From: Citrus sinensis
Taxonomy: Eukaryota; Streptophyta; Magnoliopsida; Sapindales; Rutaceae
Assembly (NCBI RefSeq): GCF_022201045.2
Contig: NC_068560.1
Coordinates: 992,001-1,056,000, forward strand
DNA length: 64,000 nucleotides
Direction of reading: 5' to 3'
Part shown: in pieces, positions 1 through 64,000 of the stretch
How the letters are laid out: every line of letters begins with the position of its first letter
Numbering within the stretch: the first letter of the stretch is position 1
Notes under the pieces: model-generated
The model's database searches: none
The model's input: the letters and a program-made list of their open reading frames with translations, nothing else
What the model was told of the DNA's origin: nothing
Made by a program: the position numbers and the translations under genes

Positions 1-458
1 TGTAACATGTAATGTATCATTCATTAAGTGGTTAATAATTTTTCACAAGTTCAATGTCAACTATTACATTGATAAATGTTCGTGCTAGTATTTAGCTCAA
101 CCAACCAAACAATAAACACAATAGAGGAAGATTGAGTGCTAGAGGTCGCCTAACTATGATTGAGGTGGTCTCACGCAAATGGAGTGTAGATACAGAGGGA
201 GTAAAAACTAGTTTGACTGTTTGACTGTAGTTATTTTACCCCTTCCTTGCCATGTGTCATTGAGTCATTGGTTCACATTGGCTCTCATAATTGCCCCAAA
301 CAATATATATGTATTTATTACATTTTTTTATATAAAGAAAGTAAGCATTTCATTAATTCACATCAGTGAAAACTGAAAACATTTGATCTTTGCTGGTAGA
401 GAATTTAGCCATACAACAAGACTATTGTGTCCTAAAACTAATTTAGCTAAGGAGTGGG

Positions 459-550
459 CATAAACAATACATAATTTAAAGATGCACTAACATTTAACAT
501 GTTGCATAAACAATACATAATTTAAAGATGCACTAACATTTAACATGTTG
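459..550. repeat. perfect 46-bp tandem duplication
   Basis: Two identical 46-base units (459-504 and 505-550) lie head to tail, each beginning CATAAACAATACAT and ending ACATGTTG. The absence of any difference suggests a recent duplication. The second unit overlaps the tail of the RNase H-like remnant on the minus strand. Confidence 0.95.
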
Positions 551-892
551 AAAATCCATGTTGTTATTTTGAATTTCTAAAATTATCCATAAAATTTCTG
601 ATTTGCTACCCTGCTTGTTGTTTATTAAACTTGCAATATTTTGGCAGTCAATTTCTATAGCTTTAGATTGAAACTCTGTATTTCTGCGCCTAAAAACCCC
701 GTTTTGCAGCTTCAACTGCCGAATATTTAACATCTCCATCAACTTAGTTTGTTGAATTGCTACAACTATTATTTTGTTATCTGAGTCCCTAACTACAACT
801 CCTAACTCTACTATATTCTCATTACATCTAAAGGCTGCATCTACGTGAGCCTTGACAACATGAGCAGGGAGGGGACTCCACTTTTGATGCAT
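533..892 (-). pseudogene. RNase H-like domain remnant of a plant non-LTR retrotransposon
   Basis: The minus-strand frame of about 119 codons starts with W-S-P-L-P then KAHVDAAF, and a few residues later has GVVVRDSDNKI. This is the layout of the RNase H-like (RVT_3) domain at the end of plant LINE ORF2 proteins, where the usual form is K-x-N-x-D-G-A followed by G-x-V-x-R-D. A later acidic position is visible in the segment AIEIDCQNI. No reverse transcriptase lies nearby on either strand, so this is an isolated fragment rather than a working element. It could also be a domesticated single-domain RNase H gene, but I see no intron structure or good start codon to support that. Confidence 0.6.
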
Positions 893-1085
893 CTTAGATA
901 GTTTCTTCTCTGCAAAATTTTGTCCATCTTAAGTCTCTTAAAGGCATCCATCGATTCTGCCTTTGCAACACTTTCCACAAAGTAGAAACTTGTCTTGTCA
1001 AAAATCTGCATCATAAAACACAAAACCAAGCAAAATAAAATGAACAACCTCAGATTTGTAAATATGGGTAGAGAAACAATAACAA
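893..1085. other. short unassigned stretch
   Basis: AT-rich sequence between the RNase H remnant and the solo LTR. I see no recognisable gene in it. Confidence 0.4.
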
Positions 1086-1685
1086 ACCACCACAGATCTC
1101 TAGATCTGAGTGGAAGAACATGTTGTGCGCGAAATGCGGAATCAAGCACACCAAATAATTACAAAAAAATAAAACACACAATTATTTAACTTGGTTCGGT
1201 AATTAAACCTACATCCACGGAAGCAAGAAAGAATAATTATTTATTTAACAATTAATAGAGTACAAATATTGGAGTAACGAATCTCACTTCCCAGAAACCT
1301 AAATATACCCAGTACTCTCACACTCTGCAAAAAATATAAATTCCCCAGACACACTTCTCTCACTTCTCTCAAAAGCTTAGAAACTTATAAGCTTAACAAT
1401 TTTGGGATGAATGAAATCCTTAGCTATTTATAGGAGAAATGAGTTACTATGCAAAGAATAAAATAATTGAAAATATAATTTTTAATTATTATTATTTTTC
1501 AAACATTTTAGCTTCATCCCCTTTGTCCATTCTTTCTTTTCGGCTGCAAAATCAAATTCAATTTGATTTTGCTTCCTTTACAATTGTTGGTTGCAATTTG
1601 TTTGACTTCAACAGAACATACCATCACAGATTTGAAAATTTCAGTGGAAGAACAAAACCACCACAGATCTGAGGATCTGAGTGGA
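1086..1685. repeat. degenerate CCACCACAGATCT...GAGTGG repeat, split by a solo LTR
   Basis: Three related units of about 30-36 bases carry CCAYCACAGAT followed by a near-palindromic GATCTGAGTGGAAGAACA core. They lie at 1086-1120, 1620-1654 and 1656-1685. The solo LTR at 1121-1613 sits between units one and two, so the units were contiguous before the insertion. Confidence 0.7.
1121..1613. mobile_element. solo LTR (493 bp)
   Basis: The segment starts TGTTG and ends CAACA, a 5-bp inverted terminal repeat of the usual TG...CA LTR form. It is flanked by identical 5-bp direct repeats GAACA (1116-1120 and 1614-1618). A TATA-like CTATTTATAGG lies at about 1424-1434. No gag, pol, primer-binding site or partner LTR is present, which is the footprint left by recombination between the two LTRs of an element. 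The family is unknown; a copia-type element is my guess. Confidence 0.85.
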
Positions 1686-1725
1686 GAAAATAAGCAAAGA
1701 AAATAAAAAAATGAAAAAAAGAAGG

Positions 1726-1768
1726 TTTCGCCGGAAAACCAACTCCTAGAGCTGATTTTCCGGCGAAA
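1726..1768. repeat. 13-bp perfect inverted repeat (hairpin)
   Basis: TTTCGCCGGAAAA at 1726-1738 is followed after 17 bases by its exact reverse complement at 1756-1768. The arms are GC-rich in an AT-rich setting. There is no following T-run and no gene nearby to assign it to. Confidence 0.8.
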
Positions 1769-1799
1769 GACGAAGTTGAAATGTTTCTGGATGTTCAGA

Positions 1800-2546
1800 G
1801 AGAAGAAGAGAGAGAAAGTGCTTATATGTATTTATTACATTTACTAATGAAACATATACGTATTTATTGAAAGGTATTTGGCAATAAAATAATGCTATAA
1901 AAAGTTAAGATTACTAGCAAGAAAATTTTTTGGCAATATGTAATTCTTTGATTTTATTTTATCACTTCACCAACCATTTTGTAACTACAAATTGATTAGA
2001 AGTTTAGCTAATTCTGACCAAAGACTAAGAGATTTGAGTTTTGGCCATACATAAGTTCATCGCATCACACGTGCGCGGACGTCTGTTGCCGCCCTTTAAT
2101 ATCTCCAAAATATCATTATCAGAGATATCGCTGTGGTCAATCGGCTCATATCAAAAGAAATAAACTATCAACTAAGCTCAAGAAATACTTGTAAATAAGT
2201 AGAGCACTAGATCAACAAAGGGAACAACGTCTTTTGGAAGATAATTAAAGAGTTGTTTGGCTGTTGAAATATTCAACGGCAATTTGAAGATGACAATTTA
2301 TCTCTGCCATTCGAAGTACGCAAGTCAGCTGCTCAAAGACTGCCACACATGAAAACCCTTTCTTCTTGAAGAGACAAGACCATGAAGACTAATGAAGGCT
2401 GCAGCCAAGCCATCACAACTCCATCAAGTAATCAAGATACTACATCAATAACAATATGATAATAATAACATGAAGATTACATGCATAGAGGCCATTACGA
2501 ATTACATCTACCCCAATAAGATATTAACTAATACAGATCAGTTCTC

Positions 2547-2547
<1 letters not shown>
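1800..2547. other. unassigned intergenic stretch
   Basis: No coding frame, RNA gene or terminal repeat is recognisable. The only open frames are short, AT-rich and without codon bias. Confidence 0.4.

Positions 2548-2577
<30 letters not shown>
2548..2577. repeat. uninterrupted run of 30 C
   Basis: Thirty consecutive cytosines follow GTTCTCT and precede GCG. Homopolymer C runs this long are rare in AT-rich plant DNA and are prone to slippage and to sequencing error, so the exact length should be doubted. Confidence 0.85.
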
Positions 2578-2578
<1 letters not shown>

Positions 2579-2769
2579 CGTTAACAAGCGGCAATAAGGT
2601 TCAAGACACATTCCTCATCTTTCTTCTATTAACGAGCTGTAAAAGTGAGGTAGGCAGGGCCTTCTTACGAGTCCAATCGAGGAGTACCAATGAAGTAAGG
2701 TTTTGATGATCACCAATTGAAGAAGGCAGGCGTTCTAGATTTGGAAAATTGACTCTCTCCACCGGAGTT

Positions 2770-2917
2770 AGAGAGGCAGGAAGTATACATTAGTGGATCC
2801 TAATCATATCTCCTCAAGTGAATGAATCTGTGCAATCCCCAATAGAGAGGCAGGAAGTGTACATCCGTGGATCCTAATCCTATCTCCTCAAGTGAATGAA
2901 TCTGTGCAATCCCCAAT
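2770..2917. repeat. 74-bp tandem duplication (two units)
   Basis: Units 2770-2843 and 2844-2917 both begin AGAGAGGCAGGAAGT and end with GTGCAATCCCCAAT, with a handful of differences near the start of the unit. No gene is associated. The following 360 bases up to the CACTA-like element hold nothing I recognise. Confidence 0.9.
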
Positions 2918-3828
2918 CAATCTATGACTTCCAAAGCTTCATACCATGAATCTGAAGTGAATGAATCAACGCGTAATGATTTGTAAACGAACATTAACAG
3001 ATTATTTGCAAGTACTTGGAGGGGTTACGCTGAGAATTTACATTTAACGTAAGCAGAATTTGTAAGACTAATCTGATGAAAAAGTAGAGCATTCATTAAT
3101 TTCTCTATGATGAGGTGTTTGAGGTATTAATCATATATATATTTACTAATTGTAGTGATTAAATTTTACTTATTTAACTTGTTAGAACTTTCTGTTAAAA
3201 TTTAAGAATGAAGTTATCGAAGAGTTCAAAAGAAGAAATTTATATATATATATAAATTTATTAATTAAACACACATGCACATGCTACAAGAAAATTGGGA
3301 TAAGGCAACATCATTTTAACAACGTGCACAAATGGAATGTTGTCAAATTTATAATTAACAACAGTCATAAACTGCATGTTGGTAAATATAAAGTTTTAGC
3401 AACACGCAAAAAGTGACTGTGGTCTAAAACCTTACGACAACAAGCGACCATTTATTGCGGTATAGGAGTATATAATGACAACATTCATAATTTGCATATT
3501 GCAATTAGTTATTTAAGGCAACAATGAATTGCCTGTTGCAAAAATTATTATTTAAATTATTATTTAAATAAGAACGTTTATATGTTGCATGTTGTTGAAA
3601 ATATTTTTTTTTGTAAAATTCTTTGTTAACTCAATTTAATATGAAATTGGTGAAAATTAAAACATAAATAGGTGCTCATGGAATTTATGCATAAAAGTAT
3701 TATAACAAATAAATTTTTTGAGGGTATCATTAACTACAATATTTTTTAAAAGTAAAGTGATAGAAAATAATGTGTAATAAATAAAAAATTTCATTTTGCG
3801 CGCACGGGTTAAAGCGCGGTAAAAAGAA

Positions 3829-3842
3829 GGGGGGGGGGGGGG
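3829..3842. repeat. run of 14 G
   Basis: Fourteen consecutive guanines inside the CACTA-like element, just upstream of the leader-like segment with the 29-bp duplication. Confidence 0.85.
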
Positions 3843-3940
3843 TGAAGAGACAAATTGACTTAGTGAAACCCTCGGTTCTCTTTGCAGTACCCCTTTACTC
3901 TTTCTCTGCCACTAAAGCAAAGCAAGCCTCTCAATCTTCA

Positions 3941-3998
3941 TCGTAATGGCGGCTGCCCACCCAAGGAAATCGTAATGGCGGCTGCCCACCCAAGGAAA
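3941..3998 (+). repeat. 29-bp perfect tandem duplication containing an ATG
   Basis: Two identical 29-base units (3941-3969 and 3970-3998) each contain ATGGCGGCTGCCCACCC. The unit length is not a multiple of three, so the two ATGs open different frames. It lies in the leader-like part of the CACTA-like element and is followed by a possible splice donor (CAGGTACTC). Confidence 0.9.
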
Positions 3999-6599
3999 TG
4001 AGTGTATCAGGTACTCTTCTTTTCAATTTCATTGACAAAGCTCACTTTCACTTCCCTAATTACATTTAATTAATAATTTACTCTTTCCACCTATTTTGTT
4101 TTTAGAAGATTTGGGTCTTCACCCTATACTTCTTCTCACTCAAAATTGCTCGACATCGTCCCATTGTAGATTCATTGTTTGGTAAGTGGCACAATTCTTT
4201 ATTGCTTGTGGGGTTCATTTGTTATGACATGAATAAAATAAATGTTACTTTTTTTGTTGTGGGTGATTGAAACCAAAAGATTATTTTCTTTTGAAACGCC
4301 TGAAGCTAAATATTTTACATGGAAAAGATAATTTTGAAGATTATATTTTATTTTCAAGATAAACTGATTTCGGTAAAAATAATTTAAATGAGTAAGTATT
4401 ACTAGTGAGATGGATAATGATTTGTTTTTTCAATTGAAAGGCACAATTTTAATCTCTTATTGGTGTTGTTGACTTTATGAAACAAATAAGTTACTTCTGT
4501 TAATGCCATTAATCTCCTGAATCAGCTGTGACATTTTAGGATCTGATTATAGAGCAAACTTGAGGTACTGTTTCCCCCTTGTATAATTAAAATTCAAAAT
4601 GGATTTCTCTTTTGGAAAAGTTACTTACTATGGAGTTTTGAGAGATATATTAGTGCTTGATTACAATACTTTTAGTTCCCTATTTTCAAATGTGACTGAA
4701 CTGATATAGTTAATGGTGTTAAAGTTGCCGAAGGATTCACTTTGGTTAACCTTCATGAGGGACAAAGCCAATTTGGATTTATTCTAAGGATAATGAAAAA
4801 TCAAATTAGTATTTAGTATTGAAAAAACCACAAAGAGGGTTCCAAGATTTATTATTGGCTAGTGAGAGTGATTACATTTTGTTTAGTATAAGTAAGAATT
4901 TTTTTTTTGGTTCAACTTTAAATTATAGTTTTTCATGTTCATATACTTTTTTCTAGTATGTTTATTCCTACATTAATTTTGCTATGTGTTACAAAGTCTT
5001 CTAGGCAAGTCGAGATAAATTTTGAGAAAATGCAACTATTCAAGAGGAGAATGGATCATTAGCAACTAGCAATAGGGAAAATGCACACAAACCTCAATCT
5101 GATGATAGATGCACCAAAAGACAAAAGAGGTCCAACCAAACTTGGAATGATTCAAGATTGTTCTCCATCATTAAGCATTGAATTTAACAACTATGGCCAG
5201 CCAGTAGGTGTAAATTCTTAAAAATATGCACTTTTATTAGAGTTATAACATGGGAGCATGTGCTTGTGTGCATTGAAAATTAGCTTTTAGTTGACGGCGA
5301 ACTATTGGCCATTGGTGCATTTTTATGGAATTACATAGTAATTATCTTTATTTAGAAATACATTATTTATCTTGAATGCTTGGCATTAAGAACGATGGGT
5401 GACTGTTGGAGACAATACAAATCAGAGCTAACAACTAAGATAAAGGAAACCAAAAACGTACATGACAGAGCAGGTTGCTCTTATTAGGCCAAAAAAGTAT
5501 AATTTTCAAAGAAGATTGGGCTAATATTGTCAAGTAAAGATTGTCTCCAGAATTTAAAGTAAGCTAGTCCGTTGCATTGCACTTATAGTATCCATGTTAA
5601 GTTTCATGTCTATGAAAATTATACATTTTAATATTTGCTGGACAGACAATAAGCAAGAAGTTTAGAGAAATGAGAAATAATCAGGAAGTTGTATCAAATT
5701 GTTTTAAAAAAGGTATGTAGGCATAAAATATTCTTCTTGGGGGTGTGTGTGTGTATAATTATATTCCAAATGCAACAAATGAATATTGATTCAGTTAATC
5801 TTTTTGTAGGAGTTTGTGCCTTGAAGATGTTTTTGTTGGAGTGTATATATGCCCTGAACAAGTTTTTGATGGAATTGCTAAATTGAAGAAGCTTTCGATG
5901 GAGATGGTTTTTTTTAAGTTGATATTTATGGAATTGCAACAGCCACTAATGTGTTTTTTTACTAATTTTTTGGGTGTTTGGCTAGATGAAATTTAAACTG
6001 ATGTTGTAAATTTCTATGGATTAATTGTTATATGGTGTTTTTCATATTTGCTATGTAATAGAATTTGTATGAATACAAAAATGTTGGTGTGACCCTTAGC
6101 TGTGATGTGTGCTTATTACTAAGTTTATGAAAACTTATTATAACAAGCCAAATTGTAGAATTAGTTCGCAGGAATTTTACATATGGCGGCAGCAATAGTG
6201 TAATAAAAATGATAATATTAGTAGTCATAATAATGATAATAATAATTATTAATAATATATTGTTGTTTTTTTGACAACATGCAAGATATGTGGTTTATTG
6301 TAAATAAAAATTAGAATTAATGGCGACATTTAGTTGCTTGTTGCTATATAATTTATAGCCACATTCATAGGCTTGTAGTCGAAAGTTTGGAAGCACATGA
6401 TCTTTTTAACCACAATCATTGTAAGTTGTCATATGATATTTAACAACGTTCATATATTTTTCAACAACGTGAATTGCGCGTAGTCGAAAGTTACCTACTT
6501 TTCGCTACATCAAGAACCGCAACGCTCAGATACTTGTTGTGATATCCCTTCTACAACACTCTTTGCCGGTTGTCATATACTATTTTTCTTGTAGTACAC

Positions 6600-7494
6600 C
6601 ACATGAGACACAAATCCAAGACCTGACTGCCCACTTAGATGCAAATTTTCTGAAAGATTCGTCTTTTTATATATTATCTTACTTTTACAAATTTGAATTG
6701 GCCGAAAGCAAAACTTGAGAAAGTCAAATAGAAGGCAACATAATCTTAGTTTATTTTCCACTTTCATATCGAAAACATTGCCTTAGAAATCTGCTTTGCT
6801 TGACAGACTTTATGGTTTACTTGAGTTGATATATAAATTAAATTATTTCTGATCTTACCCAGATTAACGTATATTGGCTGACACATGTGAACGGCAGGAA
6901 AGTAATGATATTTCTCTTGGTTTTATTTAAATTCCATGTAGACTTGCGTTGTTTATAAAAGTTTCGTTACATGAAATCGGTAGATGAAGGGAATTTTGAA
7001 AAGCATCCATCCAAGTGAGGGACAAATTAATTTACGGATTGAAAAAATAGTTATGCAGACCCTCAAATTTTTAAAAAGAGATATCAAGATCCCTTTTGAT
7101 CATACTCATTAAAAAAATTGAATTTAAAATTTATAATACAAATAATATAATCTGTATAGACGTCTAGTAAAATTAATTTTTTTTAAATTTAAAATAATTT
7201 AAAATATGTAAATTGCTATATTTTTTTAATAATATATTTGCATTCATTATAATGATTTTAAAGTCTCTGGGTTAAAAAGATTTTACATTTAATAAACCAT
7301 CTCACGTGTTAATAATATTAAAATAATTATTTTACATAATATTCAAGACAATTCAAATTTTAATGTATTTACTTGTAATAAATATTAAGCATTTTTTTTT
7401 TTAATGAAGTTGGTTGAAGTGAGGCGCTTCAACCTCCTCATAATATCAACTTGGATCTTGTCTTATACAGCGACAACGATGAAGCTGATGTAAG
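6600..7494. other. AT-rich intergenic stretch
   Basis: Between the CACTA-like element and the MAD1 remnant I see no gene. The base composition is very AT-rich, with many A and T runs. Confidence 0.5.
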
Positions 7495-7532
7495 CTTCTT
7501 CTTCTTCTTCTTCTTCTTCTTCTTCTTCTTCT
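7495..7532. repeat. (CTT)n microsatellite
   Basis: About twelve and a half uninterrupted CTT units. Confidence 0.95.
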
Positions 7533-7659
7533 ACAACTTTTTCGATTTTGTTTTGTTTTGTATTGCATTGGATTAGAGCTGCATTTGCTGCTTTGTGTTA
7601 CTAATTAGGACATGATCATATTGTGTTGCATTTTTAAGGAAACTGAAAATCATTGATAA

Positions 7660-8570
7660 AATCCTTAAAAAGAGATTGTAAGTCGTGTATCTGATGCATT
7701 GGTGCTTTTTTATTATTAAATTTTAATTCTTTTCTTCGAAAAGCAATTTTTTAATTTATTATCTTGTAAGCTTACCAGTCTATGGTGATTTTTCTTGCTC
7801 AATACATATACCGAATAAATGTGAATTCGCATGAAAACACACTTGTGATGAGATTAAGCACGTTGGTCATTGGAAGAAAAAAAAAAAGGACTAAAGATTT
7901 TTGTTCTTTTGCTGGTTGTTTACATGTTGCATTCACTTAAACTATAATGATCACTGGGGTGAAACGGCCTGTGAGTCGATTTCAGCCGTGCTGAGTTTTT
8001 ATTTTTATTTGTAATTTTTTTTGGGTACTGATTTTGGTTAATCTTAAGCCTTCTTAAAGTACTCAAACTTGTATTTATCTATTACAATTGGGAAGGCTTG
8101 CTCAATTTACATCTTGTAGAGCTTTCCCAGGCTTTCCATCATGTTATAAATAGTTTCATGTCAGGGAAGTATCAAGCTTTACCCCAATACTATGAAAAGC
8201 ACAGACATATTGCACGCTTTTAAAACATTTGAAAGAGAAAGAGGCACCGTATGCAACAGAATTAAGTAGTCCAAAAATGAAGGCTGCAACATTCTTCCTG
8301 TTGTTTTAGAAATAAAAAATGGGATTACACGCAGATTTTGTGTTTTTGTCTAAAAAGAAAATTTTTGCTCGTTTAAATTTCTGATTACACTTTATTTGCT
8401 TGATTCGAATTTCAATCAGGAGGCTGACGTTCGAGAAGTAAGTAAACTGAAAGCTTCCGATGAAAACACTGAGTTACTGAAAGAGAAATTATTGGAAGAA
8501 AAGGGCCGCAGAGAGAGGGGATCACAAGAATTAGCAAGATTGCAATGTGCTTTCATAACTCTTTACAGGA
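7660..8570 (+). pseudogene. inverted partial duplicate of MAD1 (intron plus exon 7 remnant)
   Basis: Around 8418-8540 the plus strand reads, after an intron-like AATTTCAATCAG, as QEADVREVSKLKASDENT and then ELLKEKLLEEKGRRERG. This is nearly the start of exon 7 of the MAD1 gene in this window (EAEVREARKLKAS..., minus strand from 13849). The preceding 750 bases match the MAD1 intron between exons 6 and 7 in reverse orientation: for example GATCACTGGGGT (7950), ATCTTAAGCC..CTTAAAGTACTCAAA (8042), GGCTTGCTCAATTTACATC (8094) and CAGGCTTTCCATCATGTTA (8128). The left limit resembles the end of exon 6 followed by GTAAGT (about 7670). Downstream of 8540 the reading frame stops. The copy is a non-functional fragment about 2 kb from the 3' end of MAD1, on the opposite strand. 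Confidence 0.85.
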
Positions 8571-9508
8571 TGTAAATTGATTAAGGAAGGTGAGTTGGAG
8601 GCTGATGATTTTAGTTGAAGAAATGTCATCCGAAATAACAGTATAAAGAAAATTCTCACCACCTGGATCACATTTGGCCATAGATTATAGCCTTGACAAA
8701 CTGATCTTGGAAATCTTAAAATCTCATCTTCATGTAAATTTCCCTTGCTTGACACTACTGAAAAACTCTGGTGTCACGAGTGTATCGTGCAGTCTTGCAA
8801 GCATGTGACTTTGTGTAATAAAAATATCATCTTCGTGTGAAGTTAACATTCTAACAGATATTTCTGAATTCACCATCTGGCCGGCCACCCATATCCTATT
8901 CTGCTTAAAGTTCATATTGTGTTTTAAAACTATCAATTACCACTCACATATAAAGCTTTAAAGATAACTTTACGGTATTGAGAATTTTCTACCGCACACA
9001 ACTAACCCACAAATTAAAATAATCAAAATATATCAGTATATTTTAACTCTTTCAGCCGGGAAAAAAAAAAAAATTTTGCAAACAATAATATAACCATCTT
9101 AACTCTTCCACAAATTTCTTTTCTCCCCACTTTGATATTTAACTGCAAATTGACTAGTTCCAAAATGAAGAAAATAACAAATTGAATACATAATTATATA
9201 AGGAAAAAAATAATGAAGATAGGACCTGGTTTTGTGCAATAAAATGCATGCGCATGCGCGATGACAACATGAAAACACAAAATATATTAATTATGTCGAG
9301 TCAACAGACTCTTCACACACACACACACACACACATGTTAGCCGGCAAATTGGTACATAATTATTGCCAGCAAATTATATGTATTTATATGTGTATGTGC
9401 CGGCAATGACCAACATGAATCTATATATATGTGTGTGTGTGCATATTATATATCAAACCAGAAGCAAAGAAATCGCAGTAGGAGTTCGCTCACTTCTGTA
9501 CTAGACGT
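8571..9508. other. intergenic stretch before the first microgene
   Basis: Possibly the tail of the MAD1 duplicate up to about 8640, then AT-rich sequence with a (CA)n tract near 9316 and TA/TG-rich tracts near 9420. A TATA-like CTATATATATG lies at about 9420, some 90 bases before the microgene start. No other feature seen. Confidence 0.4.
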
Positions 9509-9753
9509 ATGGAAATTGCTTGCTCAGGTTTTTTTCTAGCCAATTTCAGTTGAATTTCATTTATCTTTCTTACACTAATATTTGGAGTTATGAATAACAA
9601 AGTTTTTTTAATATGGAATTTTCAGGTATGAAAAAATGGTCAGAAGGTTTCTTTTTCATTTATATCAGTATGGTTGATGATAAGATCGAGAATGACAATC
9701 TTGATTTTCTTGTTGTTCCTCAATATGGGAGGAATCCTGACTACATTGGTTAA
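9509..9753 (+). CDS. two-exon microgene, copy A (48-residue protein of unknown family)
   Basis: Exon 1 is 9509-9527 (19 bases, coding MEIACS plus one base). A 98-base intron runs from GTTTTT to TTTTCAG, and exon 2 is 9626-9753, ending in TAA. The predicted 48-residue protein starts MEIACSGMKKWSEG and ends in FLVVPQYGRNPDYIG. The call rests on comparison with the second copy at 59642-59905. That copy has the same 19-base first exon, intron position and phase, similar length, and a C-terminus identical at NDNL and VPQYGRNPD. Several differences in that conserved block are silent third-position changes. There is no signal peptide or transmembrane segment. I do not recognise the family. A small peptide precursor or microprotein is an inference, not a known function. 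Confidence 0.6.
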
Positions 9754-10670
9754 GCGCAATATTATTCTCTTGTGAAATATTTAATTAAATGAAATGACGA
9801 GTACTGTTATTATCTAATCAATCGTATAAGTGTGGGTTTGGTTCAGTTCAATTACTAAAATGTATTGAGCTATACAAAATATTTTACTTACCTTCATGTA
9901 CTTTCTCTTCCTTAATGCATAAATAAAGTTGTCATGTGTCATCGTGTTGGTTAAATTAGTCCGTCAATAAGATAAAATCTTGTGATGTTGTCGGTATCAA
10001 TTTAGTTATGCTGTCTCTCTCTCATATATTTTTGGCTCATTTTTGCAAGTCACACACAAGAGACCAAGATCTTCATATTTAAAATGTTGCTTGCATTTCT
10101 TAATGAAATGGCGTGCATCGTCACAATAATGTCATCACAACTTTTCTCTCTCTTTTTCGTAACCATGCCCTTAATTACGCCATACAATTCATCAAGGAAT
10201 GACCGAATTAACACTATCGAAGCTGCAAAATAAAAATTAGGACTAAATATAAGAAGTCGTTTTGCATTTTGTAAGACTCAGCAGCCTGGCTGCAATTTAA
10301 ACCGAGTGGTTGCACAATTTTAAGAAATAAACTGAAATAGTTTGGAATTTAATTCAAAGCTCAATGTGAAAAGAGCCAAAATTTCTTTGTTATCTCACAC
10401 ACGTGCTAGGATGATTGTCAAAATTATATAAAAGAAAAATCAATAAAATTGCAAGCAAAGAACAAATTGTTTGTCGTTTTATGGTTTTCAATCAAAATTC
10501 AAAACCAACTACAACTTTTGAGATAAAAAGTCTGCAAAGAATGTGTGCTTGGTCGCCTGCATCTATCGAAAACATAATGTCACAACTTATATTCAAGCCA
10601 AGTAATATACAACTTTTTGAGATAAAAGTCTAAAAGTGACCGAAATGTATTTCAGTTCTATCTATTGAGA
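9754..10670. other. 3' flank of the microgene and intergenic DNA
   Basis: The first 250 bases remain alignable with the sequence after copy B (for example GGTTTGGTTCAGTTCAA and ATAAATAAA), so the duplication included 3' sequence. After that I see AT-rich DNA only, with two related 35-base stretches ending in CAACTTTTGAGATAAAAGTC near 10508 and 10608. Confidence 0.45.
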
Positions 10671-13600
10671 TTATGACAAAGTTCGCCTGTTGAAAGATTC
10701 CACCGTCAAGTTAGCGGTGAAAGCCGGAATTGAGTTCATCTTCCGAACAAATATGTCCACCTGCAACGATGTAAATGGGATTCAAATGAGTCATCCACTG
10801 AGAAGAAGTTCAAATGTGAATACCAATGATTACTACTGTGCCCAGTGTTCAAGCCCCCCATCCTAGGCTCATTTCTCATATCCAATAAATTGGATATAAG
10901 TAGATATGTGGGAGTATATTTCCTAATTAGTACTCAGCAAATACCCAAGTAGAATTCAGATTGTTATAGATCTTTAGACCATAAAAATTTCAAGTAGAAT
11001 TTGCAATTTCTTGTCCCATTTCTATTTAATATAATCAAATAATTTGAATGACTTGGAAGAAATGCTAAACTCACAAGCATGTGTTTGTGTATGCATAAAT
11101 TACAAATGCTTGGAAACTGCCCCATACCTGACGAGAAATCTCAGGCTGAGAAGTGTAATCATTCACCTGAAGAATCGAAAATATAAATTTCTTCATAAAT
11201 TTTGTTTAAGATAAATTTCAAAATAAAGTTCCAAAAAGAACAGAAAAAATATATCTCCCACAAATGCTTTGTCTTACCATAATGTTTGTATTGCTTGATT
11301 CATATTCAAATTCAAGCTTCTCATCATCACCCTGAGCATAGATGGATTGCAAAGTAAAATGTGTTACAGGGATTCCATTAGCACGTTGGTGCTCATCCAT
11401 AACAATCTGCCACAGAAATCAACAAAAGGCATAAACATTTTAAAATAAGCAATGTGTATGACACCAGCTGACAACCCGATATGGTCAGCCAAGATTCAAA
11501 CTAAATAAAGACTTCATATTTATGGGAACATTTAGATATATGAGTAATACGTATGATACCTTGTAACCAAATAGTTCACAGCAAGCTCTCCTGAAAACTG
11601 AGATTCTATCTGCAAAAACGGTCTTATATCTGTTTCACGTGTAATATTCAAGTGATTCAGTTGTAAGAGATAACAAAATAAGGCAACAAAGTGACCAAAT
11701 ATTTCAATCATCAACTCACCTTTCTTCACGTTTTTCAAGTGTTGCAATTTGCTCTTTTAACTGCGTTATCTTTCCAGATATATAGGAGTCTACCAATTTT
11801 CCAGTATCACCTAAGTACTTAACAAAATAACAAATCAGTAAAAAGAAACACACACACACACACACATATGTCATCTAACAGTTCAACTAAAAGGAGCTAT
11901 GTAATCATTACAATAACTAAAACTTAAAACTTGTCACTAGCGGAACAAATACCTGACTGACTTTTCAACTCTTCAACAGCTTGTAGTTTTTCCTTCGTCT
12001 TCTGTAATTCAGTCTGTAAAGCCTCAATAGTTTGCTTTGCTTCATTATCAACTGCAAGAGTATTAACCATTCGCAACACTTTCGTATTTTCTGAGGAAAA
12101 ATCACCATGACCCAACTGCAGAAGGAAAATAACAAGATAGTTGCTAGTGATTACTGGCCAAGAATATAAACTAAAACAAGCATCTTCAGCAAAGGATTCA
12201 TTTTCCCAGTGTAGGTCTCACTATCATGGACAAGAAACAAGGAGCTAAAAACTAACATTCATAAATGAAAGAAGCAATCACCAGTGTACTAATCCTGGAA
12301 CCTCTATTAACAAAGCATTATTACAGAAGCCAAAAAGTATTTTCAGCTCATACCTTGGATTCTAAGAGAGAGATCTCTGAACGGAGGCGATCATTCTCCC
12401 TCTCTAATGACTTTATTCTTCTTTCTTCATTGTTTAGCTTCTCACTGAGTGACTTTATTTCATCACGTTGACGACTATTAATTTCTTGTTGAGAATGTAA
12501 ATTACTTTCTAATTCTTCAATGAATTCTTCCTTCTTGGCTAGAGATGATTCAAGCTCCTGCATATGAACTATGTGATAAAGATAGATTGTTAATTACAAA
12601 AAAAATGCAATACGTAGAAAAAGGACAGATTTTCTAGGACCTTGGTAAGAGTTAGATTAGCCCTTTCATCTCCTCCTCCATCATTCTTTGGCTTCTTGAA
12701 TTCATTAACCACATTTCTTAACTTGTCTCTTTCTTCAGTAACCACAGAGAGCTGCAAGAAACAATCGGCATTTTAAAAGCTGAAGATCAAAATATAAACT
12801 AAAAGAAGATTAAGCATGAGGGATTCTCGGTAATTGGAAAATATGAAGCACGTTCTAGTTTGTTCCTTTTTCCTCTAATTTATCCACTTTGAAGCTGATA
12901 TAATGCTCTTGTTTATACATTCTATCAGACATTTGTCAACTACGATTGTATGTAGTACAAGTTTACTATAAAGGTAATCTAAATGCTTAATATTTATCAT
13001 CTTGGATTCACATGTTCAAGAAAAAGTGAAGATTATACCTTATGTCCTTGCAACACATTAACTAAACGAAACTAGATAGAAAGACATGGGCACACAGAGT
13101 CATTTCAAATGGAAAATGAGAAAACGCAAATTCTGACCGAAAAATAAACAGTAATGAAGCAGGGAGAGAAAGGCCGCACTTTATTTTGAATATCTAATTT
13201 TGGCTATCCAAATTAGAAAAGCAAAAGTTGGAAGGTAAAAAGAGGAGGAAGAAGTTGAAAAACAAACAAAATGGAAGGAAATTATGTTCAAAGAATGTAA
13301 AAAGAATAAAGAAAATAATAATCACCATCGACTCAATGCGTTTGACCTCTGATTTTGATACTTCTTCCTTCTCCTTAACTAATGCAGCCTCAGTTTCAGC
13401 ACTTTGCTTGCCAAGTTGTGCAGCATCCAGAGCCACCTCCATTTGTTTCAATTGCGCATTTGCCTCGCCTAACTTCATCATGCTATCAATTACCTCTCTG
13501 CATTCAACCAAAACTTTAAACATTAGAAAAAAGCATAAAAAATGGTGAAGCAGTCTCCAGTTTGTGAAACCAAAATTGTCAAAGTGAAACTATTCTCATA

Positions 13601-16600
13601 CTTTTGTAAAGCTGCAAACTTCACAGGTATATCTTCAGAACATGACACGCCAGGGATGTCTCTTATCAAGAACTTCCAAGATGACAATTCATCTTCCAAC
13701 TGATTCATACTCTGTTGAACTTCTCGCAATTTTGCTAGTTCTTGTTCTACCCTCTCTCTGCGGCTCTTTTCTTCCAATAATTTCTCCTTCAGTAACTCAG
13801 TGTTTTCATAAGACGCTTTCAGTTTTCTTGCTTCTCGAACTTCAGCCTCCTGATTGATGTGAATCAATCAAATAAAATGTAATCAGAAATTTAAATCAGC
13901 AAAATTGTCTTTTACTCTCGTCTTTGGGAGAAAAACACAAAATCTGTGTGTAATTCTATTTTTTCTTCTAAAACAACAGGAACAATATGCAGACTTCATT
14001 GTGGATTCTTTCTGTTGCATACGTTGCCTCTTTCTTTTTCAAATGTTTCAAAAGCATGCACATGTCTATTTGAAACACACTTCACTTTGATCCTTTTGCC
14101 TATGCTCTAGGAGAACCTGAAGAGCTTTTGTGCTTTTCATAACCTTGGATTAAAACTTGATCCTCCCCTGACTTGAAACCGTTTGTAACATGATGGAAAG
14201 CCTGCGAAACTCTTCACAGGATGTAAATTGAGCAAGCCTTATAATAAGACGAAAACTCAAATCGTGCCAAATAAATACAAGTTTTTGAGTACTTTAAGCA
14301 GGCTTAAGATCAAGCCAAATCAGTACCATAAATACACTCAGCGCAACTCACAGCCCATTTTGACCCCAGTGATCTCTAGAGTGGAAGCAGTAGATGGGTA
14401 AGGTATAACCTATTTGAAAGAACAAAAATCTTCAAGTGGATGTGAGCATATGGTAACTTGAAAATGCATTAGTCTTTTTTTCCCCCTTTTTTATATTTTC
14501 TTCTGATTGTCAACATCCCTAATCTCATCACGAGCATGTGTGCAAGTGCATTCACGTTTATACAGTACATAAATGAACAAGAAAAATCACTGTAGACAGT
14601 GGAAGCTTACAACACAGTAAATTAAAAATTGCTATTTAAAAAAAAAGAATCAAAAAGTTAATAGTAAAAAAGCACAATGCATCAGAAACACAAACTTACA
14701 TAGTTCCTAATCTCTTCCTGCAAATGTTTAACCAAAATATTACTGTCTGTAGTAGAAAATTCTTGAAATGTGGAACTTGATAACTTCTTCTCCACTTCAC
14801 TCTTCTGGTTCAAACACTGGAATGAAATGGCATCAATGATTGTTGGAAAATAAATAAACCAGTTCATTACATGATAAGTCAAATAATATAGAGAACAACC
14901 AAACCTATGATATTACAATTTGCAACTATCATTTTTGATATTGACAAGAAGCAGAATGAGTGTGCTGATATCGGAAAACCTAAATTGCCAGCATAAGGTG
15001 ATGATATAACAATATGAACTAAAGGAAAAAAATTGTTAACTACGTATCTCAATTGGCATGGAAACACCAGAAAAGAACAAACAACAAAGCAAGACAAGAC
15101 AAAATTAAAGAAAGCCTATCAGACATCTGAAGAAAACATACACAAAAGAGGGGAGAGAAAAAAACCTCATTAAGTTGTTCCTTAAGATCTTTCATCTGAT
15201 TTTTCAACATCTCAGATTCTTTCTCCGCATTTTGTGCTCTGCATTCCATTTTTTCCAGCTACAAGCAATTTCCACAAGTCAACAAAGATATAGATTAATA
15301 AACAAGGCTGAATATATTATATCCACAAATGTGAACAAGTTCCACAATAACTCACATCTGCACCTATTCGAGAAATAGAAGACTTGGATTCTCTCTTCAA
15401 TTGTGTAACCTCATTATTTAGGCGTTTCTTTTCCCTTTCTATGCTATCAGAAAGATGGGTAAGTTTTCCTTCTAAAAGGGATGCTTTTTCTTCAGCAGAA
15501 GCTGCAGCAGACTCGGCTTTACGGCGAAGGTTTAATTCATTCCGATGCTTTACCTAAAATCCAAAGTGAAGAAAATTTACTTGGTCTCACATTTAACTTG
15601 ACTACAGATAGGAAATTGGACAGGTAACAACATTTTTCTCCAGGAAAAATAAAAGAGATAGATCAGTATCAACAAAATTCAACTACAACAGAATATCTTA
15701 ATGCGATTATAAACCAAGGGCTGACTTGGTAGATATACTTGTAATGTGAAAGAATTAAAATTAATATTTTAAATATAATAGAGAGACACAGATCTTTAAG
15801 TTATACGACCAGAACATTCAATATTTATGAGTCAAAAGAACAAATCTTCTTCTACAAACCACAAGATTTACCACCTAGAAAGCACCCCATCAAAAATTCT
15901 CTTCTTGGACTACTCTTCTCAAAATCTCAGATTAATCCTTCATCTCTAGTTGGCCATTGTCATATAATGATATACGAAAAGTTACAGATGTCAGAAAAGA
16001 AAAGACTTTAGGCATGTACGGATATCAACAATTTAGCTCATTCATAAAGGATTATCCTTTCTCATCTCACAATTAGTTCTCATGACCAGAAACTGCTTCT
16101 ACGAGTTGCATCATGGTTAAACAGAAGTTGTGAAATAGCATCAGATGCAAGAACAATGAACGGACTTGAGAATATGCACAATTAGATTAAAAGAACAAAC
16201 GTAAGCCTATTTATTTTCACATGACCGGGATCACGATAGCTTGCAAAATTCCAAAATAATACTGGAACCGTGAAATAAACAATAATTGGGAAGCAAATTC
16301 ACAGAGAACAAGAGAGCTCCATTTTAAGAACACAAGGAGGTACAGGATCCAGCAGATTAACTGACTTATTTCAGTATAGTTAATCACAAAATGTACCTCA
16401 AGTTCACTGCACAACTGTATTTGTTTCTTCAATCGTTCCCGAGAATCATCGACTTCCTTTAAAAGCTGCTCCTGTAGGACCCCTTCCCTTCCTTTGGCAG
16501 CAGCAAGTTCTTGTTCTGCGTATAAGAATTGATCCCGAAACTTCTTCCTCTCAGCTTCTGTGAGGTTTCAAACCACATTAGCCTTACTGAATTATGCCAA

Positions 16601-17843
16601 TTCCAAAAAATACATAGACAAGGAAATATTTGCAAACCCACTTCCCCCCACCCCTAACAACACCCCCCCTCCCGCTCCCCCAACACAATGCAACAACCCC
16701 AAAACCAGGAAAGAAAAAGACAAAAAGACCCCAAAGCTATGCCTATAAAACATCTGTACAACATTCCATAGAGAAATACAGCAAGAGAAAAAAAAAACAA
16801 AAAAACAAAAGAGACTTGAGCTGTGAGATAAAAAAAAAAGAAAAAAAGAAACTTGAGCTGTGATAAGTAAGAGTATGACCATATCAAGTTACTAATCCTA
16901 GACTATGAATATACTTTTTACCGTAATTTTCAAAAACTATTGACAGTGATCTCATGAAATTTGTTATTTCCTTTCATGAAACTCCTAAAGATCATTTTTT
17001 TTCTTCATTTATATAGGAATTACATAGACGTAAAACAAATGTTATAGGCATATTGTAAATCCTTTTCAAAGAGAACCTACCCGCTTTGCTGAAGTTTTCA
17101 TTCAATTCCTCCAATTTAGATTGATAATCACGAACTTGTTTCTCTGCGTTGGTTAAGGCATCAAGAAAATCTGATTTCACCTACAGCAGGTAGATAGAGT
17201 TATTTGAAATAATAATACAGCAAAATATAGAACAAAGGTAAATTTATCAAGCCCACAATGTAAACTAAGCCTGACAACTAGAATCATGATCATTTCCCTT
17301 TTTTTTATAAGCATTTCCCTCATCTCTAATTGAAAGAAATCATTTTTTTTCTTTTCATTTATGTCAAAATACTCAACAGAACACTTTGGAGTGCTTTTTG
17401 AAGAAGCACTTAATAGATATTTCACTTCGCATTTTTCTCAAAGGCACTAAATTGCTTCTCAATTGAAGCTCTAATTAGACAATCTTATCCCCTCTCGTTC
17501 AGTCCTTTTAGCACGTATACAAACAATAACGTTAATCCAAGAGATCTTAAGTCTTAACTAACATGATAACTGAGCATTTTTTTAATTAAACATTTAACCA
17601 ATAAAATAAAATAAATAAAAAAAGGTTATAATAGTGATGATGATGAGTGAGTACCATCTGACGGCACTGATAAGTGCAGAGTAAATGATCGGATGGTTGA
17701 TGAGACGACTCCCGTCCCGCCGGCGAAGGATCTTCGTAGATGACGAGTCGGCGGTCGGATCCGCCGGCGGTTGGTGGACACTCGATAATAGGTTCGCCGG
17801 CAGCATCTCTTGGCCTCTTCGGCGGTGGCGTTCTCAGAATCAT
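10671..17843 (-). CDS. MAD1: spindle assembly checkpoint protein MAD1
   Basis: MAD1 is a nuclear-envelope and kinetochore coiled-coil protein that recruits MAD2 to unattached kinetochores. Sixteen exons read on the minus strand: 17843-17655, 17180-17081, 16557-16397, 15553-15356, 15258-15166, 14816-14700, 13849-13602, 13497-13326, 12751-12641, 12557-12354, 12115-11953, 11810-11720, 11629-11560, 11406-11278, 11166-11128 and 10760-10671. All introns are GT-AG, the phases join without a stop, and the product is 724 residues, close to the length of Arabidopsis MAD1. The start MILRTPPPKRPR is the first ATG of the conserved N-terminus. Residues about 60-540 are heptad-rich coiled coil. TKVLRMVNTLA (about 542-552) matches the MAD2-interaction motif of MAD1 proteins. 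FRRACCELFGYK onward, with the C-terminus ending SFNRRTLS, is the conserved C-terminal RWD-like domain. Nothing suggests inactivity. Confidence 0.97.
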
Positions 17844-17917
17844 TTTCTCTCTCCGGGGTTTCAAAAATTTTGTGATTAAACAATTGTGTCTTGTTTGCGA
17901 CTAATTTGAAATCAAAG

Positions 17918-17926
17918 GCGCCAATT
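17918..17926 (-). promoter_or_regulatory. E2F-type site upstream of MAD1
   Basis: On the minus strand the sequence ATTGGCGCC lies 75 bases upstream of the MAD1 start codon. It fits the E2F/DP consensus (WTTSSCSS), a usual mark of G1/S-regulated plant genes. No convincing TATA box is visible, as is common for such promoters. The match is by eye. Confidence 0.55.
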
Positions 17927-18053
17927 GCTTGAAGCAAAGGAACCTATAATCTCTCCTCAAGGGCCAGAGGCCGAGAGCATCATAGATTTATAAATATCCA
18001 CGTAACTCCCAGATTAATGATAAAAAATTTCAGATTGTCGTTAACCATCGAAC

Positions 18054-18127
18054 GGTGTCGTGGTGTAGTTGGTTATCACGTCAGTCTAACACACTGAAGG
18101 TCTCCGGTTCGAGTCCGGGCGACGCCA
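18054..18127 (+). tRNA. tRNA-Val (anticodon AAC)
   Basis: The 74-base segment folds as a complete cloverleaf. The acceptor stem pairs GGTGTCG with CGACGCC (one G-U pair), and the D-loop contains GTAGTTGGTTA. The anticodon arm is CAGTC-TAACACA-CTG with anticodon AAC at 18088-18090, and the T-arm is CCGGTTCGAGTCCGG. A-box and B-box promoter sequences are intact, and there is no intron. Transcription diverges from MAD1, whose start codon is 210 bases away. A short T-run after the gene (18164 onward) is the only possible terminator I see. Confidence 0.96.
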
Positions 18128-19420
18128 ATTTAGCTCAACTATTTTATAATTAATAAAAATGTTTTTATTTGTTGGTTTAAATTCTTTAGAAATTATTAAC
18201 ACGGATTTTTTTTTTCTGAAGGTAATTAATATCGATGTTTAGTTTTAGAGTTTATATGATTTTTAATAAAGCAAAGAGAAACCTATGATTCTTGAACATT
18301 AGTAAAAAACAAAGCGACTCTTTTTAATCAATTTTAGATTTGTTCGCAGATGATGATGATACAATCAATATTTAAAAGTGAAAAAAAGTACTATTATTAA
18401 TTTAAAACATTTAATGAAAAAAGAGTTAAAAAAATTGGGGATTAATCAAATAATAGAACTATCTTTACTAAGTTTGAATACTTAATTAGAACACTCATTG
18501 ATGTGTATATATATACACTATTAATTGATTTTATTATTAATTATTCTTAATTAAAGCTAGCATTTTCATTTTGAAAGATTATTGTTTCATTGGTGCTTAA
18601 GTAACTTTTGATTTGGCACTCAAGTTATATTTAATAAGCACTAATGGGAGACAATAAAAACTATTGTAAGTACTTAAACGGCGAGTACGCTTATAGTTGC
18701 TTACTTGCGACAATCCTTAAAATAGGTCTCTCTATCCCCAACTAAGATAATTTTTTTTTATTAGCAGATACATATTTTTTAAGAAAAAATCTATTGAATT
18801 AATGGAGCAGGTCGATATAAAAATAAATTCAAGTAAACTCGGAGTGTAAATCAAACTCATGTTTAAATTGAAATTGAGATATAAATACAAGTTCTTCTAC
18901 TAAAGTTCTATTAAAAAAATATAAGTATTTATGAGTTCAGTATGAAAATTACTATGAATTAAATTATAAGAATTTTTTCAGTTGAAAATGTATGTTTGTG
19001 GACAATAACTTGGATATCATTTGAAAATTATTAGTTGAATTTGATTTAGAAGCAAAACCTTATAAAAAATTATATTGATTTTTATGAAATAAGACAAGAT
19101 TAATGGAGGTTGCTCAAATAAGTGAGAGTTTGACAAATGAATATTTATAGAATCACCATGAATAGAATCAGATCTTATTCTATGGTATTTACATGAGATT
19201 TCTTTTTCTTAGTATTAAGTAAGTCACAGAAAAGACTTATTTGATGTATGATTTATATTTTAGAGTCTAATATATATAGATTATTTGATTCTTTTGAATA
19301 TGCGTCAAGAAAACTTTATGAAAATTGAAAAACCATTCGGTTCTTTCACTTAAAAATAAAAAATATTTTAATATTGATAGATATAGGTAAAGTGAACGAA
19401 AACCTAAATCTCACACTCTC
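18128..19420. other. AT-rich intergenic stretch
   Basis: No gene, terminal repeat or structured RNA recognised. Composition is strongly AT-rich. Confidence 0.5.
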
Positions 19421-20100
19421 ATCTCTCAAACACGGCGGCAGCACACATTCCCTTACTCTTACACTCTAATAAGCACATCCGATTTCTACCACCAGCAACT
19501 GCTCTTCTCTAACACCATACGTGCAGCTGGCAGCCGCTCTTCTCTCACCACACAACCATCATCAATCCTTAGCACAGCCGCCTATCAGCCACTGCCACCG
19601 GCCGTTCATCACAAACCCGCAACAGTCGTCCTTCAACCACAATCATCGCAGGCCATCAGCCACAACACAAGGATTCTTAGTTTCTTCTTGTTTCTCTCAC
19701 GACAAATATTATAGATCTAGATCTATTTCTTTGTCTAAATAAATTTTGATTTTTTTTTAGCTTTTTTTTGGGTATTTGTAACTGTTGCAGACTTGCTAGC
19801 TTTTGGTTTATTGTATTTGCTGATGTTGCCGATTGCTAGCTTTGACACTCATGTGTTGACCTCGTTTGGTTGGAAAAATGGGGATTTTGATGGCCTTATT
19901 TGGTTATTAAAGATGTTGATACTAAAACCCCATGCCTTGTTTGGTTGTTGGAAAATGGTGATTTTGAAATCTATGAGATTTTTGGTTTGCTATTATTATT
20001 TTGACAATGAAAAAATAATTTTTTTTTGTTTTTGTCGATTTATAATACGTTGGGGTTTTATTATTTTGCTGAATTTTATTATATTGTATGTAATGTTAAC
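19421..20100. other. unassigned stretch left of the LINE
   Basis: A C/A-rich leader-like section (19400-19740) is followed by a T/G-rich section. After the LINE insertion the interrupted sequence continues at 24864-25060, where a repetitive GGTTCGGTTC/CCGAACCG-type run ends in CCCAACCCTAC. This could be an old non-autonomous repeat disrupted by the LINE, but I cannot find both ends. Confidence 0.3.
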
Positions 20101-21183
20101 AATGTGGGTAGTTTTTTTTTTTTCGTAATATGAAAATTTCATTAACTAGAAATAACAGACAAATAAGGATTTAACCAAAAAGGTGGAACATGACTCCACT
20201 CTCCAGAACATGACTCCACTCTCCAAAGCCTGACAAAGAACCCCCCACCCTTGCAGCAGCATGGGCAGCAGTGTTCGCAGACCTTCAAACAAAAGAGAAC
20301 CTAATATCTCCTATAGAATGAGCTAAAGCTCTACAATCATCAAGAATAAGGCCATAGCCATTGGGACAAGAGTAATTCTCCGTGAGAGCTTTAAAAACCT
20401 GAAAGCAATCCATCTCAACAACAACAAAAGACAACTGACGACACTTAATCCAACTTAGGACCTCACACACTCCCAGAGCTTCAGCATCCCTAGCACCAAA
20501 ACATCCAACCACAAATGCACAACATGCTGCCATGAAAGCCCTCTCAAAGTTACGAATAATACCTCCATAACTAACTTTCCCCTGAGCCATAAATGTTGCA
20601 CACTTGAGCCACCCAGGAAGGGGTTTTTCCCAACAAACAGCCCCATGACAACCTTGATTAGAGCCATCATCATAAAAAACAGATTGCATCCTTGTAGCTT
20701 GCCATTGAAACAGATAATGACCAGCTGAATTAAGAACATGAGACATACTACAAGTTTTGTTATTCCAAATTTTATCATTCTTACGCATCCAAAGTTTCCA
20801 ACATATCATATCAATTAGGTTACACATCTCCTTACTGCTACGAGTAAAAACTAGCTCTAACCTATTCAAGGAAGAAGAGCAATGACCAACAAACCCAAGG
20901 GAAGAAGAAATCCAACATGTTCTAGCAAAAGCACAGTCCAACAGAGCATGTAAAACAGTTTCATTTTGATGATTGCAAAAGGAGCAAATAGGCATTACCT
21001 CGACTCTCCGCCGAATAAGGTTATCACATGTTGGCAAAACATTCATTGTGGCTTTCCAAAGAAAGTTCTTCACCTTGTTAGGTACTGACAAATTCCATAA
21101 CTTCCTCCAGACACCAGATACTAGGGCATGAGAGCAGTGAGTAAGCATTTTATAGCAACTGTGAACTGTGTACTGGCCATGAG

Positions 21184-22170
21184 TAGAGATGGCCAACGAG
21201 TCGTGCCGTGCCGGCCCAAGCCCATCAAAGGAAGCCCACGCGTGCTCGTGCTTGTGTCGTGCCATGCTCACTATTCATTTCGTGTCGTGCCGTGCCAACC
21301 CGGCACACGTGCCGTGCCAACCCGGCACACGTGCCGTGCCAACCCGGCACACGTGCCGTGCCATGGGCCGTGTCGTGTCGTGCCTAGGAAAAATAGTCCA
21401 CTAAGCTTTTTTCTTTTTTTTTTAATTTTTTTAAGAGCGTATGCCAAGTTGTTGTCTTATTTTTTTTAAGCTTATTTATTTATTTATTTTTTGGATCCAT
21501 ATGCCTTTATTTAAATTTAATAGAATAAAAGATTCAAAACTCAAGTCCATATTCAATAATAATAAATTAATAATAATAAGAGAATGTAATATTAGTTGCT
21601 AAGTTTGACTCTATGGTATTAGAATTCTTTTTTAGCACTTAACAATTACAATAATGATAAGTTTTTTTAAGGGTTAACTTAATTGTTAACTTAGAATTAC
21701 GTAGAGTCATATATCATAGTTTATAATAATATTAATACATATTTATAAAATCATTATATTTATAATTTTATTTATTAAAATCATATCAATTATTTATTTA
21801 ATAAATTATAAATATAAATCAATTACAATTTTTTTGAAACTAAGAATTAAATAAATTTAAAAAACTTGAGTCAATAAAAGATATTAAAAGATTCAATTTC
21901 AAGTTATTTATAAAATCATTAAATTTTAAGTTTACTTTCATTAAAAAATGAAACGTGCTTATTGTGTGCTTTTTCGCGTGCCGTGCTTTGGCCCATCTCT
22001 AATCGTGCCGTACTTTTAAGGCCCGCATGCCTAAAATCTAAGCCCGGCACGGCCCACGTGCGTGTCGTGCTGCGTGTTCTACTGAAACGTGCTCGTGCCG
22101 TGCCGTGCTGTACGGACACGTGTCGTGCCCGTGCCGTGCCTCGTGCCGTCCAGCCCATTGGCCATCTTTA
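21184..22170. mobile_element. non-autonomous hAT-family element with 8-bp target duplication
   Basis: The perfect 8-bp direct repeat GCCATGAG lies at 21176-21183 and 22171-22178. The ends are TAGAGATGGCCAA (left) and, read inward on the minus strand, TAAAGATGGCCAA (right), a 13-bp inverted repeat with one mismatch. About 200 bases at each end are GC-rich arrays of CGTGCC/GGCACG words that are mutually inverted, including three 22-bp copies at 21287-21352. The centre (about 21400-21950) is AT-rich and has no transposase. It inserted into LINE ORF2 and is therefore younger than the LINE. Confidence 0.94.
21287..21362. repeat. 22-bp tandem repeat in the hAT left end
   Basis: Three exact 22-base units (21287-21308, 21309-21330, 21331-21352) plus a partial unit. 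Each is built from GTGCCGTGCC and CCCGGCAC, so every unit is itself partly self-complementary. Confidence 0.95.
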
Positions 22171-24863
22171 GCCATGAGGATCCACCAGCCAATACCACAC
22201 ATCTTCATCTCTACGATTACTAAGAGGTATCTGCAATTTGAGGTCCCTATCCCTGGTATTAAAAATATCAGCCACGACATCATAATCTCATCGACGCTGC
22301 TTAGGAACCATCAAGCTATAAACGGGTGCTGAAGCTATACTCTCATTTAAGCTTGTAGATACAAATCTATTTTCCACATTTGGTAGCCATGGATCGGAGC
22401 CAATAAGGATATTATGGCCACCTGGATTCTACTACCACGAACAATGACTTGCTTTGCTACCATTAGCGAACGCCACACAAAACTCGGATTGTGACCCAAA
22501 CCCGCCTCAATAATAGAAGTTCGAGGGAAGTAACGAGCTTTAAAAATCCTGCCAACCAATGACTCCGTATTCGTTTGAAGCTTCCAAAGTTGTTTACCCA
22601 ACATAGCCACATTAAAATTATGGAGATTCTTGAAGCCAATGCCCCCGCTCATATTTATGAATTAGAGAACTAAGACCTTCCGCATAGAGAATGAATAAAT
22701 ATGGCGACAACGGATCTCCTTGACGAAGGCCCCTGCTAGGAACAATAGGCCCGATCTCTTTGCCATCTCGTATTACATGGTACCGAACTGTAGAGACACA
22801 GAGCATGACCAATTCCACCCATTTAGCATCAAATCCCAGTCGTAACATCATGGACTTCAAAAAGCTCCATTCAATTCGATCATATGCTTTCGACATATCA
22901 ATTTTGAGAGTTGTTACCCCGATTTTTCCTTGTCGCTTCCTCTTCAAGAAATGCATAATCTCCGAACTTATAAGAATGTTATCGGTTATGGCCCGACCTG
23001 GCACAAACGCACTTTGAGTAGCTGAAACTACAGAACTAAGGACAGACTTCATTCGGTTGGCATGCATTTTGGCCACAATCTTATACAACACATTACATAA
23101 AGCTATAGGTCTCATGTCTGACAATATCTCTGGCTTTTGATTATTAGGAATCAACACTATAGAAGTATCATTCAAACCCACCGGAAGAGAGCAATTGTTA
23201 ATGAAACTCAAGCAAGCATTAGTCACATCTTCACCAACAGTATTCCAAAATCTTTGGTAAAAAACGGAATTCATACCGTCTGGTCCAGGTGATTTATCTG
23301 GATGCATATCGAAAAGAGCCACTTTCACATCATTTTATGTAAAGGGAGCCAGAAGCACTGAGTTTTGATCATCGGTAATCTTCTTCTCCATACAATCCAG
23401 CACTTCAATATTGTAACCCCCAATAGTAGCAAACAAATGAGAAAAATAATGAGAGATCAAATCCTCCATCTCTTCCGAGCTTGTACACCATTGTCCATTA
23501 GCATTCCAAAGAGAGATAAAAGAATTCTTGCGCTTTCTCGCTGAAGCCACGACATGGAAATATCTAGAATTCATATTCCCCTCCTTAAGCCACATCAATT
23601 TTGATCTCTGTTTCCAGAATACCTCCCAGCTATGGAGGAGCTCGTTAAATCGCTTTCGAGCCTCATTAAAATCCTCAATACCAGCAAGATCACGACACCC
23701 CCTCAACAAAGCCATTTGTCTTCTACATTTAGAAACGTGCTTTCGAAAGTCCCGCGCTAAATGAACCCCCCCACTTGAGTAAATCAGTCCCACAATGAAA
23801 AATCTTTTGTTGAATTAAGAGCTCATTCGAGGAAAGCCAGCTAGCTCGAACCACATCAGCACAGTCAGCCTCTCGAATCCACAAATTTTCAAAACGAAAT
23901 CTACAAGGCCTATGAGTATGGATCAAGGGTGTTGGATCCATAAAAATAGGCAGATGGTCAGAGGTAGAAGACTTTAAACACCACACTCGCGTCTCCTTGA
24001 ATCGTCGAATCCAAGACTCAGTGGCAAGAGCTCTGTCCAGCCTCTCCTCCACCCAATTCTTTGAGCCCCGAGCCCTTTCCCAAGTAAATTAGTAGCCCTC
24101 CATACCAATATCAAACAACCCACTATCAGATACAGCTTGCTTGAAGCCCTGGAGCTTCCAATTTGGGTGTTCATGCTACCTTTGCTTCTCATGAGCTGCT
24201 AAGAGGTCATTGAAATCTCCAATGCACGCCCAAGGAAGAGAAGATGTAGCTGAAAGAGTACGAAGAAGATCCTAAGACTCCCTTCATCGATTGGATTCCG
24301 GAAAACCATAAAACCCTGTCATCCTCCACCTTCCCAGACTTTGGTCCTCAACCGCCACATTTATACAATTTTTAGAAAATTTTAATAAGCTAACTTTGTG
24401 ACTTGACTTCCAATACAAAGCCAATCCACCACTTCGACATGCTGGATTAACAGTAAACAAACATTCAAATCCCAATTTTACTTTGAGACATTCTAATTTG
24501 TTTCTACTGCACAGAGTTTCAATGAGAAAAAGAAAGTTGGGCTTCTTCCATTTGACCAGTTCCACCAGAATTTGAATTGTCTGTGGTTGGCCCAGCCCAT
24601 GACAGTTCCAACTTAGGACATTCATTGATCTTGGTGGGCCTGATTTACAAGGCCCACCGCTGGTCCGTTTTTTGAATCTATTGGTACAATCATCAATTGG
24701 GGAGACACCTCATCTTCACAACCTAAAATGCTGCCTGACCCACGCTGTGATATTCTCCTTTTTGAATCGTTCACAATTATTCCTTCTTCCAAATCTTCGT
24801 CAGTTTCCTTACTAAAATCAAGTTCATTAGCTGTCACCTTAGCTAAAAAATGTGGGTAGTTTT

Positions 24864-27490
24864 ATACATGAGAAAGTTGTAGACTTGAAGCCCAAAAGAA
24901 CCGAAATAATTTGAATCGAATCGAAATTCATAACCAAACCGAAATTTAAAATTTTGGGTTGCGTTCGGTTCTAATTTGGGAGAACCAATTGGCGTCAGTT
25001 CAGTTCGGTTTTTTATCTAAACCGGACCGAACCGTATAGTGCCCAACCCTACTTTTCGCTGAGAAGATGTAAAGTAAATAAAATAATATTATTTTTATAT
25101 TTATTAACAGATTTATTTCCAATAACAAAGGGTGAAATTTTATTTTAGTTTCCTCCACTACTATTCCTTTTTTTATAATATTGATTAAAAATGAAGATGA
25201 GAAAAGGCCTTTATGTTAAACTATAAATCATAATAACAAACATGCTCTTTATTTGATTTCTTTCATGCATCTTATATACGTTCAGTAGATAAAAAAAAAA
25301 AAAACACGGATCTTGTACAACAAAAAGAGACAAAATCTCTCACAAACTCTGTAATTGACGAGAAAAAAATATTTAACACATGACTACCATAAACAAAAAA
25401 TTTATAATCTTTTTTTTTACAATAGATTATTTTTTATCTTAAAAAAAATTTATAATAATTTGATATCAATAAAAAAAAATTATGATATTTACTAATCCAT
25501 TTTCCTTGCCTAATGATCAACTGTACTTATTAACATTAATATTGTTTTCTATTTAGAAAAATAACAACGATATCTTTATTGTTTGGTGAAAATCATCCCG
25601 ACCTTTTTATTTGTAAAAATAGTTACATAAACTTATTTTAAATAATTATGTTAAAAGAAAAAGTTTATGTGATATTTTTAAAAATAATGAGGTCTCTGTC
25701 TAACCATATCATGAAACCATGAAGATGTCACCATCTAACTTTCCCTTGTTATTTATTGAGGAACGAAAACTTACCGAATGAAAGGGCAAAAGTAGTTAAT
25801 TTTCTGCAGGTATAAGGGCAAAAAGGTAATTTTGTGCCAATACTAATACAAACATTAATCTGACGTTGGAGTGGCGAATAAAATAAGGGAAGGATTATGT
25901 TGCGCGTGGACAAAGGGACAGCAGTGAGAAGCTGTAGGGATTTTTCAGGCAACAGCACATTGGAATTGGATCCCATATTTATTTTTTAAATTTAATTAAT
26001 TGAAAATGCGAGAAAGCGAATGGTGTGCGCACTGCGCACCTCCCCCAGCTGTTGGGTCAAGTCTATCCATTTTGATACTCCACCACCAGTTATATAATAT
26101 ATTATAATATACTCCATAATTATTATATAGATGGATTATGCATACCAGCAATAATGATGGATTATTGAAATCTATGTATCAAAAGAAAGTTTTTTTTATT
26201 TATATATTCTTATTGTTAACTATAGTTTTTCTGCCAAATTATATAATTCATCGTTAAAAATAGGAGAGATAATATCACATTTGTATAGAGTTCTTTTTTA
26301 AATGAGAATATCTTTATTTTAATAAAATAAAAATGTCATTATGTAGATATAAATATTCATTAGAATTGGATATTTATTTATTTATTAAATTTAATTAATT
26401 GAAAAAGTGAGAAAGTTGAAAAAGTAAGCGCATTAAACACCTCCCCCAATTATATAGCCAAGTCTATGCATTATTGAATGGTAACGTATTAATATACAGG
26501 TTTGAGCATATACAAGAGATAAGTTATAGTTTTTTTTTTTTTTTGGTAACAAATTATATAATTCATTGTTTAAAGTGTGAGGTATGTATGTATGTGTGTG
26601 TGTATAAAATCAAAATCTTTATATATATAATTATTTTTTAATAAAGGCGCCTTCATTTTATTAAAAATATAAGTAAATACATATTTCAATGCACAAGTAA
26701 TTGTGTTTTTTTGTCAGTTAATATATTAGAACTTGTATTTTTTTTTTATCTATTAGTAGTTCTTTACCTTATTAAAATAGAGATGTCCTCATCAAATAAT
26801 TATATAATAATAATAATAATAAGAAGAAGAAGTTATTAATACAAGAAATAAAAACATACGCTTTACTACATTACAAGATGAAATATACTATGTTTTACTT
26901 GTCTCTTAATTTATCCTAACTTTAAGTACACTATATTTTACTCATTTTTTTAGTTTATTCATAACTTTAATAACATAAGAAATCTCTTATTAAATAATGA
27001 CTCTCTTTCTTTTTTTTCTCTCGGTAAATAATAGCTCTAAGGGTTTGGCTACATTAAATTTAGCTTTGCTCAGACTTATTTACATCTAAAAAAATCCTTC
27101 ATATATTGAACTAAACTCTTTTAATAAAAAATTATTAAGTTTACTTATGAATATATAAATGCTGAATAGATATATCATAAAAGTGGTAGTGATTCGATCG
27201 TATCAAAAATTTCAAACATGAGATGGGCATACTCAAATGTCCACAGGCATAAATAGTTAATTAAATGTGTTAGGTAAAAAGCATTAAAAAAATTCACGGT
27301 GTTAAATTTCCAATATCCAATAGTCATACAGGCATAATATTAATAGAAATAAAATAAATATATAATAGAAATAAAATGATATTTCATGTTTTGTTAAAAA
27401 AAAAAATTAAAAAAAAGGTAAAAACAAAAGAAAAACCGAGAAAGAGAGAGAGAAAGAGCGTGTAAGAAAAGAACAGAAAAAGAGGCAGAA
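24864..27490. other. intergenic DNA between the LINE and ARF1
   Basis: AT-rich sequence without a recognisable gene. It contains the diverged direct duplication listed separately and, from about 27400, the purine-rich ARF1 promoter/leader zone with GAGAGAGA tracts. Confidence 0.5.
25950..26570. repeat. diverged tandem duplication (about 0.3-0.4 kb unit)
   Basis: The stretch from GAATTGGAT through AAATTTAATTAATTGAAAA, GAGAAAG and CACCTCCCCCA (25963-26050) recurs at 26354-26450. The later words AAATTATATAATTCAT (26235) and AAATTATATAATTCATTG (26549) also pair up in the same order. The copies differ by substitutions and indels, so the duplication is old. Confidence 0.75.
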
Positions 27491-28448
27491 GTGGTCGTGT
27501 CGGCTTCGACCAAACATTGACGATATATTCATTCACATATTTTTATTGCAATTCATATTTTAATAAAAATATTCATTTACTTCCATCTCATTCGATCTGC
27601 TCGATCCACAGCCCTAATTCAGCTCGCAGGTACCCTCTTGCTTTTCCTTTCCTATGCTTCAGATTTAGTTTCTTTTTAAAATTTTCTAGTTCCTGCTTGG
27701 GTGCTGAGAAAATGAAAGAAAATGATGGATTTTTAGTGAAACCTTGTGCTATTATTAATTTATTCGATTGCCCATTACATGTTTTTGCGTTTTGAGTGTA
27801 GATATGTTGTTAATTAGTGTAAGCAAGTCCTGGTTTTCACTCAACCGAAAAGTTTTTCTTTCTTTTTTTTTTTCGGTTTTTATTATTAGATCCTAAATAA
27901 TTTCTTGCTTTGTTCATCTCATGTGTCTGTGTTACTTTTAGTGAATTATTTTTGTAAAATCACGATCTGGGTTTTACCCCCTTTTTTTGCATTGAAAGTT
28001 GTGTACTTCTTTTGTTTTTTAGTATCCTATATTTTGATTATATTTATCAACTTTTTTCATGAAAATTTGCTGTTTTTATGCTAGAAAGTGATGAAAAGTT
28101 TCATTTCTGTCACCTTTTTTTTTTTTCAGAGGTGCATAGTTATTTCCCTGACAAATTGGCGTTAAAGGTTTAAAAGCCAGCTTTTTTTGGCTCATTAAAG
28201 GCTTAAAGCAGGGCTAGACTGACACATTAAAGAGAGTAACTAGAGCCGTTGGTTAGATAAATCTGAACAACCTGTGACAATAACAAGTCATAGAAGTAAA
28301 TGCAGCATTTTAAGGCAATTTTAGTTGATGGTTTTTGTTGCTGAGAATCTTGTAGTGGGTTTGTTTTCAGTGCATAGTCCCTTTTAACTTGGTGCTTTTG
28401 TTTGTAGGTTGATCAAGTGACTCTTTAAGGGTTTGTTGTGCTTCTGTT
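27490..28448 (+). promoter_or_regulatory. ARF1 5'UTR with a leader intron
   Basis: A leader exon ends at GCTCGCAG (27629), followed by GTACCC. The intron 27630-28407 ends TTTGTAG, and the second leader segment 28408-28448 carries the start codon. The spliced leader from about 27500 has no upstream ATG, so the first ATG is the main start. The transcription start is not determined. Confidence 0.6.
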
Positions 28449-31400
28449 ATGGCATTTGCGGCTGCGGCAGCGCCTTTGAATCATGCCTCTGGAGGTCCCC
28501 GTACAGGTTTGCTTCAATATTTGCGATTTATTGATGATTCATTAGTGTCAAATGATGTACTGTTCATTGGCGTCTTTTTGTATTGGTTGTATTAATTTCA
28601 AATTAGAGATGGAATCTGACTGAGGCAAACGGGTTACAGGGTTAATGTTTGTTTGCACCTGATGTAGTCTATGACTTGCACCATGGCTTATGTAACTACA
28701 ATTCTTCTGCAGTTTCTTAATTGTTGCAGTTAATTGTGTTTGGTTTTTCTCAAGAGCAGTTCTTTGATTCTGAGAGCATGCTTTTATCATAATCTTTTCA
28801 ATATAGAAGCTAGAAGATTCTTTTGGGTACTCAGCACACAGTATCAGATGATTCGCATTTGTTTTTCTTAGATATGATAGTTATTATTATTCTTTTTGAA
28901 CTTTTGAATCCTAACCGGACCAATATTGTGTGACAGTGCACTTTAACTCTTATGAATTTAGGGTTTTGAACTTTTGCTTTGATTTTGATCTGTACCCAAT
29001 TTCAAGGTGGCTGGTAAATGAACGAATTATAAAATCCTTGATAATAAGGTATATTTTGTTGGGGACTGGGATGGTAATTTTGTCTTCATGTCATCACAGT
29101 GTGTTGTATTTTATGATCTCATTGATATGTTTGGGCGGTTTGTGTTTTGCTCACTTTCTTCCTGTCCCAGCTTTAATTGTCTGCTTACTTTGTCCTTTGT
29201 GTTCACTTTATAGGGGGATCCAATGATGCACTGTACAGGGAATTATGGCATGCCTGTGCCGGACCTCTTGTAACCCTTCCTCGTGAAGGGGAGCGAGTTT
29301 ATTACTTTCCGCAAGGTCACATGGAACAGGTTTGTTGACCTTTAACTGGAATCTGTCTCTGTTTTAGTGTTCTTTTAGTTTATATGAGTTTACTATTATA
29401 GAATGACAAATATGACTACCCTATTTAAAATTGCCAAACACAAAAAATGGAAAAAAAAGAAAAGAAAAGAAAATGACCAAAGTGTAGAAAACACTCAAAT
29501 TTTTTAACAGAAGAATATAATGTGAGCTTATGCATTCCCCTGTTTGAGAGTTAGCAATTTATGTTCCTCAGACATGACTTGCTTTATTTCATTGGTCTGG
29601 AAAATATCGATCTATCACCATTTGCAGGTTAATAAATTTTTTCTTTCAATGTCGTAGGGACAATAAGGTTTCAATCATATTATAACTATTGCTATTTTTG
29701 AAATTTTCAGCTTGAAGCATCGATGCATCAGGGGTTGGAGCAGCAAATGCCTTCATTTAATCTGCCATCTAAAATTCTGTGTAAAGTGGTCAATGTTCAG
29801 CGACGGGTGAGTTATCTCATGATCGTTCTATTATTTTTTGGGGAGCATGTCAATGTTCTTAAGCTCTGTTAAAAAGTTGTTTCCATTTCTAAGTCCTTAC
29901 TTCAGTTGCTCTTTTTACTTTGACCGTAGGCTGAACCTGAAACGGATGAAGTTTATGCACAAATAACTCTGTTGCCTGAACCTGATGTGAGCTTTCTTCC
30001 TTTTGCTCTAATCTTTTAATTAGCTGATTTAGAAACTACTAAATTTGTTAGCTTGTTATAGTTGCTTGCAATTCTTACGGTTTTCTTTCTTTCATGTCTG
30101 TCTGTGTTAATTTCACCAGCAAAGCGAGGTTACCAGCCCAGATCCCCCCATCCCAGAGCCTGAAAAGTGCACCGTTCATTCATTCTGTAAGACATTAACT
30201 GCATCTGATACGAGCACCCATGGTGGGTTCTCCGTTCTTCGTAGGCATGCAGATGATTGTCTCCCCCCATTGGTTAGCTTCAACCGTGAATCCATCATTT
30301 TTGTGTCAGATACTACAGGATGATATGTTGTATTTATAACTTGCTTGACCTGCCTGTCTCCCTTGATCATTTCAGGATATGTCCCAGCAGCCACCTTGGC
30401 AGGAACTAGTTGCAACTGATCTGCACGGGAATGAATGGCATTTTCGGCACATTTTCCGAGGTTTGGCTTCAACTTCTCTGACTGGATATAACACTTTGTT
30501 GCTTAAGTTGAAGCAGAAACATTGCTGCAACATGCTTATTTTTAAAGTTTGCCAGGTTCATGTATTTTGTTAAATATTGTATCCAATGTATTATAAATTA
30601 CACATGGTTTCTGGAAATTTGAGGATTTTGATACAAAGTCAAGGTTTCCTATCACAGGTCAACCAAGGCGTCACTTGCTCACCACTGGGTGGAGTGTGTT
30701 TGTTAGTTCCAAGAAATTGGTAGCAGGCGATGCATTCATATTTCTGAGGCAAGTACTCGTATATCTAATACGAAACGAAGTATGTTTTGTTTCGTTGCTT
30801 TATTTCCTATATTTATCGTGTTCGCTATTGATAACTGTTTCAGAGGGGAAAATGAGGAGCTGCGTGTTGGGGTAAGGAGGCACATGAGACAGCAGACAAA
30901 TATGCCATCTTCAGTTATATCTAGTCATAGTATGCATCTTGGCGTACTTGCAACTGCTTCTCATGCCATCGCAACTGGAACACTCTTTTCAATCTTCTAC
31001 AAACCAAGGTATTTTCCTTTGTGCAATTTGAAGTTTGAAAAGTGAAACATTTCCAATTTCTGAATTGAGAGATAGAGTAAAACTTAGGACTAAATGCCCA
31101 AAGCTCAATGTAAAGACATGAAAAAAGTTTTTACAAGATGTTGTGTTACAAACATTGAAATTTGCCAGAACTTCTATAGTTTGGGCTTTTTTAAAAAAAA
31201 AATCCCTCTATGTTCTATCATGCTATGTATTTTTCGAATTATCATTATTAATATTTCTCAATAAAATATTTTTGACATAAAATATAATTATGTGCCAGAA
31301 CTAGCCGGTCTGAGTTCATTGTAAGTGTTAACAAGTATCTTGAAGCTAAAAGACACAAGCTTTCTGTTGGGATGAGGTTCAAGATGACATTTGAGGGTGA

Positions 31401-33973
31401 GGAAGTTCCTGAACGAAGGTAACCTTCCTTTCTAATTTATTTTTGTGGAAGAGGAAGTTAAACAACTTTTATTAACCAATTTTATCATTGTTCCACAGGT
31501 TCAGTGGTACTATAGTTGGAGTTGGGGATTGTAGAAGTTCAGTGTGGCAAGATTCAGAGTGGAGATCCTTAAAGGTTAGCAAGTTCTTTTCCTATAAACC
31601 AAGTTAGTTTTGAATTCATTCAAAGAATTTACTAAGGTGGCCATTCCAATATTCCACTCAGTTTTATCCACACTTTTATACTGATCAAATTAAATAGTGG
31701 CTTTTAAAATTACTAATGTTTGAGAAGATTAGGTGTTTGTTTCCTTTGTAACCGGTCAAATATTTCTGTGTTCTGAATTTTGGCGGGGGAAACTCTGTGT
31801 GGCCTGGTTGACTTTATCATGTTTCAATTTTATGTTAGGTTCAATGGGATGAACCTTCATCAATCTTGCGACCAGAAAGGGTATCATCGTGGGAATTGGA
31901 GCCACTTGTTGCAACTACAACTACTACAAATGCTCAACCAGCACAAAGGAACAAACGGTCACGACCACCTGTTTTACCATCGCCAGCTGCAGATATCTCT
32001 GTCCTGGGTATTATAGCTTTATATATGATGCATCTTGTTCTTATTCTTCTTTACTTCTGTTGCTAATCTTGTCTTTCTGCATTAGGTATGTGGAAATCTC
32101 ACGTTGAATCTTCAGCTTTCTCATACTGTGACTCACCGCAAGGACGCGACCTCTATCCATCACCTAAGTTTTCCACTGCCACGAAGGGCAACCATTTTGG
32201 TTTGAGTGGAAATAAGTCACTGGCTGCTGTTTCCAGCAACTCAATGTACTGGCCCAACCGTGCAGAAAATGTAACAGAATCATTTGCTCCAGTTGTGAAC
32301 AAGGAATGCAGTGAAAAGAGACAGGGCAATGGGAACACCTGCAGGCTATTTGGCATTCAGCTCGTTGACAACTCGAATGTAGAAGAAGCTTCACCTGCTT
32401 TTACCATGTCTGGAGCAATGGGGGATGATCGAGCAATTCCATGTTTAGATGCAGACTCTGACCAGCATTCTGAACCATCAAATATTAATCGATCTGACGT
32501 TCCTTCTGTAAGTTGTGATGCAGAGAAATCGTGCCTGAGATCTCCTCAGGAGTCTCAAAGCAGGCAGATTCGAAGTTGCACAAAGGTAATATGGTTGCTT
32601 TCTGTTTTAACTTTCCTTTCTTAACAAGCTAGCATGCATTAGATAAGATCTCAGAAAGGGCTTTATTTTCCTTTTGAAATTTTAGTTTTTGTCTGCCTGT
32701 CAGGCATCCTCTCTGTCTATCTCTCCCTCTCTCTCTCTCTCTGTGCTCAACTTTTAAAATTTTTGCTAACCTGGGAAAATTAAATGAACTATAACTTAGT
32801 GGAAGTGCAGATATTTTTCTTTTGACCGTTTTCACACAACTTCCTATGTGTCCCTCCTACTCATAAGGCATGAGCGTCTTGGTGAACTTGTACTTTTGTA
32901 GTTTGTCTTGCTACATGCATTTTGCAACGTTTAATTGAGTATCTGTTTCCAGGTTCATATGCAAGGAATTGCAGTTGGGAGGGCTGTTGATTTGACACGA
33001 TTTGACTGTTATGAAGACCTTCTCAAGAAACTGGAGGAGATGTTTGACATTGAGGGAGACCTGTGTGGATCAACCAAGAAGTGGCAAGTGGTCTACACTG
33101 ATGATGAAGATGACATGATGATGGTTGGAGATGATCCATGGCAGTAAGTTTGTTTAATGCCTCTTCTTGATTGTCTGTGTTTTACAGTCTCTTCCAGTCT
33201 CTTTCTTGTGCTATAATTTCAGCCTAATACGACTACTAAATATCAGTAAGATTTGAAAAGATGTATTGCTCATTGTGCAGTATAATTGAAAATTAATAGA
33301 TTGTCTAATTCACATGCTTTCTCTCTCTCTGTGGTGCTATATATTGAGTTTTTTTTCATCATTTTGATTTTAAAACTATGAAGAATGGTAATGTGTATAA
33401 GAGATCATCAGCTGGGTTTTTTGAAGAATGAAGCATGAAATCATGGTTGTTGCACTGGTTGCTTTTTTGTGATACACCATGCAAAATAAGTGCAATTTTA
33501 AACTCAGGTTGGACTTAAGGTCATGAATGTGGTTTCCCCTTGGTCTCTTATCTTGCATTCTGATTTATGTCATGGCCAGTTTTGCTTTGAATTGAATTTA
33601 AACTTCCTTGAGAGTAGCATAAGAATTTAAAGTTCCTTGAAAGGAGGATAACACACTTAATTTTTTGGTAAAACCATTTGCATAAATGGGTGATGAAAGT
33701 TAAACATTTTGTAGTCGCACAGTAATTTGTTTACAGATTGCAAATGCAAACTCTTATATGCTACTAATTTTGTTGTTTAAATTTCTTGTATTTTACGGCA
33801 GTGAGTTCTGTAGCATGGTGAGGAAAATTTTCATCTACACAGCAGAAGAAGTAAAGAAGCTGTCGCCCAAGGTAAAACTTCCAGGTAACGAGGAGCTCAA
33901 TGCAGGCAAGCCAGATGTTGAAGTGGTTGTCAACACTGATGATCGGTCATCTATTGTTGGACCTGGGTGCTGA
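28449..33973 (+). CDS. ARF1: auxin response factor, ARF1 type
   Basis: A nuclear transcription factor that binds auxin-response elements; the ARF1 clade acts as repressors. Coding exons: 28449-28506, 29214-29329, 29711-29806, 29930-29986, 30120-30272, 30376-30460, 30658-30748, 30844-31008, 31299-31418, 31499-31574, 31839-32007, 32086-32585, 32953-33143 and 33802-33973. Phases join to 682 residues. The conserved N-terminus [20 protein letters not shown] leads into a B3 DNA-binding domain (about 125-227, [20 protein letters not shown] and [20 protein letters not shown]). Next is the ARF/dimerisation domain (about 250-345). The middle region is Ser/Pro-rich rather than Gln-rich, which fits a repressor. 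A C-terminal PB1 domain starts [14 protein letters not shown] (residue 563) and has the acidic [14 protein letters not shown] motif. Intron 7 (30749-30843) starts GC. ARF1 rather than ARF2 is favoured by overall length and by [18 protein letters not shown]. Confidence 0.97.
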
Positions 33974-34600
33974 TATGCCTATGCAGTAAGAAATCAGCAG
34001 AGTATGGAGGTAATGGTAAGTTGACTGCCTTTAAGATTCGCCCTATAGTAGAATCATGAGGTTTAGAGAGAAGCAGCCTTTATAGTCGACATGCCATCCA
34101 AAGAGGGAACTTGCCTTAAAGCATAAGAGTTTGGGTGTTAGAAGTTTCTTATTTTGCTTTTGCCAAGGGAATCTAATAGATGCTTGCTTATTCAAAGTCC
34201 GGGTGAACGTGAAGTTTGTTGCGTCATATCTGGCGCCCAGCTTATGAGACAGAGAACTTGTTCCTTCTCATTTCTTGTTTCGTCTTTTTTTCTTTTTTTC
34301 CTAATATATCTTCTATACACAAGACACGGTGACATTTTCCCTTTGTATATAAGTATATATAGTCTTGCTCTCTCCTGTTTTGGCTCGCATGTATATGTAC
34401 CCCTCTCTGACTCCTTCCCTGAAAGAATCTTTTCAGCTGAATTGATGAAAGATTTTCTTGGCCAAATTCTTTTAGCAGTATGGGTTGTCTTTGTATGAAT
34501 GAATGAATGAATGACATCTTTAATTTCATTTTGATATTCATGTTTTCACTACTTTCATATACAGTCGTTAGTGTTGGAAATAAAAGTATCATATTGTATG
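33974..34600 (+). other. ARF1 3'UTR region
   Basis: No further reading frame of note. AATGAATGAATGAATGAATG lies at 34497 and AATAAA-like words follow. The end of the transcript is not defined. Confidence 0.4.
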
Positions 34601-34757
34601 TACATTTTTTAGATAATGATAATGAATGATTCCCTTATCTAGTGAATTTTGTATTTTACTGGCTTTTATTTGCTAATTGCAGGCATAAGTAATTGAGTGG
34701 AATTTGATTGTAAATGATGATTCGTAAGTATTGCCTTGTAAGAGAGAGATCTGTTTA

Positions 34758-35041
34758 AGGGTGTGTGTGGGATTGAGGTTAGGCAGCTGTAACTTAAAAG
34801 TTATAGCATTAAAGTGTTTGGTAAAAATTAGCTGCTATAACTTGTAAGATATGTTAATATGATTTTTCACTTGTATAATGAAAAATTTATTATATATGTA
34901 ATAATTTAATCAAAATTATTATTTAAATTTTATATTTATTATATATTATTAATTTTTGTTTAATAGTTATAGTTTTTTTTTTGTTTTTCAAAGCAGCTGC
35001 AATTTAAAAGTTACAACGTCTTAATTTTAAACGGGACCTAA
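34758..35041. mobile_element. possible MITE
   Basis: Partly self-complementary words GCAGCTGTAACTTAAAAGTT (34783) and GCAGCTGCAATTTAAAAGTT (34995) lie near the ends of a 280-bp AT-rich segment that starts GGGTGTGTGTGGGATTGAGG and ends AAACGGGACCTAAG. Terminal repeats and target duplication are not clear, so both class and limits are uncertain. Confidence 0.3.
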
Positions 35042-35224
35042 GTAAGGTTATCATCCTTTTCAAGTACTCTATAATTATGTTGAAATAACAAACGTTTATA
35101 AGAATTACAAGAATTATTGAAGCATAACATTTTATTTCATTAATTAAAGAAAATGATATTTTAACTATTTTTCCGTTAAATAAAAGTGGAAAACAAATGA
35201 GTTATTTATTCATCATTATTTTTA

Positions 35225-35638
35225 GGGTTAATTCCGTCCTGTCCCCAAATGTTTCAACATTTTTCACCGTGTCCCTAAATGTTTCAACAATACTCACTTC
35301 ACACCCAAATTTATTATTTTGAATGTTTATTGTAACGGTCAAAGGGTAAATTTAGAAGTTCATGCACTAAATATTATTTGATGATGATAAATTAAATTTA
35401 TTTAATAATTTAATTGATGAGATTATTATTAATTACCTTTAAATAAAATTTTTTAATGTAAATTTAATTATTAAATTAGTATTTTATCTCATTTTATTCT
35501 TCTTTAATTCAAGATAAGGGATATTTCGGATATTTACTTAAATTTTAAATAGTTCCGTTAAACATAACGGTAAAATTAACAGAATTGGATTTGGAGTGAG
35601 CATTGTCGAAATATTTGGGGGCTAAGTGGAAATAACCC
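35225..35638. mobile_element. Mutator-like MITE (414 bp)
   Basis: The left end GGGTTAATTCCGTCC..CCCCAAATGTTTCAACA and the right end read inward, GGGTTATTTCCACTT..CCCCAAATATTTCGACA, form an imperfect terminal inverted repeat of about 36 bp. The flanks TTATTTTTA (35216-35224) and TTATTTTAA (35639-35647) are a 9-bp duplication with one mismatch, the size made by MULE transposases. There is no coding capacity. Confidence 0.7.
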
Positions 35639-35913
35639 TTATTTTAAAATCATTCTCGAATATGAATACAATCTACCGCCACAAACTTTTATAATGAGTA
35701 GCTCTGACTAGTGGGCATGCAACGGTTACAAAATTTGAAAAAGCATAAAGTAACGATCAATCAAAACTTGTCATTTTTAAAAAAATGTCATAAGACAACG
35801 CTCTTACTTGAAGAATTTTAAATCTATATGCAAGCACAATTAATTAAATTCATAACTTTGCATCTTCTTTCTTTTGCCGTCTCACTGCACTCACATCAAG
35901 TTCCAAAGACACC

Positions 35914-36402
35914 ATGAAAATGATAAAAGCCATGAAGAAGCTCAAGTTCTGGTCAAGAAAGAAGAGAAAAAAGAAGCATAATTACGAGCCTTACACCTAC
36001 TACCACCCCCCTGCTCCTGCTCCAACATACCATCAATATTATTGCTGCCCCAACAGCTCTGCACCTCAGCCCCAGCCTCAGCCCTCGGCACCGCCCTTGC
36101 CTCCGTGGCTCGACTACAATCAACCCCATGACCTTGCGTTTGCAAGTGCAGCCGAATCCCAGTACTCATCACATGAAATTGTCGTCGAAACAAGCTCTGT
36201 ATTAAGTGCTCCAGCATTGCCTAGTGACAGTGGTAGTTCTTGCTCCTATCAGCAGTACATGGTTCCAAATCCTGTGTACGGATTGCCTGTTGTGAAAGCA
36301 ACACGAAGCGAAAAATCTGCTGGGATTTTTGGGTGTGTTTTCGGATTTGGTGCTAATTTGATTCGCTGCTTCTGTCCTTGTTTTCGCATTCGAGAAGTTT
36401 AA
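35914..36402 (+). CDS. Pro/Tyr-rich 162-residue protein with Lys/Arg-rich start and Cys-rich tail
   Basis: A single uninterrupted frame follows a C/A-rich leader, and the first ATG context is GACACCATGA. The protein begins with a basic block (MKKLKFWSRKKRKKK, residues 7-21), which could serve as a nuclear-localisation or membrane-contact segment. A Tyr/Pro-rich stretch (YTYYHPPAPAPTYHQYYCC, then PQPQPQPSAPPLPPW) runs to about residue 68. The protein ends in a small-residue, Cys-rich tail (GIFGCVFGFGANLIRCFCPC). That tail could be S-acylated, but this is inference. An AATAAA lies about 35 bases past the stop. I do not recognise the family. The coherent composition and plant-like leader and terminator make a real gene more likely than chance. 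Confidence 0.75.
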   Translation: MKMIKAMKKLKFWSRKKRKKKHNYEPYTYYHPPAPAPTYHQYYCCPNSSAPQPQPQPSAPPLPPWLDYNQPHDLAFASAAESQYSSHEIVVETSSVLSAPALPSDSGSSCSYQQYMVPNPVYGLPVVKATRSEKSAGIFGCVFGFGANLIRCFCPCFRIREV

Positions 36403-36945
36403 TCATCAATATGCTTGGTGCTATAATTTATGTATGAAAATAAAGAAAAATCAAGAATGTGTATGCTTGATTTGTATCGCTTTCTCCTTTTTTTTTTTCA
36501 ACTATATATATTATATTCATTTTTTTAATCTCTATTCTCTTCCCAATTTTTTGTCCTCAAATTAATGTGTTAAATTTTAGATTTTCAATTTCAAGTTTTT
36601 AATATATGGGACGTGTAATGTAAAGTTCAAACAATATGGAGTGAATCACTCAAAAGGAGAAAAAACAAAGAAAAGCCCTTAAAAACCAGTAGAAAACTGA
36701 GAAAAAGCAAAATAATTAAAAGTTGGGATATCCATCGTACTTGAAGTCCCGTTAGGTAGAAATCCTCAAAACAAAGATTATAATCAGTTTTTTCATAGCA
36801 GTGAGAGAGGAAAGGATAGTTTATGAATATTTTTTCAAAAAAAATTCAAATATTAAAATAAAGTTCAAAATAAATAAAAGATGAAGAAGCCAGCCAAGGC
36901 TTGACTTTTGAGTAACTGAGGTAGGTAAAAATTTTCATAGTGGCA

Positions 36946-38477
36946 TTAGGGTGGTTTCCCCTCTGGCAAATCCAAAAAGTCGAAATACTCTAAAGTCCTC
37001 ACAGGGTCACGACTTTTTAATCGAAAACCCTTCTGCCTGGAAGCAGGTCTGTATGGATAAAGCTCAGAAAGATCAGCCCTGGAATAATAAGGAAATGAAG
37101 TTCCACACCTGAGAACAAATGAACAATGCAGTGAAAGGAGAAGGAAAAAAAGGAAAAATAAAATATGTGGCTAAGTAAGTAATCATTTTTACAGTAGTAA
37201 TTTAGAATTATATATTCACAATAGGGTCACAAAGCAAGCGAGAATTTTCGATGGTCACAATAAGATAAAATAAACTATTAAATCAACATTCAAAAGTATA
37301 TACTTGAATCAAATGAACCCTGAGATATCAGGCTCCTTGTCAACTAGAAAGTGACATTTTGAAGGAGAAACTTGAAGTGTGTGTGTGTGTGTGTATCTAT
37401 ATTTTCTTCCTTTATGATTATTGAATGTTCTTATACTGAATTTTCTTAACCTTACATGCTACACATCATAATCTATCTTAAATTAAACCTAATCGAAGCA
37501 CACAAAATCAGCCTGCAATATTGTTAGCCCCATATTCAGAATAAGAACAACAAAACTGAAAGATAAATAAATCCAATAAATTAATTTGAGTACTGCAACA
37601 TAAAACTAACCGGCATATAATTATGTTGCAACCGCGAAACTTTTCGACATAATACCCACAATTAGGACACCTCTTCCATTTCATTTCCACAGCTAATTTC
37701 TTCAACTTGATGTCATCATTCTCGTTCTCATTCAAGTTCTGAAAATCTTCACACTTCATATCTGTATGCCAAGGAACCTTACACTTGGCACAAAACATTC
37801 TGTTACAATGAGGACATGTTCATTCCTTTATAGCCATCCCTGATCCTCCATCATCAATCAAAAGGGCAGAGCAATCTTTGAAAGGGCAATAGAACTTATG
37901 ATCCCCAGGAATCACAGCCTCACACAAAGCATTGCCCTATCTGTGAAACACTTGTTGCGGGAGTATATTGCGACAGTACTCGGGATCTAACACGCCTTGG
38001 CAGCCGGTTACCGGGCAGCCGATTGTTGTAATGCTTTCTTGCAACTTTGAGGCCACGTACTTAATTATGCAGTCGGTACAATATGAATGAGAGCAACCCT
38101 TGATTCTAAAGGACTCATTGGGCGACTTGGATTCCACGCAGATCTCACAAACAAAAGAAGGGTCGTTTTTATGGGAATCTGAAGGCTGCCCGTTTTCAGC
38201 CACTGAATGATTTGAAAAAGGGTTTCTTTCTTTTACCTAAAGGGGTGTTGTGAGGCAAAAGGTTGAGTACGTGCAAGTCGTCGTCGTCGTCGAAGTAGTC
38301 ATCAAGATTAATGAAGATTTGAGAAGCTTTGATAGGGCCCCTCTGGTCATCAATGTGTTGCCCAACTGAAATCGCACTTCTCTTTCTTTTGCCCTTTTGC
38401 GAAGTTGATTTAATGAAGATTTCGTCTTCTTCTTCAAGGTCTAAAACCTCAATCTGGGCAATCTTCTGTGCCTTCAT
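36946..38477 (-). pseudogene. RBR (RING-between-RING) E3 ubiquitin ligase, inactivated
   Basis: On the minus strand the first ATG at 38477 (MKAQKIAQIEVLDLEEEDE) starts a 93-codon frame. A one-base frameshift near 38200 separates it from the RING1 block (CEICVESKSPNESF..GCSHSYCTDC, 38150-38060). A TAG at 37937-37939 stands where the family has Trp before GNALCEA. A TGA at 37820-37822 interrupts just before the TCPHC of the IBR zinc finger. The IBR and start of RING2 follow (FCAKCKVPWH; RCPNCGYYVEKFRGCNIIICR), an intron has its donor at 37610, and the last exon is 37108-36946 (GTSFPYYS to GKPP, then TAA). Normal RBR ligases transfer ubiquitin through a RING2 Cys. Here later RING2 Cys positions are also lost (FPYYS where the family has FCYxC). 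With one shift, two stops and a degraded RING2, it cannot make a working ligase. Confidence 0.87.
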
Positions 38478-38639
38478 TTTTTTGGCCTCACTCTTACGGT
38501 GATCAAACCCTATATGTAGGTTTTGCGTGACACTGGGACGGGTTAAAGCATATATATTTATCCAAATGTATTGGCTTTGGGTCGATTTAAAATAGATTAG
38601 ATGAGTATCCAAAATAAATATGGAGAGAGTGTAGATTGA

Positions 38640-40309
38640 GTTTAAGATCTGGATTTATATTCATATTCAATTATAAGTCTTTTAATTTTAATTTATTTTT
38701 AAAAGTTCTAGCCATCTATTGTTCACTATTTCTACAATCAAATTAAATTTAAACCTAACTGACTAAGGGTACGTGACTAACTGACTACATTACATGTTTG
38801 GCAAATTTTTCAGTTCACATTGTGGTATAACATAATACACTATAATGCGGATAATTCCACGATAAATAAATCTAAGGATGGGTTGGGATTGAGTAATACG
38901 ACACTGTTTAAATTTTTTTTTTTTGCATTTCTTTAATTAAAATAATAATAAATAAATAACAATATATAATATTAAATAATCTTATAAACTCAAATAATCT
39001 TAAAATATTAATTTAATATACATATTAAAATAAAAATATTATTTATATAATACAGTCCATATTACATCAACTATAATATTGCATTACAACTTAACATAAT
39101 ATAATGAAAATATGCAGTACAACCTAATGCAATACAATACAATGTGTCATACGGATTCTAAAATCAAAATCAAACTTATAAGATAAAATATTCATCCCTT
39201 TTATATGAAATTTAAATTTTTAAATTTTATTTGAGTTTAATTATATTTTTTAGTTGCTATTAGGAGCTTAGCCTTATAGTCCCATCAGACTCATTTCTCC
39301 TTCTCAATATATATTTCCTATATATTTGAATGAAAGTTGTCTTTTCTCCCACTAGTTTGTCAGTGGAGCTGACTTCTCCTCCGCTAACTTGTGAATGAAG
39401 CTACTATTTCCCTAAATTTCTAAGAAATTTACTAACATTGAGCAATTTGTAAGGGATAAATTCTGGGGTGCATTGTAGTAGTACTGAGGTAGAGATAGTT
39501 CTTATTAAAATTCTAATTGTAAACATCTCAGTTTTATTGAATCCCAAAAAAAAAAAAAAAAAAAAATTGACAGCGAACATTTTAATTTTAATTTTGGGAT
39601 ATTATCATTTTCCCACCAAAAGTATTCTGACACATCATGTCAGTACCACGGTTTGGTAAAACCATCAATTTACCACCAAAAGTTTAAACTGTTAGCATTT
39701 TCCCACCATTCCGTTAAAACTCAGTTAATATGTAACAAAAAATTCATAAAAGGTCAATTTTACCCCTGGAGCGTAAAATAATAAAGTGTTACAGCCTAAT
39801 ACTTTTACCATATTTCTTATTTTAAAATTTTATCTTTTTATTTTATAATTTTTTAAAGTATTGAAAGATTAATAGCCCATATTTTTAATACATATTCAAT
39901 TTATTTATTCTATATTAAATATATATTAGATAGCAAAAAGATATTATTTACATTTTATCAATTTTCCATGTGTTTAAAAATTTTTACATGATATTACATT
40001 TTTGTTCTTACAACGTCCCTCAGTCAAACTAAATTAGTGGATTAAATTTTAAAAATTTTAAAGGAAATGAGTTATATAAATAAATATTTAAAAACTTTTG
40101 GCTTTTATGATTTTATAATAAACAGTAAGGACTGTAGTGTTAATAACCAATAGAATGCATCTAAACCGTTGAATAGTTGGGCTATTAGATCTATTGGCCG
40201 AATAAAAAAGGACAAACTCGAGAAATGGAGGGAGAATGAGAGAGCGAACAAAATCAAATAAGTTATTTTTTTAATAAAAAATTTAATTCGTAAAAAGCTT
40301 GACAGTGGG
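38640..40309. other. AT-rich intergenic stretch with a 22-base A run
   Basis: No gene recognised. A run of 22 A at 39546-39567 ends a stretch that might be the 3' end of a retroposed sequence, though I find no target duplication. From 39600 the words CATTTTCCCACCAAAAGT and GCATTTTCCCACCATTCCG resemble the end of a Mutator-like repeat, but only one end is visible. Confidence 0.35.
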
Positions 40310-40687
40310 AGATGTAGCTGGTTCGCAGAGGCAACAAGCTTGACAGTGGCATGATGAACAGAGGAAGAAGACAGTTGCGGTTGAGTTTGGGAATGAGGGG
40401 CTGAGTTTGAGATAAATGAAGGGGAGATAAGTTTGAATAAAAGAGGATTAAGTGCGAGAGGGGAGTTTGAGAAAAATTAGGATAGAGATTTGGGGGAGAA
40501 GATTAGGGGTTTCAAATAAACTAACCCATTCTTACAATGACACAGAAACTGAGAGAAAGAGAGATGGAAACCCCATTCAGATTTTGAAATAATGACGGAG
40601 ACATGAGTAGCTTAAGCCAAAATATAATTTTAAAATAATCTATAATTAGTCCAGCATGTTGTCCTTTAACTCTTGAACATGCTCTTC
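40310..40687 (+). repeat. dispersed repeat, left copy (partner 62962-63344)
   Basis: About 380 bases, starting GAGATGTAGCTGGTTCGCAG and ending TTGAACATGCTCTTC, recur at 62962-63344 in the same orientation with a few substitutions and an 11-12 base indel. The two copies bracket the copia element without touching it. No coding frame is shared. Confidence 0.9.
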
Positions 40688-41304
40688 ATTCTTAAAAAAA
40701 TATCATATTCTAAAATTAACTTTCAACTTTTTAAAATTACTTTCGACCATCTCAAAAATAATTTCAAATGAAACCCTTAATCTAATTTTAAAAAAAAATA
40801 GTAAAAAGTAGTGGAAATTTTATTAACATAAGTAAAAAAATATGAACAAAATAATTTGTTCTTCGAAACTCGAATAGATTCGAGGCATATCCTGCCCAAA
40901 ACCAAATGATGCATCAAGATCTGTTCTTTGAAAAAAAAAAAAAATTAATTTGTGAATATATACTTGCGTGTTTTACTTTCAAAAAATGATAAAATAATTT
41001 CAGCCCTTGGATGCATCTAACGGCTGAAATCACAAGTCCGGATAAATCTCAATATTTGGGAGACCGCACTAAAGTCTATTAATTGTTCCCAAACATTTAC
41101 AGTCAATTTTAAAATTTATAATACTTTCAAAAATAAATTTTATCAAATATTTAATTATTACTGTTTATAACTGAATGTATGCTTTGAAAATTAAGAACAA
41201 ACGCAACAATTACATAAAAAGTGAAAATCATTATATGTATACGATAATATGTCATCAATGGCTCTGTAACTTGTGAGCAGGATTCGATTTGAAACTCTTG
41301 TACC
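40688..41304. other. AT-rich stretch left of the copia element
   Basis: Nothing recognisable. Confidence 0.4.
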
Positions 41305-41309
41305 TTATT

Positions 41310-41570
41310 TGTTAGTGATATCGAAAGCAGAGCACAGAAGCAGAGTATGACTGACTGCAGCTGATTAGCTCATAAAAGCTGACTTGGCAAGTTAGTTATC
41401 CAGCTCACCTGAATTGTTGAGTTGGTTCAAGCTTGCTATATAAACGTGTATCTTGTACTCAGATGTTAAGTTGAAGAAATATTAATAAAGTTACAGATTC
41501 ATTTCAATTTCTCTTTCATTTTTCTTAAGCTTTCTAATTAACCAAAGAACTCTTTTCTATAGTTTTGTCA
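41310..41570 (+). repeat. copia 5' LTR
   Basis: 261 bp, TG...CA ends. A TATA-like CTATATAAACG lies at about 41438, followed by an AATAAAG polyadenylation-like signal at about 41483. Confidence 0.97.
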
Positions 41571-41587
41571 TGGTATCAGAGCCACGG

Positions 41588-43937
41588 ATGACGAATATAA
41601 ATCAAAATAATCTTTCCTTCAGCTTTGTTACACCAGTCAAGCTAGATCAGAATAATTTCATTCTTTGGCGCACGCAAGTTCTTACAACTGTGAAAGGAAA
41701 TGGCTTGGAAGGTTTCATTAATGGCGATAACAAATGTCCAGAACAGTTTCTCATTTCTGAGAGTGATATTGAGAGTGTAGTATCAACTGGAAGCTCAAGA
41801 TCTATAAATTCTGACTTTGTAGCATGGATGAAGACAAATCAGCTACTGCTGAGTTGGATGATGTCATCGATCCAGCAAAATCTGCTCTCTACAGTGATCG
41901 ATTGTACAACATCTAAGCAACTCTGGGAGACTCTTACTGGTATGTTTATCTCCCAATCTCAGGCTCGAATTCAAACATTAAGAATGCAAATCCAAACCAT
42001 TAAGAAAGGTTCAATGCATATGGCTGACTATTTTGCTAAAGTCAAACGAATAGCAGATACTTTAGCTTTAGCTGGTAAACCAGTAGAGTTAAGTGATTTG
42101 ATTATGCATGTCCTGACTGGTCTTGACTCATCTGACTATGAATCCTTAGTGACTGCTGTCTTGGCTAGAGGTGATAAGATAACACTGGATGAATTATACT
42201 CCTTGTTGTTGAATCATGAAATTAGAATTGAACAGAAGAGAGGGAAAATTACTAGTGATGTAATGCATAATATGACAGCTAATGTTGCTCAAAGAAACAC
42301 ATATTCTGGTAAAAATAATGGTGGTTTTCAAAAGAATTATGGAGGAAATTTTGGAAATGGAAACAGTTCAGGGTTTGGTGGTTTTAATGGTGGTGCTTCT
42401 GGTAATAGTTCTGGACAATTCAACAATGGAAATAACTTCTCTGATGTTGTTTGTCAAATATGCTACATACCTGGACATGGAGCTTATAAGTGCAGAAACA
42501 GATACAACTCATCATTTGTTCCTCAGAAAAACTATGGTAGAGGCAACTTTAATAGTGGTTTTAGACCTCCTGGACAATTTGGAAGAGGAAGATTTTTTAA
42601 TGGTGGTGGTAGAGGCCCTGGACAATTTAACAACAATTATAATTCACCAAGAGGTTTTGGTTTTCAAGGTGGTTCTGGTTTTCAGGGTAACATAGTGCAT
42701 GCAGAAAATTCCTTTGGCACTCCATCTGCATTTTACTCTTTTACTCCTGGTTCATCAACATATGCTCCAACTGAAACCCCTGACAATAGTGGTCAATACA
42801 ATACCTCTACTTCATCATCTCTGCCTCCTTCAAATCAAAATGTGTCCCCTGAGCTTGTTGAGGATCCCTCATGGTACTTTGACAGTGGAGCAACAAACCA
42901 CATCACTAATGATTTAGGTAAACTTCTTCATTCACAAGCTTATACTGGTGAGGAAAAATTATTTGTTGGCAATGGAAATGCATTGGTTATTAATCATATA
43001 GGATCAGCAATGCTTACAACTTCAACTTCAAAACCTTTATTGCTTAATCATGTCCTTTATGTACCAAACATAACCAAAAACTTGCTTAGTATTTCAAAAC
43101 TTGTGGCTGATAATTTTGTTGTTGTTGAATTTCTTGATAATTCATGCTTTGTCAAGGCCAGGGACACAGGAATAACTTTACTTGAAGGTGTTGCTAAGGG
43201 TGGCTTGTATCAAGTCAAAAACATCTTTTCTCAGTTTTCTCAATCAACTCAGTCAGCTCTTTTCAACTCAGACAGTTTCAATAAACCTGAATCTCTTTTT
43301 GCTTCTTGTGCTATGTCTCATGTCAATAAACCAGAAGTTGTAAAAACCTCTGAACCAAGTCTTCAGTCTGTTTTTTCTGCAGTTGCACTGCAATCAGTCA
43401 GTATGGATGTTTTTCATAGGAGACTTGGGCATCCAGCACCTTATGTTCTCAAAACAACATTCAAAGCTTGTAATGATTCTGCTGTTTTTAATAAGATTGA
43501 AAAATTGTCTTTCTGTAATGCTTGTCAATATGGCAAAAATCACATGCTTCACTTCAATTCAGTAGAAACCAAAACAACATTACCTCTACAGCTGATCTAT
43601 GCTGATCTTTGGGGGCCTTCTCACATTTCTTCTACTCAGGGATACAAATACTATCTCTCTATCCTTGATGACTTTAGTAGGTTTACATGGATATTTCCCT
43701 TATCTGCAAAATCAGATGCCATTGAAGTTTTCTCAAACTTTAAACTCTTCATAGAAAACCATTTGCAGCATAAAATTAAAACTGTTCAAACTGACTGGGG
43801 AGGGGAATTCAGAACCTTTACCTCTTTACTCAAAGCTTCTGGCATACATTTTAGACACCCCTGCCCACATATACATCACCAAAATGGGAGAATTGAAAGG
43901 AAACACAGACACATAGTTGACATTGGCTTAACCCTAC
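41588..43937 (+). pseudogene. copia gag-pol polyprotein, first part (gag, protease, integrase), interrupted
   Basis: The frame opens at an ATG within the primer-binding region; MTNINQNNLSF at 41588 is the likely start. Gag carries the UBN2-type segment LWETLTGMFISQSQARIQTL and then a Gly/Asn-rich region with a CCHC knuckle, C-x2-C-x4-H-x4-C (from about residue 289, CQICYIPGHGAYKC). The aspartic protease has WYFDSGATNHIT (about residue 432). The integrase has an HHCC finger (FHRRLGHP..CNACQYGK) and the D-D-E core: DLWGP, QTDWGGEF and NGRIERKH (about residues 673, 736 and 769). At 43937 the gypsy element interrupts it, and the frame then runs only a few codons into the LTR. Apart from that insertion I see no lesion. 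Confidence 0.96.
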
Positions 43938-45320
43938 TGTTGTGCAAATTTTAATGTACTCGCAAGCGCACGAATCTATTGTAGTATAGACTAATGGTGA
44001 CGAGTGTCGATCCCACGAGGAGGTGGATTTTAATTGTGTAGAATTAATTTTGTAAATGGGTGATTGGATTTATGGTGGAAATGATTTGGAATATGCTAAA
44101 ACTTAAATTAAAATGGTGAGAATAAATTCTAAAATTGGTATTGAAATGGCGAGAATAAATTGACGAGAATTATATTGAAATGACGTACTTGGGTATCTGG
44201 ATCCGTATCAACATGCATCATGGGCTAAATAATCCGTATTAATGTCAATTAAATCATGAGGGGGGAATCCACACCTCATGAACAACGCTCTAATCAATAT
44301 GGTGCTAAGGGCTTATCGTGCCAAATAATAATAACCTTATACTAGAGAGCCGGTGTAACCAAGGCGGTACTAGACAAGATTAGTATTATTTGTCGACGAG
44401 AAGTCAAAACATCCACAAAAACTAGAGGGGAAGAGAAAGTAAATTTACCAAATTAAGCCCATGACACATGTTGAGACTTCACCTTCAACCCAAGCTTGAA
44501 AGAAAATTAGCCACTCATAATTGAACTAGGGGCAAAATGGGAATTTATTAAAATACATAGAAAATACAAGATGGAGAGAGAATTACAGAAAATGGATCCC
44601 AAAAATGGATTCAGAGATATCAAATTAGGGGGGGGAGGCCCCCTTTTTATAGATACATGGAGTAAATCATGGCCATCGGATTAAAAACAGTTTGGACGCT
44701 CAGGATTGCGCCACGTCATCAGTCAACAGTCCACGGTTTGACCACGCGGATGAACAGTAACACGGTTTGACCCGACTTTGAACAGTAACGCGGTTTGACC
44801 CGGATGAACAGTAACGCGGTTTGGTTGAAAATAATCCTGTGTGATGCATGCACCGTACGCGAGATTTTTCGTCCACTGATATGCTGCCACGTCACCATCA
44901 ACAGTACATAAGAATTTTAGTCCAACAGGATCGTGACACCTCATCAGTCAATGCCACATCATCGGTCAATGCCACGTCATCATCCGTCTATGTGAACAGT
45001 GTCGTGAACAGTAACGTATACAGTACCGTACACGTGAATAGTACCGTACATGTGAATAGTGCCATTTTTCCTTTTATGCTCCTCCTAAGGTTTTCGACCG
45101 TCCTGAGTTTAAAAGTGATGTCCGTTTTGCCGTCTGATCTCTCCTTTATTGTGAAATGACTATAATGCCCCTAAAATACATAAAATACTTAATTAAAATA
45201 AAACACATGTAATTAAATCACAAGAAGGTTAAATATATAAAAGTAAGGGTTGTTAGTAAGACTTAAAATGTAAAATGACGGTTTTCTCCTTTATAAATAT
45301 GCATTTTCTAATACTCAACA
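43938..45320 (-). repeat. gypsy 3' LTR
   Basis: 1383 bp, 99.9% identical to the other LTR by eye. The short reading frames seen in it recur identically in the partner LTR and are not genes. Confidence 0.97.
44643..44981 (-). promoter_or_regulatory. LTR promoter: TATA box and ACGT-core bZIP motif cluster
   Basis: On the minus strand, CTATAAAAAG (44652-44643) is a good TATA box. Upstream of it lie GATGACGTGGC (44720-44710 and 44981-44971), GGTGACGTGGC (44896-44886) and the one-off GATGATGTGGC (44963-44953). GATGACGTGG fits the TGACGTGG-type bZIP/unfolded-protein-response element. Between them are repeated GAACAGTAACGCGGTTTGACC-like units. The identical set occurs in the other LTR (55821-56159), which drives the element. 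Confidence 0.6.
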
Positions 45321-47278
45321 CACCCCCCAACCAGCTTATTGCTAGTCCCTAGCAAATAAAGCGAAAACAAAATTCAAATTCAAAATAATTTTTTTTTTTT
45401 TGTTTTAATAGAAACACTCGTATTTATTCCATCAGATTAATGATAACACTCAAATAAAAGTATAAGCATTATCTCCAGTCTAAAGCAACATCACACCCAC
45501 ATCAACCATCCACATGAATTAGCCCAGTAGACTTTGTTTTAGCTACTCTCAAGAATGACATGTCAAACCCCAAAATCTCACTGGAAGTAGTGACACTCTC
45601 ACAAATAAATTAATCCCAATAAAAATAGTCACTCCAATGAATGGTAATTGAGAGAGAAAATAATAAAGAAGTGATATCACATGCTCTCACCAAGATGAAA
45701 TAAATATGCCCTCAGCTTAGAAATAATACGATCTCAAGTCAAATAAAATGTTAGTCAACCCACTTTATTTATCTTTTTTTTTTTTTTTAATTATGCATCA
45801 CTACATCTTTTTAGCCCATATAACTAGCTTCTACTTCAAACTATAGTTCCCTAAAATCAAGAAGGACTTTTATTAGGATGAAACGTAGGCTAAAGACATG
45901 GCTAACAAAGAAGGAAAATAAGGAAAACAAAGTGTATGTTTGAGAAAAATGCAGAGAAATTTTTTTTTTTTTTTTTTTTGGAAGTTGCAAGGTGGATTTC
46001 ACCTATTTTTATTCTTTTGAAACAACAACTTTTGTTTTTGTTTTTGTTTTTGTTTTTATTTTTATTATTTTTTTATTTTTTTATTTTTTTTATTTTTTTT
46101 ATTTTTTTTTTTTGGCACAACTTCACTGAACAACATAATTATTTACATTTTCTCAAACATAAATAGGTGATGGAACTTATAAGACATCGGGTAATACTCC
46201 AAATCGGAGTGGGTCAAGATGATAAGTTGACAAAGAAAATATATATATATTTTTTTTAAAGGCTCAAAAGGGTTAACTATGGATATTTAATAAAAGGGAT
46301 GGCTAGAAAGGCTCAAACGGATCAAAGATGGCCTTTCCATCGTCTTTTAGGGCTCTAAATAACCTTCCATATCTACTAGTTAGATGGGCCTCCAAATGTA
46401 GCAACACACTCTTTTTTCTTTTTTTTTTTATTTTACAATTTTTTTTTTAGGGTTAACTCAAAAGTAATTTAGAGATCGTGTATAAAATAATAAACTGCTA
46501 AGCTGTATAAAGAGTGGGCAAAAGGGTTATTCTCCAAGAAAAATAATAGGCTCAAAAACTCACTTGGTACTTATTATGACATGTTCATTCCTTCAAGCAA
46601 CTCATATATGTCTCCGACATCAACATGTAGAGTAGCAAACATAATGTAACATCACTTAAGACCAAAGATAATACAAATACTAAAATTTAAAATTAATCAT
46701 GTCACCCAATGTTAAAACAAATCACACAAATTTTTTTTTTTTTAAACAACATTCTACCCCCCAACCTATTCTAAACATGAAAGGAAAATATGCATGCAGA
46801 AATGTGAAAATGATGCATAAAAACTAATTAGAAAAGTTACACGTAAAATGATAGAAAACGAAAATGATTTTTTTTTTTTTTTAAAGAAGAAGATGCGTTT
46901 CTAGAGGAAATACACTCCATATTCAGCCATCTTCGACTCAAAAGTTGGAAAATGTATATTTATAGAGGAGAAATTAAAAAGAAGAAAAATAAACATAAAC
47001 ACATAATAAAGAAAAAGAAAATGTCTGAATTTTTTTTTTTTATAAACGATGAAGATGCGTTTCTAGAGTCACTACACTCCATATTCAGCCATCTTCAACA
47101 CAAAAAGTTAGCAACAGTTAGTTTCTACAATAAAAATTAGTAAAAACTTAACCAAAATTCTACAATTGTCGACTATTCCCTCCCCCCAACCAGAACGAAA
47201 CATTGTCCTCAATGTTTGAAAGGAAAGAAGTAGAGTTTAGAAGACATCACCTGGGTGGTGCAACACAGAAGAAAATAT
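45321..47278 (-). other. gypsy 3' non-coding region
   Basis: About 2 kb between the last accessory gene and the 3' LTR. It is rich in A/T homopolymers (for example 45960-46120). It contains the polypurine tract at its LTR end and the 59-bp direct repeat listed separately. No gene recognised. Confidence 0.6.
46889..47109. repeat. 59-bp direct repeat inside the gypsy 3' region
   Basis: GAAGATGCGTTTCTAGAG, then ACACTCCATATTCAGCCATC, occurs at 46889-46947 and 47051-47109 with few differences, 162 bases apart. Confidence 0.85.
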
Positions 47279-47947
47279 TTATAGGCGGAGAGTTAAATCT
47301 AATTTGTACTTCTTACTGCTGCTACTGTTACCATCATTATTTGGACGCTCCAACACGAAGGTCCAGGGGTCTGGCTCCGGTCTATAAGCTTGTAACAGAT
47401 CAAGTAGCTCATTAGCAGTGTGAGCACAAATAAAAAGTTTTTTCACATTAGCGGGAATGAAATAGTTTTTTATTGCATGGTTAAGAAATGCGATAAAGCC
47501 ATCATAAAAGTTATTGACATTTAACAAACCGATGGGTTTCTGGTGAATGTGTAGATGGGCCCAAGATGCTAGTGTCATAAGTACCTCTAGTGTTGCAAGA
47601 TCTCCTGGAAGGAAAATAAAAGCATCAGCATAATTAAGCATTTCAGTTATTCTTTCTTGCATACCTGAGACGACTAACTCTTCTCCAGTTGATGAGTCAG
47701 ACGAACTGCCCAATGGTTTTAGGACTCTTGGGATGATGCCTAACACTTGACTTCCTCTGATAAAAGCTGCTTCTGAGACCATTTTTGATAACCCTCGATT
47801 ACCTCCTCCATACACCAAGTGTAATTTTCTCGCTGCTATGCTTCGACCAAGATCTATGGCTGCCTCAACGAACTCTTTATGTTTGCCATAGGTAAATCCA
47901 GAAAGCACACAAATGTTCTTGAATTGTCTATTGGGAGTAGCTGCCAT
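47279..47947 (-). CDS. LOG-like protein (cytokinin riboside 5'-monophosphate phosphoribohydrolase family) carried by the gypsy element
   Basis: LOG enzymes release active cytokinin from its ribotide in the cytosol. This intronless frame of 222 codons (start MAATPNRQFKN; the frame is open upstream to 48118) covers the whole family length. Recognisable blocks: KNICVLSGFTYGK (family FCGSxxG region), HLVYGGGNRGLSKMVSEAA, QVLGIIPRVLKP, ERITEMLNYADAFIFLPG, and KPIGLLNVNNFYDGFIAFL. The hallmark PGGxGTxxE is changed to PGDLATLEV: two glycines and the catalytic Glu are replaced, while the Arg of the RKAEM motif is kept as RITEM. Classical activity is therefore unlikely. Host LOG genes usually have several introns, so an mRNA-derived capture is inferred. 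It lies third after pol, on the same strand, in the place of an env-like gene. No stop or frameshift interrupts it. Confidence 0.87.
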   Translation of the reverse strand: MAATPNRQFKNICVLSGFTYGKHKEFVEAAIDLGRSIAARKLHLVYGGGNRGLSKMVSEAAFIRGSQVLGIIPRVLKPLGSSSDSSTGEELVVSGMQERITEMLNYADAFIFLPGDLATLEVLMTLASWAHLHIHQKPIGLLNVNNFYDGFIAFLNHAIKNYFIPANVKKLFICAHTANELLDLLQAYRPEPDPWTFVLERPNNDGNSSSSKKYKLDLTLRL

Positions 47948-48267
47948 TGTGATACTTCTCGAAAACAATTTGTGAGTGCTTGACAAAAAAGAAATCACAT
48001 TTAAGAGTCTCGGTGATAGTGGGTCATGGTTGTGTATGAGGTAATATGTTAGTGTCAAATAACGCGTAAAGCACGTGGCTCGCAAGTCAAAAAGAAAACA
48101 GTAAAAAGGAAAAAGCAAACAGTAATAAAATTATTAAAGACAATAATGCAAACAATAAGACAATAGTGAAATAAAATAACAATAAAGTAAAAGGATATTT
48201 ACAGGTAGTTGCGACTGTGGCTCACATCTTCCTCTGGTTTTACGTCCAGAAACGGCTTGAACGCCCT

Positions 48268-48825
48268 CTATGGGTCGAGGATAGGCTTCCTATCCAGTTT
48301 TCTTATAAACTGGCAAACAGGGTCGTTTATAGTCAGATTCCCGAGACTATATCGTGCATGCTCTTTCTGGAATAATGGCCATAACTGGAGAATCGCTCCT
48401 TGCACATATCCACTGGGATGCGTTTCAAGAGACAAAAGGATATCATCCAATGACTCCTTATTCAAGCCATCCTTAATGAATTGAATCTTATCTTCCCTAT
48501 TATCAGACACCATTCCTAAAGAACATGGGTTTTTATTGCAACTCATTCTGGCACACTTATGACAAGCAACAGAAATTCTTCGAGCTCGTCGTTTTCTTGC
48601 ATAATTTCCTTTACCACAACCAGGCATGAATGCAATAAATTTTGGAGGTAACTCACCTGCTGATCGTACTTTAGCCTCGATTAACCAACGGATGTCAGCA
48701 GGTATGTTATTCCTCATGAGTAATCGCATGCGTTCGGACCGAGCTTTATAAATCGTAAGGAGGGCATTCTGAGGAAGTGAAGGGAATCGCTTGTGAAGCT
48801 TCGCTAGAATCTCGTTTCTGTCCAT
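48268..48825 (-). CDS. 185-residue basic Cys-cluster protein, resembling carlavirus-type nucleic-acid-binding proteins
   Basis: The frame starts MDRNEILAKLHKRF with an in-frame stop just upstream. The central segment GKGNYARKRRARRISVACHK is an Arg/Lys-rich arm. It leads into a Cys cluster C-x2-C-x4-C-x4-C (CHKCARMSCNKNPC, about residues 87-100). This arrangement of a Gly-x-x-Tyr-Ala-Arg..Arg-Arg-Ala arm followed by a zinc-finger-like cluster recalls the small nucleic-acid-binding proteins of carlaviruses and relatives (family knowledge). The cluster spacing differs and I cannot run a profile search, so homology is not proven. The C-terminal half (IQFIKDGLNKESLDD..HPSGYVQGAILQLWPLF) is helical-looking and unlike those viral proteins. 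The stop is TAG, followed by 24 more open codons to a TAA. It lies between the 91-residue frame and the LOG-like gene on the element's coding strand. Confidence 0.6.
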   Translation of the reverse strand: MDRNEILAKLHKRFPSLPQNALLTIYKARSERMRLLMRNNIPADIRWLIEAKVRSAGELPPKFIAFMPGCGKGNYARKRRARRISVACHKCARMSCNKNPCSLGMVSDNREDKIQFIKDGLNKESLDDILLSLETHPSGYVQGAILQLWPLFQKEHARYSLGNLTINDPVCQFIRKLDRKPILDP

Positions 48826-48966
48826 ACCTTCGCCTCAGAATATCAGTTATTATGGGAAACTGAAGTAACCGACTTGATTGTCACGGAGTACCGTTATCCG
48901 CCACTTCACCGGGGTAACAAACTAAAGCACACAAATAGAAAAACAAATTAAAACACACAAAGAAAA

Positions 48967-49242
48967 TTAAAATCGTCCTCTTATTGAATTTACCTCAAGC
49001 TCCAACTGGATGTCGTAAACACTTCTCTCAATGTCTCTGAGTTGGTGTTCTAAACCCTCAACATAGGCTACTAACTCTGGTGGTTGTAGAGCCCAAATGC
49101 GTTGTGTTTTACAAAATTGAATCTGCCTTTTGAGATGAGTTTTGACACGTTGAAGTGGTTTAAGAATGTTCAGGAGGAACGGTCTAAGTATGAGACTCAT
49201 GATTAAAAATGATAAGAGAAAACTTAATGGTAAAATAAACAC
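48967..49242 (-). CDS. small hydrophobic/coiled-coil protein after pol
   Basis: A 91-codon frame lies 57 bases downstream of the pol stop; a second start at 49200 would give 77 residues. The N-terminus is strongly hydrophobic (MFILPLSFLLSFLIMSLIL), consistent with a membrane anchor or signal segment if the first ATG is used. A basic patch (RVKTHLKRQIQF) follows, then a heptad-like segment (AYVEGLEHQLRDIERSVYDI) that could form a coiled coil. I do not recognise the family. Position and orientation match the first gene of an Athila env-like region, but similarity to an env-like protein is not visible. Confidence 0.5.
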   Translation of the reverse strand: MFILPLSFLLSFLIMSLILRPFLLNILKPLQRVKTHLKRQIQFCKTQRIWALQPPELVAYVEGLEHQLRDIERSVYDIQLELEVNSIRGRF

Positions 49243-49299
49243 ACTTATGCAAAAACAATTTCAATTAGCAAAAGAATAATATAAAGAAAGAAAGAAAAA

Positions 49300-52200
49300 T
49301 CAAATCAACGAAAAGAAAAAAAAACAATTCAAATTTGGTGGGTCACTCAAATTTATTTCGGTGTCTTCTCCACGTGGTTGGTATTCTAGATATGGCTTTA
49401 ATCTTTGACCATTAACTTTAAACGTGACACCGTTCTTTGGGTCCTTAATTTCAATTGCCCCATGTGGAAAAACAGTATGAACAATAAAGGGACCAGACCA
49501 ACGAGAGCGTAACTTACCTGGGAATAGGTGCAAGCGAGAATTGAACAAAAGCACTTTCTGACCTGGGGTGAAAGATTTTCTCATAATTTGCTTGTCATGG
49601 AAGACTTTCATTCGTTGCTTGTAAATCTTGGCATTTTCGTACGCGTCATTGCGAATTTCGTCAAGTTCTGCCAGCTGTAATCTTCTTTCTGAGCTGGCTT
49701 GCTGCATGTCAAAATTGAATTTCTTGATGGCCCAATATGCACGATGCTCGAGTTCCACAGGTAGGTGGCAAGCTTTTCCATACACTAGCCTGTAGGGTGA
49801 CATCCCAATCGGGGTCTTGAAAGCCGTTCTATATGCCCATAATGCATCATCAAGTCTTAATGACCAATCTTTCCTGTCTGGCCTCACCGTTTTTTCTAAT
49901 ATGTGCTTTATTTCTCGATTGGATATCTCAACTTGGCCACTGGTTTGCGGATGATACGGAGTTGCCACTTTGTGTGTGATTGAATACTTTGTCAAAAGAG
50001 CTTTGAATGCTTTGTTACAAAAGTGGGCACCACCATCACTGATTATCGCTCGTGGGAATCCAAAGCGTGAAACAATGTTGCTTTTCAAAAATGCTATCAC
50101 CACCTTGTGATCATTGGTCCTACATGGAATTGCTTCTACCCATTTCGATACGTAGTCAACAGCAACCAATATGTATTGATGGCCAAAAGACGGGGGAAAG
50201 GGTCCCATGAAGTCGATACCCCATACGTCAAAAATCTCAACCACTAAAATTGGATTTAGTGGCATCATGTTCCTTCGTGTAATGCTCCCCATTCGTTGAC
50301 ACCTATCACATGAAGAACAGAAAGTGTAAGCGTCTCGAAATATAGATGGCCAATAGAAACCACATTGTAAAACTTTAGTCGCTGTTTTCTTAGCGCTGAA
50401 ATGGCCTCCACAAGCTTGTTCATGGCAGAATGAAAGGATATTCTGAATTTCACTTTCTGGGACACATCGTCTAACAATTTGGTCTGCACAATACTTGAAC
50501 AAATATGGGTCATCCCAAAAGAAATTCTTTATCTCTGCAAAGAATTTAGCCTTATCTTGCTTGGTCCAATGCTCTGGAAGTTTACCTGTAACAAGATAAT
50601 TAACTATATCAGCATACCAAGGTAATACTTCCACACTCATTAATTGTTCATCTGGAAATGACTCATTTAATGGTAATTGTTCTATAATTGTGTCAAAATG
50701 GAGACGAGAGAGATGGTCCGCCACAACATTTTCTGTCCCTTTTTTATCTTTGAATTCCAAGTCAAATTCCTGCAAAAGTAACACCCAACGAATTAGTCTA
50801 GCTTTTGCATCTTTCTTTGTGAGAAGATATTTAAGAGCAGCATGATCTGTGAACACAATTATTTTACAACCAATGAGATAAGATCGAAATTTTTCCAATG
50901 CAAACACTACTGCTAGCATTTCTTTTTCAGTAGTTGAATAGTTCAACTGTGCATCATTCAATGTCATACTAGCATAGTAAATAACATGGGGAATTCGATC
51001 AACTCTTTGTCCTAATACTGCTCCTACTGCATAATCAGATGCATCACACATGAGCTCAAATGGTAAGCTCCAGTTTGGGGCCTGAATGATGGGTGATGAT
51101 GTCAACAACCGTTTTAATTTTTCAAACGCCATAAGACATGAATCATTAAAGATAAAAGGTACATCCTTAGCAAGTAAATTGCATAAGGGTCTAGAAACTT
51201 TGCTAAAATCTTTAATGAAACGTCTATAGAAACCAGCATGCCCAAGGAAAGATCTTACTTCTCTGACTGTTCTGGGTGGAGGAAGATTAGAAATGAGATC
51301 CACCTTGGCTTTGTCAACCTCAATACCTTTGCTCGAAATGATGTGACCGAGAACAATACCTTGTTTTACCATAAAATGGCATTTCTCCCAATTTAATACC
51401 AAGTTCTTCTCGACACATCTCTGCAAAACTAGTGTTAGATGATGTAAACATTGATCAAACGAGTCACCAAAGACAGAAAAATCATCCATAAAGACTTCAA
51501 GAAATCGTTCAACCATATCAGAAAAAATGCTTAGCATGCATCGTTGAAATGTAGCAGGTGCATTACATAATCCAAATGGCATTCTTCTATATGCAAATGT
51601 GCCAAAAGGGCAAGTGAAAGTAGTTTTCTCTTGATCTTTTGGTGCTATGGGAATCTGATTATATCCTGAGTAGCCATCTAGAAAGCAATAAAATTCATGT
51701 CCTGCTAATCTATCAAGCATTTGATCAATAAATGGTAAAGGAAAATGGTCTTTACGTGTGACAGAATTCAACTTTCTATAATCAATGCATACACGCCATC
51801 CTGTAGTCACTCTAGTGGGTATCAATTCATTATCAGCATTGGTAACTACTGTGACTCCTGACTTTTTAGGGACAACTTGTACAGGACTGACCCATGAACT
51901 ATCAGAAATGGGGTAAATGATACCTGCATCTAATAGCTTAAGGACTTCAGTTCTAACCACTTCTTTCATATTAGGATTTAACCGACGTTGCATTTCCCTA
52001 GTAGATTTAGCATTTTCATCAAGGTGAATGTAATGCATGCAGTCTACTGGATTTATACCTTTGATGTCTGCTATGGTCCATCCTAATGCTCCTTTGTGCT
52101 CTTTTAAAACATCCAACAACTTACCTTTTTGTTCGTCATTGAGGGATGATGAGATGATTACCGGTAGAGTACTTTCTTCTCCCAAAAATGCATATTCCAA

Positions 52201-53724
52201 TGTGTTGGGTAATGGTTTGAGCTCGAGTTTCGGTGGTGATTCTGATGATGGGATGAGTTTCTTCTCTGATGGTGCTAGTTGTTCAACTCTTGACTTCCAT
52301 TTATTAGTGTCCATAGATGGTGCTGAGTCAAGCAGGGCGTTGACCTCATCAACCGATCTGTCAATATCAAAATCAAAACCAAAGTGAGTTAAACATGTTT
52401 GTAAAGGATCATCACTAAGGTTTGAAACAAAAGTATCATCAACTAATGCTTCAATTAAATCCACATCAACAATTCCATCATCTGCACTGTGAGGTTGTTT
52501 GGCAATGTTGAAGATGTTCAGCTCCATAGTCATGTTGCCGAAAGACAACTGCATATTTCCAGTCCTGCATTGAATGTGAGCATCCGCAGTTGCCAAGAAA
52601 GGTCGGCCTAGAATAATGGGGATGTGCTTCCTTGAATCCTGTATTGGTTGAGTGTCAATTACAATGAAATCAACAGGAAAATAAAACTTGTCTACCTGGA
52701 TAAGCACGTCCTCCACAATACCACGAGGTATTTTCGTGGACCGATCTGCAAGTTGTAACACCACTGGAGTTGGGTGTAATTCTCCCAGTCCAAGTTTCAC
52801 AAACACAGAGTAAGGCAATAAATTTACACTAGCTCCTAAATCCAACAAAGCATTCTCAATTGTGTGGTTCCCTATACTACATGAGATAGTGGGGGAGCCT
52901 GGGTCTTTGCATTTTAAAGGAATTTTATGTTGGAGTATAGAACTAACGTTTTCTGTTAAAAATGCCTTCTTTTGAACATGCATATTTCTCTTTTTAGTAC
53001 AAAGGTCTTTAAGAAACTTGGCATAAGATGGAACTTGTTTAATAGCATCAAGCAAAGGGATGTTAACACTTACCTGTTTGAAGATTTCGAGAATCTCACC
53101 TGTAGATTTTCCCTTTTTTCCTTTCGCTAACCTCTGAGGAAATGGAGCTTTGGGAACGTATTCTCGTGGGTTGGCTTCTTCTCTCTCCTCCGGTGGTGAG
53201 TCCTCAACGTTTACAGGTACAATTTGATTTTCCTTTGTCACCGGCATCTCCACTTTGTTGTCGATTTCTTTTCCTTTTCGCAAGGTCATTATTGCTTTGA
53301 CCTCTCCATGCTGCTGTGGTGAACTGGTACTCGCTTCATGCACTCCTTTAGGATTAGGCACTGGTTGACTTGGAAATTTTCCTTTCTCAACAGTCATTGC
53401 CAAGGTCTGAACTGAAGAAGCGAGTTGTCCCACCATCTTCTCGAGGCTTGAAACTGATTGAGCTTGTGAGTTGAAGCCCGCTCTCAATTCATTTCGTAGT
53501 CCATCAATGGTGCGGTTCTGTTGCTCAATCGTGGAGTGAGTAACATTCTTGAAATTTTGGAATGCATCCTCCCATGGTCTGGGTTGAGAGTAGTTCTGAT
53601 TCTGATTGAATGGTCTAAATGGGGGCTGAGAGGCTTGAGGAATTTGTTGCATTGGTGGAGCTGGAGCTGCTGGTCCATTTTGTTGGAATCCTTGAGACCA
53701 TGAAAATTGGGGTGGTCTCTCCAT
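49300..53724 (-). CDS. gypsy pol polyprotein (end of gag, protease, reverse transcriptase, RNase H, integrase)
   Basis: A 1474-codon open frame whose first codons ([15 protein letters not shown]) are the C-terminal part of gag in a shifted frame; the apparent ATG is probably not a true start. Domains: aspartic protease [15 protein letters not shown] (about residue 290), reverse transcriptase with [17 protein letters not shown] and the FMDD catalytic box (745-748), RNase [18 protein letters not shown] (about 890), and integrase. The integrase has an HHCC finger ([16 protein letters not shown], about 1098-1141) and the D-D-E core ([34 protein letters not shown], about 1170-1265). No internal stop is present. 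All catalytic residues I can check are in place, so the enzymes look functional. Confidence 0.96.
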
Positions 53725-54704
53725 CCAGGATTATATGTGTTGGAGTATGGGTTGTAATTCGATGGTTTTCTCATTACACCTATGGCATTGGCTTGATCTG
53801 AGTATGAGTCATGGTCATGTGGTTCTGTTGATTTAGCAGTCGATAACGATGCTATTTGTCGAGCAAGACCTTCAACCATCTCCTTGACTTCTTTGATTCC
53901 CGAAGTTGACTCGCCAATTTGAACCTCATTTACTCCCTTAATTCGTCTAGTATTCCTGAGTGATCGACTCCGTTGTTGGGAATTATCCGCTTGTCGCTGG
54001 AAGAATTCCCAAATCTCTGATGCACTTTTTGACATTAGCTCTCCTCCACTTGTTGCCATTAGCCATTCTTGCACATTTGGCAATAATCCCTCCAAAAAGT
54101 ATTGGCATTGGTGCCATTTCTCGTACCCATGATGTGGACACTTCAAGAGTAGCCCATTGAATCGCTCCCAAGTTTCGAAAAATTGCTCGTCTTCTCTCTG
54201 GGTAAACTCTGAGATTTCCCTGCGAATAGCATTGGTTTTATGCACTGGGAAATATTTATTTAAAAATTTTGTAACCATTTGTTCCCATGATGCAATGCTA
54301 TTAGCAGGCAATGTATTAAGCCATGAACGAGCTCTATCTTTTAAAGAAAATGGGAATAGTCTAAGTTTAACATCATCATCTGAAAAATTCTCATATTTGA
54401 ATGTTTGACAAATGGCATGAAAATCATTCAAATGATTATATGGATCCTCATTTTCTAGGCCATAAAATGTAGGGAGACAATTTAACACACTAGGTTTTAA
54501 TTCAAAACTCCTAGCAGCTACATTTGGGTATCTTATGCATGACGTGCTCAAATTAGCTAAGGGACTAAAATAGTCCTTAAATGACCTCTCCTGTGGTGCT
54601 TGTAAATCCATTTTATTTTTAACGTGTTTGTGTGTGCGAAGTGTTTTTTCTAGTTCAAGGTCTATAGGTTCAAGATTAGGTAATAATGACCTACGACCAT
54701 GCAT
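53484..54704 (-). CDS. gypsy gag, frame-shifted from pol
   Basis: The start is probably [20 protein letters not shown] at 54704 (open to 54764; [10 protein letters not shown] at 54611 is an alternative). The retrotransposon gag domain is clear: [72 protein letters not shown]. After [10 protein letters not shown] the sense continues in the pol frame as SWSQGFQQ. The shift lies at the A-run 53703-53706 (plus strand), where one base is missing relative to a continuous gag-pol. The remaining codons down to 53484 are out of frame. A lost base in a homopolymer (mutation or sequencing error) is the simplest reading; programmed frameshifting is an alternative. Confidence 0.9.
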
Positions 54705-54764
54705 GCAAAATAAATAAAATAAAAATAAAGATGCAAACAAAAAGAAAAATAAAGATGGGAACAA

Positions 54765-55090
54765 AACAAATAAAAATAAAGAAGAGGGAGAAATTACGAT
54801 ACTAACCTTATTGCGCTATTACAACATTTCTATAAAAATACACAAAAATAAATACGTGAAAGAAATTAACTAAAAATTAAATTAATAAGATAAACAAAAA
54901 AAATTACAAAGAAAAATAAATGGAAAATTAAATTACAAAATTTTAAAGAAGAGAAAAAAAAAAGAAATACTAACCTTTAAATGTAGATTCACTTTTTTTT
55001 TTCTTTTTTTTTTAATAATAAAAAAAATACAAGAAAACAAATAAAAGAAATTATTCACAAAAATTAATTCTATGAATTAAAATTACTTAC
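54765..55090 (-). other. gypsy 5' leader
   Basis: About 330 bases of A-rich untranslated leader between the primer-binding site and gag; no features recognised. Confidence 0.6.
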
Positions 55091-55110
55091 CTCCCCGGCA
55101 ACGGCGCCAA
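55091..55110 (-). other. primer-binding site, tRNA-Asp type
   Basis: On the minus strand, TTGGCGCCGTTGCCGGGGAG starts five bases after the 5' LTR. TGGCGCCGTTGCCGGGGA is complementary to the CCA-tailed 3' end of plant tRNA-Asp (established knowledge). Confidence 0.92.
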
Positions 55111-55115
55111 AAACT

Positions 55116-56498
55116 TGTTGTGCAAATTTTAATGTACTCGCAAGCGCACGAATCTATTGTAGTATAGACTAATGGTGACGAGTGTCGATCCCACGAGGAG
55201 GTGGATTTTAATTGTGTAGAATTAATTTTGTAAATGGGTGATTGGATTTATGGTGGAAATGATTTGGAATATGCTAAAACTTAAATTAAAATGGTGAGAA
55301 TAAATTCTAAAATTGGTATTGAAATGGCGAGAATAAATTGACGAGAATTATATTGAAATGACGTACTTGGGTATCTGGATCCGTATCAACATGCATCATG
55401 GGCTAAATAATCCGTATTAATGTCAATTAAATCATGAGGGGGGAATCCACACCTCATGAACCACGCTCTAATCAATATGGTGCTAAGGGCTTATCGTGCC
55501 AAATAATAATAACCTTATACTAGAGAGCCGGTGTAACCAAGGCGGTACTAGACAAGATTAGTATTATTTGTCGACGAGAAGTCAAAACATCCACAAAAAC
55601 TAGAGGGGAAGAGAAAGTAAATTTACCAAATTAAGCCCATGACACATGTTGAGACTTCACCTTCAACCCAAGCTTGAAAGAAAATTAGCCACTCATAATT
55701 GAACTAGGGGCAAAATGGGAATTTATTAAAATACATAGAAAATACAAGATGGAGAGAGAATTACAGAAAATGGATCCCAAAAATGGATTCAGAGATATCA
55801 AATTAGGGGGGGGAGGCCCCCTTTTTATAGATACATGGAGTAAATCATGGCCATCGGATTAAAAACAGTTTGGACGCTCAGGATTGCGCCACGTCATCAG
55901 TCAACAGTCCACGGTTTGACCACGCGGATGAACAGTAACACGGTTTGACCCGACTTTGAACAGTAACGCGGTTTGACCCGGATGAACAGTAACGCGGTTT
56001 GGTTGAAAATAATCCTGTGTGATGCATGCACCGTACGCGAGATTTTTCGTCCACTGATATGCTGCCACGTCACCATCAACAGTACATAAGAATTTTAGTC
56101 CAACAGGATCGTGACACCTCATCAGTCAATGCCACATCATCGGTCAATGCCACGTCATCATCCGTCTATGTGAACAGTGTCGTGAACAGTAACGTATACA
56201 GTACCGTACACGTGAATAGTACCGTACATGTGAATAGTGCCATTTTTCCTTTTATGCTCCTCCTAAGGTTTTCGACCGTCCTGAGTTTAAAAGTGATGTC
56301 CGTTTTGCCGTCTGATCTCTCCTTTATTGTGAAATGACTATAATGCCCCTAAAATACATAAAATACTTAATTAAAATAAAACACATGTAATTAAATCACA
56401 AGAAGGTTAAATATATAAAAGTAAGGGTTGTTAGTAAGACTTAAAATGTAAAATGACGGTTTTCTCCTTTATAAATATGCATTTTCTAATACTTAACA
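55116..56498 (-). repeat. gypsy 5' LTR (promoter LTR)
   Basis: 1383 bp. TATA box CTATAAAAAG at 55830-55821 and the same ACGT-core cluster as the partner LTR (55888-56159). Transcription reads toward decreasing coordinates into gag. Confidence 0.97.
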
Positions 56499-56503
56499 CC
56501 TAC

Positions 56504-58773
56504 TAGCTCAAGCTCACTTGCCTCTTAAGTTTTGGTGGAATGCTTTTCACACAGCTGTCTACCTAATCAATAGACTTCCTACTCCAGTTTTAAATAACAT
56601 TTCACCTTTTCAAAAATTGTTTAATCAAACACCAAACTATTCTTTTCTCAGAACCTTTGGCTGTGCTTGTTATCCAGCCTTGAGACCATACAATAAACAC
56701 AAGTTTGATTTCAGAACTTGCAGATGTATATTCCTTGGTTATAGCTCTTATTATAAGGGTTATCTGTGTCTTCATTCTTCAGGAAGAGTTTATACATCCA
56801 ACCATGTTGTTTTTGATGAAAGTTCCTTCCCTTATGTCTCTGGTTTAGATTTTTCATCTCCAAATAAATGTCAGTCTCCAGTTTCTTTCTCAGAGTCATC
56901 TTTCTCTTCTTCTTCTTCTGTTCCTTCTTTTGTTCATCTGCAGGTTCCTTTAGCAACATCCTCAACAAGTATTCCTGATGCTTCACAAACACACAGAAAC
57001 CAAAATTCTTCTCCTTCCTTACCTACTGAATCATTCAGTCCTTCCACACATCATTCACCAGCTCATACATTACCTTTATCTCAATCCACTGGTCATCAAA
57101 TGATAACCAGGTCAAAAGCTGGCATCTTCAAACCAAAAACTTATTTGTCAGCTTTATTAGCTCAGCCTTCTGAACCTCTTTCAACATCTCAAGCACTTGC
57201 TGATCCTATGTGGTTAAAAGCTATGCAAGAAGAATTTCAGGCTCTTCGACACAATAAGACATGGGAACTGGTATTGCCTGATACACATGTTAAAATAGTT
57301 AGAAATAAATGGATTTTCAGAATCAAATACAACTCTGATGGATCTATTTCAAGATATAAAGCTCGGCTGGTTGCTAAGGGGTTTCATCAAACCCATGGAG
57401 TTGATTATACTGAAACTTTTAGTCCAGTGGTTAAAGCCTCAACAGTAAGGGTAATTCTCAGTTTAGCAGTTCTTAACAAATGGGTGATTCGACAAGTGGA
57501 TGTCAACAATGCCTTTCTCAATGGCATTTTAGTTGAAGACGTGTACATGGCACAACCTGAGGGTTTTGTGAACTCTGCTAAACCTCATCACATTTGCAAG
57601 TTAAAGAAAGCTATATATGGCCTGAAACAGGCTCCTAGGGCTTGGTTTGATAGGTTCAAAGATGCAATGCTAACTCAGTGGCATTTTCAGCACTCCAAAT
57701 CAGACAGCTCTCTCTTCTATAAATGGATAAATGGTCATGTAATCTTGGTCCTGGTTTATGTTGATGATATCATTCTCACTGGTTCCAATCCTCAGCTAAT
57801 TCAGCAAGTGATTAAAGACATGCATCACACTTTTGCTCTAAAAGATTTGGGGGATCTCAATTATTTTCTTGGAATTGAAGTAGTTAAGTCAGCAACTGGT
57901 CTTTATCTGTCTCAAGCAAAGTATATTGCTGATATTTTGGCAAAACATGATATGGTTTATAGCAGTCCAGTCTCTACACCTATGTCTACTAGCCAATATC
58001 TTACAAAGGATTCAGGTAACAACATTCAAAATGTGTCTCAATACAGAAGTATTGTAGGTGCCTTACAATATGTTACCCTTACACGACCTGATATAGCCTA
58101 TTCAGTTAATAAGCTCAGTCAATTCTTATCTAATCCACGCACTTCTCATTGGGATGCTTGTAAAAGGTTGCTGAGATACTTGAAAGGCACCTTACATCTT
58201 GGTCTGCATTTTCACATGATTGGAGCACTTCAACTACATTGCTTCACAGACTCTGATTGGGCTTCTGATCGAGATGACAGGAAGTCAGTAGCTGGTTATG
58301 CAGTCTATCTTGGTCCAAACTTAGTCTCTTGGTCATCCAAGAAGCAAGCAATGGTATCCAGGTCAAGCACAGAAGCTGAATACAGAGCTTTGGCCCATGC
58401 TACTTCAGAAGTGATATGGATACAATCTCTTCTTCAAGAGCTGCAAATTAAACTTAGTACTACTCCCATGATGTGGTGTGATAATCAAGGGGCTATTGCT
58501 CTTGCATACAATCCTGTCTATCATGCAAAAACAAAGCATGTTGAGCTGGATATTCACTTCATTCGAGACAAGGTTGCAACAAAGAGTATTGAAGTCAGCT
58601 ATGTGCCTAGTGATGATCAGTCAGCTGATATATTAACCAAAGCACTTTCATTCAAGCAGTTTGATTATCTGCGACACAAGCTGAATGTCTATCCTGGACA
58701 TTTCAGCTTGAGGGGGGATGTTAGTGATATCGAAAGCAGAGCACAGAAGCAGAGTATGACTGACTGCAGCTGA
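56504..58773 (+). pseudogene. copia polyprotein, second part (reverse transcriptase, RNase H)
   Basis: Continuation of the copia frame after the gypsy insertion. Skipping the insertion and the duplicated CCTAC, the two parts are in phase; together they would have 1540 codons including stop. The end of integrase (LPLKFWWNAFHTAVYLINRL) comes first. Reverse transcriptase follows, with MQEEFQALRHNKTWELV, RYKARLVAKGFHQTHGVDY, VDVNNAFLNGIL and the YVDD box at 57757-57768. RNase H starts with FTDSDWASDRDDRKSVAGY and SRSSTEAEYRALA. The stop lies inside the 3' LTR, as is common. As it stands this half lacks its own start and promoter. Confidence 0.96.
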
Positions 58774-58979
58774 TTAGCTCATAAAAGCTGACTTGGCAAG
58801 TTAGTTATCCAGCTCACCTGAATTGTTGAGTTGGTTCAAGCTTGCTATATAAACGTGTATCTTGTACTCAGATGTTAAGTTGAAGAAATATTAATAAAGT
58901 TACAGATTCATTTCACTTTCTCTTTCATTTTTCTTAAGCTTTCTAGTTAACCAAACAACTCTTTTCTATAGTTTTGTCA
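58719..58979 (+). repeat. copia 3' LTR
   Basis: 261 bp, three differences from the 5' LTR, preceded by the polypurine tract and followed by TTATT. Confidence 0.97.
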
Positions 58980-58995
58980 TTATTACTATATGATA

Positions 58996-59057
58996 ATATC
59001 AAGATTTATTCTTGGGTCTTTGCTTGATATCAAGATTTATTCTTAGGCCTTTGCTTG
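58996..59057. repeat. 31-bp tandem duplication
   Basis: ATATCAAGATTTATTCTT then GGGTCTTTGCTTG (58996-59026) is repeated with two changes at 59027-59057, directly beyond the copia target duplication. The stretch from there to 59500 is otherwise unremarkable. Confidence 0.9.
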
Positions 59058-59641
59058 GTGCTTTCGGTCGCAGGAGCCGTCGTGAATTAAGTTAGATTTT
59101 CGTATGCACACTATTACTGGTTCATCCAAGTATGCAATAAACAGATGAAATGATATTTTGAAAAGAAAATTAAGACTATTAGTTCATTTGTCTTGTAATT
59201 AATTATTGCCGACAAACTATGCATCGAATCACCGACTTTTTTGTTCAATTCTTATCTACTTTGCTAATTTCTACCATTACTGTCTACATTTTTCAATGAA
59301 TTATTGCTTGATAAATATTTTTTTCCACCTATTAAAAAAAATAGTTTTTTCACAATTATTTATTTGGTGGACCAGACGGTGTTTCGCACTAATTGCAATC
59401 ATTTAACCATATGTAGCCGTTAATCTTACCCCCACTATTGTGCGAAAAAACCTCAGCCGTTGATCTTTTATCTGTACCATTACCGTAAATTATTATTGCT
59501 TTGCCCGTGGCTACGTAATTGAATCACTATAAATATCTGATCAAACCAGAAACAACAACTCGATCAAGCTCAACTAAAGTTTTGATTTCGCTTCATTCAC
59601 CGTAAGCTAGCAGAGATTTTCCCCTTTCTACTTTGAAGAAT

Positions 59642-59905
59642 ATGGAAACTATTTGCGCAGGTTTGTAGCCCATGTTCAATTGAACATCATTCATAATTCT
59701 TATTTTAATATATGCATTTATTATTATTTTAACATATGCATTTATAAATATATTTTTTAATATTAAATTTTCAGGTAAGAACGAATGGTCAGAGAGTGAG
59801 TACTCACATTTTAGTAGCATTGCTGATGATGAGGATGTGAAAAATGACAATCTTAATCTTCTTATTGTCCCGCAATATGGAAGAAATCCTGACTCTACTG
59901 GTTAA
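59642..59905 (+). CDS. two-exon microgene, copy B (49-residue protein of unknown family)
   Basis: Exon 1 is 59642-59660 (19 bases, METICA plus one base). The 114-base intron runs GTTTGTAG to TTTTCAG, and exon 2 is 59775-59905, ending TAA. A TATA-like ACTATAAATATC at about 59526 lies about 110 bases upstream. The 49-residue product starts METICAGKNEWSESEYS and ends LLIVPQYGRNPDSTG. It shares exon length, intron phase and the NDNL and VPQYGRNPD blocks with copy A (9509-9753). Homology extends into the promoter-side leader (CAAACCAGAA) and about 200 bases of 3' flank. The N-terminal half is acidic and polar with no signal peptide. The function is unknown. Confidence 0.65.
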
Positions 59906-62550
59906 ATACATATAATATTATTCTTTTATGTTTAATTAAATAAAAGGACGGATATTACTATTACCTGTCAATCATGTGAGTGTCGTTTTGGTTCAGTTCA
60001 ACTATTAAGATTTCTTGAGATGTTCAAGAAATTATCTTTGTTAGTGTCCATGTACTAAGTCTTTCTTAATAAATAAAATTATTCCGTGTCAATGTGTTAT
60101 TTATTTCGGTCTCTCAACAAAATTCAATTTAATTAATTATGCACTCTTTTATCTGCTTCACACACACCTGTATATAATTATTGCCGCTTGTGATGGAACC
60201 AAGATCTCTATAATTAACTAAGAACGTTTGTTTTTTCTTAAATGGGTTTTCCTTTACAACCTTATCTCTGCTGAATAAAATTCATCCAGCTATACAGTCA
60301 AAGTCACAAAATAAAAGTAAAAGAAATATTAGGAATACTTTTTAATTAATTTAATAATTTTATTATCCTATTAATAAAAATATCGTGTTTCTATGTGTTG
60401 CTTTTAAGTTAATCCATCAATAAAATTAAAGGTATTATCCTAATTAGGCTTACTTTCATTTTGAATATTTTGTGAAATAAACACGACATATTTTTCTCTT
60501 AAATCATCTCGTGGTAACAAGAGAAATTATTGAAGAATAGAATGAAGAACACAGCAACTCAGGGGAGACAAAATGTGCCGTACATCTGCACTGATCACTC
60601 CAAAAATCCATGATTCTACTCCTGAAGATATGCTTAAATACACTTTCTTTACTTTGGATTGGAAAAAAAAAAAATAGTAATAAACCATTACCAAAATCAG
60701 CAGTGCGCCTGAAGAATAATGTTTGAATGTGTGATATTATGAGAATAATTGACTGTACAGCAGTACAAGAACAATTAATGCCCAGTAAAAAAAAAAGGAT
60801 AAAAAAAATTAACCTTCCTACTCCGGTATAATTATTAGTCAAAGGAGTCACAATATATGAAAGTTCGAGAGATATTGACGACATGTCGGAACCACATGAA
60901 TATAACAGAAGATCCGTCGTAAACATATAAAAGACGTGCCGTACAATGTTTACCGCTGAGTAATGGCTTTACGCTGGTCTTTTGTTTCTTGTAAGTTATA
61001 TGCGACTGACGACGTTTGTTTTTTCAAAATAAATGAGCCGTCATTTATGGATAAACGATGTCTTTTAGTTGGAGTAAAAGGTTTCTATATAATTACTGCA
61101 TGCATGACATATTTAGTTAAACGCAATATAATTATCATTTAAATGGTAATTTTTCTAGCCAAATACGCACATGACATACATGTTTTAATTTGAGTGAAGT
61201 ACCGTTAATATACTCTAAAATTTTTGATAGTGTGATTATGCATTTAACCATCCTCGTTCGTGGCGTAAGAATTGTAGAAAGTTCAATTAGGAAATAGTGA
61301 TGGCTCGATTTTTAGACTATGCGATGCAGTGTGGTGGTGGAAGCGAAAAGTATGATAACGGAAGTTGAATAATGGATACAAATGAAAATAATATACAAAA
61401 GCGAATTAGTCCAAGGGAGACGATGTACCAATGCCAAAATAGTGAGACGACCCAAGGCTAGTAATACACCATAACAGTGAGACGATCCAAGGCAAATAAC
61501 ACACCAAAGCTTAAGATTAGATGATATTCTAATTCAAGAGAGATTTAAATAAATAATTCCATAAAAAATATTAATTATAGATATTATCAATTATATTTGT
61601 CATTTTAAAATCATCAAATCCTTTTTACATATTTTGATCATCAAATATTAGTGACAACACAAACTACCATATAAGTATGATAGTTTATAATAGTCATATT
61701 ATGACTTTTAAGAAAATGTCAATTACATATGACAGATTGAAAATATCAAATTTTACAACTTTTACAAAGAAAATTATAATAATGGAATCTCTTTTGTAGG
61801 CTTCATGTGATATAAGCTATAACATTGAAAACCTGATAAAACTCCAAACTAAACAATAAAATAGCAAACTCAAAATCATATTAACATAAACTGTATATAT
61901 AAAAAATAAAATCCAGTTTGAAACTATACATTTATATAAATTATACAAGGACAAACTTTAAATGTTTGAAATGTATATATATAATTAAAAAAAAAAAGAT
62001 CTAGTTTGTTGAACTATACATTTATCTAAATTCACTCCACACTTTAAGCACAGAATCAATACCACCGAACCATTTTCCGTATAGTTCAATCCTTAGTTAG
62101 CCTTCCACCATTGATCCCAAATGTTTACATGGCAACCCTACACATATAAATAAGATAATAAGAAATGAGAGACTGCAAAAAGTTATAAACAGTGAACGCA
62201 TCCAAATAGGGAGATGGAGATGGGAAAAAAAAAAATAAGGGCAAAAAATCTTGCCTTAGTCATATTGATACCATGCAAATTTATCACAATTGTACAGTAC
62301 ATCAACCACAACAAATTGACCAAATCACAAAGGACCTTCACGTTTACTTTTTTTTACAGGGAAAGATAATCAAATTAAATATAGATTTACTTGCATGCTA
62401 GGCTAATGACTAAACAAAATCATTCTTGGAAAGTCATATTAGCCACATTCGACATTACCAATCTGCATAGGCACCTTAATATCATTCTATTTCAGATTAA
62501 TCTTTTTCACTTGTCCTTTTTGTAACCCAAACTGAGCCCAAATGGTTTCA
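59906..62550. other. AT-rich intergenic stretch
   Basis: After the 3' flank of microgene B (to about 60140) there is no gene I can support. The longest open frame (60504-60926, minus strand) is built largely from A/T runs and looks like chance. No terminal repeats seen. Confidence 0.45.
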
Positions 62551-62609
62551 AATTTGTAACCCAAACTGAACCCATATATCTGAATTAAATTCAGTTTGGG
62601 TTACAAATT
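62551..62609. repeat. 20-bp perfect inverted repeat (hairpin)
   Basis: AATTTGTAACCCAAACTGAA (62551-62570) and its exact complement (62590-62609) are separated by 19 bases. A third related word, TTGTAACCCAAACTGAGCCC, precedes at about 62519. Confidence 0.92.
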
Positions 62610-62961
62610 CGGTTTAAAATAATTTCAAAAAATACAATCCAATTTTTTTCCCCAGAAAATCACAAAACGTAAAATGAAAAAGAACTAAAAATTAAAATCC
62701 CTCTAAACTATTCGATTGTCTTCAACAATCAATTGCCTTCAACAATAGCTAACTAAACTACTTATAACAGCCTTCAACAACAAAAAATCTTCATATTACT
62801 ATTCTTACAAACACACCACAATCAATTATAAAACACCCATGAAAAGAGTGACGATGATGACCAAGATCTGCGTGAGACAAGAAGTGAGAGATTATGATGG
62901 AAGATATGAGTCGGATCATCCAAAGTGTTCAACTACTTCACCACTTGAAGGACGGTAAAGC

Positions 62962-63344
62962 GAGATGTAGCTGGTTCGCAGAGGCAACAAGCTTGACAGT
63001 GGCACGACGAACAGTGAAAGAAGACAGTTGCCGTTGAGTTTGGGAATGAGGGGCTAAGTTTGAGATAAATGAGGGGGAGATAAGTTTGAATAAAAGAGGA
63101 TTCACAGGCTGAGTCTAAGTGCGAGAGAGGAGTTTGAGAAAAATTAGGATAGAGATTTGGGGGAGAAGATTAGGGGTTTCAAATAAACTAACCCATTCTT
63201 ACAATCACACAGAAACTGAGAGAAAGAGAGATGGAAACCCCATTCAGATTTTGAAATAATGATGGTGACATGAGTAGCTTAAGCATTTTAAAATAATCTA
63301 TAATTAGTCCAGCATGTTGTCCTTAACTCTTGAACATGCTCTTC
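62962..63344 (+). repeat. dispersed repeat, right copy (partner 40310-40687)
   Basis: Direct copy of the left unit with an extra ACAGGCTGAGTC-like insertion. It lies 4 kb beyond the copia element. Confidence 0.9.
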
Positions 63345-64000
63345 CTTCTCAACTACTTTTTTTTTTTTATCCCAATGATAAATGAATTTCAACTCCTCTG
63401 TTTCCCTTTAGAACAAATGAGAGCGACAGTGCATAGACTTGATAGTGAAATGTCATTTTATTATGGGACAGGGTATTGTCTCTTAGATTCATCTGTTGTT
63501 TCTCACCTAAACCACTACCCTGTAACGCTCATCTAACAGTCACTAAGTCACACAAGTCATGCAGCAATTGCATTTTGCTTCTGAAATTAGACTAGGACAG
63601 AAATTTGACTTTGATATAAACAAGAAAGTTTTATTAAGTTTATTTACTTAGATAGCATAACAAGACAACGGGCAAACATAGAGAAACGGATTTGTTACAG
63701 GCATAAACATCTAGGATGTGCATTCACCAGCTATAGTATATCCAATCATTTCAGTAGCTAACAGCAGAACATTGCTGGCATAAACATCTCAAGTAATTTC
63801 AACAAGATTATAATTTATGTGCATAAACATCTCAATTAATGTCCATAGCAGAACAAATCTAGAATCTAAAATAATTCCAACAAGGTATAAATCTCAAATC
63901 CCTATTACTATTACGAGACTCAAGTAATTTCAAACTGAAAATATTACATATTCAATTATTACCTGAAATCAACATCGTTCTTGGTGGAATTAATAAGGAA
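63345..64000. other. right edge; possible partial minus-strand exon at 63962-64000
   Basis: Most of this stretch shows nothing. At the very edge the minus strand reads open (FLINSTKNDVDF) up to AG followed by GTAATAATT, which fits a splice donor. It could be an exon of a gene lying mainly beyond the window. An AATAAA-like word on that strand lies near 63630. Confidence 0.2.

Follow-up and report, generated by a model that had tools for sequence, protein, structure and literature searches.

The window, a stretch of 64,000 nucleotides from Citrus sinensis (NC_068560.1), contains a complete Athila-type element with the following parts:

43938–56498, minus strand: Athila-type Ty3/gypsy element of 12,561 bp, inserted within a copia element
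55116–56498, minus strand: 5' LTR, 1383 bp
55092–55109, minus strand: primer binding site TGGCGCCGTTGCCGGGGA
53484–54764, minus strand: gag frame (PF03732, E 4.2e-20)
49300–53724, minus strand: pol, with protease, reverse transcriptase, RNase H, and integrase
45321–45332, minus strand: polypurine tract GGTTGGGGGGTG, adjoining the 3' LTR
43938–45320, minus strand: 3' LTR

The element is flanked by the 5-bp target site duplication CCTAC (43933–43937 and 56499–56503), and its two 1383-bp LTRs differ by two mismatches, in agreement with the original prediction of an Athila-type element with near-identical LTRs. The primer binding site, which we take to be of the tRNA-Asp type, is presumably of the Athila kind. 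Pfam domains of pol lie in the Ty3/gypsy order PR-RT-RH-INT, in a frame that differs from that of gag in the present copy, and the Pfam scan of the element reported no separate second RNase H. Three open minus-strand frames lie between pol and the 3' LTR (47279–48118, 48268–48825, and 48967–49242). From their start codons, and together with two conserved blocks, they comprise:

48967–49200, minus strand: ORFa, 77 aa counted from its ATG; by eye amphipathic/coiled-coil-like
48841–48905, minus strand: RE1, a conserved block of noncoding sequence immediately 5' of the NABP-like gene
48268–48825, minus strand: NABP-like protein, 185 aa, basic, with Cys88-x2-Cys91-x4-Cys96-x4-Cys101
48196–48325, minus strand: RE2, conserved block from the final ~19 codons of NABP through its TAG stop to ~70 nt beyond; candidate structured RNA
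47279–47947, minus strand: LOG-family protein without the catalytic Glu, 222 aa from ATG
47282–47302, minus strand: putative EAR-type tail LDLTLRL, C-terminus of the LOG-like protein

Extra ORFs occur in most Ogre/Tat/Athila elements (PMC6317226), and the present element shares with Athila-type elements carrying 3' extra ORFs the gypsy pol order and sense frames between pol and the 3' LTR. At 77, 185, and 222 aa, the three frames fall under the 250-codon limit of the survey described in PMC6317226, and none of them gave a Pfam match to Athila ORF-1.

To what extent these frames are genes of the element was judged from its copies in the genome, where a first look returned 1883 NABP and 2701 LOG candidates. 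Since only the best candidates were scored, copy numbers are lower bounds and the samples lean towards young copies; no stop was present in 149 of the best 150 scored NABP and 131 of the best 139 scored LOG candidates, in lists that favour good copies. A cassette-blind sample was formed by 40 copies chosen by pol alone; these are the ones scored among 1613 candidates, and the window's copy is one of them. ORFa was present in all 40 (33 full and open), as was NABP (33), and LOG in 39 (38). Together with 20 LOG-anchored copies, these 40 pol-anchored copies made up a set of 60, termed family A, from which copies with less than 90% frame coverage were dropped, leaving 59 for LOG, 57 for NABP, and 56 for ORFa. 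They were compared with 20 copies of a second family (B), chosen by hand to span a range of identities; 19 came from entries in which no NABP stop was listed, so open-frame fractions in B are not a rate. Older family B copies carry stops.

Between families, dN/dS amounted to 0.21 for LOG, 0.24 for NABP, and 0.40 for ORFa. Within family A, singleton variants fit neutrality (p = 0.33, 0.19, and 1.0 for LOG, NABP, and ORFa), and shared variants departed from it for LOG (p = 2.5e-6) and NABP (p = 9e-4), with ORFa borderline (p = 0.07). Nine single-base stop variants were found, all singletons; multi-change variant codons (10, 5, and 8 for LOG, NABP, and ORFa) were set aside. A LOG stop in copy L046 is absent from the single-base stops and probably belongs to the codons set aside. 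The three frames are thus accessory genes of high-copy Athila-type elements, kept by purifying selection. Copies and selection tests exclude chance as the origin of the three intact frames, and the proposal that the cassette moves with the element is borne out, as the frames are common to its copies and to a second family, under purifying selection. Family A showed neither copies devoid of the cassette nor a dN/dS near 1 with frequent stops. Neutral decay of the frames was rejected on the selection tests. That they are captured fragments, as yet undecayed passengers of a young element, would suit the two differing sites among 1383 in the LTRs and the neutral look of private mutations, but is hardly credible given a between-family dN/dS of 0.2–0.4 and constrained shared variants.

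The LOG-like gene starts with an ATG at 47947, and the rest of the frame 47279–48118 is an upstream extension. Its product matches PF03641 with an E-value of 8.8e-28 (97.5 bits against a cut-off of 27) and the Arabidopsis At2g37210 chain with 5.6e-44. For the active site, we examined the best 120 of 615 protein matches together with 79 genomic copies (59 of family A and 20 of family B). Among the 118 covered proteins (two gaps), not one has the catalytic Glu at position 122; 107 have Ala there and one has Asp. It is also absent from 79/79 genomic copies. Gly116 is lost in 117 covered proteins and in all 79 copies, and in most sequences Gly116 is changed to Asp, Gly118 to Ala, and Lys100 to Ile. 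In place of the PGGxGTxxE motif of active LOGs, the LOG-like protein reads PGDLATLEA/V, and 7 of the 14 active-site positions compared differ from LOG enzymes. The catalytic Arg is mostly retained (in 99 of the 108 proteins that cover it and in 77 of the 79 copies). Met96, Arg99, Thr119, Glu121, and Trp129 are kept; Arg99, Thr119, and Glu121 are present in all seven sequences compared. With these five residues kept, and with Ser19 variable in PaLOG too, the protein may still bind a ligand or carry out an altered chemistry.

By alignment, the protein keeps LOG homology without the catalytic Glu, two phosphate-loop glycines, and other contacts. The predicted cytokinin-enzyme fold is therefore upheld as PF03641 homology but not as an enzyme, and a working cytokinin enzyme appears unlikely. 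The active enzyme was rejected as a candidate on the basis of the active-site table. An element that raises cytokinin, and thereby favours dividing cells in which transposition is possible, could draw on the LOG homology and the three residues common to the seven sequences; it is very improbable in view of the missing Glu122, the changes at Gly116, Gly118, and Lys100, and the PaLOG chains 5zbj and 5zbk, which differ at exactly the Glu122 position (Glu versus Ala). Two AlphaFold models were both poor (mean pLDDT 55.3 and 35.1), so that fold, dimerisation, and tail exposure of the LOG-like protein rest on sequence. Host LOG exons were also seen in the genome.

The LOG-like protein ends in LDLTLRL, which holds the conserved LxLxL motif and is, by motif match, a putative EAR-type tail. 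It is exact in 57 of 59 family A copies and in 13 of the 15 family B copies covering the tail. Among 120 related proteins, LDLTLRL is exact in 63 and LxLxL lies within the last nine residues in 85; 35 have no terminal LxLxL, some of them being truncated models. The final seven residues stay LDLTLRL in family A and in young family B copies, with synonymous changes occurring inside them, while the preceding linker diverges (pN 0.225). The last 11 codons have about the same pN as the LOG core (0.109 versus 0.126), so the tail is no more constrained than the fold. TOPLESS is bound by a pathogen effector whose C-terminus carries an EAR motif, and in one study ten effectors with LxLxL showed no TPL binding, so LxLxL by itself is insufficient (both PMC7446885). 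The C-terminal LxLxL is common to the HaRxL21-type effectors described there (PMC7446885) and to our protein. Unlike in these effectors, the motif here sits on a retroelement LOG-family protein, and its possible TOPLESS link is drawn from the motif.

The dead LOG subunit might instead pair with host LOG and lower cytokinin activation in the meristem, the tail being incidental. LOGs are dimeric with a pocket built from both subunits (PMC4979012), and the protein is still constrained with its catalytic Glu gone. However, an identity of only ~40% with Arabidopsis LOG3, estimated by eye from the alignment, makes heterodimers doubtful and the retained LDLTLRL tail is left unexplained; we regard this dominant-negative effect as quite improbable.

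For the NABP-like protein, the window's sequence taken alone stays below the Pfam cut-offs (Carla_C4 E 0.011, Viral_NABP E 0.11; 16.2 versus 20.9 bits). Within its family of 19 members, the window's protein included, and at E-values of 0.1 or below, 18 match Carla_C4 (best 1.3e-6) and 16 match Viral_NABP (best 2.9e-8). All eight chosen relatives pass the Carla_C4 cut-off and five reach that of Viral_NABP; in relative P0018, the viral-profile match spans 83 residues including the basic, Cys-rich core. Judged by these profiles, the protein is distantly homologous to the nucleic-acid-binding proteins of flexiviruses; its family is large and occurs in several rosids, and the virus-like character predicted for the middle frame holds through its relatives. 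A scan of a viral collection gave 159 pattern matches with no NABP relative among them, and the best 120 of 1025 protein matches contained no viral NABPs, all organism-named ones being from plants. The basic, Cys-rich core is shared with flexivirus NABP/cysteine-rich proteins (PF01623, PF05515), as seen in P0018. The present proteins differ from these in being retroelement-encoded, in their Cys spacing (C-x2-C-x4-C-x3/4-C), and in a C-terminal half that is conserved but not covered by the viral profile match. Viral cysteine-rich proteins have been reported as silencing suppressors, and CVB p12 as a transcription factor (PMC12172455).

The NABP gene is framed by RE1 and RE2 in families A and B and in a further plant contig (L113). 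About 115 nt across the NABP stop are conserved as nucleotides: between families, dS is 0.09 in codons 166–185 (RE2) versus 1.18 in codons 1–165, and the centre of RE2 reaches ~97% identity. When L113 is the comparison, the drop at synonymous sites is less marked (pS 0.24–0.32 versus 0.62–0.69). The fold z-score of RE2 is −2.67 in family A; in family B, hairpin 2 is mismatched. Rfam, searched up to E 1, returned no known RNA family, its one match (SNORD24, elsewhere) being below cut-off. Read in frame past the NABP stop, families A and B and L113 all reach a shared TAA; in P0063, P0085, and P0087 the stop is lost and a similar peptide continues. The four A–B changes past the stop are all non-synonymous (by eye), which points to nucleotide constraint, yet L113 adds synonymous ones, and stop-codon readthrough is a possible cause of this conservation. 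RE1 and RE2 probably control how the NABP RNA is expressed or handled.

This arrangement bears on a self-serving role, in which NABP, instead of suppressing silencing, would act on RE1/RE2 of the element's own RNA as a chaperone, in export, or in packaging, with the LOG-like protein as a structural part of the same complex. The position of NABP between the two blocks in all three lineages, the constrained synonymous sites of RE2, and the basic, cysteine-cluster nature of the protein are consistent with it. It leaves the EAR-type tail unexplained, covariation in RE2 is weak (term only −0.24), and fold z-scores reach only −1.52 (RE2, family B) and −1.14 (RE1), so we consider it possible but rather unlikely.

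ORFa has its ATG at 49200, a position common to family B, in which 19 of 20 copies carry a homologue of 49–59% amino acid identity. The first reading of ORFa as hydrophobic and coiled-coil needs revision: it looks coiled-coil-like by eye, but its hydropathy peak in family A (2.56) lies mostly upstream of the ATG, in a non-ATG extension without counterpart in family B, where the peak is 0.35. An env-like gene after pol was considered unlikely, from hydropathy computed on ORFa only and from the LOG- and NABP-like nature of the other two frames.

In L113, an Athila-like pol is followed by NABP with its flanking conserved blocks; neither LOG nor ORFa is present. NABP is therefore probably the older cassette module, and the anatomy of L113 points to a cassette built stepwise, contrary to the assumption of three genes as one original unit. 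Synonymous divergence suggests cassette exchange between element lineages, the A–B comparison for pol resting on one B copy.

Gypsy elements of Citrus and Populus with a LOG/YgdH domain were reportedly described by Steinbauerova 2011. These published elements are probably the same LOG-bearing elements as ours. A LOG has thus been described before in gypsy elements of Citrus and is not new there (PMC9289625, section 12, citing Steinbauerova 2011). That section notes the domain only; loss of catalysis, the EAR-type tail, NABP, and a selection test are absent there (PMC9289625). In orchids, gypsy elements encode an AlkB-type RNA demethylase, likewise a cellular-type protein in an extra ORF, and the orchid protein is enzymatically active in vitro, whereas the LOG here appears dead (PMC9289625).

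The best explanation overall, which we favour tentatively and at just under an even chance, is a set of selected accessory genes with NABP as a silencing counter or RNA protector and the pseudo-LOG as a corepressor scaffold. NABP would bind nucleic acid and protect or escort element RNA or dampen silencing, like its viral relatives. The LOG-like protein would fold into a scaffold, probably a dimer, and its tail may engage TOPLESS-type corepressors, redirecting or sequestering host repression. Its most ambitious form, a two-pronged host-manipulation kit in which a silencing-blunting NABP and a dead-LOG TOPLESS scaffold make up a swapped 3' module framed by RNA elements, strikes us as unlikely.

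Many Citrus gene models labelled "cytokinin riboside 5'-monophosphate phosphoribohydrolase" are copies of the element, and LOG gene-family counts in Citrus would be inflated by copies named as LOG genes. To our knowledge, it is largely an open question whether LTR retrotransposons encode anti-silencing or host-transcription-rewiring proteins, as viruses and effectors do. As constrained, abundant genes of a virus type and with a repressor-type tail reside in a sequenced crop genome, this question of retroelement host manipulation would be testable by ordinary assays.

On its minus strand, the window carries an Athila-type Ty3/gypsy element nested in a copia retrotransposon, whose gag-pol frame (41570-43954) it splits:

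41310-58980: host copia retrotransposon of the element, with direct repeats at 41310-41571 and 58719-58980
43938-56498, minus strand: Athila-type element flanked by a 5-bp duplication, CCTAC, with two mismatches between its 1383-bp LTRs
53484-53730: gag/pol overlap, in different frames in the window copy

Both gag and pol are recognisable in this element. Counted from pol, three accessory frames follow: ORFa (small), NABP (nucleic-acid-binding-protein-like), and LOG (similar to LOG-family cytokinin enzymes). ORFa comprises 77 aa from an ATG whose position is common to family B, a second, related element family. The original prediction of a hydrophobic/coiled-coil frame was right about the frame, but the hydrophobic stretch lies mostly 5' of the ATG and is missing from family B. 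For the LOG-like protein, 222 aa long, the start lies at 47947; a noncoding 77-nt direct repeat (46867-47105, 88% identical, starts 162 nt apart) lies between LOG and the 3' LTR.

The same genome (299.7 Mb in 11 contigs) was searched for copies. Among the best-scoring matches, 149 of 150 for NABP and 131 of 139 for LOG were stop-free; these lists, scored from 1883 and 2701 first-look candidates, respectively, lean to good copies. We therefore chose 40 copies of family A (the window element and its copies) by a pol stretch alone (40 scored of 1613 candidates) and then read the adjoining DNA. Further copies do carry all three frames: ORFa and NABP were present in 40/40 (each full and open in 33, NABP partial in two) and LOG in 39/40 (38 full and open). 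Family B, reached through locus L023, has the same frame order. In 20 hand-picked B copies, protein identity to the window was 63-68% for NABP and 70-78% for LOG; NABP was full and open in 17 and LOG in only 7, an ORFa homologue was found in 19, and older copies contained stops. Where matches to the cassette proteins carried an organism name, the best were from Citrus x changshan-huyou, which points to a host in Citrus or very close to it.

Comparison of family A with six B copies showed purifying selection on each frame, with dN/dS ratios of 0.21 for LOG (mean dN 0.157, dS 0.756; 234 pairs), 0.24 for NABP (0.231, 0.959; 228 pairs), and 0.40 for ORFa (0.348, 0.869; 216 pairs). Within family A, most singletons are expected to have arisen after insertion, and most shared variants to have been carried along while the element replicated. 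Singletons matched the neutral expectation (transition/transversion weight 4) for all three frames, whereas LOG and NABP had too few amino-acid changes among their shared variants, with ORFa borderline. The singleton versus shared comparison gave p-values of 0.0036 for LOG, 0.069 for NABP, and 0.0002 pooled, which are approximate because copies are related and gene conversion is possible. All nine single-base stop variants were singletons.

At 14 positions of the LOG active site, with CgLOG residues as given in PMC4979012, seven element LOGs were set against AtLOG3, AtLOG8, and PaLOG. Seven positions were changed in all seven element LOGs: Ser19 to Phe (PaLOG also deviates here, with Ala), His97 to Gln or Glu, Lys100 to Ile, Gly116 to Asp or Asn, Gly118 to Ala, the catalytic Glu122 to Ala, Val, or Thr, and Glu125 to Thr or Lys. 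Met96, Arg99, Thr119, Glu121, and Trp129 were retained. The LOG-like cytokinin-enzyme fold of the original prediction stands as to LOG likeness, but the catalytic Glu is lost. Genomic copies (59 A, 20 B) have Ala, Thr, or Val at position 122, and the best 120 of 615 protein matches have Ala 107 times, Thr 7 times, Asp, Ser, Gly, and Val once each, and a gap twice. Precisely at the equivalent position, the PaLOG PDB chains 5zbj and 5zbk diverge, with Glu versus Ala; 5zbk is presumably a designed mutant. Copies of the element LOG account for many Citrus gene models labelled cytokinin riboside 5'-monophosphate phosphoribohydrolase (among related proteins P0236-P0355), and annotation has joined some of them to NABP.

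The LOG C-terminus, LDLTLRL, is found in 57/59 A and 13/15 B copies covering it. Among the best 120 of 615 related proteins, 63 have it exactly and 85 have LxLxL within the last nine residues. Constraint acts on the tail peptide, since the preceding linker is divergent (pN 0.225) and the tail codons hold synonymous changes; pN of the last 11 codons (0.109) about equals that of the core (0.126). LxLxL is described as the EAR consensus in PMC9956375 and PMC7446885, the latter adding that by itself it does not guarantee TOPLESS binding. Judged by sequence, the tail is a candidate repressor-type (EAR-like) signature.

The virus likeness predicted for the middle protein is borne out at the level of its family: of 19 members, including the window's NABP, 18 matched Carla_C4 and 16 Viral_NABP at E up to 0.1. 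All eight chosen relatives lay above the Carla_C4 cut-off and five reached that of Viral_NABP; in one related protein, P0018, the Viral_NABP match covers 83 residues and so exceeds a short zinc-finger motif. Relatives with an organism name (best 120 of each match list) came from Citrus, Xanthoceras, Acer, Populus, and Rhamnella. According to PMC12172455, viral cysteine-rich proteins are silencing suppressors, and CVB p12 is a transcription factor that induces hyperplasia. Two conserved nucleotide blocks frame NABP:

48196-48325: RE2, spanning the NABP stop codon, the final codons before it, and about 70 nt after it
48841-48905: RE1, directly upstream of NABP

Both blocks are found in A, B, and L113, a 3.3-kb contig from another plant (DAIEQH010000041.1, 1-3330). 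L113 is filed in a Candidatus Nomurabacteria metagenome bin and is evidently plant retroelement DNA with gypsy pol plus NABP. Its order is gypsy pol end (71% protein identity to the window pol), RE1, NABP, RE2, with both ORFa and LOG absent; on the basis of this one contig, NABP and its flanking blocks are therefore probably the older module.

A-B identity is about 97% in the RE2 centre versus roughly 60-85% in its surroundings, and dS is 0.09 in the RE2 region versus 1.18 in the rest of NABP; the synonymous dip is weaker in comparison with L113. RE2 may fold into several hairpins (folding z -2.67 in A, -1.52 in B); in a 14-sequence alignment, three of 35 pairs had double changes (covariation term -0.24). 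A comparison of RE2 with Rfam gave no match with an E of 1 or below. The fold z of RE1 was -1.14. Splice signals near both blocks appeared plausible by eye.

Between A and B, pS (synonymous differences per site) was 0.78 for pol (a single B copy), 0.57 for NABP codons 1-165, and 0.49 for LOG, at sites near saturation (pol versus NABP p 6e-6, pol versus LOG p 7e-11, sites taken as independent). In pol, L113, which lacks LOG, is nearer to B (0.66) than A is (0.78), whereas in NABP the A-B pair is nearest (0.57 versus 0.62 and 0.68). The lower pS in NABP and LOG and the position of B pol suggest that the 3' part moved between element lineages after pol had diverged.

The 2011 abstract of Steinbauerova reportedly mentions two Athila-like elements resembling LOGL4. 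PMC9289625, citing Steinbauerova 2011, records a YgdH/LOG domain in consensus sequences of gypsy elements from C. sinensis, C. clementina, and P. trichocarpa. Of the pairing called unusual in the original prediction, the LOG part in Citrus gypsy elements was already published. In the open-licence literature, where most subscription journals are missing, we came across neither a plant retrotransposon with NABP nor a catalytically dead LOG in a retroelement. In the publications consulted, the repressor-type tail, the module exchange, and the conserved blocks were likewise not described. Elsewhere, published work proposes silencing modulation for an extra ORF of another element family in sunflower (PMC11728184), and describes a viral helicase in insect LINEs (PMC4686597) and extra ORFs in rotifer elements (PMC5408684). 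While its mechanism of action is something we infer, the window cassette is a real, selected accessory cassette, carried by an abundant Citrus Athila-type element.
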